From contig JAPWJX010000003.1 of the NCBI GenBank assembly GCA_028283855.1, positions 744,001 to 808,000 on the forward strand: DNA of 64,000 nucleotides. The letters run 5' to 3'. The notes below the pieces were generated by a model that worked only from the letters and a program-made list of their open reading frames with translations, had not been told where the DNA came from and searched no databases. A program made the position numbers and the translations under genes. Of the stretch, positions 1-64,000 are shown one piece after another (position 1 is the stretch's first letter; each line of letters opens with the position of its first letter). This DNA comes from Verrucomicrobium sp. (GTDB taxonomy: Bacteria > Verrucomicrobiota > Verrucomicrobiia > Methylacidiphilales > GAS474).

Positions 1-1
1 G

Positions 2-307
2 CTGGTTTCCGCCGCCCAGGGCCGTCCTTTGAAGGTCATCATCGAGATCGCCGCCCTCACCCCGGAAGAGATCTCCGAGGCCTCCCGCCGCGCCGTGAAG
101 GCCGGGGCCGCCTTCGTGAAGACCGCCACCGGCTACGGCCCCGGCGGGGCCACCCCGGAGGCCGTCGCCCGCATCCGGGAGGCCGCCGGCTGCAAGGCCG
201 GCATCAAGGCTTCCGGCGGCGTGAAAGACCGCGCGGGCGCCGAGGCGCTCATCGCCGCGGGCGCCACCCGCCTGGGCACCTCCAACGGCGTCGCCCTCCT
301 CAAGTAG
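2..307 (+). CDS. deoC: Deoxyribose-phosphate aldolase, C-terminal part
   Basis: This is the C-terminal ~101 residues of a DeoC-type aldolase; the N-terminus lies before the window. DeoC cleaves 2-deoxyribose-5-phosphate to glyceraldehyde-3-phosphate and acetaldehyde in deoxynucleoside salvage. Visible family motifs are KVIIE, the Schiff-base lysine region VKTATGYGPGGAT and the second active-site lysine in GIKASGGVK, followed by the terminal phosphate-binding LGTSNGVALL. Reading is open to the left edge in this frame. The next gene starts 7 bp after the stop, so the two are probably cotranscribed. Confidence 0.93.
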   Translation: MVSAAQGRPLKVIIEIAALTPEEISEASRRAVKAGAAFVKTATGYGPGGATPEAVARIREAAGCKAGIKASGGVKDRAGAEALIAAGATRLGTSNGVALLK

Positions 308-314
308 GCCCGGC

Positions 315-3300
315 ATGTATCGCCGTCCCGCGTTCTGGGTCGCCGCGGTCCTCCTTTTCCTGGGCTGCGCGCTCTACGCGGTCCGGGACTTTCCGCGCGC
401 CTTTCCCGTCCTCACCGTCGACCTGAAGATGGACCGCGCCGCCGCCCTGCGGCAGGCCCGGGACGTCGCCGCCCGCACCCTCTGCGGCCCGCAGGGCTAC
501 CGGGAAACCGCCGTCTTCAACGGGGACGACGACGTGCAGAACTACGTCGAGCTGGAGGGGGGCGGCAAGGAAGCCTTCCGCCGCCTCATCGCGGGGAACC
601 TCTACGCGCCCTTCCAGTGGATCGTCCGCCACTACCGCCCCGGGGAGAAGAACGAGGCGACCTTCTACTTCACGCCGGAGGGGAACCCCTACGGCTTCGA
701 GGAAACCCTGGCCGAGTCGGCCCCCGGCGCCGCCCTTCCCGTCCCCGCCGCGCGGGCGCTGGCGGAAAGCGCCGCCGCCGGGCCGTGGGGCGTGCCTCTT
801 TCCCTCTACAAGTTCCTGGGCGCCTCCAAGGAGGTCCGCCCCTCCGGCCGCGTCGACCACACCTTCGTCTACGAGCGGGCGGAGCGCGCCGGGGAAGCCC
901 GCTTCCGGCTGACCCTCACCGTTTCCGGCGGGCGGCTCACCGCCCTCGTCCATTCGGTCAAGGTGCCGCAGGCCTTCGCCCGGCGCTACCAGCAGATGCG
1001 CTCGGCCAACGCCACCATCGCCACCGCGGACCAGATCGCCGTCGTCCTCCTCTACGGCCTCGGCGGCTGCCTGGGCGGCCTCTTCTACCTCCTGCGCCGC
1101 CGCGCCGCCCTCGTCCGCGGGCCGCTCCTGGCGGGCCTGGGCGTCGCCTTCCTCGTCTTCCTGGCCTCCCTCAACGAGCTGCCGCTTCAGTGGATCGGCT
1201 ACGACACCGCCCTCTCCCCGCGCCTCTTCCTCTTCAAGGACGTGCTGGCCCCGCTCCTGCGCCAGTTCCTCATCGATTCGATCCTCTTCTCCCTCTCCTT
1301 CATGGCGGCGGAGGGGCTGACCCGCCGCGCCTTCCCGCAGCACCTCCAAATCGGCAGGCTGTGGAGCCGGGACGCCGCCGGATCGCCCGAGGTGCTGGGG
1401 CGGACGGTGGGCGGCTACCTCGTCGTCGCGCTGAACACCGCCTTCGTCGTCGCCTTCTACCTCTTCACCGCGCGCCGTTTCGGCTGGTGGAGCCCGTCGG
1501 AGATGCTGATCGACCCGAATCTTCCCTCCACCTACGTCCCGTGGTTCGGCCCCGTGGCCAAGGCCTTCCAGGCCGGGAGCTGGGAGGAGTCGATGTTCCG
1601 GGCCATCCCGCTGGCGGGCGCGGCGCTCATCGGGAGCCGCTTCGGCTGCCGCCGCCTGGCCATCGCGCTCGCCTTCGTCGTCCAGGTCGTCCTCTTCGGC
1701 GCGGGCCACGCCAGTTACGCCGTCCAGCCCGCTTATGGTCGCATTGTGGAATTGGTCGTCCCGGCCACCCTCTTCGGCCTGCTCTACCTGCGCTTCGGCC
1801 TTTTGCCCGCCGTCCTCTGCCACTTTGGCTATGACGCGGTGATGATGTCCCTCTCCCTCCTCGTCTCCAGGCTTCCCGGCATCTGGATCGACCGGGCGTG
1901 GCTCTTCCTTCTCGTCTTCCTGCCGCTCTGGGTCGTCCTCTGGGCGCGCTTCCGCCGCCCTCTGGCTTCCGCCGCGGCCTCCGCCTGGAACGGCGCGTGG
2001 CAGCCGCCCGCCGCCCGGAAAGACGCCGCCTCCGCCGCCGTCGCCGCCCCGGCGGCTTCCCGGCGGGCCGTCCTGGCCTGGGGTGTGGCGGGCCTCGCGG
2101 GCGTGGCCCTTTGGATCGGCTTCGGCGATTTTCAAAATCCCGTTCCCCGCCTGGTCCTCTCCCGCGCGAAGGCGGAGGAGATCGCCCGCACGGCCCTCTT
2201 CCAGCGCGGGCTCCAGCTCGACGCGACGTGGACCGTCCTTTCCGGCGTGACGAGCGCGCCGGGCCGGGACGACGCCTTCGCCTGGCGGCACGGTTCCCGC
2301 GCCGATTACCGGAGGCTCCTGGAACGCTTTCTGGAGCCGCCCGCCTGGCAGGTCCGCTTCGTCCACTTCCACGGGGATGTGGCCCAGCGGGCGGAAGAGT
2401 ACTCGGTTACCGTCGTCCGCCACGGCGCGGTGCGGGAGATTTCCCACCGGCTGCCGGAAGCCCGGCCCGGCGCCAAACTGGCCGAGCCTGCCGCCCGCAC
2501 CCTGGCCGCCGCCGCGCTGCGGCGGGATTGGAACGTCCCCGCCGACGCCCTGCGGGAAATCTCCATCGATCCCAAGGAGGAGCCCGCCCGGACCGACTGG
2601 GAGCTGGTCTGGGCCGATCCCGATCCGGCCCGCTACCCGCTGAAGGAAGGGGAGGGCCGCTACGCCGTCCTCCTGGCGGGGGGCGAGGTGGGCGACGTGC
2701 GCGCCTATCTCCACGTGCCGGAGGCCTGGGAGCGGGCGGAGGCCGACCGCGTCGCCCCGTTCGACGTGATCCGGCAGCTGGCCCGCAGCGTCACCTTCGC
2801 CGCCATGTTCGCGGCGTGGGCCGTCGCGCTCGTCGCCTGGGCGCGCGGGCGCTTTGCCTGGCGCGCGGCGCTGGGCTTGGCGGCGGTCGTCTTCGGCCTG
2901 CGCGCCGTGCTCCTCGTCAATAATTGGCCGGACACCGTGGCGGGCTTTTCCACCGCGCAGCCTTTCCTCAACCAGGCGCTGACCTCGGTCGGCATCGAGC
3001 TGTTCCACGCCTTCTTCGCCTCCCTTTCCATCGGCGCCCTGGCCGGATTTTTGGCCGGGCGGCGGGACGCCCGCCCGGCGGCGCGCGGCGAGCTTTGGGG
3101 CGCGGCGGCGGCGGGCTTCGCCTGGGTCGGCGTGCGCGCGCTCTGCGGCCACTGGACCTCCCTTTCGCCGGCGTGGGCCGATTCCCAGCCCCTCTCCGCC
3201 GCCCTCCCGTGGCTGGCCGCCGCGGTGGGCCGCCTGCCGGACATCCTCTACACCGCCGCCCAGTTCGGCTGGCTGGCGGTGCTGGCCGGGTTTCTGGCCC

Positions 3301-3623
3301 GCTCCGGCCGCCTGCCGGGCGCGGCGGCGGCGGGCGCGGCGCTTGTCTTCGGCACCCTCGTCTATTTGGCGGGCGGGCCGATCGAGACGCTCGGCAACTG
3401 GCTTCTCTCCGGCGTCGCCGCGGGGCTGGTCTTCACGGCGGCCTTCTTCACCCTCTTCGGCGGGCGGCGCGGCCACCCGGCGGGCGTGTCCCTCTGTTTC
3501 GGCGTCATCGGCGCGGCGGGCGCGCTCAAGCAGGGGCTTTTCCTGGCCCACCCGGGCGCGTGGGGCTGGTTCCTGGGCGCGGCGTTCCTGGCCGGGGCGG
3601 GCTGGCTTTGGGCGCGCCGTTAG
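315..3623 (+). CDS. Large CPBP-family intramembrane protease with duplicated ectodomains
   Basis: This 1102-residue polytopic membrane protein holds a CPBP (Abi/Rce1-type) glutamic protease core. The motifs are in order: EESMFR with E424/E425/R429, then GAGHASY with H465, then LCHFGYDAV with H503. An N-terminal membrane anchor is followed by a soluble domain (about 35-235), membrane segments and the CPBP core. A second soluble domain (about 610-805) and further membrane helices follow. The two soluble domains resemble each other (RA-A-AR-A near the start, YRRL or FRRL, W-VR, PAARALA or PAARTLA, W-VP, PEA or PQA), so the protein looks internally duplicated. CPBP proteins usually have 200-400 residues. 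The substrate is unknown. ATG is 7 bp after deoC. Confidence 0.85.
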   Translation: MYRRPAFWVAAVLLFLGCALYAVRDFPRAFPVLTVDLKMDRAAALRQARDVAARTLCGPQGYRETAVFNGDDDVQNYVELEGGGKEAFRRLIAGNLYAPFQWIVRHYRPGEKNEATFYFTPEGNPYGFEETLAESAPGAALPVPAARALAESAAAGPWGVPLSLYKFLGASKEVRPSGRVDHTFVYERAERAGEARFRLTLTVSGGRLTALVHSVKVPQAFARRYQQMRSANATIATADQIAVVLLYGLGGCLGGLFYLLRRRAALVRGPLLAGLGVAFLVFLASLNELPLQWIGYDTALSPRLFLFKDVLAPLLRQFLIDSILFSLSFMAAEGLTRRAFPQHLQIGRLWSRDAAGSPEVLGRTVGGYLVVALNTAFVVAFYLFTARRFGWWSPSEMLIDPNLPSTYVPWFGPVAKAFQAGSWEESMFRAIPLAGAALIGSRFGCRRLAIALAFVVQVVLFGAGHASYAVQPAYGRIVELVVPATLFGLLYLRFGLLPAVLCHFGYDAVMMSLSLLVSRLPGIWIDRAWLFLLVFLPLWVVLWARFRRPLASAAASAWNGAWQPPAARKDAASAAVAAPAASRRAVLAWGVAGLAGVALWIGFGDFQNPVPRLVLSRAKAEEIARTALFQRGLQLDATWTVLSGVTSAPGRDDAFAWRHGSRADYRRLLERFLEPPAWQVRFVHFHGDVAQRAEEYSVTVVRHGAVREISHRLPEARPGAKLAEPAARTLAAAALRRDWNVPADALREISIDPKEEPARTDWELVWADPDPARYPLKEGEGRYAVLLAGGEVGDVRAYLHVPEAWERAEADRVAPFDVIRQLARSVTFAAMFAAWAVALVAWARGRFAWRAALGLAAVVFGLRAVLLVNNWPDTVAGFSTAQPFLNQALTSVGIELFHAFFASLSIGALAGFLAGRRDARPAARGELWGAAAAGFAWVGVRALCGHWTSLSPAWADSQPLSAALPWLAAAVGRLPDILYTAAQFGWLAVLAGFLARSGRLPGAAAAGAALVFGTLVYLAGGPIETLGNWLLSGVAAGLVFTAAFFTLFGGRRGHPAGVSLCFGVIGAAGALKQGLFLAHPGAWGWFLGAAFLAGAGWLWARR

Positions 3624-3640
3624 GCGGTTTTCGGCTGAAA

Positions 3641-3653
3641 AATAGCCGAATTA
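3641..3653 (+). promoter_or_regulatory. 13-bp element AATAGCCGAATTA, copy 1
   Basis: Perfect copy of a 13-mer found four times in the window, always directly upstream of a gene of unknown function. Here 8 bp separate it from the ATG at 3662. Its last six bases lie where the -10 box lies in the apparently leaderless genes of this genome. Whether it is a promoter or a regulator site is inference. Confidence 0.6.
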
Positions 3654-3661
3654 GATAGTAT

Positions 3662-4327
3662 ATGAACCCGCATGACGCGATTAAGGAATGTGTCGAGTTC
3701 GGTAAGGACTGTGTTGAGATGGGGACCGAGCATGTCCGTGAAACCGTGGATTCCGCCAAGGAGAAGCGTTTGGGTGATTTGGCGCTCAACATGTTTCCGG
3801 TTGTGGCGCTGCTGGGAACGGGGTTGGTGATAAGCTCCGAGGCCACTTCCCTGGTGCATGTGGGCCAGGAGCGGGAGGCCGTCACGCAGCGGCTCGATGC
3901 GGCCAGCACGAACGAGATCCAAAAAGCGCTCCAATCGGGCCAATTGCGGAATTTGCAGATTTCCTACAAGGGAGGGTTGTTTGAAGGCGCCAAGACCCTG
4001 CCCGCCCAGTGCGCGGCGGCGGGCGAGAACGTCGCCTGCGAAATTCCGATGACTTCGGAGCAATTCCAGGAAAAAGGCGGCTTGAAGATTCCCGTGGGAG
4101 AAAAAGATCCGGTGAACGCCCCGTGCCTGCCTTCCGGCAACGGCGTCCTGTGCCGCGTCGAGCTGACCCCGGCCCAGTTTCAGAATGCGGTGCGCGCCTC
4201 GGTCACGCAGCAGACCGCAGGAGAGGTGGACCGAATCATGAAGCCGAAAGAGGACGCCGTGCATCAGCAGATCAACAATACGGCGAACGCGATCGCCCTC
4301 ACGCAGGCCGTCACGTCCGGCCGCTGA
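3662..4327 (+). CDS. Unknown membrane-anchored protein with two C-x8-C repeats
   Basis: I do not recognise a family. The 221-residue product has a charged N-terminal helix and one membrane segment (about 40-59). A region beyond it carries two similar units: C117-x8-C126 and C155-x8-C164, each followed by a segment ending in TxxQFQ (TSEQFQ and TPAQFQ). Such Cys pairs suggest two disulfide-bonded units outside the cytoplasm, on a type II-like anchor. It is preceded by the 13-bp element and has no Shine-Dalgarno sequence. The next exported gene starts 51 bp downstream and may share the transcript. Confidence 0.75.
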   Translation: MNPHDAIKECVEFGKDCVEMGTEHVRETVDSAKEKRLGDLALNMFPVVALLGTGLVISSEATSLVHVGQEREAVTQRLDAASTNEIQKALQSGQLRNLQISYKGGLFEGAKTLPAQCAAAGENVACEIPMTSEQFQEKGGLKIPVGEKDPVNAPCLPSGNGVLCRVELTPAQFQNAVRASVTQQTAGEVDRIMKPKEDAVHQQINNTANAIALTQAVTSGR

Positions 4328-4378
4328 ACCGAAGGCGCGCGGCTTGTTTAAATGGCGATTGGCCCTAGCGTCGGGGCC

Positions 4379-5008
4379 ATGAAGCTTCTGATCCGTCTGC
4401 TCTGCGCCGTTCTCCTGGCGGCGTGTCTTTCCGGCGGGGCCCATGCGGAGGAGGACAACGCGGTGCGGGACGCCTTCCGCGGATTGGAAAAGCGGTATTC
4501 CCTCCTCCAGGAGCGGCTGAATAACGCGACGGCGGCGCTGGAGAGGATCGCCAGCCTGATGCCGGGCCGTGATTTGAAGGGGCCGCTGGCCGATTACTCC
4601 CGCAACCTCGAGAAGTTCGACAGCCTGAACAAGACCCTCCCCGACAGTCTCTCCGACTTCAACGAGCGGCTGGCCGCCCGCTACGACGCGTGGCGGCAGC
4701 AGATCGGCGAGATCCGCTCCCCCGTCATCCGCGATCTGGCGACGAAGCAGCTGGCCGACCGGCAGGCGCAGTTCCAGCTGTTGAACAAGGATATTGCGGC
4801 GACGGAGGCGAAGATCGGCCCGCTCATCGGCCAGATGCGGGACGTGGAGTCCTATTTGAAGGCGGCCCTGACGCCGGCCTCGGTGGAGGCGCTGGCCGCG
4901 CCGCTGCAGGAGACGGCGGGGATGGCCAAGGAGGCGCAGCGGAGCATGGCGGCGCTCAAGGGCGTCTTTGCTCAATCGCGCGGGGCTCTTTCCACCACGC
5001 CGGAGTAG
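4379..5008 (+). CDS. Exported coiled-coil protein, possible lipoprotein
   Basis: 209 residues starting with a clear export signal (MKLLIRLLCAVLLAAC). The LAAC tetrad fits a lipobox; a signal peptidase I site after AHA is the alternative. The mature part is almost all charged helix with heptad-like leucines (LEKRYSLLQERLNNATAALERI, then a second helix pair), so it is probably a coiled-coil periplasmic or outer-membrane-attached protein. An in-frame ATG at 4352 would put nine residues ahead of the signal sequence, so 4379 is preferred. No enzymatic motif is visible. It ends tail-to-tail with ribF. Confidence 0.75.
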   Translation: MKLLIRLLCAVLLAACLSGGAHAEEDNAVRDAFRGLEKRYSLLQERLNNATAALERIASLMPGRDLKGPLADYSRNLEKFDSLNKTLPDSLSDFNERLAARYDAWRQQIGEIRSPVIRDLATKQLADRQAQFQLLNKDIAATEAKIGPLIGQMRDVESYLKAALTPASVEALAAPLQETAGMAKEAQRSMAALKGVFAQSRGALSTTPE

Positions 5009-5011
5009 GGC

Positions 5012-5920
5012 CTAGATCGCTTCCTCGTCCGCCCGAGCGATGTCCTCGAGGATCTGGGCCTTGAGCTCCTCGACGTTGGCGAATTTCTTTTCCCCCCGCA
5101 GGCGGCGGAAGGTGCCGACGGCGATGGGGGAGCCTTCGAGCTCCCCGGCGTAGCCCAGGAGGTGGACTTCCAGGACGGGCTTGCCGTCCTTTTCGAAGGT
5201 GGGGCGGGAGCCGTAGTTGGCGACGGCGCGGAAGACGCCGTCCGGCACGGCGGCGCGGCAGGCGTAGACGCCGGGCGGCGGGAGCATCTGGGTGATGCCG
5301 CCGACGTTGGCGGTGGGGAAGCCGATGCCGGTGCCCCGGCCCGCGCCGGAAACGACGTGCCCGTCCAGGGCGTATTCCCGGCCCAGGAGGGCGGCGGCCA
5401 GGGGGAAGTCGTGCGCGGCGATGGCTTCCCGGATGCGGGTGCTGCGGACGGGGCCGCCCGCCTTTTCCAGGACGGGCATCGTCTCCACGATGAAGCCGTG
5501 GCGGCCGCCGTATTCGGCCATCATGGCGGCGTTGCCCGCGCGGTCGTGGCCGAAGCGCCAGTCCGGGCCGACGGCGACGCGCTTGAGGTTCGGGAAGAGG
5601 CGGTGGAGGGCGGTGAGGAACTCCTCGGCGGAGAGGGCGCGCAGGGCCTCGTCGAAGTGGAGGGTGACGACGTCTCCCGCGCCCGCCACCTGCAGGAGGT
5701 AGGAGCGCTGCGCGGCGGTGGAGAGGCGGGGCGGCGCCTTGTCCGGGTGGACGAGGGCGGCGGGATGGGGCTCGAAGGTGAGCGCCACCGTGGCGCGGCC
5801 TTCCTGCCGGGCCAGCTCGCGGACCAGGGCCTGGTGGCCCAGGTGGACGCCGTCGAAGACGCCGATCGCCAGGCCCAGCACTTTCGGGCGGGGTTCCAGG
5901 GCGAAGAACGACTCGGGCAT
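5012..5920 (-). CDS. ribF: Bifunctional riboflavin kinase/FAD synthetase
   Basis: 302 residues. The N-terminal FAD synthetase domain shows GVFDGVHLGH (20-29), the GPDWRFG loop (about 118-124) and STRIREAI (160-167). The C-terminal riboflavin kinase domain begins near 182 with GTGIGFPTANV (196-206). The enzyme phosphorylates riboflavin to FMN and adenylylates FMN to FAD in the cytoplasm. Length and domain order are normal. It lies 18 bp after truB and completes an nrnA-truB-ribF cluster, a common bacterial arrangement usually led by infB/rbfA, which are absent here. Confidence 0.96.
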   Translation of the reverse strand: MPESFFALEPRPKVLGLAIGVFDGVHLGHQALVRELARQEGRATVALTFEPHPAALVHPDKAPPRLSTAAQRSYLLQVAGAGDVVTLHFDEALRALSAEEFLTALHRLFPNLKRVAVGPDWRFGHDRAGNAAMMAEYGGRHGFIVETMPVLEKAGGPVRSTRIREAIAAHDFPLAAALLGREYALDGHVVSGAGRGTGIGFPTANVGGITQMLPPPGVYACRAAVPDGVFRAVANYGSRPTFEKDGKPVLEVHLLGYAGELEGSPIAVGTFRRLRGEKKFANVEELKAQILEDIARADEEAI

Positions 5921-5938
5921 GGCGTGATTCCCGTCGTT

Positions 5939-6649
5939 TTATTGGCGGCGCAGGCGGGAGACCTCCGCCAGGGAGAGGACCTTGGGGGCCAGCGCGGGGC
6001 CGGACTCTTCCTCGAATTCCTTCCAGCTCACGGCGTCCTTCAGGGCGAAGTTGCCGGAGCGCAGGCGGATCAGCTCCGTCAGGTGGGCGCCGCAGCCCAG
6101 GTCGGCGCCGATGTCGTGGCAGTAGGTGCGGACGTAGAAGCCCTTGCTGCACCCGATTTCAAAGTCGATGAAGGGCAGCTCCACCGTCTTGATCTGGTGC
6201 CGGTAGACGTGGACCAGCCGGGGTTCCCGCTCCACGGTCTTGCCCGCGCGGGCCAGCTTGTAGAGGGGGACGCCGTCCTTCTTCACGGCGGAGACCATGG
6301 GGGGGATCTGGTAGAAGTCCCCGGAGAACTTGGCGAAGGCCGCCTCGATGTCGGCCGGGGTCAGGGCGGGGACCGGCGCGGTGGCGGTGACGACGCCCTG
6401 GGCGTCCTGGGAGTCGGTCGCCTCCCCCAGCTTCATGCGGCCGGCGTAGACTTTGTCCTCCGCCATGAGGAGGTCCTGGATCTTCGTCGCCCGGCCCAGG
6501 ACGACCATGAGGAGGCCGGTGGCGGCGGGGTCGAGCGTGCCGCAGTGGCCGACCTTCTTCATGTCGAATTTGCGCCGCACGCGGTCGACGATGTCGTGGG
6601 AGGTGGGGCCTTTGGGTTTGTCGAGAAGGAGTACGCCGTCGAGTTCCAT
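5939..6649 (-). CDS. truB: tRNA pseudouridine-55 synthase
   Basis: 236 residues. TruB makes pseudouridine 55 in the T-loop of tRNAs. The N-terminus ([16 protein letters not shown]) and the catalytic Asp40 in [11 protein letters not shown] are typical; [12 protein letters not shown] near the C-terminal third is the conserved RNA-binding and active-site strand. The length is slightly short because the C-terminal PUA extension of some homologues is missing. It starts 13 bp after nrnA and is followed by ribF in the same direction, so the three are probably one operon. Confidence 0.96.
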
Positions 6650-6662
6650 GAAGTCGTTTTTT

Positions 6663-7637
6663 CTAGTCTTGGGGTAAAGCGTTGCCGATGGCCTGCAGGA
6701 GGGCCGCCTCCAGCTCCGCCAGGGGCTTGGAGGAGCGGAAGCCCGCCGCCAGCCGGTGGCCTCCGCCGCCGAATTGGGCGGCGATGGCGTTCACGTCGAC
6801 CCGCGCGCGGGAGCGGAGGCTGGCGCGGATTTTTCCGCCCTCCACCTGTTCCAGCATGAAGGCCACTTCCACGGTGCGGACGGAGCGGAGGGGGTCCAGG
6901 AAGTTTTCCACCTCCTCCGGCTTGGCGCCGGTGCGGGCGTAGAGGTCGGGCGTCAGGTGGTAGTAGGCCACGCGGTCGCCGAAGGCGAACCGGGTGCCGT
7001 TCATTGCCTCCCGCAGGAGGCGGAAGGCCGCGGGGGAGACGGTCTGGAAGCATTGCTGGGCGGCCAGGGAGGGATCGGCCCCGCGCCGGACCAGCTGGGC
7101 GGCCACCTCGAAGGTGCGGACGGTGGTCTGCCGGTAGCGGAAGGAGCCGGTGTCGGTCATGATTCCGGCGTAGAGGTTGGCGGCGGCTTCCGGGGGGCAG
7201 GGGAGGCCGAGTTTCTCGATCACCTCGAAAAGGGTCTGGGAGGCGGCGGGGCTGGTGTCGTCCACCAGGTTGATCCGGGCGTAGCCGGGGTTGCTGGCGT
7301 GGTGGTCCAGGTTCAGGTCGGGCTTCCGGTTCCAGGAGAGGAAGGTTTCCCCGGTCCGTTCCAGGGTGGAGGTGTCGACGCAGATGACGCCGGTTTCCGG
7401 GCCGACGGGCTCCGCCGGGGTCTTTTCCACCCGCTCCGAGCCGGGTAGGAAGCGGAGCGTCTCCGGCAGGCTGTCCTGGTTGAAGACGCGGACGCGCTTC
7501 CCTTTGGCCTCCAGGGAGAGGGCGAAGGCCAGGGCGGTGCCGCAGGCGTCGGCGTCCGGCCGGATATGGGAGAGGACGCAAAAGGACTCATGCGCCTGGA
7601 GGAAGGCGTCGATCTCGCGCAGCAAAGTCGGGTCCAT
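6663..7637 (-). CDS. nrnA: DHH-family oligoribonuclease / pAp phosphatase (NrnA-like)
   Basis: 324 residues from the ATG at 7637; a TTG at 7682 would add 15 poorly conserved residues. The N-terminal DHH phosphoesterase domain shows [12 protein letters not shown] (23-34), VDTST (about 88-92) and DHH at 111-113. The C-terminal DHHA1 domain ends with the [11 protein letters not shown] nucleic-acid-binding loop. Family members degrade 2-5 nt RNA oligomers and dephosphorylate pAp. It heads the nrnA-truB-ribF cluster. The assignment to NrnA rather than another DHH phosphatase rests on length and neighbours. Confidence 0.9.
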
Positions 7638-7734
7638 CGCGGGGAAGGGGAAGAGGTTGCGCTTCCCGGGGGGTGGAATCAAGGCCGCAAAAAGAGGCTT
7701 GGGGAAAGCGGGGCCGGGCCGCTACCGTCGCGCC

Positions 7735-7977
7735 ATGGCTGAAACGCCTCCGCCCTCTTCCCCCGCGCCGGGGCATTCCCCGGTGACGCCCCCGCCGCCG
7801 GTGCCGGTCTACCAGGTCCGGCCGGGCCGGAAACGGCTGCGCCGCACGGCGGAGCTGGTCGGGCTCTGCGCGGTGGCGGCGCTCTGCGCCTTCTGGGCGG
7901 CCCGGGTCATCACCGGGCACCGGACGGTCGTTGTGGACAGGCCCTCGGCCTGGTTCGAGGCGCTAAAGAAGCGCTAG
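7735..7977 (+). CDS. Small proline-rich single-pass membrane protein
   Basis: 80 residues with no recognised family. A Pro-rich N-terminal tail (about 25 residues, probably disordered) is followed by a basic patch (RPGRKRLRRT), one membrane helix (about residues 41-58) and a short C-terminal tail. By the positive-inside rule the Pro-rich tail should be cytoplasmic. It is divergent from nrnA and convergent with the next gene. A perfect 6-bp palindromic hairpin (7977-7992) overlaps both stop codons. It is short, but the ATG, the hydrophobic profile and the codon pattern look real. Confidence 0.55.
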   Translation: MAETPPPSSPAPGHSPVTPPPPVPVYQVRPGRKRLRRTAELVGLCAVAALCAFWAARVITGHRTVVVDRPSAWFEALKKR

Positions 7978-7983
7978 GCCGCT

Positions 7984-8418
7984 TTAGCGGCCCGCTTCCC
8001 GGTTCGTGGAGGCGCGGGCCTCGTCGAGGTCGGCGGTGACGCCGCGGCGCAGTTCACGGCCCGCTTCCTTGAGATCGCGGACGACGTGGGAGACGACTTC
8101 GGGAATATGGGCCACGGCCTTCGTGGCGGCGGTGCCGACGATTCCGGCGGTGGCCGCGGCCAGGACGCCCGCGCCGATCAGCATGCCGTCAAAGGAGAGA
8201 ACGGCGCCCCGCGTCAGAAAATCGGTCACCGCCGGGTGCTGGGCGGCGTTGCGTTCCGCGCCCTCGACCAGGCCGCGCGCCACTCCCCCCAGGATCAGGG
8301 AGCTGGGGACGGCACAGAGCCAGGTCTGGACGGCCTTGTCGAAAACGGCGTCGGTCACGCGGTCGAATTTGGCGAGAAACGTTTCCCCTTTAAGCTGTGC
8401 GTCGTTGGTGTGTCCCAT
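7984..8418 (-). CDS. Unknown glycine-rich membrane-associated protein
   Basis: 144 residues, no recognised family. It has an amphipathic N-terminal helix, a first hydrophobic stretch (about 37-50) and a longer Ala/Gly-rich hydrophobic segment (about 75-102: LIGAGVLAAATAGIVGTAATKA). The C-terminal helix is highly charged (VRDLKEAGRELRRGV). The pattern suggests a membrane-inserting helical hairpin. The 13-bp element AATAGCCGAATTA lies 26 bp before its ATG, and unlike the other three copies an AAAGGGA Shine-Dalgarno-like sequence stands between. Confidence 0.65.
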   Translation of the reverse strand: MGHTNDAQLKGETFLAKFDRVTDAVFDKAVQTWLCAVPSSLILGGVARGLVEGAERNAAQHPAVTDFLTRGAVLSFDGMLIGAGVLAAATAGIVGTAATKAVAHIPEVVSHVVRDLKEAGRELRRGVTADLDEARASTNREAGR

Positions 8419-8444
8419 GGTGTCCCTTTAGGTTGTGTTGAGAG

Positions 8445-8457
8445 TAATTCGGCTATT
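8445..8457 (-). promoter_or_regulatory. 13-bp element AATAGCCGAATTA, copy 2
   Basis: Perfect copy on the minus strand, 26 bp upstream of the ATG at 8418. The intervening sequence carries AAAGGGA, so this gene would have a leadered mRNA if the element is a -10 region. It lies in the short gap between this gene and the methyltransferase gene. Confidence 0.6.
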
Positions 8458-8481
8458 TCCGCCGCTCGGCCCCCCAAAAAG

Positions 8482-9384
8482 CTAGTCCGCCCGGACCCAG
8501 AGAGTCCGCGCCCCCTCGCCCGGGGGCAGGTCTTCCTGGGCGGGGACGGGGAGCGGCTTCACCTTCCGGCCCGCCTGGCGGGCGGCGGTTTCGGCCCAGT
8601 CGGCCAGGTCGTTCCGGGTCAGGGTGGAGAGATTCGTCGAGAGGAGGAGGTGGCCGCCCGTTTCCAATAGGCCCAGGGCCTGCGCGGCCATTTCCGGCAG
8701 CTCGTCCTGGACGCGGAAGACCTTTCCCTCCGGCGTCCGGGCGAAGCTGGGCGGGTCGAGGATGACGGCGGCGAAGCGGCTGTTCCGCCGCTCCTGGCGG
8801 TGGAGGCTTTCCCGCACGTCGTCCGGCCAGAAGCGGTGGGCCTGCGGGTCGAGGCCGTTGAGGGCGAAGTTCTCCTTCCCCCAGGCCAGGGCCTTCGGCG
8901 CCACGTCGACGCTGACCGTCTCCGCGCCGCCCGCCGCCGCGGCGACGGAAAAGGCGCAGGTGTAGGCGAAGCCGTTGAAGACCGTCGCCGCGCCCAGCTC
9001 CCGCAGGAAGCGGCGGTTCTCCCGCTGGTCCAGGAAGAGGCCGCAGGAGTAGCCCGCGCCGAAGTCGATCCGGTAGGAGAGCCCGTTTTCCAGGGCCACG
9101 GTCCGGCGGTCGGCGGCGGGATCGCCCTCCAGGAGGGCGTAGGGTTCCGGGCCCGGCTTGGCCTGCAGGATCTTTCGGAAAACGCGCGCGGCGGCGAAGC
9201 CCTCCCGCCCGGCCCAGGCGCGGTAGGCTTCCAGGAGGGCGGGCGCGTCGGCCTCCCGCTCCACGGAGAGGAGGACGTCGCCGCCGAAGCGCTCGACGGT
9301 GCCGCCGGGCGCGGTGTGGATCCGGTAGAGGGTGGTCCCCTCCGCTTCGAGCCGCGCGCGGAGGGAGGGGGAAATCCAACTCAA
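8482..9384 (-). CDS. Class I SAM-dependent methyltransferase, RlmI/RlmK-like
   Basis: 300 residues. The C-terminal Rossmann methyltransferase resembles 23S rRNA (cytosine-1962) methyltransferases. It shows FLDQRENRRFL, the SAM-binding region VFNGFAYTCAFSVAAAAGG, an acidic SVDVAPKALAWGKENFALNG strand and the catalytic ILDPPSFAR motif. An N-terminal PUA domain, as in RlmI, is not obvious. The only plausible start is TTG at 9384, overlapping the TGA of the upstream ABC ATPase gene (TTGA), which indicates translational coupling. The exact substrate is uncertain. Confidence 0.82.
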   Translation of the reverse strand: MSWISPSLRARLEAEGTTLYRIHTAPGGTVERFGGDVLLSVEREADAPALLEAYRAWAGREGFAAARVFRKILQAKPGPEPYALLEGDPAADRRTVALENGLSYRIDFGAGYSCGLFLDQRENRRFLRELGAATVFNGFAYTCAFSVAAAAGGAETVSVDVAPKALAWGKENFALNGLDPQAHRFWPDDVRESLHRQERRNSRFAAVILDPPSFARTPEGKVFRVQDELPEMAAQALGLLETGGHLLLSTNLSTLTRNDLADWAETAARQAGRKVKPLPVPAQEDLPPGEGARTLWVRAD

Positions 9385-10172
9385 AGGGTGGGAACCGCCG
9401 CTAATAGGCGTCGGGTGTATTCGTGCTGCGGGTTGCGGTAGAGCTCCTCCGCCGGGGCGGCCTCCACGATCTTTCCCCGGTGCATGACCAGCATGGTGTC
9501 GGAGAGGTGCTCGACGACGGCCAGGTCGTGCGCGATGAAGAGGTAGGCCAGGCCGAGCTTTTCCTGCAGGTCCTGGAGGAGGTTGATGATCTGGGCCTGG
9601 ACGGAGACGTCCAGGGCGCTGACCGGCTCGTCGCAGACGATGAGGTCGGGCTCCACCGCCAGGGCGCGGGCGATGCCGATGCGCTGGCGCTGGCCGCCGG
9701 AGAACTGGTGCGGGTAGCGGGCCAGGTGCTCCGCCTTGAGGCCGACGCTTTCCAAAAGCTGCGCCACGCGGTCCCGCCGCTGGCCGGGGGTCATGGCGGG
9801 GAAGTGGATCTCCAGCGCCTCGCCGACGATCTGCTCCACGCGCATGCGGGGGTTGAGGGAGTGAAAGGGGTCCTGGAAGATCATCTGGATCTTCTTCCGG
9901 TAGGGCAGGAAGCGGCGGGCGGAGAGGCCGTCGATCCGCGCCCCCTCGTAAAGGACTTCGCCGGAGGTGACCGGGGCCAGGCCGACGATGGCGCGGCCGA
10001 TCGTCGTCTTGCCGCTGCCGCTCTCCCCGACGAGGCCGACGGTCTTCCCTTTCTCCACGGTGAAGGAGACGCCGTCGACGGCGCGGACCGGCTCCCCCTG
10101 CTTGGAGAACCAGCCGCCGCGCGCGGGGTAGTGGACCCGCAGGTCCTTGACTTCCAGGAGGGGGGCGCTCAT
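9381..10172 (-). CDS. Oligopeptide/dipeptide ABC transporter ATPase, OppF/DppF type
   Basis: 263 residues. Walker [11 protein letters not shown]-loop [14 protein letters not shown], signature [15 protein letters not shown], Walker [13 protein letters not shown] and the H-loop IAHDL are all present. The SLNPRM segment and the C-terminal [15 protein letters not shown] are typical of the second ATPase of peptide importers. It overlaps its partner upstream by 4 bp (ATGA) and is coupled to the methyltransferase downstream. No permease or binding-protein genes are in the window, so the membrane part must be encoded elsewhere. Confidence 0.93.
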
Positions 10173-11020
10173 GCGGAAAGCTGGGCGTAGTCGATGGTGG
10201 TGAGCCGCTCCCGCTGCTGGCCCAGGCGCGGCACGCAGGCGATGAGGGCCTTCGTGTAGGGGTGCTGCGGGTTTTCCAGGACCTGCCGGGCCTCCCCGCG
10301 CTCCACGATCTTGCCGCGGAACATGACCAGCACCTCGTCCGCGAAGTCCTTGATGATGCCGAAATTGTGGGTGATGAGGACGACGGCCATCTGCCGCTTG
10401 GCCTTGATCTCCTTCAGGAGGGAGAGGATCTGCGCCTGGATGGTGACGTCCAGGGCGGTCGTCGGCTCGTCGGCGATGAGGATCTGGGGCTGGCAGGCCA
10501 GCGCCATGGCGATCATGACCCGCTGCTGCATGCCGCCGGAAAGCTCGTGCGGGTAGGCGCGGGCGCGGGCGGCGGGATCGACGATGCCGACGTCGGCCAG
10601 CGCCTGGACGACCTCCGCGCGGACCTGCGCGCGGGAGAGGCCGGGCCGGTGGAGGCGGATCGCCTCCGCGATCTGCGCGCCGACGGGGTAGACCGGGTTC
10701 AGGGAGGTGGAGGGCTCCTGGAAGATGTAGGCGATCTGCTTGCCCCGCAGGCGGCGCAGCTCTTCCGGGGAGGCGTGGAGGACGCTGCGCCCCTCGAAGA
10801 GGATCGACCCGCCCCGGTAGACGGCGGGCGGGGTGGGGAGGAGCCGGGTCATGGCCAGGGCGGTGACGCTCTTGCCGCTGCCGCTTTCGCCGACGATGGC
10901 GACGGTCCGCCCGTCGGCGATGGAGAAGGAAACCCCGTCGACCGCGCGGGTCTCCCGCCCGTCGGAGACGAAATCGATGGTCAGGTTTTCGACCTTGAGC
11001 AGGGTGTGGAAGTCGCTCAT
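10169..11020 (-). CDS. Oligopeptide/dipeptide ABC transporter ATPase, OppD/DppD type
   Basis: 283 residues. Walker A GESGSGKSVTALAM, Q-loop YIFQEPSTSLNPVY, signature LSGGMQQRVMIAMAL and Walker B ILIADEPTTALD are those of the first ATPase of peptide importers; NPQHPYTKALIACVP is the usual C-terminal tail. It pairs with the OppF-type gene as a heterodimer powering peptide import across the inner membrane. It is the first gene of a three-gene minus-strand unit whose upstream neighbour is divergent, so this is a stand-alone ATPase operon. Confidence 0.93.
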   Translation of the reverse strand: MSDFHTLLKVENLTIDFVSDGRETRAVDGVSFSIADGRTVAIVGESGSGKSVTALAMTRLLPTPPAVYRGGSILFEGRSVLHASPEELRRLRGKQIAYIFQEPSTSLNPVYPVGAQIAEAIRLHRPGLSRAQVRAEVVQALADVGIVDPAARARAYPHELSGGMQQRVMIAMALACQPQILIADEPTTALDVTIQAQILSLLKEIKAKRQMAVVLITHNFGIIKDFADEVLVMFRGKIVERGEARQVLENPQHPYTKALIACVPRLGQQRERLTTIDYAQLSA

Positions 11021-11113
11021 CCGGTGGAGGTCACGATGCCATCGACGGCGGTTGACTTACAACCAAATCTCCCCGATACCACGGCATATTTTATGCTTTT
11101 ACCTGTGAAAGAG

Positions 11114-12001
11114 ATGAAGCTGCTTTGGATCGCCGCGGCGCTTTTGGTCTTCCCCCTTGCGGGCGCTTGGGCCATGCAGGCGTCTTCGGACACGATTGTG
11201 ACGGCGAATTCCGGCGACGGAGGGGGCGGCGGCGATAGCGGGGGCGGCGGTGGAGGAGGAGGGAGCACGACGACCACGACCACAAGCTCCGGCAGCCACT
11301 CCTACGCCATCCACGGCTATTCCCTGGGGGGCTACACCAATGCCATCAACGTCTACTGTTGCCGGATGGGCGGCACGGCCGTGGGGCCGACCGGCGTTTC
11401 CTACGGGAACGCGGGGGTCTGGGGCGTCGTCAATCTGGACGAGCTTTCCTACAACTCCGTCACCAACGCCTCCGCCAATGGCGGCGTGGCGATCGTCGGC
11501 CAGGCGGTCTACGGCCAGGGCGGCTACCAATACGTCTACGGAGGCGGCGCGTACGGCGTCGCCACGCCCAACGGGCTGGTCGTCCACATGAACAACGGAC
11601 AGTCCGGCTACCTCGACCTGCGCCAGCTCACCCAGAACGTCGCCACGGCCCTGTCCTCCAGCAACACGAACGCCGTGGCGGGCCGTTCCACGGCGGGCGC
11701 CCAGGTGCAGGATTACAGCTACGGCTATCCGGCCTGCCCCCGCTACCGGGGAGACTGGCTCTGCACCCCCAGCGGGAACCTGGTCTTCGGCTTCATCAAC
11801 AGCAACAGCCAGAAGGAAACCGGCGGGACCGATCCCGGCCAGAACGACTGGTCCTACGCCTGGGTCAATTGGAACGAGCTGAGCTGGAACAAAGCCGCCA
11901 TGGGCCAGCCGCCCACCGGGTCCCTGACCGTCAATACCCAGGGGAGCGGGGCGGGCGGCGTCAGCCTGAATTGGTCGGTCAAGGCGTCCGAGTCGGAATA
12001 G
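11114..12001 (+). CDS. Secreted Gly/Thr-linker, Tyr/Gly/Asn-rich protein of unknown function
   Basis: 295 residues from ATG 11114; an in-frame ATG at 11093 would add seven. A signal peptide (about 1-19, cleavage near AWA) is followed by a low-complexity linker of Gly runs, Ser and six Thr (about 33-62). The remaining domain is rich in Gly, Tyr, Asn and Ser with little charge, has Cys in two places (YCCRM, and two further Cys around YPACPRYRGDWLC), and ends WNELSWN then VSLNWSVK. Such composition suits an extracellular or surface-exposed beta-rich protein. I recognise no family. It is transcribed divergently from the peptide transporter ATPases. Confidence 0.7.
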   Translation: MKLLWIAAALLVFPLAGAWAMQASSDTIVTANSGDGGGGGDSGGGGGGGGSTTTTTTSSGSHSYAIHGYSLGGYTNAINVYCCRMGGTAVGPTGVSYGNAGVWGVVNLDELSYNSVTNASANGGVAIVGQAVYGQGGYQYVYGGGAYGVATPNGLVVHMNNGQSGYLDLRQLTQNVATALSSSNTNAVAGRSTAGAQVQDYSYGYPACPRYRGDWLCTPSGNLVFGFINSNSQKETGGTDPGQNDWSYAWVNWNELSWNKAAMGQPPTGSLTVNTQGSGAGGVSLNWSVKASESE

Positions 12002-12030
12002 GGCGCGTCCGGGCCGGATTCCCTCGCCGC

Positions 12031-12058
12031 TTGCCAAACTCCGGCAAACGGTTTTAAT
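12031..12058 (+). promoter_or_regulatory. Candidate sigma70-type promoter of lpxC-fabZ
   Basis: -35 TTGCCA (12031-12036), 16-bp spacer, -10 TTTAAT (12053-12058). The -10 box ends 6 bp before the ATG at 12065, so transcription should start at or next to the A of ATG. There is no Shine-Dalgarno sequence, which suggests a leaderless mRNA. Confidence 0.55.
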
Positions 12059-12064
12059 CCGGCC

Positions 12065-13381
12065 ATGTCTTCGGCCAAGCAGCACACGCTCCAAAAGGAA
12101 GTGACCGTCAAGGGGACGGCCCTCCACACGGGGAGCCACGTCACCCTGACCCTCAAGCCCGCTCCCACCGGCACCGGCTACGTTTTCAAGCGGACCGACC
12201 TGGCCGACGAGCCGACGGTCGCCGCCCACATCGACCAAGTCCGCCAGACGGAGCGCGCCACCACCCTGGGAGAGGGCAACGTGAAGATCCACACCGTGGA
12301 GCACGTCCTGGCCAGCCTGCGCGGCTGCGGCGTGGACAACGCCATCATCGAGCTGGACGCCAACGAGCCCCCCATCGGCGATGGCAGCGGGTCCCTCTTC
12401 GTCGACGCCATCGCGGAGGCGGGCCTCTTGGAGCAGGACCTTCCGGCCAAGGCCTACGAGCTGCGCGAGCCCGTCTGCGTCACCGGCAAGGACGGCGCCC
12501 ATATGGCCGCCTGGCCCAGCGACACCTTCCAGGTCACCTGCACCAACGCCAACCATACCGGCAACTTCACCCAGTTCCTCCACTGGAAGCATGAGCCCTC
12601 CCGCTTCGCCCGGGAGCTCGGCCAGGCGCGCACCTTCGTCTTTTACGAGGAGGTCCAGCCCCTCATGGAGAAGGGCCTCATCAAGGGCGGCAGCCTGGAG
12701 AACGCCATCGTCATCAAGGGAGACTCCCTGGTCAGCCGCCAGCCCCTGCGCTACCAGGACGAGCTGGTCCGCCACAAGATCTTCGACATCGTCGGCGACC
12801 TGGCGCTGTTCCCCCTGAAGCTGAAGGCCCACATCGTGGCCAGCAAGCCGAGCCACGGCCTCAACGTCGAGCTGGCCAAGGCCATCGCCAAGCAATACCG
12901 CAACTACGTCTCCCAGCTCATGCCGGTGGAGAACATCCCCGTGGGAGAGGGCGCCCTCGACATCAACGGGGTGATGAAGATCCTGCCCCACCGCTACCCC
13001 TTCCTCCTGGTCGACCGCATCCTCCAGTTCCCGGCGGAGAACAAGGCCATCGGCCAGAAGACGGTCACCATCAACGAGCCCTTCTTCCCCGGCCACTTCC
13101 CGGGGCACCCGATCATGCCGGGCGTCCTCCAGATCGAGGCCATGGCCCAGGTGGCCAGCATCCTCATGCTCCGCCAGGCGGAAAACGCCGGGCGCCTCGG
13201 CTACTTCATGAGCGTCGACAAGGCCAAGTTCCGCCGCCCCGTCATGCCGGGGGACACCCTCATCATGGAGGTGGAGCTGACCAAGTCCCGCGCCAAGATC
13301 GGCAAGGCCCGCGGCCAGTGCCTGGTCAACGGCCAGGTCGTCTGCGAGGCCGACCTCATGTTCGCCCTGGTCGACGGCTAG
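12065..13381 (+). CDS. lpxC-fabZ: Fused LpxC deacetylase / FabZ dehydratase
   Basis: 438 residues, two enzymes in one chain. LpxC (about 1-285) deacetylates UDP-3-O-acyl-GlcNAc, the committed step of lipid A synthesis. Its zinc and catalytic residues are visible: H80 in HTVEH, H237 and D241 in HKIFDIVGD, and H264 in SHGLN. FabZ (about 297-438), the 3-hydroxyacyl-ACP dehydratase, has H309 in LPHRYPFLLVDR and E358 in GVLQIEAMAQ, with FFPGHFPGHPIMPG between. Both sites look intact. The fusion is known from Bacteroidota and several other Gram-negative phyla. lpxA follows after 13 bp. Confidence 0.96.
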   Translation: MSSAKQHTLQKEVTVKGTALHTGSHVTLTLKPAPTGTGYVFKRTDLADEPTVAAHIDQVRQTERATTLGEGNVKIHTVEHVLASLRGCGVDNAIIELDANEPPIGDGSGSLFVDAIAEAGLLEQDLPAKAYELREPVCVTGKDGAHMAAWPSDTFQVTCTNANHTGNFTQFLHWKHEPSRFARELGQARTFVFYEEVQPLMEKGLIKGGSLENAIVIKGDSLVSRQPLRYQDELVRHKIFDIVGDLALFPLKLKAHIVASKPSHGLNVELAKAIAKQYRNYVSQLMPVENIPVGEGALDINGVMKILPHRYPFLLVDRILQFPAENKAIGQKTVTINEPFFPGHFPGHPIMPGVLQIEAMAQVASILMLRQAENAGRLGYFMSVDKAKFRRPVMPGDTLIMEVELTKSRAKIGKARGQCLVNGQVVCEADLMFALVDG

Positions 13382-13394
13382 GACTTCCGCCCGC

Positions 13395-14165
13395 ATGGCC
13401 ATCCACCCCACCGCCGTTGTCGATCCCGGAGCCCGGCTGGGAGCCGGCGTCGAGGTCGGCCCCTACGCCGTCGTCGGCGCGGGCGTCGTCCTGGGCGACC
13501 GCTGCCGCGTCGACCACCACGCCTCCATCGAGGGGCCGGCGGAAATCGGCCCGGACAACCACTTCTTCCCCTTCTCCGCCATCGGCGGCCGGACGCAGGA
13601 TCTCAAATACGCGGGGGAGCCCACCCACCTGCGGATCGGCGCGGGAAACCGCTTCCGGGAATTCACCACCGTCAACCGGGGCACCGCCCCCGGCGCCGCC
13701 ACCGTCATCGGGGACGACAACCTCTTCCTGGCCTACGTCCACATCGCCCACGACTGCCGCGTGGGGAGCCACTGCGTCTTTTCCAACAACGGCACCCTGG
13801 CCGGACACGTCGTCGTCGACGACCACGTCATCCTGGGCGGCCTCTCCGCCGTCCACCAGTTCTGCCGGATCGGCCGCTACGGGATGGTCGGCGGGTGCAG
13901 CAAGATCGTCCAGGACGTCCCCCCTTACTGCCTGGCGGACGGGAACCCGGCCACGGTCCGTTCCCTGAACCTGGTGGGCCTGCGCCGCCATGGATTCTCC
14001 ACCGAGCAGATCCGCGCCCTGCGGGACGCCCAGCGCCTCCTCTACGACGGGAACCTGAACACCACCCAGGCCCTGGCGAAGCTGGAGGAGGAATTCCCGG
14101 GCAACCCGGAAGTCTCCCGCCTGGTCGAGTTCGTCCGCACCTCGGAACGCGGCATCATCCGCTAG
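13395..14165 (+). CDS. lpxA: UDP-N-acetylglucosamine O-acyltransferase
   Basis: 256 residues, the normal length. LpxA transfers a 3-hydroxyacyl chain from ACP to UDP-GlcNAc, the first step of lipid A synthesis. The left-handed beta-helix hexapeptide repeats run from about residue 4 to 180. The catalytic His is H119 in YVHIAHDC, and the helical C-terminal domain follows NPATVRSLNLVGLRRHGF. It lies 13 bp after lpxC-fabZ and surely shares its transcript. The stop is followed within 6 bp by a copy of the 13-bp element serving the next gene. Confidence 0.97.
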   Translation: MAIHPTAVVDPGARLGAGVEVGPYAVVGAGVVLGDRCRVDHHASIEGPAEIGPDNHFFPFSAIGGRTQDLKYAGEPTHLRIGAGNRFREFTTVNRGTAPGAATVIGDDNLFLAYVHIAHDCRVGSHCVFSNNGTLAGHVVVDDHVILGGLSAVHQFCRIGRYGMVGGCSKIVQDVPPYCLADGNPATVRSLNLVGLRRHGFSTEQIRALRDAQRLLYDGNLNTTQALAKLEEEFPGNPEVSRLVEFVRTSERGIIR

Positions 14166-14170
14166 CGGGA

Positions 14171-14183
14171 AATAGCCGAATTA
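14171..14183 (+). promoter_or_regulatory. 13-bp element AATAGCCGAATTA, copy 3
   Basis: Perfect copy starting 6 bp after the lpxA stop and ending 7 bp before the ATG at 14191. There is no Shine-Dalgarno sequence between the element and the start codon. Confidence 0.6.
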
Positions 14184-14190
14184 ACGTACC

Positions 14191-14685
14191 ATGGACATGG
14201 AACCGAAGGAGTCCCGCCGGGAAGCCCTGGCGGAATGGGCGGCCGTGATGGCCGATTACGCCGGGCAGATCGTCCTTCGCGAGAAGGCGGAGGCGGACGC
14301 CCTCGCCGACATGGAGCCCGAGCTGATCCAGAGTAGCCTGCGGCTGAAGGAGAGCCTTGGCCTGCCCGACACCCGCCCTTTCCACGAAGCTCTGGAGGAC
14401 ACCCTTTCCAACGCCTCCGACCCGGAGCGCATCACCCTCGAGCACCTTTTGAACCAGATCGACCAGGCCGACCTTCCCGCCCGCGTCCGCGACGCGCGCG
14501 ACTACGGGCGGAACCTGGCGGGCCGGATCGACGCGCTCGCCCAGGCAGGCATCGAAAGCGAAGCCGACCGCGACGCCGCCGCGCTCAAGAAGGCGACGGC
14601 CCTGCAGGACTTCGCCGTGGGGAACCCGACCCGCCACGTCGGCTCCCTGGCCGCCCAGGTCATGGAGCGCGAGCGGAACAAATAA
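14191..14685 (+). CDS. Unknown helical protein, first of a tandem paralogous pair
   Basis: 164 residues, soluble, nearly all helical, no signal peptide and no recognised family. Residues about 9-95 (ALAEWAAVMADYAGQ, EPELIQSSLRLKESLGLP, PFHEALEDTLSNA, HLLNQI) align with the whole of the next gene product, so the two arose by tandem duplication. This copy has an extra charged C-terminal region (about 95-164). ATG 14191 is preferred over the in-frame ATG at 14197 because it keeps the 7-bp distance from the 13-bp element seen at other copies. The next gene starts 2 bp after the stop. Confidence 0.7.
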   Translation: MDMEPKESRREALAEWAAVMADYAGQIVLREKAEADALADMEPELIQSSLRLKESLGLPDTRPFHEALEDTLSNASDPERITLEHLLNQIDQADLPARVRDARDYGRNLAGRIDALAQAGIESEADRDAAALKKATALQDFAVGNPTRHVGSLAAQVMERERNK

Positions 14686-14687
14686 AT

Positions 14688-15020
14688 ATGAGCGCTCCTT
14701 CCGCGCTGGCCGAGTGGGCCCGCCATTTCGTCACCTACGTTGCCGGCCCGGCCGAGTCGGAAGAGGGGATCGTGCCGGAGCGGGAGGAGGCCCTGGCCAA
14801 GGAGCCGGAAGTCATCACCGCCACGCTCACCATCCAGAAAAAGCTCGGCCTTCAGGGCAAGGGCATGAAGCCCTTTCGGGAGGCCCTGGACGCGGCGCTC
14901 GACGAGGCGGACGCCTCCCCCGCCGTGCGTGCGGCGGCGGGCAAGCTGCTGCAAAAGATCGGCATCCAGGCGATCCTATCCGGCGGGGGCGGCGGAAAAG
15001 AATCGAAGCCGCGGCGTTAG
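14688..15020 (+). CDS. Unknown helical protein, second of a tandem paralogous pair
   Basis: 110 residues, soluble and helical, with a short Gly-rich basic tail (GGGGGKESKPRR). It shares with its upstream neighbour the pattern ALAEWA-x5-YAG, E-x3-ALA-x2-EPE-x-I, LGL, PF-x-EALD and LLQKI, at closely matching spacing. It starts 2 bp after the neighbour, so the two are translated from one mRNA and may form a complex. I recognise no family. It ends tail-to-tail with the histidinol-phosphatase gene. Confidence 0.7.
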   Translation: MSAPSALAEWARHFVTYVAGPAESEEGIVPEREEALAKEPEVITATLTIQKKLGLQGKGMKPFREALDAALDEADASPAVRAAAGKLLQKIGIQAILSGGGGGKESKPRR

Positions 15021-15027
15021 CGCGGCC

Positions 15028-15828
15028 CTAGAGCGGCGTGGGGATCGCCTTCCGCCCGGCGAAGCGGACCACCTCCGTGTAGCCGACTTCCTTCACCAGC
15101 GCCAAGGCCTGGTCGAAGGCGTGGCCCACGTCTCCCGGCGCGTGCGCGTCGGAGTTGATGAGAACGGGGATCTTCTTGCGGAAGGCCATTTCCAGGAACT
15201 GCTTGCTAGGATAGATCTCCTTCACTTCCTTCCGCAGCCCCGCGGTGCTCACCTCGATGGCTTTGCCCGAGTCGGCGACCGCCTCCAGCGCCTCCCCGTA
15301 GAAGCGGGAGAGGTCGCCCTCCGGCCGGTAGCCGAATTTCTTCACCAGGTCCGGGTGGGCGAAGAAGTCGAAGAGGCCGGACTGGGCCATCTTCGCGTAG
15401 GCGGCGAAGTAGAGTTCCCAAATCTCCGCCACGGGCCGCTCGGTGAACTTCTTCACATGCTTCGGCCCGTCGACGTCCCAGCCGGGGGCCAAGTAGTGGA
15501 CGGAGCCGATCAGGTAGTCCCACTCCGCTTCCGCGGCCAGGCGGCGGATGTGGTCCTCGTAACCGGGAATGAAGTCGCACTCCAGCCCCAGGCGGACCGG
15601 GTAGCCGGGCGCGGCGGCGCGGGCTTCCTCCACCAGCGCCAGGTACTTCGGCAGCTCGTCCGGGGCCATCCGCCAGTCGTCGAACTGGGTCGGCATCGGA
15701 TTGTGGTCGGAGAAGCCGATCTCGGAAAGGCCCTTGGCCTGCGCGGCGCGGACGTATTCGATCGGCGCTCCCTCCGCGTGGCGGCAGAGGGGCGTGTGGG
15801 TGTGGTAATCAAAGAGTGATGTCGACAT
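15028..15828 (-). CDS. hisK: PHP-family histidinol-phosphatase
   Basis: 266 residues. PHP metallophosphoesterase motifs are all present: DYHTHTPLCRH (H9, H11, H17), GFSDHNP, GLECDFIPGY, GSVHYL, FAHPDL and NSDAHAPGDVGHA. Histidinol-phosphatases of this type dephosphorylate L-histidinol phosphate in histidine synthesis using a metal cluster. The HYLAPGWDVD and DLVKKFG segments match that subfamily better than the PHP domains of DNA polymerases. Its start overlaps the end of the upstream TM2 gene by 20 bp. No other his gene is nearby. Confidence 0.88.
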   Translation of the reverse strand: MSTSLFDYHTHTPLCRHAEGAPIEYVRAAQAKGLSEIGFSDHNPMPTQFDDWRMAPDELPKYLALVEEARAAAPGYPVRLGLECDFIPGYEDHIRRLAAEAEWDYLIGSVHYLAPGWDVDGPKHVKKFTERPVAEIWELYFAAYAKMAQSGLFDFFAHPDLVKKFGYRPEGDLSRFYGEALEAVADSGKAIEVSTAGLRKEVKEIYPSKQFLEMAFRKKIPVLINSDAHAPGDVGHAFDQALALVKEVGYTEVVRFAGRKAIPTPL

Positions 15829-16351
15829 AAGGGGGGGAAAGGAAGTCTTGGCCGCGCGCGTCGCTGCGGACCAGCGCCGCCTCCGCCCAGGCCCAGAGGA
15901 GGACGACCCACGGCAGCTTCGGCAGGAGGAAGAAGGCCGTCGACTGGGGGTCGACCATGAGGAGGGTCAGGAGCGGTTCGCAGCCGAGGCCGAAGAGGGT
16001 GAGGGAGGCCTGAAGGATGCCCCGCTCCCAATAATAAGCGTAGAAGCTGTGCGCGCCGGTCATGCCCAGGAAGAGGGCCAAAAGGACGTAGATGCGCCGC
16101 TTCCGGGGCGCCAGGGGCCGGACGTAAAGGAGGACGCCGTCCCCGTCATGGGTGACCGCGGCGGCCTCCACCATCGCCCAGAGGGTGGTGAGGAGGGCGC
16201 CGACCAGGGATCCAAATATGCAGACGATCAGCTGCGCCGCGCCCTGCCACCAACGGCGGGCGTAGAAATTGTGAAGGCCCATGAGGCCGAGCGTCAGCGC
16301 CAGGGCGACGTAGACGGCGCGGGATTTGGGGCGGGTTGCGGCGTCGGCCAT
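15809..16351 (-). CDS. TM2-domain membrane protein with duplicated domain
   Basis: 180 residues. Two TM2-type units about 74 residues apart share G-x2-G-x-H-x-FY followed by G-x2-Q: LGLMGLHNFYARRWWQGAAQ (21-40) and LGMTGAHSFYAYYWERGILQ (95-114). Each starts with a hydrophobic helix after a basic stretch (RPKSRAVY, PRKRRIY), so both units have the same orientation. The function of TM2 proteins in bacteria is not established. The gene runs 20 bp into hisK, which implies coupled translation. Confidence 0.8.
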   Translation of the reverse strand: MADAATRPKSRAVYVALALTLGLMGLHNFYARRWWQGAAQLIVCIFGSLVGALLTTLWAMVEAAAVTHDGDGVLLYVRPLAPRKRRIYVLLALFLGMTGAHSFYAYYWERGILQASLTLFGLGCEPLLTLLMVDPQSTAFFLLPKLPWVVLLWAWAEAALVRSDARGQDFLSPPYVDITL

Positions 16352-16405
16352 GGGAGGGGCGATTCTTGCCCGCTGGGGCGGCGCGGCGCAAGCCTTAGCC
16401 CGGCC

Positions 16406-17305
16406 CTAGCGGCCCGCGCGAACCTGCGGGCCGGAAACGGCGGCGAGGGCGATGGGCGTAAGCGTCGTCCGCTGGAAGGCGAGGGCTTCCGCCAGGCGCT
16501 CCTTGTCGACGGCGGTGACGATGTCCTTCGCCGATTGGGCGAGGCCGTCGACCGGCTGGGGCTGGAGGAGGAAGCTGCCCCCGCCCTCGGCGCTCAGTTC
16601 CGGGCGCTGCCCGTCGACGGCGAGCTGGAAGACCTGGCAGGGGGCGCTCCCGGCCTGGATGAGGACGCCGGGGAGGCTGTTGGGAGAGGCGAGCGTCGTC
16701 TCGTGCCAAAAGCCGTTGATGAGGATGGTGCCGCTTTCCCGGGCGTGTTCGGCGCCCAGGCGGCCCATCGCTTCGTTGCGCGCGGCGACGGAGGCGATGG
16801 GGTCTTGGCCCGCCCGGTACATGTCGCGGGCGGGAACGTCGATGAAGTGGACGGCCATGCCCGCGTCGTGGGCGGCGGCGGAGAGGGCGACGGCCTGGCG
16901 GATGCCCTGGTCCTGGAGGACGTTGCCGATGATGGTTTCCCGTTCGCCCGCGCTGCGCGGCGGCGCGCCCGCGGCGGCGCGGTCGACGAAGGTGGTGAGC
17001 AGGGCGCGGTAATCCTCCGGCGTGCGGGCGGAGCGGAAGTAGTCCCGGGCGGGCCCTTCGATGTCGCGGGAAAGCTCCATGTCGAAGTTCTTGTAGCCGC
17101 GCTGGGCGAGGGCCTGGACGGTCTCCCTCTCGATCTGGAAGTGCTGCGGCGTCCCGTGCATCTCGCCGATGCAGACCGGCCGGGGCACCGGCCGCGCCAG
17201 GACGGAGCGCGCCGTCACCGCCGCGACAGGCGGCGGGGTGGCCGGGACGGCGGCGGGCACGTTCGGCAGGAAGAGCAGGCCGACGGCGAGGTTTTTGAGG
17301 CGCAT
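16406..17305 (-). CDS. Exported Tiki/ChaN-superfamily-like protein
   Basis: 299 residues with an N-terminal signal sequence (MRLKNLAVGLLFLP) and a Pro/Ala spacer. The domain begins CIGEMHGTPQHFQIE, resembling the GExH start of Tiki/ChaN/TraB-like proteins. It continues with NFDMELSRD (acidic strand end), ARNEAMGRLGAEH (the RN-x2-M helix of that fold) and TILINGFWHETTL, where a His follows the last strand. These are the positions expected of a putative metal- or haem-binding site. Assignment rests on motif pattern alone. It stands alone, downstream of pgi on the same strand with a 34-bp gap. Confidence 0.6.
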   Translation of the reverse strand: MRLKNLAVGLLFLPNVPAAVPATPPPVAAVTARSVLARPVPRPVCIGEMHGTPQHFQIERETVQALAQRGYKNFDMELSRDIEGPARDYFRSARTPEDYRALLTTFVDRAAAGAPPRSAGERETIIGNVLQDQGIRQAVALSAAAHDAGMAVHFIDVPARDMYRAGQDPIASVAARNEAMGRLGAEHARESGTILINGFWHETTLASPNSLPGVLIQAGSAPCQVFQLAVDGQRPELSAEGGGSFLLQPQPVDGLAQSAKDIVTAVDKERLAEALAFQRTTLTPIALAAVSGPQVRAGR

Positions 17306-17339
17306 GGCTATCAGGACGAAGCAGGTTCCGGGCCGCCCG

Positions 17340-19116
<1,777 letters not shown>

Positions 19117-19128
19117 GCCCTGCATATC

Positions 19129-20016
19129 ATGAATACTCCGCAAAACGCCTACCTCCTCGACATGGACGGCGTCATCTACCGCGAGAATCAGCTCATCCCC
19201 GGCGCTGCCGACCTGGTCGCCCTCTTCCAGGAGAAGGGGATTCCCTTTCTGTTCCTCACGAACAACTCGGCCCCCACGCCGGATGAGCTGGCCATCAAGC
19301 TCAAACACTTGGGGATTAAGGATCTCTACCCCCGCCATTTCTACACTTCGGCGCTGAACACGGCCGACTTTCTCTGGGAAACCCACCCGAATTGCACCGC
19401 TTACGTCCTGGGCGAGGGCGGCCTGATCGGCGCCCTTCAGGAGGCGAAGATCCCGAACGACGCCATCGCTCCCCATTACGTCGTGGTCGGGGAAGGCTTC
19501 CCGCCGATGGACAAAATAGTTAAAGCCCATGAATTGATTGAGAAGGGGGCCCGCCTGGTGGTGACCAATCCCGATTGCTGGTGCCCGGTGGCTTCGGACA
19601 AGACGCGGCCCGGCGCCGGAGCCTTGGCCGCCTATCTGGAAACCAGCACCGGCCAGCGTCCCTATTACCTGGGGAAGCCGAATCCCTACATGTTCAGCCG
19701 CGCCCGGAAGCGGCTCCTCCAGGGCCAGGGCCACGCCGATTGGAACGTCATCATGGTCGGCGACACGATGGAGACGGACATCCGCGGCGCCGTCGAGATC
19801 GGCATGCAGGCTTACCTGGTCCTGACCGGCTCGACCTCCCTGGGCGAGATGGGCGATTACGTCTACCAGCCCACCCGCGTCCTGGAGAGCGTCGCCGACC
19901 TGCTGCAGGAGGTGGCCACCGGCGAACAGTCCGACCGTCTCAGCAGCCCGGCTTTCCAGCTCCCGGAAAAGGGAACGGAAACCGTCCATCGAAAGAAGCG
20001 TTACGCAACCGCGTAA
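19129..20016 (+). CDS. Class IIA HAD phosphatase (NagD-like)
   Basis: 295 residues. Motif I LLDMDGVIYRE (nucleophile and acid Asp pair), motif II FLTNNSAP, the GKPNPYMF lysine motif and motif IV IMVGDTMETDI define a class IIA HAD hydrolase of the NagD/p-nitrophenylphosphatase group. These are cytoplasmic, Mg-dependent phosphatases of sugar or nucleotide phosphates; the substrate cannot be told from sequence. The C-terminal ~25 residues form a charged tail beyond the family core. sucA begins 46 bp later with its own weak promoter candidate. Confidence 0.88.
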   Translation: MNTPQNAYLLDMDGVIYRENQLIPGAADLVALFQEKGIPFLFLTNNSAPTPDELAIKLKHLGIKDLYPRHFYTSALNTADFLWETHPNCTAYVLGEGGLIGALQEAKIPNDAIAPHYVVVGEGFPPMDKIVKAHELIEKGARLVVTNPDCWCPVASDKTRPGAGALAAYLETSTGQRPYYLGKPNPYMFSRARKRLLQGQGHADWNVIMVGDTMETDIRGAVEIGMQAYLVLTGSTSLGEMGDYVYQPTRVLESVADLLQEVATGEQSDRLSSPAFQLPEKGTETVHRKKRYATA

Positions 20017-20020
20017 AAAC

Positions 20021-20048
20021 TTGAAACCGGCGGGGGGGAGGATAGGCT
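20021..20048 (+). promoter_or_regulatory. Weak candidate promoter of the sucA operon
   Basis: -35 TTGAAA (20021-20026), 16-bp spacer, -10 TAGGCT (20043-20048), with 14 bp to ATG 20063. The -10 match is poor; read-through from the HAD gene is an alternative. Confidence 0.3.
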
Positions 20049-20062
20049 GAAAGGCCCTTCTC

Positions 20063-22900
20063 ATGAGCACCTCCACTCCCGCCGCGCCGGTCGTTCCGGC
20101 GGGCTTGGGCCGCAGCGCCCAAAACGGTCAGACCGCCCACGCCCGCGGCGGCATCGGCAGCGGCGACCAAGCCGCCCTCCTCGAGGAATATTACGAGCAA
20201 TGGAAGACCGCGCCCGAGTCGGTCGACCCGACCTGGCGTTCCTTCTTCGAGGGCTTCGAGCTGGGCTGCCAGACCCTGCCGCCTAAGGCCTCCGCGTCCG
20301 CCGGGGGCGCGGCCGCCGGCGCGCCGGGCGAGCTGCCGCTGCGGCTCAAGCAGGCCCGCCTCTACAACCTCCTCTTCGCCTACCGCACGCTGGGCCACCG
20401 GCTCTCCAACCTCGATCCGCTCGGCTTCAACAATCTGGCCCCCGGCGACATGCCGGAGCTTTCCCTGGAGCAGTTCCGCTTCACGGAGGCCGACCTCGAC
20501 ACCGTCTTCGACTCCGGCACGCTGGCCGGCGGCGGGGACCGGACGCTGCGGGAGATCCTGGAGATCCTGCGCGCCACCTACTGCGGCACCATCGGCTCCG
20601 AGTACATGCACATCCAGGCTTTCCCCCAGCGCCGCTGGGTGCGGGACTGCCTGGAAAGCGGCCGCGCCGTGCCCCGCTACGCGCGGGAGAAGAAGAAGCG
20701 GATCCTCAACAACGTGCTGCGCGCGGAGGAGTTTGAGAACTTCCTCCACGTCCGCTACGTCGGCCAGAAGCGCTTCTCCCTGGAGGGCGGCGAGACCCTC
20801 ATCGCCATGCTCGACGCGATCGTGGAGGCCTGCCCCGGCCACGGCATCGCGCAGGTTTGCATGGGCATGGCCCACCGGGGCCGCCTCAACGTCCTGACCA
20901 ACATCCTGGGGAAGGACTACAAGTTCCTCTTCACCGCGTTTGCGGAAAACTACATCCCGCAGGGCGTCCACGGGGACGGCGACGTGAAGTACCACCTGGG
21001 CTACGACGCGGTGCAGACCACCTCCACCGGCGAGCGCGTCGGCCTCTCCCTGGCCCCGAACCCGAGCCACCTGGAAGCGGTCAACCCGGTCGTGGAGGGG
21101 AAGACCCGCGCCCACCAGCGGCTCCTCGGCGACACCCAGGAGCGCAAGAAGGCCCTGCCGATCCTCATCCACGGCGACGCGGCGATGGCCGGGCAGGGCA
21201 TCGTCTTCGAGACGATCAACCTTTCCCAGCTGGAAGGCTACCGCACCGGCGGCACCGTCCACATCGTGGTGAACAACCAGCTCGGCTTCACCACCCTGCC
21301 GCAGGACAGCCGCTCGACGACCTACTGCACGGCGATCGCCAAGGGCTTCGACCTGCCCGTCTTCCACGTCAACGGCGACGACCCGCTTTCCGCCGTCTTC
21401 GTCACGGAGATGGCGCTCGAATACCGGCAGAAGTTCGGCAAGGACGTCGTCATCGACCTCGTCTGCTACCGCCGCCACGGCCATAACGAGGGCGACGAGC
21501 CCAACTTCACCCAGCCGACCCTCTACAGCGCCATCGCGCAGAAGGAGAAGGTGAGCCAGGTCTACCTGCGCCGCCTGGTCGCCGACGGCGACATCACGGA
21601 AGAGGAAGCCCGGGACTACGTGAAGAAGTTCGAGGAGCGGCTCTCCGCCGCCATGGCCGAGTCCAAGGCCGCGGCGAAGGAGATCGTCCCCGCCCTGCGC
21701 CCGCCGATGGTGGAGAACGCGCCGGAGAACTTCGTCCCCGTGAAGACCGCCGTGCCGGAGGCCGACCTGGTCCGCATCGGCCAGGCCCTCGTCGCCGTGC
21801 CGGAAGGCCACCAGATCAACGCCAAGGTGGCCAAGGTCCTGGAAGGCCGCCGCGCCATGACGGAAAAGAAGCAGCCCCTCGATTGGAGCGGCGCGGAGGC
21901 CTTGGCCTTCGGCTCCCTCCTGGACCAGGGCCATCCCATCCGCCTTTCCGGGCAGGACAGCCGCCGCGGCACCTTCAGCAGCCGCCACTCCGTCCTCTAC
22001 GACGTGACGACGCGCAAGCGCTACCTGCCGCTGCAGAACATCGCCCCCGGCCAGGCGCAGTTCTGCGTCTACAACAGCCCGCTCTCCGAATACGCCGTCC
22101 TCGGCTTCGACTACGGCTACTCCCTGGACTATCCCAAGGTCCTGGTCCTGTGGGAGGCGCAGTTCGGCGACTTCGCCAACGGCGCGCAGACGATGATCGA
22201 CCAATACATCACCAGCGCCGAATCGAAGTGGGAGATCACCTCCAACCTGACCATGCTCCTGCCGCACGGTTACGACGGCCAGGGGCCGGAGCACTCCAGC
22301 GCCCGCCTGGAGCGCTTCCTCCAGGCCTGCGCGGAGGACAACATCATCGTCGCCTACCCGACGACTCCGGCGCAGTACTTCCACCTCCTGCGGCGGCAGG
22401 CGCTGCGGGAGACGCTGCGCAAGCCCCTCGTCGTCATGACGCCCAAGGGCATGCTGCGCGACAAGCGCTGCACCTCCGCCCTGGCCGACCTGACCGGCGG
22501 CGCCTTCCAGGAGATCCTGGCCGACGTCCAGCCCGCGCCCAAGAAGGCCAAACGCCTCATCCTCTGCGCGGGCAAGGTCTACCACGACCTGGCGGACTAC
22601 CGCGCGGCGCAGAAGATCGAGGACGCGGTCCTCGTCCGCGTCGAGCAGCTCTACCCGCTGCACGGCGAGGCGCTGAAGAAGGCCGCGGACGACGTCTCCC
22701 GCTACGAGAAGGTCGTCTGGTGCCAGGAAGAGTCCCAGAACATGGGCGCCTGGTCCTTCATCGAGCCGCGCCTGCGCGCGCTCTTCGGCCGCGAGATCCT
22801 CTACGCGGGCCGCGACGCCTCCTCCAGCCCGGCCGTCGGCGCCTTGGCGCTGCACAAGCTGGAGCAGGCCGACCTCATCGCCCAGGCTTTCAAAATCTAA
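20063..22900 (+). CDS. sucA: 2-oxoglutarate dehydrogenase E1 component
   Basis: 945 residues, normal for OdhA/SucA. This thiamine-diphosphate-dependent subunit decarboxylates 2-oxoglutarate and transfers the succinyl group to the E2 lipoyl arm. The N-terminal segment LLEEYYEQWKTAPESVDPTWR, GMAHRGRLNVL, IHGDAAMAGQGIVFETINLS (diphosphate and Mg site) and CYRRHGHNEGDEP are diagnostic. The C-terminal half has the transketolase-like and C-terminal domains (LLPHGYDGQGPEHSSARLERFL). sucB follows after 27 bp and lpd after that, giving a complete complex operon. Confidence 0.98.
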   Translation: MSTSTPAAPVVPAGLGRSAQNGQTAHARGGIGSGDQAALLEEYYEQWKTAPESVDPTWRSFFEGFELGCQTLPPKASASAGGAAAGAPGELPLRLKQARLYNLLFAYRTLGHRLSNLDPLGFNNLAPGDMPELSLEQFRFTEADLDTVFDSGTLAGGGDRTLREILEILRATYCGTIGSEYMHIQAFPQRRWVRDCLESGRAVPRYAREKKKRILNNVLRAEEFENFLHVRYVGQKRFSLEGGETLIAMLDAIVEACPGHGIAQVCMGMAHRGRLNVLTNILGKDYKFLFTAFAENYIPQGVHGDGDVKYHLGYDAVQTTSTGERVGLSLAPNPSHLEAVNPVVEGKTRAHQRLLGDTQERKKALPILIHGDAAMAGQGIVFETINLSQLEGYRTGGTVHIVVNNQLGFTTLPQDSRSTTYCTAIAKGFDLPVFHVNGDDPLSAVFVTEMALEYRQKFGKDVVIDLVCYRRHGHNEGDEPNFTQPTLYSAIAQKEKVSQVYLRRLVADGDITEEEARDYVKKFEERLSAAMAESKAAAKEIVPALRPPMVENAPENFVPVKTAVPEADLVRIGQALVAVPEGHQINAKVAKVLEGRRAMTEKKQPLDWSGAEALAFGSLLDQGHPIRLSGQDSRRGTFSSRHSVLYDVTTRKRYLPLQNIAPGQAQFCVYNSPLSEYAVLGFDYGYSLDYPKVLVLWEAQFGDFANGAQTMIDQYITSAESKWEITSNLTMLLPHGYDGQGPEHSSARLERFLQACAEDNIIVAYPTTPAQYFHLLRRQALRETLRKPLVVMTPKGMLRDKRCTSALADLTGGAFQEILADVQPAPKKAKRLILCAGKVYHDLADYRAAQKIEDAVLVRVEQLYPLHGEALKKAADDVSRYEKVVWCQEESQNMGAWSFIEPRLRALFGREILYAGRDASSSPAVGALALHKLEQADLIAQAFKI

Positions 22901-22927
22901 GCACCCTTCTTCTTCCCCAATCACACT

Positions 22928-24145
<1,218 letters not shown>

Positions 24146-24149
24146 GCGT

Positions 24150-25547
24150 ATGGCCGATTACCAAGTTCTCGTCATCGGTTCCGGCCCGGGCGGCTACGTC
24201 GCCGCCATCCGCGCCGCGCAGCTCGGCTTCAAGACCGCCATCGTCGAAAAGGACAAAACCCTCGGCGGCACCTGCCTGAACGTCGGCTGCATCCCGTCCA
24301 AGGCCCTCCTGGCCTCCAGCGAACACTTCCACTTCGCCCAGGAACGCTTCAGCGCCCACGGCATCGTCGCCAAGGATCTCTCCCTCGACCTCGCCGCCCT
24401 TCTCAAGCGGAAGGACGGCATCGTCACCAAGCTCACCGGGGGCGTCGAGTTCCTGATGAAGAAGAACAAGATCGAGCGGCTCTCCGGCTTCGCCCGCTTC
24501 GCCGACGCCAAGACCGTGGAAGTCGAAGGCGCCGACGGGGCGAAAAAGTCCGTCACCGCCGACCACTTCATCCTGGCCACCGGCAGCGTCCCGGTGGAGC
24601 TGCCCTTCCTCAAGTTCGACGGCAAGAACGTCGTCTCCAGCACGGAGGCCATCGCCTTCGACAAGGTGCCCAAGTCGCTCCTGGTCGTTGGCGGCGGCGC
24701 CATCGGCCTGGAACTCGGCTCCGTCTGGAAACGCCTCGGCGCCGAAGTCACCGTCGTCGAGTTCCTTCCCCGCATCGCCCTCGGCTTCGACGGGCAGATC
24801 GCCGAAACCCTCCGCAAGAGCCTGGCCAAGCAGGGCCTGAAAATCCTCACCGACACCAAGGTCGAGGCGGGCGAAGTCGGCAAGGACGGCGTCACTCTCA
24901 CCGTCTCCTCCGGCGGCAAGCAGGAGAAGCTCTCCGCCGAGAAAGTCCTCGTCGCCGTCGGCCGCAGGCCCTTCTACGACGGGCTCGGCCTGGACAAGGC
25001 CGGCGTGGCGCTGACGGAGCGGAAGCGCGTCCAGATCAACGCCCACTACCAGACCAGCGTCCCCCACATCTACGCCATCGGCGACATCGTCGACGGCCCC
25101 ATGCTGGCCCACAAAGCCTCCGACGAAGGCATCGCCGCCGCCGAGCGGATCGCCGGCCTCCCCGGCCAGGTCAACTACGGCGCCATCCCCGGCGTCATCT
25201 ACACCAGCCCGGAAGCCGCCTCCGTCGGCCACACGGAAGAGCAGCTGAAGGAAAAGGGCGTCGCCTACAAAACCGGCCAGGCCATCTTCGGCCCCAACGG
25301 CCGCGCCCTGGCCAACGACCAGACGGAAGGCTTCGTCAAAATCCTGGCCGACGCCAAGACCGACCGGGTCCTGGGCGTCCACATCCTCTGCTCCGCCGCC
25401 TCGGAGCTGATCGCCGCCGCCGTCTCCGTCATCGAGTTTGGGGGCGCCGCGGAGGACATCGCCCGGACCTGCCACGCCCACCCCACCCTGAGCGAGGTGG
25501 TCCGCGAGGCCGCCCACGCCGTCTCCGGCCACGCCATCCACGCATAG
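24150..25547 (+). CDS. lpdA: Dihydrolipoyl dehydrogenase (E3)
   Basis: 465 residues. FAD-binding GSGPGGYVAAIRAAQLG, the redox disulfide in GGTCLNVGCIPSKALL, the NAD-binding VVGGGAIGLELGSVWKRLG, the second FAD motif YAIGDIVDGPMLAHKASDEG and the C-terminal catalytic HAHPTLSEV of the partner active site are all intact. It reoxidises the dihydrolipoyl arm of SucB. It starts 4 bp after sucB. It is the only E3 in the window, so it could also serve other 2-oxo acid dehydrogenases. Confidence 0.98.
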   Translation: MADYQVLVIGSGPGGYVAAIRAAQLGFKTAIVEKDKTLGGTCLNVGCIPSKALLASSEHFHFAQERFSAHGIVAKDLSLDLAALLKRKDGIVTKLTGGVEFLMKKNKIERLSGFARFADAKTVEVEGADGAKKSVTADHFILATGSVPVELPFLKFDGKNVVSSTEAIAFDKVPKSLLVVGGGAIGLELGSVWKRLGAEVTVVEFLPRIALGFDGQIAETLRKSLAKQGLKILTDTKVEAGEVGKDGVTLTVSSGGKQEKLSAEKVLVAVGRRPFYDGLGLDKAGVALTERKRVQINAHYQTSVPHIYAIGDIVDGPMLAHKASDEGIAAAERIAGLPGQVNYGAIPGVIYTSPEAASVGHTEEQLKEKGVAYKTGQAIFGPNGRALANDQTEGFVKILADAKTDRVLGVHILCSAASELIAAAVSVIEFGGAAEDIARTCHAHPTLSEVVREAAHAVSGHAIHA

Positions 25548-25560
25548 GTAAGAGACCCGA

Positions 25561-25588
25561 TTTACAAACCGCCGCGATTTGTTAAATT
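25561..25588 (+). promoter_or_regulatory. Candidate promoter of the 67-aa Cys-rich gene
   Basis: -35 TTTACA (25561-25566), 16-bp spacer, -10 TAAATT (25583-25588), ending 8 bp before ATG 25597. The sequence is locally AT-rich against a GC-rich background. It predicts a leaderless mRNA. Confidence 0.45.
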
Positions 25589-25596
25589 AATCCCGT

Positions 25597-25800
25597 ATGA
25601 GCGAACATTCTTGTGGATCGGGCTGCGGCTGCGGCCCCAAGGCCTCCTCCGCCCCCACGGCGACCTCCATCCAGAACGGCAAGGGCTCCGCTCCCCGCAA
25701 CATGAGCAAGACCTTCCGTTCCAACTATGACGGGATCCGATGGGACCAGCGCGGCAAGGCGCGGAAAGAAGGGGAAAAGTTCGTGAAGGTCTATTCCTAA
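25597..25800 (+). CDS. Small Cys/Gly N-terminal protein, unknown
   Basis: 67 residues, no recognised family. The N-terminus has a compact Cys cluster (SCGSGCGCG, Cys at 6, 10 and 12) that could bind metal. A Ser/Thr/Ala linker follows and then a basic-aromatic tail (FRSNYDGIRWDQRGKARKEGEKFVKVY) that looks nucleic-acid or protein binding. It has its own promoter candidate after lpd and is followed by the inverted-repeat element. Its size makes it easy to miss, but the start, promoter and composition argue that it is real. Confidence 0.55.
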   Translation: MSEHSCGSGCGCGPKASSAPTATSIQNGKGSAPRNMSKTFRSNYDGIRWDQRGKARKEGEKFVKVYS

Positions 25801-25827
25801 TCGACGAACCACCAGCCGAAACCCACC

Positions 25828-26103
25828 AGGGTCCGCTCTTCCTTCAGAAAGAGGCGCGTTGTTCTTAAAAAGCCTTCTATCAAGGCGCGAGGCGACGCAG
25901 TGTGTCCATTGTGACACATAAGTCGCCGAGCAACGCGGAGAGAAGGCTTTTTAAGAATAACCCTTCGGGCCGGGGTCCGTTGCCCCGTCCCCGTCGTTAC
26001 TCAAGGCCTTACGTATTCCGCTAATACGCTGCGGCCTTTCGTGCCTAGGGGAGCGGGCCAACGGCCCGCCGGCGCGCCTCTTTCTGAAGGAAGAGCGGAC
26101 CCT
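25828..26103. repeat. 276-bp MITE-like inverted-repeat element
   Basis: Ends are a perfect 31-bp inverted repeat (25828-25858 and 26073-26103). Inside, a second near-palindrome has perfect 17-bp arms (25862-25878 and 25941-25957) enclosing further complementary arms (GGCGAC with GTCGCC, TGTGTC with GACACA). The right half holds smaller hairpins (CGTATT with AATACG, AAGGCC with GGCCTT, GCGGGCC with GGCCCGC). No protein-coding capacity is evident. It fills most of the 346-bp gap between the Cys-rich gene and argD. No clear target-site duplication is visible. A non-autonomous mobile element or a strongly folded RNA or bidirectional terminator are the options. Confidence 0.7.
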
Positions 26104-26146
26104 AGCCGCGACGGAACCTTCCGCCGCGGCATTTTTTTTGACTCCG

Positions 26147-27349
26147 ATGAACCCCACGATCGCCTACGACGAATACGTCCTCCACACCGCAAACCGCTCG
26201 CTCACCCTCCTGCACGGGCAGGGCGCGACGGTCTTCGACGACAAGAACCGCCCCTACCTCGACTTCGGCACCGGCATCGCCGTCAGCTGCCTGGGGCACG
26301 ACCACCCCGCCCTGGCGGAGGTCTACGCCCGCCAGTCCCGCCGCCTGATCCATTGCTCCAACCTCTATCGGAACGAGCACGCCGGTGCCTTGGCGGAGCG
26401 TCTCGTCGGCCTCCTGGGGCCGGGAAAGATCTTCTATTCCAACAGCGGCGCGGAGGCCAACGAGGGCCTCATCAAGGCGGCGCGGCTCTTTGGCAAGGAC
26501 CGGGGCGCGTTTGAGATCGTTTGCACGAAGGACTCCTTCCACGGCCGGACGATGGCGACCCTCTCCGCCACCGGGCAGGAGAAGGTGCAGGCGGGCTTCG
26601 CCCCCTTGGTGCCGGGCTTCGTCCACGTTCCTTATAACGATTTGGAGGCGGTCCGCGCCGCCATCACGCCGCGCACGGCGGCGGTCCTGATCGAGGGCAT
26701 CCAGGGGGAGAGCGGCATCCTGCCCGCCGATCCGGAATACCTCCTGGGCCTCCGCGCGCTGACGCGGGAGAAGAACGTCCTCCTCTTCATCGACGCGATC
26801 CAGTGCGGCCATTTCCGCACCGGGGCCTACCAGAGCTTCCAGCGCATCCTGGGGGAGCGGGCGGCCGAGTTCCGGCCCGACGGCCTCTCCATGGCCAAGT
26901 CGCTCGGCGGCGGCTTCCCCATCGGCGCGTTCTGGCTCGACGAGCGGCTGGCGCCGCTCTTCACCGTCGGCTCCCATAACACCACTTACGGCGGCTCCCC
27001 CTTGGGCACGGCGGTGGCGGGCGCGGTTCTCGACGTCATCGAGCGGGAGGGCCTGGCGGCCAACGTGCGCGCGCGGGGGGAAGAGCTGCTCTCCGGCCTC
27101 CGCGCCCTGCAGGGGAAGCACGGCGGCCTCGTCGCCGGGGTGCGGGGCTTCGGCGCGCTCGTCGGCCTCCAGCTGGCGGCCGAGCCCGCGCAGGCCATGC
27201 CCCACTTCCTGGAGGCGGGCCTCCTCGTCGTCCCGGCGGGGAACAAGACCGTCCGCTACCTGCCGCCCTACAACGTGACCGCCGCCGAGGTGGCCGACGC
27301 GCTGGCGCGGACCGACGCGGCCCTGGCCAAACTGGCCGCCGCCGCATGA
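26147..27349 (+). CDS. argD: Acetylornithine aminotransferase (class III PLP)
   Basis: 400 residues from ATG 26147; a TTG nine bases upstream is less likely. It converts N-acetylglutamate semialdehyde to N-acetylornithine with glutamate as amino donor. Motifs: YSNSGAEANEGLIKAAR (PLP phosphate), SFHGRTMATLSATG, the cofactor-contacting Asp in FIDAIQCGHFRTG, the Schiff-base lysine in SMAKSLGGGFPIGA and TTYGGSPLG. The usual DEVQ reads DAIQ here, keeping the Asp. It lies away from argCJBF. The ATGA overlap with the next gene indicates coupling. Confidence 0.9.
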   Translation: MNPTIAYDEYVLHTANRSLTLLHGQGATVFDDKNRPYLDFGTGIAVSCLGHDHPALAEVYARQSRRLIHCSNLYRNEHAGALAERLVGLLGPGKIFYSNSGAEANEGLIKAARLFGKDRGAFEIVCTKDSFHGRTMATLSATGQEKVQAGFAPLVPGFVHVPYNDLEAVRAAITPRTAAVLIEGIQGESGILPADPEYLLGLRALTREKNVLLFIDAIQCGHFRTGAYQSFQRILGERAAEFRPDGLSMAKSLGGGFPIGAFWLDERLAPLFTVGSHNTTYGGSPLGTAVAGAVLDVIEREGLAANVRARGEELLSGLRALQGKHGGLVAGVRGFGALVGLQLAAEPAQAMPHFLEAGLLVVPAGNKTVRYLPPYNVTAAEVADALARTDAALAKLAAAA

Positions 27350-27888
27350 CCCATCCGGTCCTGCGCGCGGAGCGGCTTTTCCTGGACGCCTTCCGGGCGG
27401 CCGACGCGCCCGCCGTCCAGCGGCTGGCGGGGGACCGGGAGGTGGCCCAATACACCCAGTTCATCCCCCATCCCTATCCGGACGGGGAGGCGGAGCGGTG
27501 GATCGCCACCCACGGCCCGGAGTTCCAAAACGGGACCAACGCGGCCTTCGCCGTCCGCCTGCCGGACGGGGCGCTGGTCGGCGCGATCGCGGTGAAGCTC
27601 CACCTGGAGGCGCGGCGCGGCGTGCTGGGCTACTGGATCGGCCGGGAGTTCTGGGGCCGGGGCTACGCCACGGAGGCGGCCCGCGCGCTGCTGGGCTACG
27701 CCTTTCCCGCCTGGGGTCTGGAAAAGGTGGAGGCCGTCCACATGGAGGCCAATCCCGCCTCCGGCCGCGTCATGGAAAAGCTGGGGATGCGCCGGACCGG
27801 CGCGCGCCTGGCCGTCTGCCGGGACCCGGAGGCGGTCCCCATCGTCGAATACGCGCTCCACCGCTCCGGCTTTTCCGCCGCGCCCTGA
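27346..27888 (+). CDS. GNAT-family N-acetyltransferase (RimJ/RimL type)
   Basis: 180 residues. The start (VLRAERLFLDAFRAADAPAVQRLAGD), the central GYWIGREFWGRGYATEAARALLGYAF acetyl-CoA loop and the AVHMEANPASGRVMEKLGMRRTG tail match the RimJ/RimL-like GNATs that acetylate protein N-termini or small amines. The acceptor cannot be predicted. Its ATG overlaps the argD stop by 4 bp, so the two are cotranslated; that is weak evidence for a link to amino-acid metabolism. Confidence 0.85.
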   Translation: MTHPVLRAERLFLDAFRAADAPAVQRLAGDREVAQYTQFIPHPYPDGEAERWIATHGPEFQNGTNAAFAVRLPDGALVGAIAVKLHLEARRGVLGYWIGREFWGRGYATEAARALLGYAFPAWGLEKVEAVHMEANPASGRVMEKLGMRRTGARLAVCRDPEAVPIVEYALHRSGFSAAP

Positions 27889-27918
27889 GCTCCGGCCGCG
27901 GGGAGGCCCCCTTTTGGC

Positions 27919-27947
27919 TTGTACAGCGGCCCGGGGGTTCCTATCAA
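27919..27947 (+). promoter_or_regulatory. Candidate promoter of the cyclophilin gene
   Basis: -35 TTGTAC (27919-27924), 17-bp spacer, -10 TATCAA (27942-27947), ending 6 bp before ATG 27954. Predicts a start at the A of ATG, although AGG lies just before it. Confidence 0.45.
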
Positions 27948-27953
27948 AACAGG

Positions 27954-28517
27954 ATGATTTCCCTGCGGCACCTTCCCCTTCTGGCGCTCTCCCTCGGCAT
28001 TCTCTTTTTCGGCGCGGCTTCGGCTCCGGCCCAGACCGATTCCGCTCCGGCGATCGACCCGGAAAACACCCTCTACCTCGACCTGAAGGACGGCCGCGTC
28101 GTCATCCAGCTGCGCCCTGACCTGGCGCCGAAGCATGTGGAGCGGATCAAGGAGCTGGTCCGCCGCGGCTTCTACAACGGCCTGAAGTGGCACCGGGTGA
28201 TCGAGGGCTTCATGGCCCAGACGGGCGACCCGCTGGGCAACGGCACGGGCGGCAGCGGCCAGAGCCTGCCGGCGGAATTCACCAACACCCCCTTCGTCCG
28301 CGGCACCTGCGGCATGGCCCGCGCCGCCGACCCGAACAGCGCCGACAGCCAGTTCTTCATCTGCTTCGCCCCCGCCCCCTTCCTCAACGGCCAATACACC
28401 GTCTGGGGCCAGGTGGTGAAGGGCATGCAGTACGTCGACCACATCACCCGGGGCGAGCCGCCCGCCTCCCCGGACAAGATCGTGAAGGTGACGGTCGCCG
28501 CGGACGAAAAGCAGTAA
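27954..28517 (+). CDS. Exported cyclophilin-type peptidyl-prolyl isomerase
   Basis: 187 residues. A signal peptide (MISLRHLPLLALSLGILFFG, cleavage near ASA) is followed by a compact cyclophilin domain: YLDLKDGRVVIQLRPDLAPKHVERI, FYNGLKWHRVIEGFMAQTGDP, the core QFFICFAPAPFLNGQYTVWGQV, with GMARAADPNSADSQF before it. It should assist folding of envelope proteins in the periplasm. The frame is open further upstream into the GNAT gene, but the signal peptide fixes the start at 27954. Its stop shares a base with the next start (TAATG). Confidence 0.92.
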   Translation: MISLRHLPLLALSLGILFFGAASAPAQTDSAPAIDPENTLYLDLKDGRVVIQLRPDLAPKHVERIKELVRRGFYNGLKWHRVIEGFMAQTGDPLGNGTGGSGQSLPAEFTNTPFVRGTCGMARAADPNSADSQFFICFAPAPFLNGQYTVWGQVVKGMQYVDHITRGEPPASPDKIVKVTVAADEKQ

Positions 28518-29071
28518 TGCATCCGAACTGGATCGTCCTGGCCGGGGCGCCCTCCAGCGGCAAGACGACGCTCCTGGAAGAGCTGCGGCGGCAGGGTTTC
28601 CCCTGCGCCACGGAGCCCGCCCGCGCCTACATGGAGCAGGAGCTGAAGAAAGGCGTCCCCATGGAGGTGATCCGCGCCGACCAGGAGGTCCTGGAGCGCC
28701 GGGTAAAGGAGTGGGAGCGCGCCGACCGCGCCTCCCTGCCGAAGGACGCCCTGGTCTTCGTCGACTCGGCGACCGACGTCGACGCGCTGGCCTACATGCG
28801 CTGGTTCGGCATCGAGCCCTCCGCGTCCTGGATCGACGACGCGCGGGCCGTCTGGTTCGGCGCCGTCTACATCATGGACCGCCTGCCCTTTGAGCTGGAC
28901 GGCCTGCGGACGGAGAACGACGTGGTGGCGGAGTTTTTGGACCGGGAGCTGGAGAAGGTCTACCGGCTCCAGGGAGCCCGCGTGGTGCGGGTGCCGCTTT
29001 TGCCGCCCGCGGAGCGCGCGGCCTTCATCCTGGAAGACCTGCGCGCCCACGGGCAGTTGCTGGCGGCGTAG
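28517..29071 (+). CDS. P-loop AAA-type ATPase/kinase (NadR/Ttd14-like)
   Basis: 184 residues. Walker A GAPSSGKTTL (10-19) is followed by ATEPARAYMEQEL, the FVDSATDVDALAYMRWFG region (Walker B-like, then substrate loop) and DRLPFELDGLRTE. This layout is that of small ATP-binding proteins related to the ribosylnicotinamide kinase domain of NadR (AAA_28 group). The substrate is not known. Start and stop overlap the cyclophilin gene by one base. It is cytoplasmic, without a signal peptide. Confidence 0.72.
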   Translation: MHPNWIVLAGAPSSGKTTLLEELRRQGFPCATEPARAYMEQELKKGVPMEVIRADQEVLERRVKEWERADRASLPKDALVFVDSATDVDALAYMRWFGIEPSASWIDDARAVWFGAVYIMDRLPFELDGLRTENDVVAEFLDRELEKVYRLQGARVVRVPLLPPAERAAFILEDLRAHGQLLAA

Positions 29072-29080
29072 GGGGGGGCC

Positions 29081-29109
29081 TTGACGCCCCCGGCGGGCCA
29101 CGCTATCCG
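29081..29109 (+). promoter_or_regulatory. Candidate promoter of the M48 protease gene
   Basis: -35 TTGACG (29081-29086), 17-bp spacer, -10 TATCCG (29104-29109), ending 7 bp before ATG 29117. A CCGGAGGGG sequence overlaps the -10 region, so a leadered start further upstream with a Shine-Dalgarno cannot be excluded. Confidence 0.45.
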
Positions 29110-29116
29110 GAGGGGC

Positions 29117-30259
29117 ATGGCTTCGTCGCTTTCCCTTCAGACGGTGGTCCTTCCCAAGGAAAAAACCTATTTCGGCATTCTCCTGGCGCTCTCGGTGATC
29201 CTTTGGGGGGCGCTGGCGGCCAGCCTTGCCGGCGCCGTGGTGGCGCTGCTGCTCGGGGTCTTCCTCTGGTTCGTGAACGGGCTGCTCGTCTCCCATCTCA
29301 AGTCGGGCGCGGTCCGGGTGACGGAGCGGCAGCTTCCCGAGCTTTACGCCTCGTTCCGCGCCGCCTGCGCGGCGCTGGGGCAGAGGGAGGAGCCTGAGTT
29401 TTACGTTCTGCAGGGCAACGGGATTCTCAACGCCTTCGCCACCCGCCATGCGGGCCGAGATTTTGTCGTGGTCTATTCCGGCCTCCTGGAAGCCCTCGGC
29501 CACGACACGCCGGAAATCCGTTTCCTAATCGGGCATGAGATCGGCCACATCCGCCGCAGCCACCTGTCGAAGCGGATCCTGCTCCTGCCCGGCCAGCTGG
29601 TGGCTCTTCTTTACCGCGCCTATCATCGCGCCTGCGAGGCGACTTGCGATCGCTTTGGCGCCCTTGCTGCGGGTGAAACGGCGGGTTCTGTCCGCGCCAT
29701 GTTGGTGATGGCGGCGGGGCGGGAGACGGCTCCCCGGATCGACTCCGTTGTCTTTGCGGAGCAATACCGCGCCCGGCGGGGATTTTTCGTTTCCTGGCAT
29801 GAGCTTGCCCTCGGTTATCCCACGCTTTCGCGCCGGGTCAGCCTTCTTTTTGGGACGGAGAGCCCCACCCACCTGAGCGCCGCGCCGCGGAATCCCGCCG
29901 CCTATCTCTTCGCCCTGCTCTTCAATTTCCAAACGGTGCTGATCCTCTATATCGGCCTGGTTGCGGCGGGAGTCCTCATGCCTGCCTGGCACCACGGATT
30001 GAATCGGGGCAGGCAGGCGGCGGCAATGATGGAAGCCCGCCGCCGCGACGCGGCGGCGCAGCCGTTTTCCCTGGGTCCCGCGGAGCGGCCGATTCGCCTG
30101 GCCCCGTTCGCCCGCCCGGGATTTTCCCTGACCATCCCGCCCGCTTCCCCGGCAAAGCCGGCGTCCGCTCCCCTGCCGGGGGAGGGGACGTCGCCTCCCC
30201 CCGCCGCCCAGGCCGGCCGGGGAGATTCCGGGGCGCCGAATCCTCCTCCGGCGCCCTAG
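29117..30259 (+). CDS. M48-family membrane metallopeptidase
   Basis: 380 residues. Two close N-terminal membrane segments (about 19-60) precede an HtpX/M48-type domain with the zinc motif HEIGH at 140-144 and a third ligand candidate E174 in CEATCDRFG. A further hydrophobic segment lies near 262-290. The last ~45 residues are Pro/Ala/Gly-rich, probably disordered. HtpX-type enzymes degrade damaged membrane proteins. An upstream in-frame TTG would add a basic, non-membrane stretch and is not favoured. Confidence 0.85.
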   Translation: MASSLSLQTVVLPKEKTYFGILLALSVILWGALAASLAGAVVALLLGVFLWFVNGLLVSHLKSGAVRVTERQLPELYASFRAACAALGQREEPEFYVLQGNGILNAFATRHAGRDFVVVYSGLLEALGHDTPEIRFLIGHEIGHIRRSHLSKRILLLPGQLVALLYRAYHRACEATCDRFGALAAGETAGSVRAMLVMAAGRETAPRIDSVVFAEQYRARRGFFVSWHELALGYPTLSRRVSLLFGTESPTHLSAAPRNPAAYLFALLFNFQTVLILYIGLVAAGVLMPAWHHGLNRGRQAAAMMEARRRDAAAQPFSLGPAERPIRLAPFARPGFSLTIPPASPAKPASAPLPGEGTSPPPAAQAGRGDSGAPNPPPAP

Positions 30260-30272
30260 AACCGCCGAGGGC

Positions 30273-31007
30273 TTAGGCGATCGCGCCGCCGTCGACGGTC
30301 AGCTCCGTGCCGGTGATGAAGCTGGCTTCCGGGCTGGCCAGGAAGGCGATCGCCGCGGCGACCTCCTCCGGCTTCCCGTAGCGGCCCAGCGCCAACGTCG
30401 GCTTGGTCGCCTCGGCCATTTCGGTCCCGTCGGGATTCATGTCCGTGTCGATCGGGCCGGGCTGGACGGTGTTCACGGTGATGTTCTTGGAGCCCAGGTC
30501 GCGCGCCAAGCCGCGGGAGTAGAGGGCCACGGCCCCCTTGGTCGCCGCGTAGTGGGTGACGCCGGGAATCAGGGAGCGCTCCCCGAGGACCGAGCCCAGG
30601 TTGATGATGCGGGCGCCTTCCTTCAGGTGCGGGATGGCCGCTTCCACCGCGGCGGTCACACCCCTCACATTGATGGCGTATTGGCGCTCGTAGGCGGCGG
30701 GTTCCGCTCCGGCGGTGACGAAGACGCCGGCGTTGTTCACCAGGATGTCGAGCTTGCCGAAGCGGGCCACGACGTCGTCGACCAGCTTGGCCACCTGGGT
30801 CGCGTCGGCCTGGTCGGCCTGGAAGGCGGCGGCGCGGACGCCGTGCTTTTCCAGGTCGGCCACCACGGCCTTGGCCTTGTCCGGGGAGGCGCTGTAGCTG
30901 ATCGCCACGTCGGCCCCCTGGGAGGCCAGCTTGCGGGCCGTCGCCGCGCCGATGCCGCGCGAGCCGCCCGTCACCAACGCCACTTTACCGCTCAAATTCT
31001 TGCTCAT
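30273..31007 (-). CDS. SDR-family oxidoreductase
   Basis: 244 residues. Rossmann motif TGGSRGIG, LDILVNNAGVF, the catalytic Tyr/Lys in YAATKGA, the IN-VQPGPIDTDM segment and FITGTELTVDGG define a classical NAD(P)-dependent short-chain dehydrogenase. The substrate is unknown. A good Shine-Dalgarno (GGAAGGA) precedes ATG 31007. It is divergent from a TetR-family gene, and two copies of a near-identical 15-mer lie between them, so it is probably the regulator's target. Confidence 0.9.
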   Translation of the reverse strand: MSKNLSGKVALVTGGSRGIGAATARKLASQGADVAISYSASPDKAKAVVADLEKHGVRAAAFQADQADATQVAKLVDDVVARFGKLDILVNNAGVFVTAGAEPAAYERQYAINVRGVTAAVEAAIPHLKEGARIINLGSVLGERSLIPGVTHYAATKGAVALYSRGLARDLGSKNITVNTVQPGPIDTDMNPDGTEMAEATKPTLALGRYGKPEEVAAAIAFLASPEASFITGTELTVDGGAIA

Positions 31008-31042
31008 TTTCTTGTCCTTCCTTTGGTTTTTCGCGGATACTT

Positions 31043-31057
31043 TTGTATCGATTGGTA
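31043..31057. promoter_or_regulatory. Candidate TetR operator, site 1
   Basis: TTGTATCGATTGGTA; a second copy with two mismatches lies at 31096-31110. The site is also flanked by GGATAC (31035-31040) and GTATCC (31063-31068), an outer inverted repeat. Position between the divergent SDR and TetR genes suggests joint repression. Confidence 0.5.
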
Positions 31058-31095
31058 AATAAGTATCCCATTGCCTTCCGGCTGTCAAAGGAATA

Positions 31096-31110
31096 TTGTA
31101 TCGAAAGGTA
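31096..31110. promoter_or_regulatory. Candidate TetR operator, site 2
   Basis: TTGTATCGAAAGGTA, 13 of 15 bases identical to site 1. It overlaps the first base of the ATG at 31110, so binding here would block the regulator's own transcription or initiation. Confidence 0.45.
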
Positions 31111-31715
31111 TGAAAGTAGGGAAAACCTCCGCCCCCATGGGCCGGCCGCGCGCCTTCGATGTGGACAAGGCGCTGGGCCGGGCGATGGAGGTTTTCTGGC
31201 GGCAAGGGTATGAGGCGACCTCCCTGACCGACCTGACCGAGGCGATGGAGATCAACCGGCCCAGCCTCTACGCCGCCTTTGGAAACAAGGAGGAGCTTTT
31301 CGTCAAGGTGCTGGATCGTTATCTGGGGGAGGCCGGTGAGCTGATCGCGGGCGCGCTGGCCATGCCGTCGGCCCGGGAGGGCATGGCTTTCCTGTTGCAA
31401 AAAACGGCGGAGCGGCTGGGCGATCCGCGCACCCCGCCGGGCTGCCTGGCCGTTCACGGCGCGCTTTCCTGCGGGAAAGGGGATGAGGCGATCCGCCGCA
31501 AGCTGGCCGGGGCCTGCGCGGGTCGGGAAGCGCTGCTGCGCCAGCGATTTGAGCGGGCGCGCCGGGAGGGGGAGCTGCCCGCCGCGGCCGATCCGGCCGC
31601 GCTGGCCGGATACTTCAACACGTTCCTGACGGGGCTGGCGGTGGAGGGCGCGCAGGGAGCCTCTCGTGCGGCGCTGCGCCGCGCGGTGCAGCAGGCCATG
31701 CTGGCCTGGCCCTAG
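31110..31715 (+). CDS. TetR/AcrR-family transcriptional regulator
   Basis: 201 residues from ATG 31110; ATG 31137 (MGRPRAF) is a good alternative because TetR proteins of this type often begin there. The N-terminal helix-turn-helix is ATSLTDLTEAMEINRPSLYAAFGNKEELF. The C-terminal ligand domain has CLAVHGAL and GYFNTFLTGLAVEGAQG, typical of TetR_C regulators paired with oxidoreductases. It is divergent from the SDR gene. Its stop overlaps the stop of the convergent membrane-protein gene by 3 bp. Confidence 0.88.
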   Translation: MKVGKTSAPMGRPRAFDVDKALGRAMEVFWRQGYEATSLTDLTEAMEINRPSLYAAFGNKEELFVKVLDRYLGEAGELIAGALAMPSAREGMAFLLQKTAERLGDPRTPPGCLAVHGALSCGKGDEAIRRKLAGACAGREALLRQRFERARREGELPAAADPAALAGYFNTFLTGLAVEGAQGASRAALRRAVQQAMLAWP

Positions 31716-32077
31716 TGCTTGAGCGGCCCGTCCCCGGAGAAGCCGAAGGCGAAGTAGGCCGCCCCCGCCAGGAAGAGGAAGCTGACGGCGTAGTTCCACC
31801 GCATTCCTTCGCCGAAGACGGCCCTGGCGAAGCCGACGAAAACGACCAGGGTGATGATTTCCTGCAGAATTTTCAATTGGTAGCCTGAGAAGACCTGCGC
31901 GCCCGCGCGGTTTCCGGGCACCTGGAAGCAGTATTCGAAGAAGGCGACGCCCCAGCTCAGGAGGATGACGGCCCACAGGGGCCTCTTGTCCAAAAACTTC
32001 AGGTGCCCGTACCAGGCAAAGGTCATGAAGAGGTTGGAAACGGAAAGAAAGAGGACGGTGCGCAGGGCGGCGTGCAT
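31712..32077 (-). CDS. DMT-family membrane protein (DUF486)
   Basis: 121 residues with four hydrophobic helices. The N-terminal sequence NLFMTFAWYGHLKF and the central FEYCFQVPGNR segment are hallmarks of the DUF486 family of small drug/metabolite-transporter-like inner-membrane proteins. Transport activity has not been assigned to the family. The end overlaps the TetR stop on the other strand. The frame continues upstream, but the ATG at 32077 directly before the first helix is the natural start. Confidence 0.85.
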   Translation of the reverse strand: MHAALRTVLFLSVSNLFMTFAWYGHLKFLDKRPLWAVILLSWGVAFFEYCFQVPGNRAGAQVFSGYQLKILQEIITLVVFVGFARAVFGEGMRWNYAVSFLFLAGAAYFAFGFSGDGPLKH

Positions 32078-32103
32078 GCGGGAAGATAGCCCGCCCGGCG
32101 GCG

Positions 32104-32457
32104 TTAAGCCAGCGGCCCGGCCCACTCCTCTTCCCGGAAGCCGACCCGGCGGGCGGTCTTGCCGATGAGGAAGGGGCGCTTCACCAGGTTGCCGTTCTTG
32201 GCCAGCAGGGCCAGGGCTTGGGCCTCCGTCATGGCGGGAAGCTTGGCGGACAGGCCCAGTTCCTTGTAGTCGCGGCCGGAGGTGTTGAAGAGTTTCCGCA
32301 GGTCGCCGCCGTAGGCTTCCAGCATCGCTTTGAGCTCCGGCAGGGACGGGGGCGTTTCCCGGATCGGAACGGCGGTGTAGGCCGTCTTTTTGGCGTCGAG
32401 GAACTTGAGCGCCTTGCGGCAGGTGTCGCACCCGGAGTAAACGTAAGCCTTCAGCAT
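32104..32457 (-). CDS. ArsC/Spx/MgsR-family thioredoxin-fold protein
   Basis: 117 residues, normal family size. The N-terminus YVYSGCDTCRKALKFL carries a CxxC pair (C10, C13), as in Spx/MgsR-like rather than classical arsenate reductases. LRKLFNTSGRDYKELGL and RPFLIGKTARRVGF (the conserved RP and GF positions) complete the fold. It may be a redox regulator or glutaredoxin-dependent reductase; there is no ars gene nearby. It is on the same strand as the DUF486 gene with a 26-bp gap. Confidence 0.88.
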   Translation of the reverse strand: MLKAYVYSGCDTCRKALKFLDAKKTAYTAVPIRETPPSLPELKAMLEAYGGDLRKLFNTSGRDYKELGLSAKLPAMTEAQALALLAKNGNLVKRPFLIGKTARRVGFREEEWAGPLA

Positions 32458-32522
32458 GGGGGGGATTAAAAAGCCCCGGGTGTTTTAAGCCACAAGTTAT
32501 TTTTGGGAAATCGCCGGGCTTT

Positions 32523-32999
32523 TCAGGGCCGCTGCCTGCGCAGCGCGATGACCTGTGCCGCCAGGCCGATGAGGAGGAGGACAAAGAGGGCGCCCTGGGC
32601 TCCAAGGAAAAGGGGCGACTTTAAGTCGGTCACCAGCGGGTGGCCATCGGGCACGCGGCGCAATGTCTCGCTGACGCTGGGCACCATCAATAGAAACGCG
32701 GTGATGGACAGGGCGATCGTCTCGACATACGTCTTCACGCGCTCCGGCATGGGAAGCCCGGCGGCGCCGTAGCCGAGGAGCAGCAGCAGGAGCGTGGCTC
32801 CGGCGATGGCGTAGCTGGCCGGCTGGTGCGCGATGGGGAGGACGGTGACGGAGCCGAGGAGCATCGAGGCGAAGTAGACGGCGCCCGCCGGCGAGCGGGG
32901 CACGATGCGGCCGTGGCGGGCGAACATGTAGAGGGCGGCGGGGATGGCGGGCAGGCTGCCGACGGTATGGACCCAGCCGGGCGGTGTGATTCCAAACAT
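32523..32999 (-). CDS. Membrane protein of unknown function, in operon with TetR gene
   Basis: 158 residues with about four hydrophobic helices (around 10-28, 40-55, 60-80 and 90-106) and a last one near the C-terminus, ending in a basic RRQRP tail. No family is recognised. A strong Shine-Dalgarno (AAAGGAG) precedes ATG 32999. It starts 28 bp after the stop of the TetR gene on the same strand, so it is probably that repressor's target and may be part of a small efflux or stress response. Confidence 0.72.
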   Translation of the reverse strand: MFGITPPGWVHTVGSLPAIPAALYMFARHGRIVPRSPAGAVYFASMLLGSVTVLPIAHQPASYAIAGATLLLLLLGYGAAGLPMPERVKTYVETIALSITAFLLMVPSVSETLRRVPDGHPLVTDLKSPLFLGAQGALFVLLLIGLAAQVIALRRQRP

Positions 33000-33027
33000 G
33001 GAGAGCTCCTTTTGTTGGGGGGGTGGG

Positions 33028-33663
33028 TTAAGGGCGGACGGGTTTTCCCGCGGCGGCGGGGCGGTTGTTTTTGGGGGAGGAAGGCAAGACCAGCCGCTCG
33101 AGAAGCGCGTTCGTCGCGGTGCGGAAAATCTTCGGGTCGCCGTAGGCGCGGGCCGAAATCATCGCGCCGTGGACGGTGGCCATGAGGAGCTGGGCTTCCG
33201 CCGCCGGGGAGGTCTGTAGATGGAGCGCGCCGCAGGCCGCGCCGGAGGCCAGCACGCTTTCCAGCCAGCCAGCCAGGCCGGCGAAGTGCAGGCGCACTTC
33301 CTCCGCCACTTCCGCGGGCAGGGTGGGCGCCTCAGCGGCGAGCATCGCGCAGATGCACAGGGGCATTGATCCGTCGCCGATGCAGGCGGCCCACCACCCG
33401 AGGTAGGCTTCCAGGCAGCCCAGCGGTCCGGTGTCCTTGGCCGCCAGCGCGGCCATGCCCTCCGTCGCCGCCGTGCGGTAGCGCCGCACCAGCGTCAGCA
33501 CCAGATCGGCCTTTTTGGGAAAGTGGTGGTGGATGCTGGCTTTGGTGATGCCGACGTGGGCGGAGATGTCGGCATAGCTAAAGCCGTTGTAGCCGCCGGC
33601 GGCGATCAGCGCCTGGGTGCAGTCGGTGATCCGGTTAGCTTGCGGGGCCAGCAGCGTTTTCAT
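33028..33663 (-). CDS. TetR/AcrR-family transcriptional regulator
   Basis: 211 residues. The HTH reads GFSYADISAHVGITKASIHHHFPKKADLV, and the C-terminal domain has the CLEAYLGWWAACIGDGSMPLCICAMLAAE pattern of TetR regulators with a Cys-containing ligand pocket. The last ~20 residues are basic and Pro/Ala-rich. Its promoter contains a palindromic candidate operator in the spacer, implying autoregulation. The downstream membrane-protein gene is likely cotranscribed. No Shine-Dalgarno precedes ATG 33663, and the predicted transcript starts at or next to it. Confidence 0.9.
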   Translation of the reverse strand: MKTLLAPQANRITDCTQALIAAGGYNGFSYADISAHVGITKASIHHHFPKKADLVLTLVRRYRTAATEGMAALAAKDTGPLGCLEAYLGWWAACIGDGSMPLCICAMLAAEAPTLPAEVAEEVRLHFAGLAGWLESVLASGAACGALHLQTSPAAEAQLLMATVHGAMISARAYGDPKIFRTATNALLERLVLPSSPKNNRPAAAGKPVRP

Positions 33664-33671
33664 GAAAGAAA

Positions 33672-33700
33672 TGTCTACCTACTAGTTGGATGGTTGTCAA
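33672..33700 (-). promoter_or_regulatory. Promoter with palindromic operator, TetR/membrane-protein operon
   Basis: On the minus strand: -35 TTGACA (33700-33695), exact 17-bp spacer, -10 TAGACA (33677-33672). The spacer contains the near-perfect palindrome CCTACTAGTTGG (33678-33689; only the central A/T pair positions differ), a typical TetR-type operator placement. The -10 box ends 8 bp before the ATG at 33663, giving a leaderless or near-leaderless mRNA. Confidence 0.65.
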
Positions 33701-33811
33701 GAAGAGGTGGTTTTCCAATTGAAAACCGCTGGCCTGTGGAAAGGGGCGCGGAAAAGCGGCGGGGCTTTGGACCAAGGGGCGGAGCCGTGGGAGCTCCGGA
33801 AAAAGAGGATG

Positions 33812-33893
33812 TGCACTCGGGGAGACTCGAACTCCCATGGGTTACCCCACACGCACCTCAAGCGTGCGCGTCTACCAATTTCGCCACGAGTGC
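33812..33893 (-). tRNA. tRNA-Leu(GAG)
   Basis: Minus-strand cloverleaf with acceptor stem GCACTCG/CGAGTGC and discriminator A. The anticodon stem CACGC/GCGTG encloses the loop TTGAGGT, giving anticodon GAG (Leu, CUC/CUU codons). A long variable arm and the T-loop GTTCGAG are present, as expected for a class II tRNA. The 3' CCA is not encoded. Confidence 0.95.
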
Positions 33894-34595
<702 letters not shown>

Positions 34596-34624
34596 GCCGC
34601 CTTTTTTGGGCCTGGGGCCTGGGC

Positions 34625-34637
34625 AATAGCCGAATTA
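34625..34637 (+). promoter_or_regulatory. 13-bp element AATAGCCGAATTA, copy 4
   Basis: Perfect copy ending 7 bp before ATG 34645 and starting 29 bp after the glnB stop. There is no convincing Shine-Dalgarno between it and the ATG. Confidence 0.6.
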
Positions 34638-34644
34638 TTTGGGA

Positions 34645-35655
34645 ATGAGCAGCGCCCCCATTCCCTTGGAAGTCTGGATCGTCCGGGATTACGACAAGAC
34701 GATCGGTCCCGATACGACGGACAGTTTCACCAAGTTTTTGGGGCGGGAGCCCGCCAAGGAGCTCTACCCCTCCTACGTCGAGAACGGGAAGAAGGGTTAC
34801 GGCGTCGGCGTCTCCTTCTGCAAGACGGTCACCGATTTCTCCAACCGGCTGGAAGCGCCGATTACCCGCACGCTCCTGGAGGCTTACGGGCCCCAGCACC
34901 CGGAATACCCTGGCGCGGCGGAGTTTGTCCTCCGCAAGAAGGCGGAGCTGGAGGCGGCCTATCCCGGCACTGTCCACGTCCGCAACGCCATCGCCTCCAC
35001 CGGCATCCGGGAGCTTTTGGCCCAGACGCCTTCCGGCCGCGTGGCCGACGCGATCTACGCTTCCCAGTTCAATTTTAACGACGAGGGGGTGGTCCCGCCC
35101 GATCCTTCCAAGCCGCAGGACGCCCTGGTCGGCTTCCGCAAGCCGCTGGAGCCGCTGCAGAAGGTGGAGGTGCTGGCCGCCATCGAGCGGGGCGTGATGC
35201 CCCACGCCCTGGCGCAGAATCCCTTTGCCGCCTCGCCGACGGGGGCGAACGACTTCGTCGCCGCCCGCGCCGAGGGGCAGCACGCGAAGCGGAAGGTCCT
35301 CCTCATCACCTTTGGCGACGGGAACACGGACGACTGGGCCGCGCAGGAGACGCTTTTGAAGGGGGGCAAGTTCATCGCCGTCCACGAGCCGGGCAGCGAG
35401 CCGGCCAAGAAGAAGGCGGAAACGCTCCGCGCCGCCGGGCTTACGGAAACCGTCGTCCCCGCCGATTACCGCCAGGGGAGCGAGCTGGACCAGGCCTTTG
35501 ACGCCATCGTCCACCAGGCCATCGCCGCGATCGAGGCGCCCGCGCGCTCGGCCGAGAAGGCGCAGACCCTCAGCATTTTTGCCGAGGGTGGCGTGCAGCG
35601 CCTTTCTTTGGACGGCGGGAAAGACGCCGACCGCTCTCCCGACCGGACGAAGTAA
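34645..35655 (+). CDS. HAD-superfamily-like protein of unknown role
   Basis: 336 residues from ATG 34645. Near the N-terminus VRDYDKTI gives the HAD motif I (D15-x-D17-x-T19), and ITFGDGNTDDW (about 222-231) resembles motif IV (GDGxxD, D225 and D229). The long segment between (about 40-200) would be a large cap domain. An acidic-Ala C-terminal tail ends after SIFAEGGVQRLSLDGG. The protein lacks a signal peptide. The expression signal is the 13-bp element. It is convergent with ilvB. A phosphatase is likely from the motifs; the substrate is unknown. Confidence 0.7.
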   Translation: MSSAPIPLEVWIVRDYDKTIGPDTTDSFTKFLGREPAKELYPSYVENGKKGYGVGVSFCKTVTDFSNRLEAPITRTLLEAYGPQHPEYPGAAEFVLRKKAELEAAYPGTVHVRNAIASTGIRELLAQTPSGRVADAIYASQFNFNDEGVVPPDPSKPQDALVGFRKPLEPLQKVEVLAAIERGVMPHALAQNPFAASPTGANDFVAARAEGQHAKRKVLLITFGDGNTDDWAAQETLLKGGKFIAVHEPGSEPAKKKAETLRAAGLTETVVPADYRQGSELDQAFDAIVHQAIAAIEAPARSAEKAQTLSIFAEGGVQRLSLDGGKDADRSPDRTK

Positions 35656-35673
35656 AATTCCAAACCGGGCGCC

Positions 35674-37482
35674 CTAGCCCGGGATGTCGCCTTCCAGCGC
35701 GCCCTTCCCGTCGACCATCGGCTCGATGATGATGTCCCGCGCGGTGCCGCCGGCCGGAATCATGGGCAGGACGTGCTCCGTGTAGGGGACCATGACGTCC
35801 AGGAGGTAGGGGCCCTTTGCCGCCAGCATCCGCTTGAGGGCGGGGCGCAGCTCTTCCGGCTTGCTGACGCGCTCGGCGGGGACGCCGAAGCCCGCGCAGA
35901 TGGGGAGATAGTCGGGGTAGATTTTTTGCGGGTCGGCCGGGTCGCCCAGGAAGGTGTGGCCGCGGTTGCTGGAGAAAAAGCGGTCCTCCCACTGCACGAC
36001 CATGCCCAGGTGCTGGTTGTTGAGGATGATGGCCTTGGCCGGGATGTTCTCCGCCACGGCGGTGGCCAGCTCCTGCACGTTCATGAGGAAGCTGCCGTCG
36101 CCGTCGACGTCGATGACTTCCCGCTTCGGGAAGGCGACCTTGGCGCCCAGGGCCGCCGGGTAGCCGAAGCCCATGGAGCCGAGGCCCGCCGAGGTGAGGA
36201 AGCTGCGCGGGTGGGCGAAGTCGTAGAACTGCCCGGCCCACATCTGGTGCTGGCCGACGCCGGTGGTGACGATGGCCTCCCCCTTGGTGAGGATGTAAAG
36301 CTCCTGCAGCACTTGCTGGGGCATGATGGTCTTCGTCTCCGGGCGGCGGTAGCGGAGGGGATATTTCTTCTTCCAGCCGTCGATCTTCTTCTGCCAGGCG
36401 GGGAAGGTCTTCCGCTTGCGGCCCTCGCGGGCGATCATCTGGTTGAGCGTGCGCAGGGCGTAGCGGACGTCGCTGAGGATGGGGAGCTGGACGTGCTTGT
36501 TCTTGTTGATCTCGGAATTGTCCACGTCCAGGTGGACGATGGTGGCGCGCTTGGCGAAGGCCTCCACGTTGCCGGTGACGCGGTCGTCAAAGCGGACGCC
36601 CAGGGAGAGGAGCAGGTCGCACTCGTCCACGGCGTAGTTGGCGTAGACGGTGCCGTGCATGCCCAGCCATTTGAGGGAAAGGGGATGGGTCTCCGGGAAG
36701 GCGCCGATGCCCATCAGCGTGGTGGTGACGGGGATGTGCGTCGCCTCGGCGAATTTCTTGAGATCGGCCGCCGCGTTGGAGGTGATGATGCCGCCGCCGA
36801 CGTAGAGGACGGGGCGCTCCGCCTGCTCGATCAGGCCCAGGATCTCCTGCAGGGCCAGCTTGTCCGCCTGGGGCGGCTTCGGGAAGCCGCGCAGGGTCAG
36901 GGTGTCCGGGAAGACGGGCTGGCAGAGGGCCTGCTGGACGTCCTTCGGCATGTCGATGAGGACGGGGCCGGGCCGCCCGGTGGAGGCGATGTGGAAGGCC
37001 TCCTTCACCACGCGGGGGATGTCGTGCACGTCCATCACCAGGTAGTTGTGCTTCACGATCGGCAGCGTCATGCCGAAGACGTCGGTTTCCTGGAAGGCGC
37101 CCTTGCCGATCATGTCCCGCTTCACCTGCCCGGTGATGGCGACGAGGGGGACGGAATCCATGTAGGCGTCGGCGATGCCGGTGAGCAGGTTCGTGGCGCC
37201 GGGGCCGGAGGTGGCCATGCAGACGCCGACCTTGCCCGTGGCGCGGGCGTAGCCGCCCGCCATGAAGACGCCGCCCTGCTCGTGCCGGGGCAGGATGGTG
37301 CGGATCTTCTTGGAGCGCGTCAGGGACTGGTGGAGGAGCATGCTGGCCCCGCCGGGGTAGGCGAAGAGGGTGTCGACCCCTTCCCGTTCCAGCGCGGCGA
37401 CCAGGACGTCGGCCCCGCTCATGCGGGGGGAAAGGCGCTTGGGGGCGGCGGCGGCCGCGCGGGGCTTGGTCCGGGTGCTCAT
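35674..37482 (-). CDS. ilvB: Acetolactate synthase, large (catalytic) subunit
   Basis: 602 residues with a ~20-residue basic Ala-rich N-terminal extension. It condenses two pyruvates (or pyruvate and 2-oxobutyrate) in branched-chain amino acid synthesis using ThDP and FAD. Key sites: the catalytic Glu region [42 protein letters not shown]-type substrate segment and the ThDP-Mg motif [18 protein letters not shown]. No small-subunit gene (ilvN) or ilvC lies next to it in the window, which is unusual; the partner must be elsewhere. Confidence 0.95.
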
Positions 37483-37573
37483 AAAGGAGGGTCAGTTAAG
37501 CAGGGGGAAGGCGCCGGGGCGAGTCCTAAGAGCCTGCCCCAAGCCTTTTTCCATCGGGATACGTACAAATTCG

Positions 37574-37602
37574 TTGACAGGAGGGGGTCATCTCCATAGT
37601 TT
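37574..37602 (+). promoter_or_regulatory. Promoter of rplM-rpsI
   Basis: Consensus -35 TTGACA (37574-37579), exact 17-bp spacer, -10 TAGTTT (37597-37602). The predicted start is about 8 nt before the ATG at 37617, and no Shine-Dalgarno sequence fits in the leader. Confidence 0.6.
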
Positions 37603-37616
37603 CGCCCTTCCCATTT

Positions 37617-38048
37617 ATGAAAACGTTCAGTGCTAAGGCGTCCGAAATCCAGCGCAAGTGGTATGTCATCGACGCCTCCAATCAGGTCGTCGGCCGCGTC
37701 GCCGAGAAAGCCGCCGTTCTCCTCCGCGGCAAGCACAAGGCTGCCTTCACGCCCCACGTCGACACCGGCGACTTCGTCGTCGTCATCAACGCCAAGCAGG
37801 CCCGCTTCACCGGCAACAAGGAAACCCAGAAGCAGTACACCAGCTTCTCCGGCTACATGGGCGGCCACAAGTCCGAGACGCCCCAGCGCCGCCGCGAGCG
37901 CCGCCCCGAGCTGCTGATCGAGACCGCCGTCCGCGGCATGATCCCGCACAACCGCCTGGGCCGCGCCGTCATCAAGAAGTTGAAGGTCTACGCCGGCGCG
38001 GAGCACCCGCACGCCGCGCAGCAGCCCGTTTCGACCTCCGTCAGCTAA
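37617..38048 (+). CDS. rplM: 50S ribosomal protein L13
   Basis: 143 residues. [46 protein letters not shown] and [26 protein letters not shown] are the conserved L13 core. L13 is an early-assembling protein of the large subunit. It is paired with rpsI 40 bp downstream, the conserved bacterial order. It starts very close to the predicted transcription start. Confidence 0.98.
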
Positions 38049-38088
38049 TCTACCAAAGCCTTAATAAAGCCTTAATACAAAGAAATTT

Positions 38089-38487
38089 ATGGCCTCCGCC
38101 TCCCCTATCCAGACCACGGGCCGTCGCAAGACCGCCATGGCCACCATCAAGCTCACCCCCGGCACGGGCCTCATCCAGATCAACGGCCGCGAGCTGAACG
38201 ACTACTTTACCACCACCACCTCCCGCATCGAGGCGGTGAAGCCCCTCAATCTGGTTGAAGGCGTCGCCAAGAAGTTCGACATCGTGGTCAAGGCTGCCGG
38301 CGGCGGCATCAACGGCCAGGCCGGAGCCCTCGCCCTGGCGATCGCCCGCGCCCTCGTCGAGTTCAACGCCGAGTACCGCCCCGTCCTGAAGAAGGCCGGC
38401 GCCCTCAGCCGCGACTCCCGCATGAAGGAGCGCAAGAAGTCCGGCCAGCCCGGCGCGCGCAAGCGGTTCCAGTTCTCCAAGCGCTAA
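38089..38487 (+). CDS. rpsI: 30S ribosomal protein S9
   Basis: 132 residues. [19 protein letters not shown], the central [24 protein letters not shown] and the basic C-terminus [23 protein letters not shown] are diagnostic; the conserved terminal Lys-Arg contacts the P-site tRNA. It follows rplM. argC begins 66 bp later. Confidence 0.98.
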
Positions 38488-38553
38488 TCCCGCGCTTTGC
38501 CAATTTGGGGCGCGCCCATTTCGGGGGCGTCCCTTAGGGTTATTCGAAGGGCC

Positions 38554-39573
38554 ATGGACACAGCCATCATCGGCGCCTCCGGTTACGCCGGGGAAGAGGC
38601 CGTCCGTCTCCTGGCCCGCCATCCGCGGCTCCGTCTCGCCGCCCTCACGTCCCGGCAATTCGCCGGGCAACGGGCGGGGGACGTGGTCGGCGGCCTCACC
38701 CGCTCCCGCGACCTCCTCTTCGAGGACCTTTCCCCCGAGGCGGTCGCCGGGCGCGCCGAGATTTTCTTCCTGGCCCTGCCTCACGGCGTCTCCGCCTCCT
38801 ACGCCGTGCCCCTGCGCCGCGCGGGGAAGACGGTCGTCGACCTTTCCGCCGACTTCCGCCTGCGGGACGCCGCCGTTTACAAGGAGTTCTACGGCCAGGA
38901 CCATCCCGCGCCGGAGCTGCTCGGCCAGGCCGTCTACGCCCTGCCGGAGCTGCACGCGGAGGCGTGCGCCAAGGCCGATTTCTTCGCCGCGCCCGGCTGC
39001 TACCCCACCGCGCTCCTCCTGGCCCTGGCCCCGGCGGTGCAGGCCGGGCTCCTCGACCTCGACACCCTGGCCGCCAGCGCGATCAGCGGCGTCACCGGGG
39101 CGGGAAAGAAAGTCGAGCTGCCCTACCTCTTCGGGGAGATCGACGAGAACCTCCGCCCCTACGGCGTCACCGGCCACCGGCACCTGAGCGAGATCGAGCA
39201 GGAACTCGGCCTCCTGGCGGGCCGCTCCGTCGCGCTCACCTTCACCCCCCACCTGGCCCCGCTGCGGCGCGGCATCGCGGCGACCGTCTCCGCGCGGCTG
39301 GCCAAGCCGCTTTCCCAGGCCGGCGCCCAGTCCCTCTACGAGGCCTTCTACGCGGGCAAGCCCTTCGTCCGCGTGTTGCCGGGCGGCGCGCTGCCGGAAG
39401 TGCGCCGCGTGGCGGGGACCAACTTCGCCGAGGTCGCCGTGCGCGTTGACGCGCGGACCGGCCGCCTCCTCCTCTTCTCCGCCATCGACAACCTGGTGAA
39501 GGGAACCGCGGGCCAGGGCATCCAGGCCCTCAACCTGCGGCTCGGCTTCCCGGAGGAAGAGGGATTGCTTTAG
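38554..39573 (+). CDS. argC: N-acetyl-gamma-glutamyl-phosphate reductase
   Basis: 339 residues from ATG 38554. NADPH-binding IIGASGYAGEEAVRLL, FLALPHGVSASY, LSADFRLRD and the catalytic Cys149 in FAAPGCYPTALLLAL identify ArgC, the third step of ornithine synthesis. The upstream in-frame start at 38497 would add residues unlike the family. A -10-like TATTCG (38541-38546) ends 7 bp before this ATG, though no clear -35 is seen. It leads argC-argJ-argB-argF. Confidence 0.96.
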   Translation: MDTAIIGASGYAGEEAVRLLARHPRLRLAALTSRQFAGQRAGDVVGGLTRSRDLLFEDLSPEAVAGRAEIFFLALPHGVSASYAVPLRRAGKTVVDLSADFRLRDAAVYKEFYGQDHPAPELLGQAVYALPELHAEACAKADFFAAPGCYPTALLLALAPAVQAGLLDLDTLAASAISGVTGAGKKVELPYLFGEIDENLRPYGVTGHRHLSEIEQELGLLAGRSVALTFTPHLAPLRRGIAATVSARLAKPLSQAGAQSLYEAFYAGKPFVRVLPGGALPEVRRVAGTNFAEVAVRVDARTGRLLLFSAIDNLVKGTAGQGIQALNLRLGFPEEEGLL

Positions 39574-39604
39574 CGGGCGGCGCAGTTAGTACGGAAAGCT
39601 TCCC

Positions 39605-40822
39605 ATGGTTTCTCCGATCGTTTCCATCCCCGGCGGCGGCGTCACCTCGGCCGCCGGATTCCGCGCGGCGGGCGTCGCCGCAGGCATCAAGAAGGGCCGC
39701 AACCGGGACGTCGCCCTCGTCGTCTCCGACGAGCCGGCGGAGGCCGCCGCCCTCTTCACCACCAACCAGGTGAAAGCCGCGCCGGTGAAAGTCTCCATGG
39801 CCCACGCCCGCTCCGGGAAGATCCGCGCCATCGTCGCCAACGCGGGCTGCGCCAACGCCTGCACCGGCATCGCCGGCCTGCGGGACGCCAAGGAGACCAC
39901 GGAAGCCGTGGCCGCCGCCCTGGGCTGCAAGGCGCGGGAAATCCTGGTCTGCTCCACCGGCCGCATCGGCGTGCCGCTGCCCATGCCCGCCCTGCGGCGC
40001 GGCGTGAAGGCCGCCGCCGCCAAGCTGGACGCCTCCCCCCGCACCGCGCTGAAGGCGGCGGAGGCGATCATGACCACCGACACCTTTGCCAAGCACTGCG
40101 CCGTCCGCGTCGAGATCGACGGCCACCCCGTCACCATCGGCGGCATGGCCAAGGGCGCCGGGATGATCCATCCCGACATGGCGACGATGCTCTGCTTCCT
40201 CACCACCGACGCGCGGATCGAGCGGCAGGCCCTCCGCCGCTGCCTGGAGGACTGCGCCGGGCAGTCGTTCAACCGCATCTCCGTCGACGGCGACACCTCC
40301 ACCAACGACACCGTCATCCTCCTGGCCAACGGCCGGGCCCGCAACGCCAAGCTGACGCGCCACCACCCGCAGTATTCCCTCTTTCGCCAGGCCCTGCGCC
40401 ACGTCATGCGGGAACTCGCCCGCCTCATCGTCGAGGACGGGGAGGGGACCAGCAAGGTCGTCGAGATCATCGTCAAGGGGGCGGCCAGCGCGCACGACGC
40501 GCAGCGCGCCGCCGTCGCCGTGGGCACCTCCACCCTGGTGAAGTGCTCCTGGTGCGGCGAGGACCCCAACTGGGGCCGCATCATGGACGCCCTGGGCTAC
40601 TCCGGCGCCAAGGTGCGGGAGGAAATGGTCGAGATCTTCTACGACGGCGTCCAGGCCGCCGTGAACGGCCAGCGCAGCCGCGTCTCCCCGGCGCGGCTCA
40701 AGAAGGTCGTCTCCCGGCCCCGCTTCGCCATCACCATCCATCTCCACCTCGGTCCCGGGGAGCACACCTTCCTCACCACCGACCTGACCGAGGAATACGT
40801 CACCCTGAACAAGGGCGAGTAG
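39605..40822 (+). CDS. argJ: Bifunctional glutamate N-acetyltransferase/ornithine acetyltransferase
   Basis: 405 residues. The autoprocessing and catalytic nucleophile is Thr194 in HPDMATMLCFLTTDA; FTTNQVKAAPVKVS, ANAGCANACTGIAGLRDA and DGDTSTNDTVILLANG are typical. ArgJ recycles the acetyl group from N-acetylornithine to glutamate, so no separate argE is needed for the cyclic route. It lies 31 bp after argC and directly abuts argB. Confidence 0.97.
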   Translation: MVSPIVSIPGGGVTSAAGFRAAGVAAGIKKGRNRDVALVVSDEPAEAAALFTTNQVKAAPVKVSMAHARSGKIRAIVANAGCANACTGIAGLRDAKETTEAVAAALGCKAREILVCSTGRIGVPLPMPALRRGVKAAAAKLDASPRTALKAAEAIMTTDTFAKHCAVRVEIDGHPVTIGGMAKGAGMIHPDMATMLCFLTTDARIERQALRRCLEDCAGQSFNRISVDGDTSTNDTVILLANGRARNAKLTRHHPQYSLFRQALRHVMRELARLIVEDGEGTSKVVEIIVKGAASAHDAQRAAVAVGTSTLVKCSWCGEDPNWGRIMDALGYSGAKVREEMVEIFYDGVQAAVNGQRSRVSPARLKKVVSRPRFAITIHLHLGPGEHTFLTTDLTEEYVTLNKGE

Positions 40823-41686
40823 ATGAACCCCGCCGACCGGGTCTCGGCCTTCCAGGAGGCGCTCCCCTACCTTCAGCGTTTCCGCGGCTCCACCTTCGTC
40901 ATCAAATACGGCGGCTCCGCCATGGAGGACGAGGCGCGCGTCGACGCCGTCCTGCGGGACGTCGTCCTCCTGGAGGCGGTCGGCATCAATCCCGTCCTGG
41001 TCCACGGCGGCGGCAAGGCGATCACCCGCGCCCTCCAGCAGGAGGGGGTCGGCTCCCATTTCATCGACGGCCTGCGCGTCACCGGCGCGGACGCCATCGC
41101 CGCGATCGACCGCACCCTGGCGCGGGAGATCGGCCCGGGCATCGCCCGCCGCATCCAGGCCCTGGGCGGCAAGGCGGAAGCCCTCTCCGGCAAGGAAGTG
41201 CTCCGCGCCAGGAAGCTCGCCTACCGGAAGGACGGCAAGGCGGTCGACCTCGGCTTCGTCGGCGACGTGACGCGCGTCGTCGCCCCGCCGCTGCGCCGCC
41301 GCGTGGCGGCGGAGGTCGTCCCCGTCATCTCCCCCCTGGCCGTGGGCCGGAAGGGGGGGATCTACAATATCAACGCCGACACGGCGGCGTGCGAGGTCGC
41401 CGTGGCCCTCCGCGCGGAAAAGCTGATCTACCTGACCGACGTCAACGGCGTCCTGCGCGACGCCGCCGACCCGGCATCCACGATTCCCGCCCTCGACCCC
41501 GCCGCCGTCGCCCGGCTAAAGGCGGAGGGCGTCATCGCCGGCGGGATGATCCCCAAGGTCGACGGCGCGGTCGGCGCACTGGAGCGCGGCGTCGGCAAGG
41601 TCCACTTCCTCAACGGCGGGACGCCCCATGCCCTCCTCCTCGAAATCTTCACCGACGCCGGCATCGGCACCGAATTCCACCTATGA
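40823..41686 (+). CDS. argB: Acetylglutamate kinase
   Basis: 287 residues. VIKYGGSAMED, the substrate loop NPVLVHGGGKAI, GLRVTG, NINADTAACEVAVALRAEKLIYLTDVNGVL and GGMIPKVDGAVGALERGV are diagnostic. It phosphorylates N-acetylglutamate and is commonly the arginine-inhibited or PII-activated step; the PII gene in this window makes such control possible. The start follows the argJ stop directly, and the stop overlaps the argF start (ATGA). Confidence 0.97.
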   Translation: MNPADRVSAFQEALPYLQRFRGSTFVIKYGGSAMEDEARVDAVLRDVVLLEAVGINPVLVHGGGKAITRALQQEGVGSHFIDGLRVTGADAIAAIDRTLAREIGPGIARRIQALGGKAEALSGKEVLRARKLAYRKDGKAVDLGFVGDVTRVVAPPLRRRVAAEVVPVISPLAVGRKGGIYNINADTAACEVAVALRAEKLIYLTDVNGVLRDAADPASTIPALDPAAVARLKAEGVIAGGMIPKVDGAVGALERGVGKVHFLNGGTPHALLLEIFTDAGIGTEFHL

Positions 41687-42571
41687 AGCATCTCCTCGGC
41701 CTCCAGGGTTTCTCCGGCGCGGCCGCGCGCCACATCGTCCAGCGCGCCGCCCACCACAAGGCGGTCCGCGCCGCCGGGGCCGCCCCCTCCGGGCCGCTCC
41801 TGGGCCAGACCTGGGCGCTCCTCTTCTCCAAGTCGTCGACGCGCACGCGCGTCTCCTTCGAGGTCGGCCATCCGGGAGCTGGGCGGCACTTCCCTCTTCC
41901 TTTCCGCCAACGACATCCAGCTGGGCCGGGGCGAGCCGATCCGCGACACCGCGCGCGTCCTGGGCCGGATGGTCCACGGCGCGGTCATCCGCACCTTCGC
42001 CCAGGCGGACGTGGAGGACTTTGCCGCCTACGGAAAGATCCCCACCGTCAACGCCCTGACGGACGACGAGCATCCCTGCCAGGTCTTGACCGACATCTTC
42101 ACCTTCGAGGAAAAGCGGGGTTCCATCGCGGGCAAGCGCGTCGCCTTCATCGGCGACGCCGCGTGCAACATGGGCCGCTCCTGGGCCTACGCGGCGGAGC
42201 TGTTCGGCTTCGACCTGGTTTGCGCCGCGCCCGCCGGGTACGAGTGCCCGGTGCAGAACCCGCGCGTCTTCTCCACCGCCTCCCCGCAGGAGGCCGCCGC
42301 CGGGGCCGACCTCCTTTACACCGACGTCTGGATCTCCATGGGCATGGAGGCGGAGGCGGAAAAGCGGCTGCGCGACTTCGCCCCCTACCAGATCAACGCG
42401 GCGCTGCTCGCCGCGGCCAAGCCGGACGCCCTCGTCCTCCACTGCCTGCCCGCCTACCGGGGCAAGGAGATCACGGAGGAGGTGCTGGAAGCGCGCGCCC
42501 AGGACATCTTCGACCAGGCGGAGAACCGCCTCCACGTCCAGAAGGCGATCCTGGAGTGGCTCGTTTCGTGA
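41683..42571 (+). pseudogene. argF: Ornithine carbamoyltransferase, interrupted by a single-base frameshift
   Basis: The frame starting at ATG 41683 encodes KHLLGLQGFSG through the carbamoyl-phosphate site SKSSTRTRVSFEVG. Then an extra C in the GGCC at 41866-41869 shifts phase. Conserved sequence resumes in the next frame as IRELGGTSLFLSANDIQLG, followed by MVHGAVIRTF, LTDDEHPCQVLTDIFTFEE and HCLPAYRGKEITEEV to the stop at 42571. With the base ignored the protein is full length (about 295 residues) with all catalytic motifs. It is either a recent mutation, a programmed shift or a sequence error. The VOC gene overlaps its stop (GTGA). Confidence 0.85.
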
Positions 42572-42924
42572 AGGTCCGCACCGTCTACTTCAAGATCGCC
42601 GACCTGGAGCGGGCATCCGCTTTTTGGGCCACGCTGCTTGGCGTCGCGCCGCACAAGGAGTCTCCGGCCTGGGTCGAATTCCGCGTGGGCGGGCTCAACT
42701 TCGGCCTGCTGCGGATGGAGGGTTTCGCCTGCGCGCCGGACGCGGCCAACGGGGTCCCGGTCTTCCAGGTCGCGGCGGCCGAGCGGGATCGGTTGAAGGA
42801 GAAGGCCTTGGCGCTGGGTGCCCGTCTCGTCGTCGACCTGCCTGACCATCCGGACGGACAAAGCTGCGTCCTGGCCGATCCGGCGGGAAACGAGTTCGAG
42901 CTGACCAGCTTCGCCGGGGCCTAG
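42568..42924 (+). CDS. VOC/glyoxalase-fold protein
   Basis: 118 residues from GTG 42568, overlapping the argF stop. VRTVYFKIADLERASAFWATLLG, the central GLNFGLLRM strand and the C-terminal CVLADPAGNEFELTSF form one betaalphabetabetabeta-type VOC unit pair, as in glyoxalase/bleomycin-resistance-like proteins. The family includes metal-dependent lyases, dioxygenases and binding proteins; the metal-ligand Glu near the end (NEFEL) is present but the function is open. Cotranslation with argF suggests shared expression only. Confidence 0.8.
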   Translation: MKVRTVYFKIADLERASAFWATLLGVAPHKESPAWVEFRVGGLNFGLLRMEGFACAPDAANGVPVFQVAAAERDRLKEKALALGARLVVDLPDHPDGQSCVLADPAGNEFELTSFAGA

Positions 42925-42983
42925 GCAATAGGCCTCAGGCCCCAGGTCTCGAGGCACGGGTCCTGCTTGGGAGAGGAAGAGAG

Positions 42984-43820
42984 ATGAGCGCCCCCCAGAA
43001 GCCGATCGAAACGCCGATCGAAACGCCGATCGAAACGGTTTACTCGCTCGACCCCGCCACGCCGGAGTTCCTCCGGCGCCATGCGGGCGTCGCCGTCTTG
43101 GAGGAGGGACCGGGCTTTCAAATCGTCAACGCCTACCGGGAGCAGGACCTGGCCGGGCATCAGGACCGCGCCTACATCCGGGAGGCGCTCAAGATCCGGC
43201 TGGAAGGCGTCGCCGCACGGCTGCCGGAAGGGTGCCGCTTGGTCATCTTCGACGCCTTCCGCAGCCGGGAGACGCAGCGCGCGCTCTTCTCCCGCATCTG
43301 GGGGGAGATCGCGGAGGCCAATCCCGGCTATGACGACGAGGCCCTCTTTCGCGCGACGCGGCAGTTCGTCGCCAATCCCTACGATTACTCCCGCGTCCTG
43401 CCGCACAACAGCGGCGGCGCGGTCGACCTGGGGATCGCCGGGCCGGACGGGAAGCTCTGGGACTTCGGCTCCCGCTTCGACCAGCCGGATGACGTCTCCG
43501 TCACCCGCCACTTCGAGGCGGCACACGACCCGGCCTCCGGCTTCACGCCGCAGCGCTGGGAGCGGGTGCGGGAGAATCGGCGCGCGCTCTTTCACCTCAT
43601 GCGGGAGGCGGGCTTCACCAACAACAAGGACGAGTGGTGGCACTTCGACCTGGGGGACAACATGTGGGGCCGCAACGTGGGCCAGCCGCCGGTCTGGGAC
43701 GCGATGGAGCCGCAGGTCCACGCGCTGCGGCAAAGGGAAGGGCGGGAGGCGCTGGCCTCCCTCTCCCGCGGCCGCCGCGCCGGGGCGGAGCCGGAGAGGG
43801 GGCGGGAACGGGTCCGCTAG
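42984..43820 (+). CDS. D-Ala-D-Ala dipeptidase-like M15 peptidase (VanX/DdpX family)
   Basis: 278 residues. The zinc-binding and catalytic residues of M15D are present: R93 in FDAFRS, H141 and D148 in HNSGGAVDLG, E217 and H220 in EWWHFDLG. The enzymes hydrolyse D-Ala-D-Ala, in glycopeptide resistance or in peptidoglycan recycling. There are no vanA/vanH-like neighbours, so a recycling role is more likely. No export signal is seen; a threefold PIET repeat forms the N-terminus. A Shine-Dalgarno-like GAGAGGAAGAG precedes ATG. The stop overlaps a convergent pseudopilin stop. Confidence 0.9.
   Translation: MSAPQKPIETPIETPIETVYSLDPATPEFLRRHAGVAVLEEGPGFQIVNAYREQDLAGHQDRAYIREALKIRLEGVAARLPEGCRLVIFDAFRSRETQRALFSRIWGEIAEANPGYDDEALFRATRQFVANPYDYSRVLPHNSGGAVDLGIAGPDGKLWDFGSRFDQPDDVSVTRHFEAAHDPASGFTPQRWERVRENRRALFHLMREAGFTNNKDEWWHFDLGDNMWGRNVGQPPVWDAMEPQVHALRQREGREALASLSRGRRAGAEPERGRERVR
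43002..43037 (+). repeat. Three tandem copies of a 12-bp repeat within the dipeptidase gene
   Basis: CCGATCGAAACG is repeated three times without a mismatch, encoding (PIET)3 at residues 7-18. The unit length is a multiple of three, so copy-number change would keep the frame. Confidence 0.9.
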
Positions 43821-44389
43821 CGGCGGGACCAATTGTTGATCCAGGAATTCGTGTCGAGCTTGGCCCCCTTGCGGGTCTGTCCGGCGGCGCTCCAGATGTC
43901 GCAGAAGCCGATATTGTAGAGGAGGTTGTTCGTCCCCCCGTTCGGCGCGGCGGCGGTGGCGAAGCCGTAGGGTTCCCCCCACGGGTCGGCGGCGTAGAAG
44001 GGGCGCGGCGCGGTGCGGATCTGGCTGGCCTTGAACTCGAAGTAGACGGGGCCGGCGGGCGGGCTGTTCGTGGCGTCGTTGGTGACGCCGGAGAGGCTCT
44101 GGTAGAGCGCCCGCGCGTTGGGCAGATAGGACGTCTGGTTCGTCACGTAGTGGTTGTCGGACGAGGCGATCGGGTCGGTCGGGGGGTAGGTGCCGTTGTC
44201 GTTCTTGTAGCGTTCCAGCGCCGCTTCGAAAGCCGCGATCTCCCCCTGGGCGCGGGTCGACTTGCCCTTCGTGTCGAGGTAGTCGGCCGCTCCCAGCGTC
44301 ATGGCGGCGAGGATGCCGATGAGGCCCATGACCACCAGCAGCTCCACCAGGGTGAAGCTGCGCCGCGAGGAAAGGGGAAGCGTCTTCAC
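43817..44389 (-). CDS. Type II secretion/type IV pilin-like pseudopilin
   Basis: 190 residues from GTG 44389, which overlaps the TGA of the upstream pilin gene (GTGA). The prepilin motif is RRSFTLVELLVVMGLIGILAAM: cleavage before F, with Glu at mature position 5, then a long hydrophobic helix. The C-terminal globular region has a GspG-like DPWGEPYGFATA segment and ends YNIGFCDIWSAAGQ. Such proteins form periplasmic pseudopili in type II secretion or related fibres. No other secretion-system gene is in the window. Its stop overlaps the convergent dipeptidase stop. Confidence 0.88.
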   Translation of the reverse strand: MKTLPLSSRRSFTLVELLVVMGLIGILAAMTLGAADYLDTKGKSTRAQGEIAAFEAALERYKNDNGTYPPTDPIASSDNHYVTNQTSYLPNARALYQSLSGVTNDATNSPPAGPVYFEFKASQIRTAPRPFYAADPWGEPYGFATAAAPNGGTNNLLYNIGFCDIWSAAGQTRKGAKLDTNSWINNWSRR

Positions 44390-44964
44390 CAGCTCTTGAT
44401 CATGGTGTTGGTGTTCGTGTTCACCTGGCCGCTGCGCGGCGGACCCGGATCCCAGATGGCCACGCCGGTGTCCAGGGACTGGCTCCACGGGGCGGGCACG
44501 GCGACTTGGTTGTCGTAGGAGGTGTCGATCCAGATCTGGTAGTTCTGCGCCGTGTAGTTGTGGAGGGCGGCCGACCACGGGTCGGCCAGGCCCTTGGCGC
44601 GGCCTCCGGCGGGGAGGGGGTTGGGGTAGACGTCGCGCGCGCTGAAGGTCAGGAAGGGGATCTGGCGGGTGTTTTGCGGGTCGGCGTTGCCTTCCTTGGC
44701 GGCCAGGATGAGGTAGGCGTCGGTGGGGAGGAGCTGGCTGTCGGAGGAGGCGTTCTGGGTGCTGCTCGGCCAGTAGCCGTATTCCGTGTAGAAGGCGGTC
44801 AGGGCGGTCTTCAGGTTGGCGATCATCGCGCCCGCCTGGGTCTTCTTCGCCCCGGTCATCGCCGTCTCCATCGCCGGGAAGGCGAGGCCCGCCAGGATGG
44901 CGATGATCGTTATGACGATGAGGAGTTCGATGAGGGTGAAGGCGCGGGAACGGCGAAAGGACAT
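44386..44964 (-). CDS. GspG-like pseudopilin, first of a pair
   Basis: 192 residues from ATG 44964. The prepilin sequence RRSRAFTLIELLIVITIIAILAGLAFPAM has the F cleavage site, Glu5 and hydrophobic stalk. FYTEYGYWPSS and GLADPWSAALHNYTAQNYQIWID resemble the GspG-type C-terminal domain. A -10-like TAAATT ends 6 bp before the ATG. The pair is divergent from purN and isolated from other secretion genes, a pattern common where many dispersed prepilin-like genes occur. Confidence 0.88.
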   Translation of the reverse strand: MSFRRSRAFTLIELLIVITIIAILAGLAFPAMETAMTGAKKTQAGAMIANLKTALTAFYTEYGYWPSSTQNASSDSQLLPTDAYLILAAKEGNADPQNTRQIPFLTFSARDVYPNPLPAGGRAKGLADPWSAALHNYTAQNYQIWIDTSYDNQVAVPAPWSQSLDTGVAIWDPGPPRSGQVNTNTNTMIKSW

Positions 44965-45017
44965 CAATGCAATTTAATCCGTTTAAGAGACGAGGCGAGG
45001 GGAAAACGCGGGGGGCG

Positions 45018-45046
45018 TTGCCAAATCGCCCCGGGGCCGTTAACTC
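45018..45046 (+). promoter_or_regulatory. Candidate promoter of purN-xseA
   Basis: -35 TTGCCA (45018-45023), 17-bp spacer, -10 TAACTC (45041-45046), ending 7 bp before ATG 45054. An AAGGGA also precedes the ATG, so both leaderless and leadered initiation are possible. Confidence 0.45.
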
Positions 45047-45053
45047 CAAGGGA

Positions 45054-45626
45054 ATGCGGCTTGGCGTCCTCGGTTCCGGCAAAGGGAGCAACTTCGTCGC
45101 CGTCCAGCGGGCGATCCTGGACGGGCGCCTGCCGGCGGAGGTCGCCGTCGTCGTTTCCGACAGGGCGGAGGCGGGCATCCTCGACCACGCCCGCGCCTTC
45201 GGCCTCCCCGCGGAGGCGCTGCCTCCCAGCCGCTTCAAGACGAAGCTGGAGCCGGAGCTGGAAGAGGCCCTCGTCGCCCTCCTGCGCCGGTACGAGGTGG
45301 AGTGGGTCGTCCTGGCCGGTTACATGCGGGTGGTGAAGGAGCCCCTCTTGCGCGCTTTCCCGAAGCGGATCGTCAATATTCACCCCTCCCTTTTGCCCGC
45401 GTTCAAGGGGCTGGAAGCCTGGAAGCAGGCCCTGGCCGCCGGCGTTCCGGAGGCGGGCTGCACCGTTCACGAGGTGAACGCGGAGATCGACGGCGGCGCG
45501 ATCCTGGGCCAGGAGCGGGTTCCCGTCCTGCCCGGCGACACGGCGGAGACTCTCCACGCCCGCATCCAGGAGGCGGAGCACCGCCTCTACCCCGCCGTGC
45601 TGGCGCAATTGGCCGCCGCGTCATGA
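45054..45626 (+). CDS. purN: Phosphoribosylglycinamide formyltransferase
   Basis: 190 residues from ATG 45054. GSGKGSNFVAV binds the ribotide phosphate; WVVLAGYMRV, NIHPSLLPAFKGLEAWKQAL (catalytic Asn and His) and VNAEIDGGAILGQ (catalytic Asp) are intact. The enzyme uses 10-formyl-THF in purine synthesis. It overlaps xseA by 4 bp (ATGA). The usual partner purM is not adjacent. Confidence 0.96.
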   Translation: MRLGVLGSGKGSNFVAVQRAILDGRLPAEVAVVVSDRAEAGILDHARAFGLPAEALPPSRFKTKLEPELEEALVALLRRYEVEWVVLAGYMRVVKEPLLRAFPKRIVNIHPSLLPAFKGLEAWKQALAAGVPEAGCTVHEVNAEIDGGAILGQERVPVLPGDTAETLHARIQEAEHRLYPAVLAQLAAAS

Positions 45627-46942
45627 GCGACGAACTCGATCTCTGGTCCAGCGCGCTCCCCACGCCGCCCCCGCCGAAGGAGATGGCGGCGCTCACCGTC
45701 GGCCAGGTCACCCGCCGCATCCGCGCCGCGTTGGAAGCGGAGCTGGGGGAGGTCTGGGTGCGGGGGGAGATTTCCAACCTCCGCAATCCCGGCTCCGGCC
45801 ACCTCTATTTCACGTTGAAGGACGAGGAGGGGATGATCGCCGCCGTCCTCTTCCGCACCGACGCGCTCCGCCTGGCCGCGCCGCTGCGGGACGGCCAGGC
45901 CGTCCGCGTCCGGGGCCGCATCACCGTTTACGAGGCGCGCGGCCAATACCAGATCCAGGTCTTCGAGGTCCGGCCCGAAGGCCGGGGCACCCTGCAGGAG
46001 CGGTTCGAGGCGCTGAAGGCGCGCCTTTTGGCGGAGGGCCTTTTCGAGGCGGAGCGGAAGAAGCCGCTGCCCGTTTTTCCGGAGTCGGTCGGCCTCGTCA
46101 CCTCCCTCCAGGGCGCGGTGATCCAGGATTTTTGCCGCATCTTGAAGCGCCGCGCGCCGGGCGTCCGCATCGTGGTGCGGGGCGTCCGCGTGCAGGGGGA
46201 GGGCGCGGCGGAGGAGATCGCCGCCGCCGTCGCCGCCTTCTCGGCGGAGGGCGCGGTCGACCTCCTCGTCGTCGCGCGCGGCGGCGGGAGCCTGGAAGAT
46301 CTGTGGGCGTTCAACGAGGAGGCGGTCGCCCGCGCGCTGGCCGCCTGCGCCCTGCCGACGATCTCCGCCGTGGGCCACGAGACGGACTTCACCATCGCCG
46401 ACTTCGTCGCCGACCTGCGCGCGCCGACGCCCAGCGCGGCGGCCGAGCTGCTGGTCCGCGAGTGGAAGGAGTGGCGGGACGAGGTGGAACTCCACCAGCG
46501 CCGCCTGGAGCGGGCCGTCCGCCAGCGTCTGGCCTGGGAGCGGGAGCGGTGGCGGCGGCTGAAGGAAAGCCCGCTCTTCCGCGAGCCGGGCCGGATCCTG
46601 GCCCGCCTCAGCCAGCGGCTTGACGACCTGCGGGAAGAGCTGGCCGCCGTGCTGCGCCGGACGGCGGCGGAGCGGCGGCAGCGCCTGGCCGTCCTGGCCG
46701 CGCGGCAAAAGGCCGCCTCGCCCAAGGCTGTCGTCGCGCGCAAGCGGCGGGAGCTGGCCCTCTGGGAGGCGCGCCTCCGCGCCCTGGGCCCGGAGGCGAC
46801 GCTGGCGCGCGGCTACGCGCTGGTGTTCGACGAAAAGGGGAAGCTCGTCCGCAAGGCCGCCGAGGTCCGGCCCCCGCAGCCGCTCACCGTCCGCCTGGCG
46901 GACGGCACGGTGGAGGTGCGGGCGGAAAAGAAGCGGGATTAG
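45623..46942 (+). CDS. xseA: Exodeoxyribonuclease VII large subunit
   Basis: 439 residues. The N-terminal OB-fold (VWVRGEISNLRNPGSGHLYFTLKD) is followed by the catalytic domain with GVVTSLQGAVIQDF-like VGLVTSLQGAVIQD, LLVVARGGGSLEDLWAFNEE and SAVGHETDFTIADFVADLRAPTPSAAAEL, then a long coiled coil and the C-terminal LARGYALV. It degrades single-stranded DNA to oligonucleotides together with XseB. No xseB-like small gene follows within the next 500 bp. Confidence 0.96.
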   Translation: MSDELDLWSSALPTPPPPKEMAALTVGQVTRRIRAALEAELGEVWVRGEISNLRNPGSGHLYFTLKDEEGMIAAVLFRTDALRLAAPLRDGQAVRVRGRITVYEARGQYQIQVFEVRPEGRGTLQERFEALKARLLAEGLFEAERKKPLPVFPESVGLVTSLQGAVIQDFCRILKRRAPGVRIVVRGVRVQGEGAAEEIAAAVAAFSAEGAVDLLVVARGGGSLEDLWAFNEEAVARALAACALPTISAVGHETDFTIADFVADLRAPTPSAAAELLVREWKEWRDEVELHQRRLERAVRQRLAWERERWRRLKESPLFREPGRILARLSQRLDDLREELAAVLRRTAAERRQRLAVLAARQKAASPKAVVARKRRELALWEARLRALGPEATLARGYALVFDEKGKLVRKAAEVRPPQPLTVRLADGTVEVRAEKKRD

Positions 46943-47450
46943 ATATCCCGTTGATAGTGAGCTGCTAAGGCCTGCTCCAGGCCGGGCGATGGCCGCGTGA
47001 GCGCCCGATGGGGCTGCCGCGCCCGGCAAGGAGCCGGGGGGAAGGCGAGGGGGCGGACGTCCGCCTCCAGGAGCAGGGGAAGGCGGCCAAGGGCGACGTT
47101 TTTCAGTCCGGAGGTCGATTTCATGGTTTTGGGGTCGGAATGGAGCCTATCGGAGACATGTGGCGCTGCCGGGGCGGCCTTGTGATTTCGGGGTGTACGG
47201 GAGGTGACGGGACGGCGGCTTTTCGACTTTGTACGTATTTTTCTAATAAATTTTCAAAAATCCGTTGACTGTACGGGGGTTTTTGCTGAAATCGATGGCT
47301 CCCCTGAATTCTTGGTACTCTGGTGCGGGCCCTTTTCAAGGGTCCAGAATGGATGGACCAAGGAGCGGGGCTTCGTCGTCTTTTTCGGTCTCGGCCGGGA
47401 AGGAAGATAAAACGAAGCGCCGCTTGCCGTTCGGGGGAAGTGCCCGCGCC
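46943..47450. other. 508-bp gap between xseA and tRNA-Thr, structured but no confident gene
   Basis: No ORF here resembles a protein. The left half can fold strongly: CCTGCTCC (46971-46978) pairs with GGAGCAGG (47070-47077) and encloses a CCCGGC/GCCGGG hairpin and the palindrome GGCGGACGTCCGCC. The right half includes an AT-rich patch (about 47231-47263), a TTGACT (47265-47270) without a good -10, and a hairpin GGGCCCTT/AAGGGTCC near 47327-47345. It probably holds the promoter of the tRNA-Thr/tuf unit; a small RNA is possible. Confidence 0.4.
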
Positions 47451-47523
<73 letters not shown>

Positions 47524-47666
47524 CGGCCCGGCAAAAAGAATTTTGCAGTAGTCAGTGTCGGCCCGCGCGAGCGGGAGAAAAAAGAAAACAGCAGAAAAAA
47601 GAGAAACGAAACCGGAAGAGCGGGTGACCGCCCTTCCAATAACCTAAAACTCAGGAGTAAGCAAAA

Positions 47667-48851
<1,185 letters not shown>

Positions 48852-48916
48852 ACCGGAGAACTCACTAAGCCTTTAGATCGGTCCAAATCATCCGAAGCCG
48901 GAGCGCGCGCCCCTTT

Positions 48917-48989
48917 AGGGCAGTAGCTCAATTGGTAGAGTAGCGGTCTCCAAAACCGTCGGTTGGGGGTTCGAGTCCCTCCTGCCCTG
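48917..48989 (+). tRNA. tRNA-Trp(CCA)
   Basis: Acceptor AGGGCAG/CTGCCCT with discriminator G, D-arm TAGCTCAATTGGTAGAGTA, anticodon loop CTCCAAA with anticodon CCA, and the T-arm GGGGGTTCGAGTCCCTC. CCA is not encoded. It lies between tuf and secE, the conserved position for tRNA-Trp. Confidence 0.97.
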
Positions 48990-49046
48990 GGGAGCGCGTT
49001 TCCGGCTTTGGTTGGCTTTCTGAAGGCTTTTCTTCTCTGACTTAAC

Positions 49047-49367
49047 ATGTTCCGCGACCTGCTTTCCCCCCTCTCCGGGCTCACGTTCTTCCAGTGGGGG
49101 CTCCTGGCCATCGGCCTGGGGCTCGCTCTCTGGATTTTGGTGCGCCACGGCGCGGGCATCGTCCGCTTCGCCGGGGAGACGAAGGCCGAGCTGCAAAAGT
49201 GCAGCTGGCCCTGGAACCCCCAGGAGCAGGGCCCGCGGAAATACAAGGAACTGATCGACGCCACCATGATCGTCGCCATTTCCGCCCTTTTCCTGGCCGC
49301 CTTCGTGACCAGCTGGGATTTCCTCCTGGTTCACGTCATCGGCCTCTTCACCCACTCTCACGCCTAA
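49047..49367 (+). CDS. secE: Preprotein translocase subunit SecE
   Basis: 106 residues. Two hydrophobic helices (about 14-33 and 72-100) flank the conserved cytoplasmic SecE helix ETKAELQKCSWPWNPQEQ. SecE clamps SecY in the Sec translocon of the inner membrane. The extra N-terminal helix is seen in some lineages; the single-helix core is the second one. nusG starts 7 bp downstream. Confidence 0.93.
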   Translation: MFRDLLSPLSGLTFFQWGLLAIGLGLALWILVRHGAGIVRFAGETKAELQKCSWPWNPQEQGPRKYKELIDATMIVAISALFLAAFVTSWDFLLVHVIGLFTHSHA

Positions 49368-49374
49368 CCCTTTC

Positions 49375-49980
49375 ATGAACGACACGGCGATCCCCTCTTC
49401 CGAATCCGGCACGGACCAGACCCCGGCCACTCAGGGCCAGTGGTACGCCCTGCACTGCCTCTCCGGCCAGGAGGGGAAGGTGAAGAAGAACATTGAGCAG
49501 CGCATCAAGACGGAGGAGATCTCCGACCTCATCTTCGAGGTTGTCATCCCCATCGAGCGCGTCTCGGAAGTCCGCCGCGGCAAGCGCGTGGAGACCGAGC
49601 GGAAGCTCTATCCCGGCTACGTTTTCCTCAACATGGCCCTGCGCGACGGCGAATCCAAGCTGATCGACCGCTCCTGGTACTTCGTCCGCGAGACCCCCGG
49701 CATCATCGGCTTTGCCGACGGTGACAATCCCCTCCCCATGCCCTCCGAGCAGATCGAGGCCATGCTGCGCCAGATGCGCGAGCGGGAGGAGAAGGTCCAG
49801 CCCCGCGTCGCCTTCAACGTGGGCGACAAGGTCAAGGTCGGCGACGGCCCCTTCCTCAATTCCGAGGGCATCATCGAGGAGATCGATCCCGAGCGCGGCA
49901 AGCTGCGCGTCTCCGTCAGCATGTTCGGCCGTTCCACCCCCGTGGAACTCGAATACTGGCAGGTCGAAAAGTCCGCTTAA
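49375..49980 (+). CDS. nusG: Transcription termination/antitermination factor NusG
   Basis: 201 residues. After a ~20-residue Ser/Thr/Pro-rich extension, the NGN domain begins WYALHCLSGQEGKVKKNIEQR and contains RKLYPGYVFLNM and VRETPGIIGF. The C-terminal KOW domain is FNVGDKVKVGDGPFLNSEGIIEEID. NusG binds RNA polymerase and couples it to Rho or the ribosome. It lies in the order secE-nusG-rplK. Confidence 0.98.
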   Translation: MNDTAIPSSESGTDQTPATQGQWYALHCLSGQEGKVKKNIEQRIKTEEISDLIFEVVIPIERVSEVRRGKRVETERKLYPGYVFLNMALRDGESKLIDRSWYFVRETPGIIGFADGDNPLPMPSEQIEAMLRQMREREEKVQPRVAFNVGDKVKVGDGPFLNSEGIIEEIDPERGKLRVSVSMFGRSTPVELEYWQVEKSA

Positions 49981-50007
49981 TCCAACACAACACACACAGA
50001 GTATCTT

Positions 50008-50439
50008 ATGGGTAAAGAAGTCACGGCGATCGTTCGCCTCCAAATCCCGGCCGGTCAGGCCAATCCCGCCCCCCCCGTCGGTCCGGCCCTCGGCCAGCAC
50101 GGCGTCAACATCATGGGCTTCTGCAAGGAGTTCAACGCCGCCACGCAGAAGGACGCCGGGAACATCCTCCCGGTCGTCATCTCCATCTACAAGGACAAGT
50201 CCTTCACCTTCATCACGAAGAGCCCGCCCGCCGCGGTCCTCCTCAAGAAGCTGGCCAACCTGGCCAGCGGCTCCAAGGAGCCGAACCGCGTCAAGGTCGG
50301 CAAGGTGACCCGCAAGCAGGTGATGGAGATCGTCAAGATCAAGCGCAAGGACCTCAACGCGAACAGCGACGAGGCGGCCTTCCGCATGATCGCCGGCACC
50401 GCCCGCAACATGGGCATCGAGATCATCGACAACGACTAG
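50008..50439 (+). CDS. rplK: 50S ribosomal protein L11
   Basis: 143 residues. The Pro-rich [54 protein letters not shown] and the C-terminal [14 protein letters not shown] match L11, which builds the GTPase-associated centre with L10/L12. It is followed by the leader-like structure before rplA. Confidence 0.98.
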
Positions 50440-50455
50440 AATTTAAGAAAACAAC

Positions 50456-50497
50456 CCGTGGGAGGGCCCCGTCACCGGGGTCCGCTCGCACCACCAG
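50456..50497 (+). promoter_or_regulatory. Candidate L1-binding RNA leader between rplK and rplA
   Basis: The 70-bp gap folds into a hairpin of GGCCCCG with CGGGGTC (7 pairs including one G-T), set in an outer stem GTG/CAC with GGGAG on the 5' side and GCTCGCACCAC on the 3' side. Similar structures occur at this place in other bacteria and resemble the L1 site of 23S rRNA. Feedback control by L1 is inference from position and shape. Confidence 0.45.
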
Positions 50498-50509
50498 GAA
50501 AACACACAC

Positions 50510-51211
50510 ATGGCCAACAAGCGCAGCAAGCGTTATGAAGCGGCGGCGAAGCTCGTCGACGCGACGAAGACCTACTCCCTGACGGAAGCGGTCGAACTCA
50601 TCAAGTCCCTCCCGAAGGGCAAGACCGACGAGACCGTCGACCTCGCCTTCCGTCTGGGCGTCGACCCGAAACAGAGCGACCAGATGGTGCGCGGCACCGT
50701 CGCCCTGCCCCACGGCTCCGGCAAGAACGTCCGCGTCCTCGTCTTCGCCAAAGGCGCGGCGGCCGAAGCGGCCAAGGAAGCCGGCGCCGACATCGTCGGC
50801 TTCGAGGAGCTGGTCAAGAAGGTCGCCGAGGGCTTCCAGGATTTCGACGTCGCCGTCGCCACCCCGGACGCCATGGGTGAAGTCCGCAAGCTCGGCAAGG
50901 TCCTCGGGCCCCGCGGCCTGATGCCCAACCCGCGCACCGGCACCGTCACCGACGACACGGCCAAGGCCGTCCGCGAGTGCAAGGCGGGCCGCATCGAGTT
51001 CAAGCTCGATAAGTCCGGCAACGTCCACTCCATCGTGGGCAAGTCCTCCTTCACCCCGGAGCAGCTGGAAGCCAACGGCAAAGCCGTCATCGACGCCGTC
51101 GCCAAGGCCCGCCCCAGCAGCGCCAAGGGCCGCTACATCCAGCGCGCCACCCTGGCCACCACGTTCTCCCCGGGCATCACCGTGGACATCACCCCGTTCC
51201 TGCGCGGTTAA
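50510..51211 (+). CDS. rplA: 50S ribosomal protein L1
   Basis: 233 residues. KRYEAAAKLVDATKTYSLTEAVELIK, VRGTVALPHGSGKNVRVLVFAKG, GPRGLMPNPRTGTVTDD and the GRIEFKLDKSGNVHSIVGK signature are those of L1, the stalk-base protein and known translational autorepressor in other bacteria. A candidate control structure lies just upstream. Confidence 0.98.
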   Translation: MANKRSKRYEAAAKLVDATKTYSLTEAVELIKSLPKGKTDETVDLAFRLGVDPKQSDQMVRGTVALPHGSGKNVRVLVFAKGAAAEAAKEAGADIVGFEELVKKVAEGFQDFDVAVATPDAMGEVRKLGKVLGPRGLMPNPRTGTVTDDTAKAVRECKAGRIEFKLDKSGNVHSIVGKSSFTPEQLEANGKAVIDAVAKARPSSAKGRYIQRATLATTFSPGITVDITPFLRG

Positions 51212-51236
51212 TCCCCAACAAACCAGAGTCCCCACC

Positions 51237-51752
51237 ATGCGCACCGAAAAGCAATTCATCGTCGATGAGCTCAAGACGAAGGTCGACGCCACGCCTTACC
51301 TCATCGTCACCGACTACACCGGGCTGAAGGTTTCCCAGTTCAGCGACCTCCGCGGCCGCCTGCGCCAGGCCGGCGCGGAATGCCGCGTCGTCAAGAACAC
51401 CTTCCTGACCCGTGTCCTGAAGGACGCCGGCGTGACCGGCCTGGAAGGCGCCCTCAAGGGCCAGACCGCCATCGTCTTCGGCGACGGCGACGTGGCCGGC
51501 GCCGCCAAGCTGATCAAGAACTTCAGCGCCGAGTTCAAGCTGCCCGCCATCAAGGCCGGCATCCTGGACCGCAACGTGCTGGACGCCAAGCAGATCCTGG
51601 CCCTGGCCGACCTCCCCTCCCGGGAAGTCCTCCTGGCCCAGCTTCTGGCGCTCCTCCAGACTCCCGCCACGCAGCTGGCGCGCGTGCTCAACACGCCCGC
51701 CCAGCAGCTGGCGCAGGTCCTCAAGGCCCACGCCGACAAGGAGGGCAACTAA
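51237..51752 (+). CDS. rplJ: 50S ribosomal protein L10
   Basis: 171 residues. LIVTDYTGLKVSQFSDLRGRLRQAGAECRVVKNT is the RNA-binding core; the C-terminal helix (LLALLQTPATQLARVLNTPAQQLAQVLKAH) binds L7/L12 dimers. It starts 25 bp after rplA, too close for an L10-type leader upstream of it; rplL follows after an unusually long 163-bp gap. Confidence 0.98.
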   Translation: MRTEKQFIVDELKTKVDATPYLIVTDYTGLKVSQFSDLRGRLRQAGAECRVVKNTFLTRVLKDAGVTGLEGALKGQTAIVFGDGDVAGAAKLIKNFSAEFKLPAIKAGILDRNVLDAKQILALADLPSREVLLAQLLALLQTPATQLARVLNTPAQQLAQVLKAHADKEGN

Positions 51753-51833
51753 GATTTCCGGATGGAAGACGGGGAGGGCGTTCGCCTTTCCCCTTCCTCC
51801 GGCAAGGGCAAAGAAAAACGTTCTCAGTCCTAG

Positions 51834-51851
51834 CCCCGAAGCCCTTCGGGG
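51834..51851 (+). promoter_or_regulatory. Hairpin in the rplJ-rplL gap
   Basis: CCCCGAA (51834-51840) pairs perfectly with TTCGGGG (51845-51851). There is no T-run after it, so it is not a plain terminator; it could be a processing or attenuation site that sets the higher L7/L12 dose. Confidence 0.35.
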
Positions 51852-51915
51852 GTAATTGCCGCGCGGGTGCGTGGCGCTAGGCGGGACAACAAAAAGAAAA
51901 AAGGAAAATAAGATT

Positions 51916-52299
51916 ATGGCAGCAAATCTCGCTACGATCGTCGATCAGCTCAGCGGCCTCACCGTTCTGGAAGCCGCTGACCTCGTCAAGCAGCTCGAAG
52001 AGAAGTGGGGCGTCTCCGCCGCGGCCCCCGTGGCCGTCGCGGCCGCTCCCGCCGCCGGCGCCGCCGCGGCTCCCGCCGAGGCCAAGACCTCCTTCGACGT
52101 CATCCTGACCGACGCCGGCGCCAATAAGATTGGCGTCATCAAGGAAGTCCGCGCCGCCGTCGCGGGCCTGGGCCTCGCCGAGGCCAAGGCTCTCGTTGAG
52201 AGCGCTCCCAAGCCCCTCAAAGAGGGCGTGACCAAGGAAGAAGCCGACGAGATCAAGAAGAAGATCGAGGCGGCCGGCGCCAAGGTCGAAATCAAGTAA
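51916..52299 (+). CDS. rplL: 50S ribosomal protein L7/L12
   Basis: 127 residues from ATG 51916. The N-terminal dimerisation helices ([26 protein letters not shown]), Ala-rich hinge (about 35-55) and C-terminal factor-binding domain ([43 protein letters not shown]) are complete. A start codon frame upstream would add a basic stretch absent from the family. AAGGAA lies before ATG. A terminator follows. Confidence 0.98.
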
Positions 52300-52344
52300 T
52301 CCCGATTCGGGGGCAGGTTCCCCCGGGATTGACCTGAAAGAAAA

Positions 52345-52376
52345 GCTCCCCCGCCCCAGAGGCGGGGGAGCCTTTT
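52345..52376 (+). terminator. Terminator or attenuator between rplL and rpoB
   Basis: A perfect 11-bp GC-rich stem, GCTCCCCCGCC (52345-52355) and GGCGGGGGAGC (52361-52371), with loop CCAGA and then CTTTT. Placement between rplL and rpoB fits partial termination that lowers rpoBC expression relative to ribosomal proteins. Confidence 0.8.
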
Positions 52377-52398
52377 CCTCAAGGGGTGGCGGGCGGTG

Positions 52399-52427
52399 TT
52401 GACGGATTCGTTAACCTAGAATTAAAC
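52399..52427 (+). promoter_or_regulatory. Weak candidate promoter of rpoBC
   Basis: -35 TTGACG (52399-52404), 17-bp spacer, box TTAAAC (52422-52427). TAGAAT at 52417-52422 is a better -10 but lies only 12 bp from the -35. It would restart transcription after the terminator. Confidence 0.3.
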
Positions 52428-52449
52428 GACAAAGCAGTTTTTAAAAAAC

Positions 52450-56292
<3,843 letters not shown>

Positions 56293-56349
56293 CCTAAGCA
56301 AAGCAAATTACACAAGACACATTCACCTCTACACAAGAGACCTAACTAA

Positions 56350-60546
<4,197 letters not shown>

Positions 60547-60564
60547 CCGAAGGCTCGCCACAAG

Positions 60565-60597
60565 AAAGCGCGTCCCCGCAAGAGGGCGCGCTTTTTT
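60565..60597 (+). terminator. Rho-independent terminator after rpoC
   Basis: AAAGCGCG (60565-60572) pairs with CGCGCTTT (60587-60594), extended inward by T-G and two C-G pairs, and is followed by a run of six T. It lies 19 bp after the rpoC stop. Confidence 0.9.
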
Positions 60598-60609
60598 CGT
60601 GCCCAGGGT

Positions 60610-60639
60610 TTGCCCTGATCGCGATGGGTTCCCTACGCT
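60610..60639 (+). promoter_or_regulatory. Candidate promoter of the PH-domain gene
   Basis: -35 TTGCCC (60610-60615), 18-bp spacer, -10 TACGCT (60634-60639). A strong Shine-Dalgarno AAGGAGG follows and precedes ATG 60665, so this is a conventional leadered transcript, in contrast to the apparently leaderless genes. Confidence 0.4.
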
Positions 60640-60664
60640 GAGGCGAACAAGAAAAGGAGGGCGA

Positions 60665-61285
60665 ATGTTGGGCGATCCGGATTTTTCGAAAATCATCGAT
60701 GAAAAGGAGGAGGTGCTGTGGACGGGTGCTCCCACGGCGCTTCCCTTTCTCCTGCAGGGCGTTCCCTTTCTGCTCATCGGGCTTGCCTGGGGGGCTTTTG
60801 ATTACTTTGGTTTTATCCGCCATATGTCTGGAGGGACCGGGGCGATGGCGGGGGCGGCGATCCCGTTCTTTGCCCTGCACCTTTTCCCCTGTTGGGGAAG
60901 CATCGGCTATATGGCCTGGCTTTGCCTGGTGGTGGGAAACGTCCGCTATGCCTTTACGAACCGGCGACTCTTGATCCGCTCCGGCGTCTTTGGCATCGAT
61001 TTCAAGGCGCTCGATTACGACCGCATTCAGGAACTGGACGTGACCGTGAATCCTGTCGAAAAGATTCTCGGCGTGGGATCGATTCGGGCTTTTTCCGGCC
61101 AGACGAACGCAAAGGGCGTGCCGGTCTACGACCGCTTCATCGGCATCGAAGATCCGTATGGGGTCTATAAGCGCATCAAGCAGGTCACGGTCGACATCAA
61201 GACCGATTGGAATTACCCCAACGCTCTCCGTCCCCCGGCCAACCAGGGCTATTCGACCCGGTACGAGCCTCCCGCCGGTTCATAA
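60665..61285 (+). CDS. Membrane protein with bacterial PH domain (bPH2/DUF304-like)
   Basis: 206 residues from ATG 60665 with Shine-Dalgarno AAGGAGG. Two membrane helices (about 26-50 and 58-90) are followed by a cytoplasmic PH-like domain: YAFTNRRLLIRSGVFGIDFKALDYDRIQELDV, ILGVGSIRAF and a final helix with PYGVYKRIKQV. The YAFTNRR and IPYDRI-like pattern is that of bPH2/YdbS-type proteins. The C-terminal ~25 residues are Pro/Tyr-rich. The role of these proteins is not well defined; a membrane stress role is sometimes proposed. Confidence 0.85.
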   Translation: MLGDPDFSKIIDEKEEVLWTGAPTALPFLLQGVPFLLIGLAWGAFDYFGFIRHMSGGTGAMAGAAIPFFALHLFPCWGSIGYMAWLCLVVGNVRYAFTNRRLLIRSGVFGIDFKALDYDRIQELDVTVNPVEKILGVGSIRAFSGQTNAKGVPVYDRFIGIEDPYGVYKRIKQVTVDIKTDWNYPNALRPPANQGYSTRYEPPAGS

Positions 61286-61324
61286 ATTCCTCGCTCCCGT
61301 TCCCCCGTGTGCTAGCCTGGAAAG

Positions 61325-63367
<2,043 letters not shown>

Positions 63368-63371
63368 CGTC

Positions 63372-64000
63372 ATGGCGAAGGTCATCTTCCTTACCGGCGC
63401 CACGCGCGGCCTGGGCCGCGCCTTGGCGGGGGCTTTCGCCACGCTGGGCCACACCGTGGCCGGCTGCGGGCGGGACCAGGCCAAAGTCGCCGAGTTGGCG
63501 GGGGAGCTGGGCGCGCCTCATTCCGTCGCCGGCGTCGATGTGGGGGACGACACGCAGGTTTCCTCCTGGATCCGGCGGGCGCTGGCGGAACACGGCGCGC
63601 CCGACCTGGTCCTCAACAACGCCGCCCTCATGAACCAGCCCGCGCCGCTCTGGGAGGTCAGCGCGGCGGAGTTCGAGGCGCTCACGCGCGTGAATGTCAA
63701 CGGCACGGCCAACGTCATCCGCCACGCCGTCCCGGCGATGCTGAAGGCGGGGAAGGGCGTGGTGGCCAATTTCAGTTCCGGCTGGGGCCGTTCCACCTCG
63801 CCGGAGGTCGCCCCCTATTGCGCGACGAAGTGGGCGATCGAAGGGCTGACCCGCGCCTTGGCGCAGGAGCTGCAAGGTTGTTCCAAGGGCGTGGCCGCCG
63901 TGGCGGTCAATCCGGGGGTCATCGACACGGAGATGCTCCGTTCCTGCTGGGGCGGCGGAGCCGGCTCCTATCCTTCGCCGGAGGAGTGGGTGAAGCGCGC
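63372..64000 (+). CDS. SDR-family oxidoreductase, cut by the window end
   Basis: The first 209 residues of a classical short-chain dehydrogenase; no stop before the window edge. NAD(P)-binding TGATRGLGRAL, LVLNNAALMN, the catalytic Ser/Tyr/Lys in FSSGWGRSTSPEVAPYCATKWAIEG and NPGVIDTEM are present. It starts 4 bp after the thiC stop, so it should be cotranscribed with thiC under the riboswitch, although no thiamine role is known for it. The substrate is unknown. Confidence 0.9.
   Translation, partial: MAKVIFLTGATRGLGRALAGAFATLGHTVAGCGRDQAKVAELAGELGAPHSVAGVDVGDDTQVSSWIRRALAEHGAPDLVLNNAALMNQPAPLWEVSAAEFEALTRVNVNGTANVIRHAVPAMLKAGKGVVANFSSGWGRSTSPEVAPYCATKWAIEGLTRALAQELQGCSKGVAAVAVNPGVIDTEMLRSCWGGGAGSYPSPEEWVKR

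Follow-up and report, generated by a model that had tools for sequence, protein, structure and literature searches.

The locus at positions 25828-26103 of the window (the whole 64,000-nt stretch of Verrucomicrobium sp. DNA analysed here) raises the question of what a 276-bp block with perfect terminal inverted repeats (TIRs) and many internal hairpins might be. The initial annotation favoured a miniature inverted-repeat transposable element (MITE), and also allowed for a structured RNA or a bidirectional terminator.

Structure and surroundings of the element in the window

The outer arms of the block, at 25828-25858 (+ strand) and 26073-26103 (- strand), pair without a mismatch over all 31 positions, which bears out the coordinates, the length and the perfect 31-bp ends first given for it. 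When up to three mismatches were allowed, the 31-mer arm was located at two sites only in the 64 kb, both of them the arms themselves, and at none in 100 shuffles. A scan of the window for inverted pairs (seed 14, length of at least 22, arms no more than 1 kb apart) returned three, namely the outer pair, the pair inside it (92%) and one 83% pair. The inner inverted repeat begins directly inside the left arm and forms the basal stem of a first hairpin, A (25858-25961, + strand; arms 25858-25881 and 25938-25961), a stem marked by compensatory changes. It is 24 nt long and includes a 17-bp perfect stretch, and so contains the second palindrome with 17-bp perfect arms that had been described. The domain of hairpin A extends over 25856-25975 (+ strand), as delimited by covariation and by the match of our covariance model R1 (G000:C3:769856-769975). 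Sequence and fold place a mini-hairpin, CCCTTCGGG, at 25961-25969 (+ strand), between A and a second hairpin, B, whose domain spans 25970-26072 on the - strand and whose inverted reading holds the loop motif of A with 3 mismatches in 17.

The predicted RNA fold of the element reaches -198.6 kcal/mol, compared with -117.2 +/- 5.9 in 100 shuffles (z -13.9), and the opposite strand gives z -14.8; the rich internal folding noted at the outset is therefore present on both strands. ORFs overlapping the element look like chance ORFs of GC-rich DNA, in keeping with the earlier view that the block holds no coding sequence. At the left junction CA (25827-25828) stands in place of the TA of TA-class relatives, while the right junction is TA (26103-26104); with flanks of CCA and TAG the copy was scored as having no target-site duplication (row L160), as had been observed before. 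By analogy with its relatives, the transposon end of this copy would begin at G 25829.

The neighbours of the element are a pyridine-nucleotide-disulphide oxidoreductase (earlier called lpd), a 67-aa ORF (25597-25797) for which no Pfam match was found, and a class-III aminotransferase (earlier called argD). The 67-aa ORF has a Gly/Cys-rich start, and a promoter-like site is located just upstream of it (25561-25588). Outside the element, at 26105-26139 (+ strand), sequence and fold reveal a GC hairpin followed by eight T, which the terminator scan did not list and which probably ends transcription of the 67-aa gene. The element sits between that gene and the GC hairpin with its T-run. In two relatives the argD locus has, judging from sequence, a different upstream neighbourhood, so no empty site was available for comparison.

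Copies in the genome and the genus

The window genome (G000) contains four dispersed copies of the family. Read and folded individually, the four have similar interiors, but their outer arms differ in every copy. The genome search that the initial annotation had called for thus yielded further copies, but none among those in G000 was found to share the 31-bp end. With a length between 50 and 500 bp, terminal inverted repeats, no transposase gene and dispersed copies in its genome, the window element has several of the features by which MITEs are recognised. Ends common to the copies of one genome are absent in G000; such shared ends are present in G001, G063, G147 and G279. All three genomes of the genus that were examined (G000, G001 and G002, the window genome counted) harbour copies, and none were detected by blastn at E<=0.001 in the remaining 59 of the 62 genomes of the order.

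Among the copies of the genus the conserved stretch begins with GCGTTG and ends with GGCGCG; outside it, the arms of ~26-30 bp belong to several unrelated classes. Within the single-contig genome G001, copy L037 agrees with L039 and L043 at 217 of 219 core positions and at only 9 of 26 arm positions, whereas L039 and L043 agree with L041 and L045 at 25 of 26 arm positions with cores that are 83-84% alike. Where arms differ, the junction is exact, at GCG/CGC. In a wider comparison of copies, which like those for the arm, loop and alignment analyses were chosen by hand from longer match lists, 168 pairs had A domains at least 80% alike, and in 36 of them the arms were less than 60% alike, the noise level for shuffled arms being a median of 46% with a 95th percentile of 56%. 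In G147, however, arms and cores travel together in all seven copies compared, so end exchange is not evident everywhere, and fast arm evolution may account for such differences instead. One copy in G002 (L046; G002:C460, minus strand, ~1395-1670) has a left end of the GGGTCTGTCCACG class and a right end of the GAGCCTGTTACCCCC class, with TA beside both. What distinguishes the family is a conserved core with variable ends, the reverse of the usual pattern of conservation in MITEs, where the ends are kept and the interior drifts.

Shorter forms of the family consist of A only, of B only or of nearly bare arms. L145 (G063:C501:435-482) is a near-bare palindrome of 48 bp with the G063 end class and TTA on both sides, and has no core. 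Copy c3 of the window genome (G000:C4:92801-92978; reverse complement of L031, ~4020-4203) has shorter arms and no TA duplication; the start codon (ATG) of the next ORF lies within its right arm, immediately behind an in-frame TAA. At the right end of L123 (G065 C44), what seems to be part of another element follows directly, with ends of a different class.

Distribution beyond the genus

Searching the genome_contigs collection with a 20-base pattern from the core gave 20 loci: nine in MAG I3b_bin-317 (which is G002), four in SRB-291 (labelled Candidatus Methylacidiphilales), three in proteobacterial MAGs (Lysobacteraceae, Betaproteobacteria and Sulfuricella) and four that were judged to be chance matches. 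Twelve of these loci were folded, the remaining eight being G002 copies that were examined separately. The covariance model R1 was then derived from 13 A domains, all of them from G000-G002, L097 having been dropped because it was misaligned. Across 26 sources, full-length copies from Proteobacteria and SRB-291 scored 41-69 bits, and the degraded Lysobacteraceae copies L122 and L128 scored 21 and 17 bits; of the four chance loci, one was absent from the list and the other three received 14-18 bits. Several matches in G032 and G065 coincide (C71, C73, C90, C109 and C169), and the two are apparently one genome, SRB-291.

Within the class of the window genome, R1 matched at least 28 of 286 genomes and at least 23 of 137 genera when up to 12 candidates per genome were scored, and these include further families of the same order in which blastn had detected nothing. 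In the class of the betaproteobacterial relative G063, at least 52 of 369 genomes were matched, G063 counted and up to 9 candidates per genome scored.

Among plasmids, the window element gave only matches of 28-32 bases, in three records, and none was obtained for the Sulfuricella element. The betaproteobacterial element had one plasmid match (over 18%) and no phage match. For three elements from Gammaproteobacteria, 6, 4 and 5 plasmid records were matched, respectively; one gammaproteobacterial element searched in phages and E. coli had no match there, and the exact core pattern was found at no site in viral_contigs. Family-like intergenic stretches are seen on plasmids of Azotobacter chroococcum (pAcX50f; L308, 2501-2711), Methylophaga frappieri (L309, 2501-2630) and Pseudomonas aeruginosa (L310, 2501-2640), none with a listed feature in a plasmid gene table that is itself incomplete.

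Shape of the core

The recurrent layout of the family is an outer stem, hairpin A, the mini-hairpin and hairpin B. With two hairpins set around a mini-hairpin, a four-way cross can form from each of the two DNA strands, and we refer to the copies as cross elements. The A unit is mostly 108-124 nt long, with a few listed matches longer or partial. In the alignment of 137 R1 matches, which comprises 100 loci with 37 rows being second matches and is biased toward pairing in that it was fitted to the structure, 91.0% of the pair cells are standard, compared with 57.0% after shuffling, and two-sided changes are present in 38 of the 39 pairs.

In 34 of the 100 loci R1 also matched the opposite strand beside the first match. 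Since a hairpin resembles its own complement, the relation between A and B was tested separately by means of the A loop motif. With at most 3 mismatches the motif is found in 19 of 99 reverse-complemented B domains, in none of the 99 B domains read forward, in none of the 99 reverse-complemented A domains and in 1 of 495 shuffles; with at most 4 mismatches the counts are 53, 4 and 11 of 99, and 14 of 495 shuffles. For part of the family at least, B is thus related to A in inverted orientation; the window copy has 3 mismatches. An apparent reverse-complement self-match, considered as a link between A and B, was rejected, as it proved to be hairpin A matching itself. The mini-hairpin loop is TTC in 41 of 99 copies, another loop in 48, and was not found in 10. 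UNCG-type loops (TTC or TCC) account for 48 of the 99 and GNA-type loops (GAA, GCA or GGA) for 24.

Ends and target-site duplications

Arms were counted as bounding an element at a score of at least 16, the best of 291 shuffles having reached 10. By this measure 95 of 121 copies carry bounding arms, a tally that leaves out copies too short or unlocated and the 8 of 105 that are cut by contig ends. Among the first 97 copies 77 were armed, with a median arm of 31 bp and a median span of 275 bp. The arms, ~30 bp long, mostly open with G after TA or TNA. Over 2986 arm pairs there are 168 mismatches, of which 61 are G-T, 44 A-C and 63 of other kinds.

Flanks could be scored in 87 copies. Identical TNA triplets were found at 17, where shuffling gave a mean of 5.2 and a maximum of 13; a further 30 have TA on both sides, and 40, the window copy among them, have neither. 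The 47 copies consistent with a duplication compare with a mean of 31.5 and a maximum of 40 in 2000 trials with re-paired flanks. In copy c2, removal of the element together with one TA converts the upstream stop codon TAG into TAA. The reading as a MITE is upheld for the family, which is multi-copy, dispersed, bounded by TIRs and in 47 of 87 copies flanked by TA or TNA, but the window copy itself is without a duplication.

Candidate transposase partners

A transposase with matching ends, which the initial annotation proposed to look for, was not recovered from the window genome: neither G000 nor the single-contig G001 contains a PF01609 or PF13358 transposase at E<=0.01, yet G001 carries near-identical copies of the element. 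An IS630-type partner was rejected, there being no PF13358 in G000-G002. PF01609 transposases are present in 19 of the 22 genomes tested, a set that includes G166, which has no R1 match, and in 18 of the 21 element carriers.

The ends of 30 IS loci were examined for matches to those of the elements. An 835-bp IS in G279 shares 16 of its first 16 end bases with the cross elements of that genome, and its transposase belongs to the IS5 family (NF033580, 2.7e-62; DUF4096 and DDE_Tnp_1). In G007 a PF01609 element, whose transposase frame is split across two ORFs, shares 15 of 16. IS5-family members encode a transposase, unlike the cross elements, and the likeness between the two rests on the ends. 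Further same-genome matches, out of 16, were 14 in G159, 13 in G032, 11 in G138 and G147, 8 in G031 and G002 and 4 in G249, so that the match is exact in only one of nine genomes. Between genomes, the G032 IS matches the crosses of G031 at 16 of 16 (both with genus label g12), as does the G279 IS an element of G032. The excess of same-genome matches over permutation is modest (p = 0.03), based as it is on nine genomes with ends picked and aligned by hand.

Comparison with known elements

No match to the element was obtained in Rfam, either at the gathering threshold for the whole window or at E<=5 for 25800-26130. A description of the family was likewise not found in Rfam or in the literature searched, with subscription papers and ISfinder outside the scope of that search.

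Correia elements (CREE) have TIRs of ~26 bp, target TA and are defined as a family by their ends, which sets them apart by description from the present family with its conserved core and variable ends. Like the present family, the CREE of Neisseria are small, intergenic, bounded by TIRs and present in many copies, and their transcripts are reported to be cleaved at the TIRs by RNase III (PMC10969869). The same review describes QMITE2 of Coxiella burnetii, which resembles the family in its TIRs of 23-29 bp, core of 113-145 bp and strong predicted fold (PMC10969869); by description it has direct repeats of 7-9 bp, unlike the TA or TNA and the cross-phylum range seen here. The intergenic repeats R0, R2 and R6 of Pseudomonas fluorescens also consist of a core flanked by inverted repeats, and for R0 and R2 mobilisation in trans by a resident IS has been proposed, but at a described 89, 110 and 177 bp they are shorter than the 276 bp here (PMC2718517). 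Elements with Tn3-family ends that lack a transposase gene and are reportedly mobilised in trans are similar in kind, although the ends here are IS5-type (PMC4133298, PMC13367494). Judged on sequence features, the family would be a MITE in the broad sense, with an inverted pattern of conservation.

Origin and nature of the family

In our judgement the block is probably a non-autonomous, TIR-bounded, MITE-like element of a widespread family that is moved in trans by IS5-type transposases and whose ends have been exchanged. The outer arms would be the ends on which DDE transposases of IS5 type, provided in trans, act, and insertion would duplicate TA or TNA, as the tallies of flanks support. The ~215-bp core, with its two hairpins around a mini-hairpin and a B often like an inverted A, may be the long-lived part that persists while outer arms are replaced, a step suggested more weakly than movement in trans. 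Exchange would most likely begin when strand switching or one-sided recombination introduces a new end; a template switch would then copy this arm over its partner or the reverse, so that the two stay almost perfectly matched. For RNA genes, template switching has been argued to be able to create and maintain perfect stems (PMC8794818). The G002 copy with ends of two classes (L046) is a possible intermediate of such an exchange, unless it is a chimera of assembly in this 590-contig MAG. As the search of its genome yielded no partner transposase, the window copy is probably no longer mobile. A core conserved across phyla is unexpected for a decayed IS derivative, and this counts against the reading given here. 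Tentatively, and aware that it may well be wrong, we put forward that the core is a selfish module of ancient origin, tied to no single transposase, which has lasted in several phyla by swapping its ends again and again for those of the IS5-type transposon resident in each host, and that the copying of arms is template switching at the DNA level promoted by the core's own cross shape.

The same conservation would suit a core that is a selected structured RNA or RNA-processing site, transcribed from its neighbours and acting in cis or in trans, for which the transposon ends are a mere vehicle. The core and its internal-loop sequence are kept across phyla at nearly constant length, the A stem has the two-sided changes and excess of standard pairs given above, its basal part has 119 G-U cells to 52 A-C cells, and nearly half of the copies have a UNCG-type mini-hairpin loop. 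However, the alignment behind the G-U excess was fitted with an RNA model and pools 100 first matches with 37 later ones, and five adjacent pairs account for 74 of the 119 G-U cells. Among mismatches of the outer arms, whose detection involved no RNA model, G-T and A-C are less unequal (61 and 44). Many copies have other mini-hairpin loops, gene contexts vary among the copies looked at, and Rfam has no match even at E<=5. The fold is equally strong on the other strand, and because both strands fold alike the choice between RNA and DNA leans to DNA; we regard a selected RNA as unlikely. A host bidirectional transcription terminator or REP-type element, the former suggested earlier for the interval between lpd, the 67-aa gene and argD, is scarcely credible. 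The element does have strong hairpins and lies behind a stop codon, and a scan found two terminator-like sites within it, but both are on the - strand, with 0.8 expected by chance, and none were found on the + strand, while a GC hairpin with a T-run is already present outside. The family's length, arms and duplications are also unlike those of REPs. REP/REPIN sequences are described as palindromes of 20-40 bp, one end of which bears a GTAG or CGTC tag (PMC3733652), and the window element, at 276 bp with 31-bp arms, has on inspection neither tag at its outer ends.

Two further accounts concern the arms. The core could itself be mobile and enter palindromic MITEs that are already in place, exactly at their midpoint, giving end exchange without any copying of arms. 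The exact GCG/CGC junctions where arms differ would be expected from this, as would the nearly bare palindrome with G063 ends (L145). That palindrome, though, retains an unequal remnant of the inner arm, as after deletion, and in the one class searched (the alpha class of G001 and G002) core-poor pairs looked like deletion forms; nor is there a candidate enzyme, and we consider such a module improbable, more so than a selected RNA. Alternatively, the outer arms could be inverted copies of host flanks made at each insertion, in line with the arms of c1, c3 and L047, which have no second copy in the sets examined, and with the ATG of the following ORF within the right arm of c3. Against this, one arm class is common to loci with unrelated flanks, arms mostly begin with G after TA or TNA and measure ~30 bp, and some match the ends of resident transposons. 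Since arm classes recur at many loci, duplication of host flanks was set aside as very improbable, and for the recurrent classes it is largely refuted.

Implications

If movement in trans with exchanged ends is the right reading, the cross elements would be a very widely distributed non-coding bacterial mobile element, found by one genus-level model in two classes. It would also follow that a non-autonomous element can switch the transposase on which it relies. The natural pairs within the family, with the same core and different ends or the same ends and a different core, are suited to studying how perfect inverted repeats originate and are maintained.
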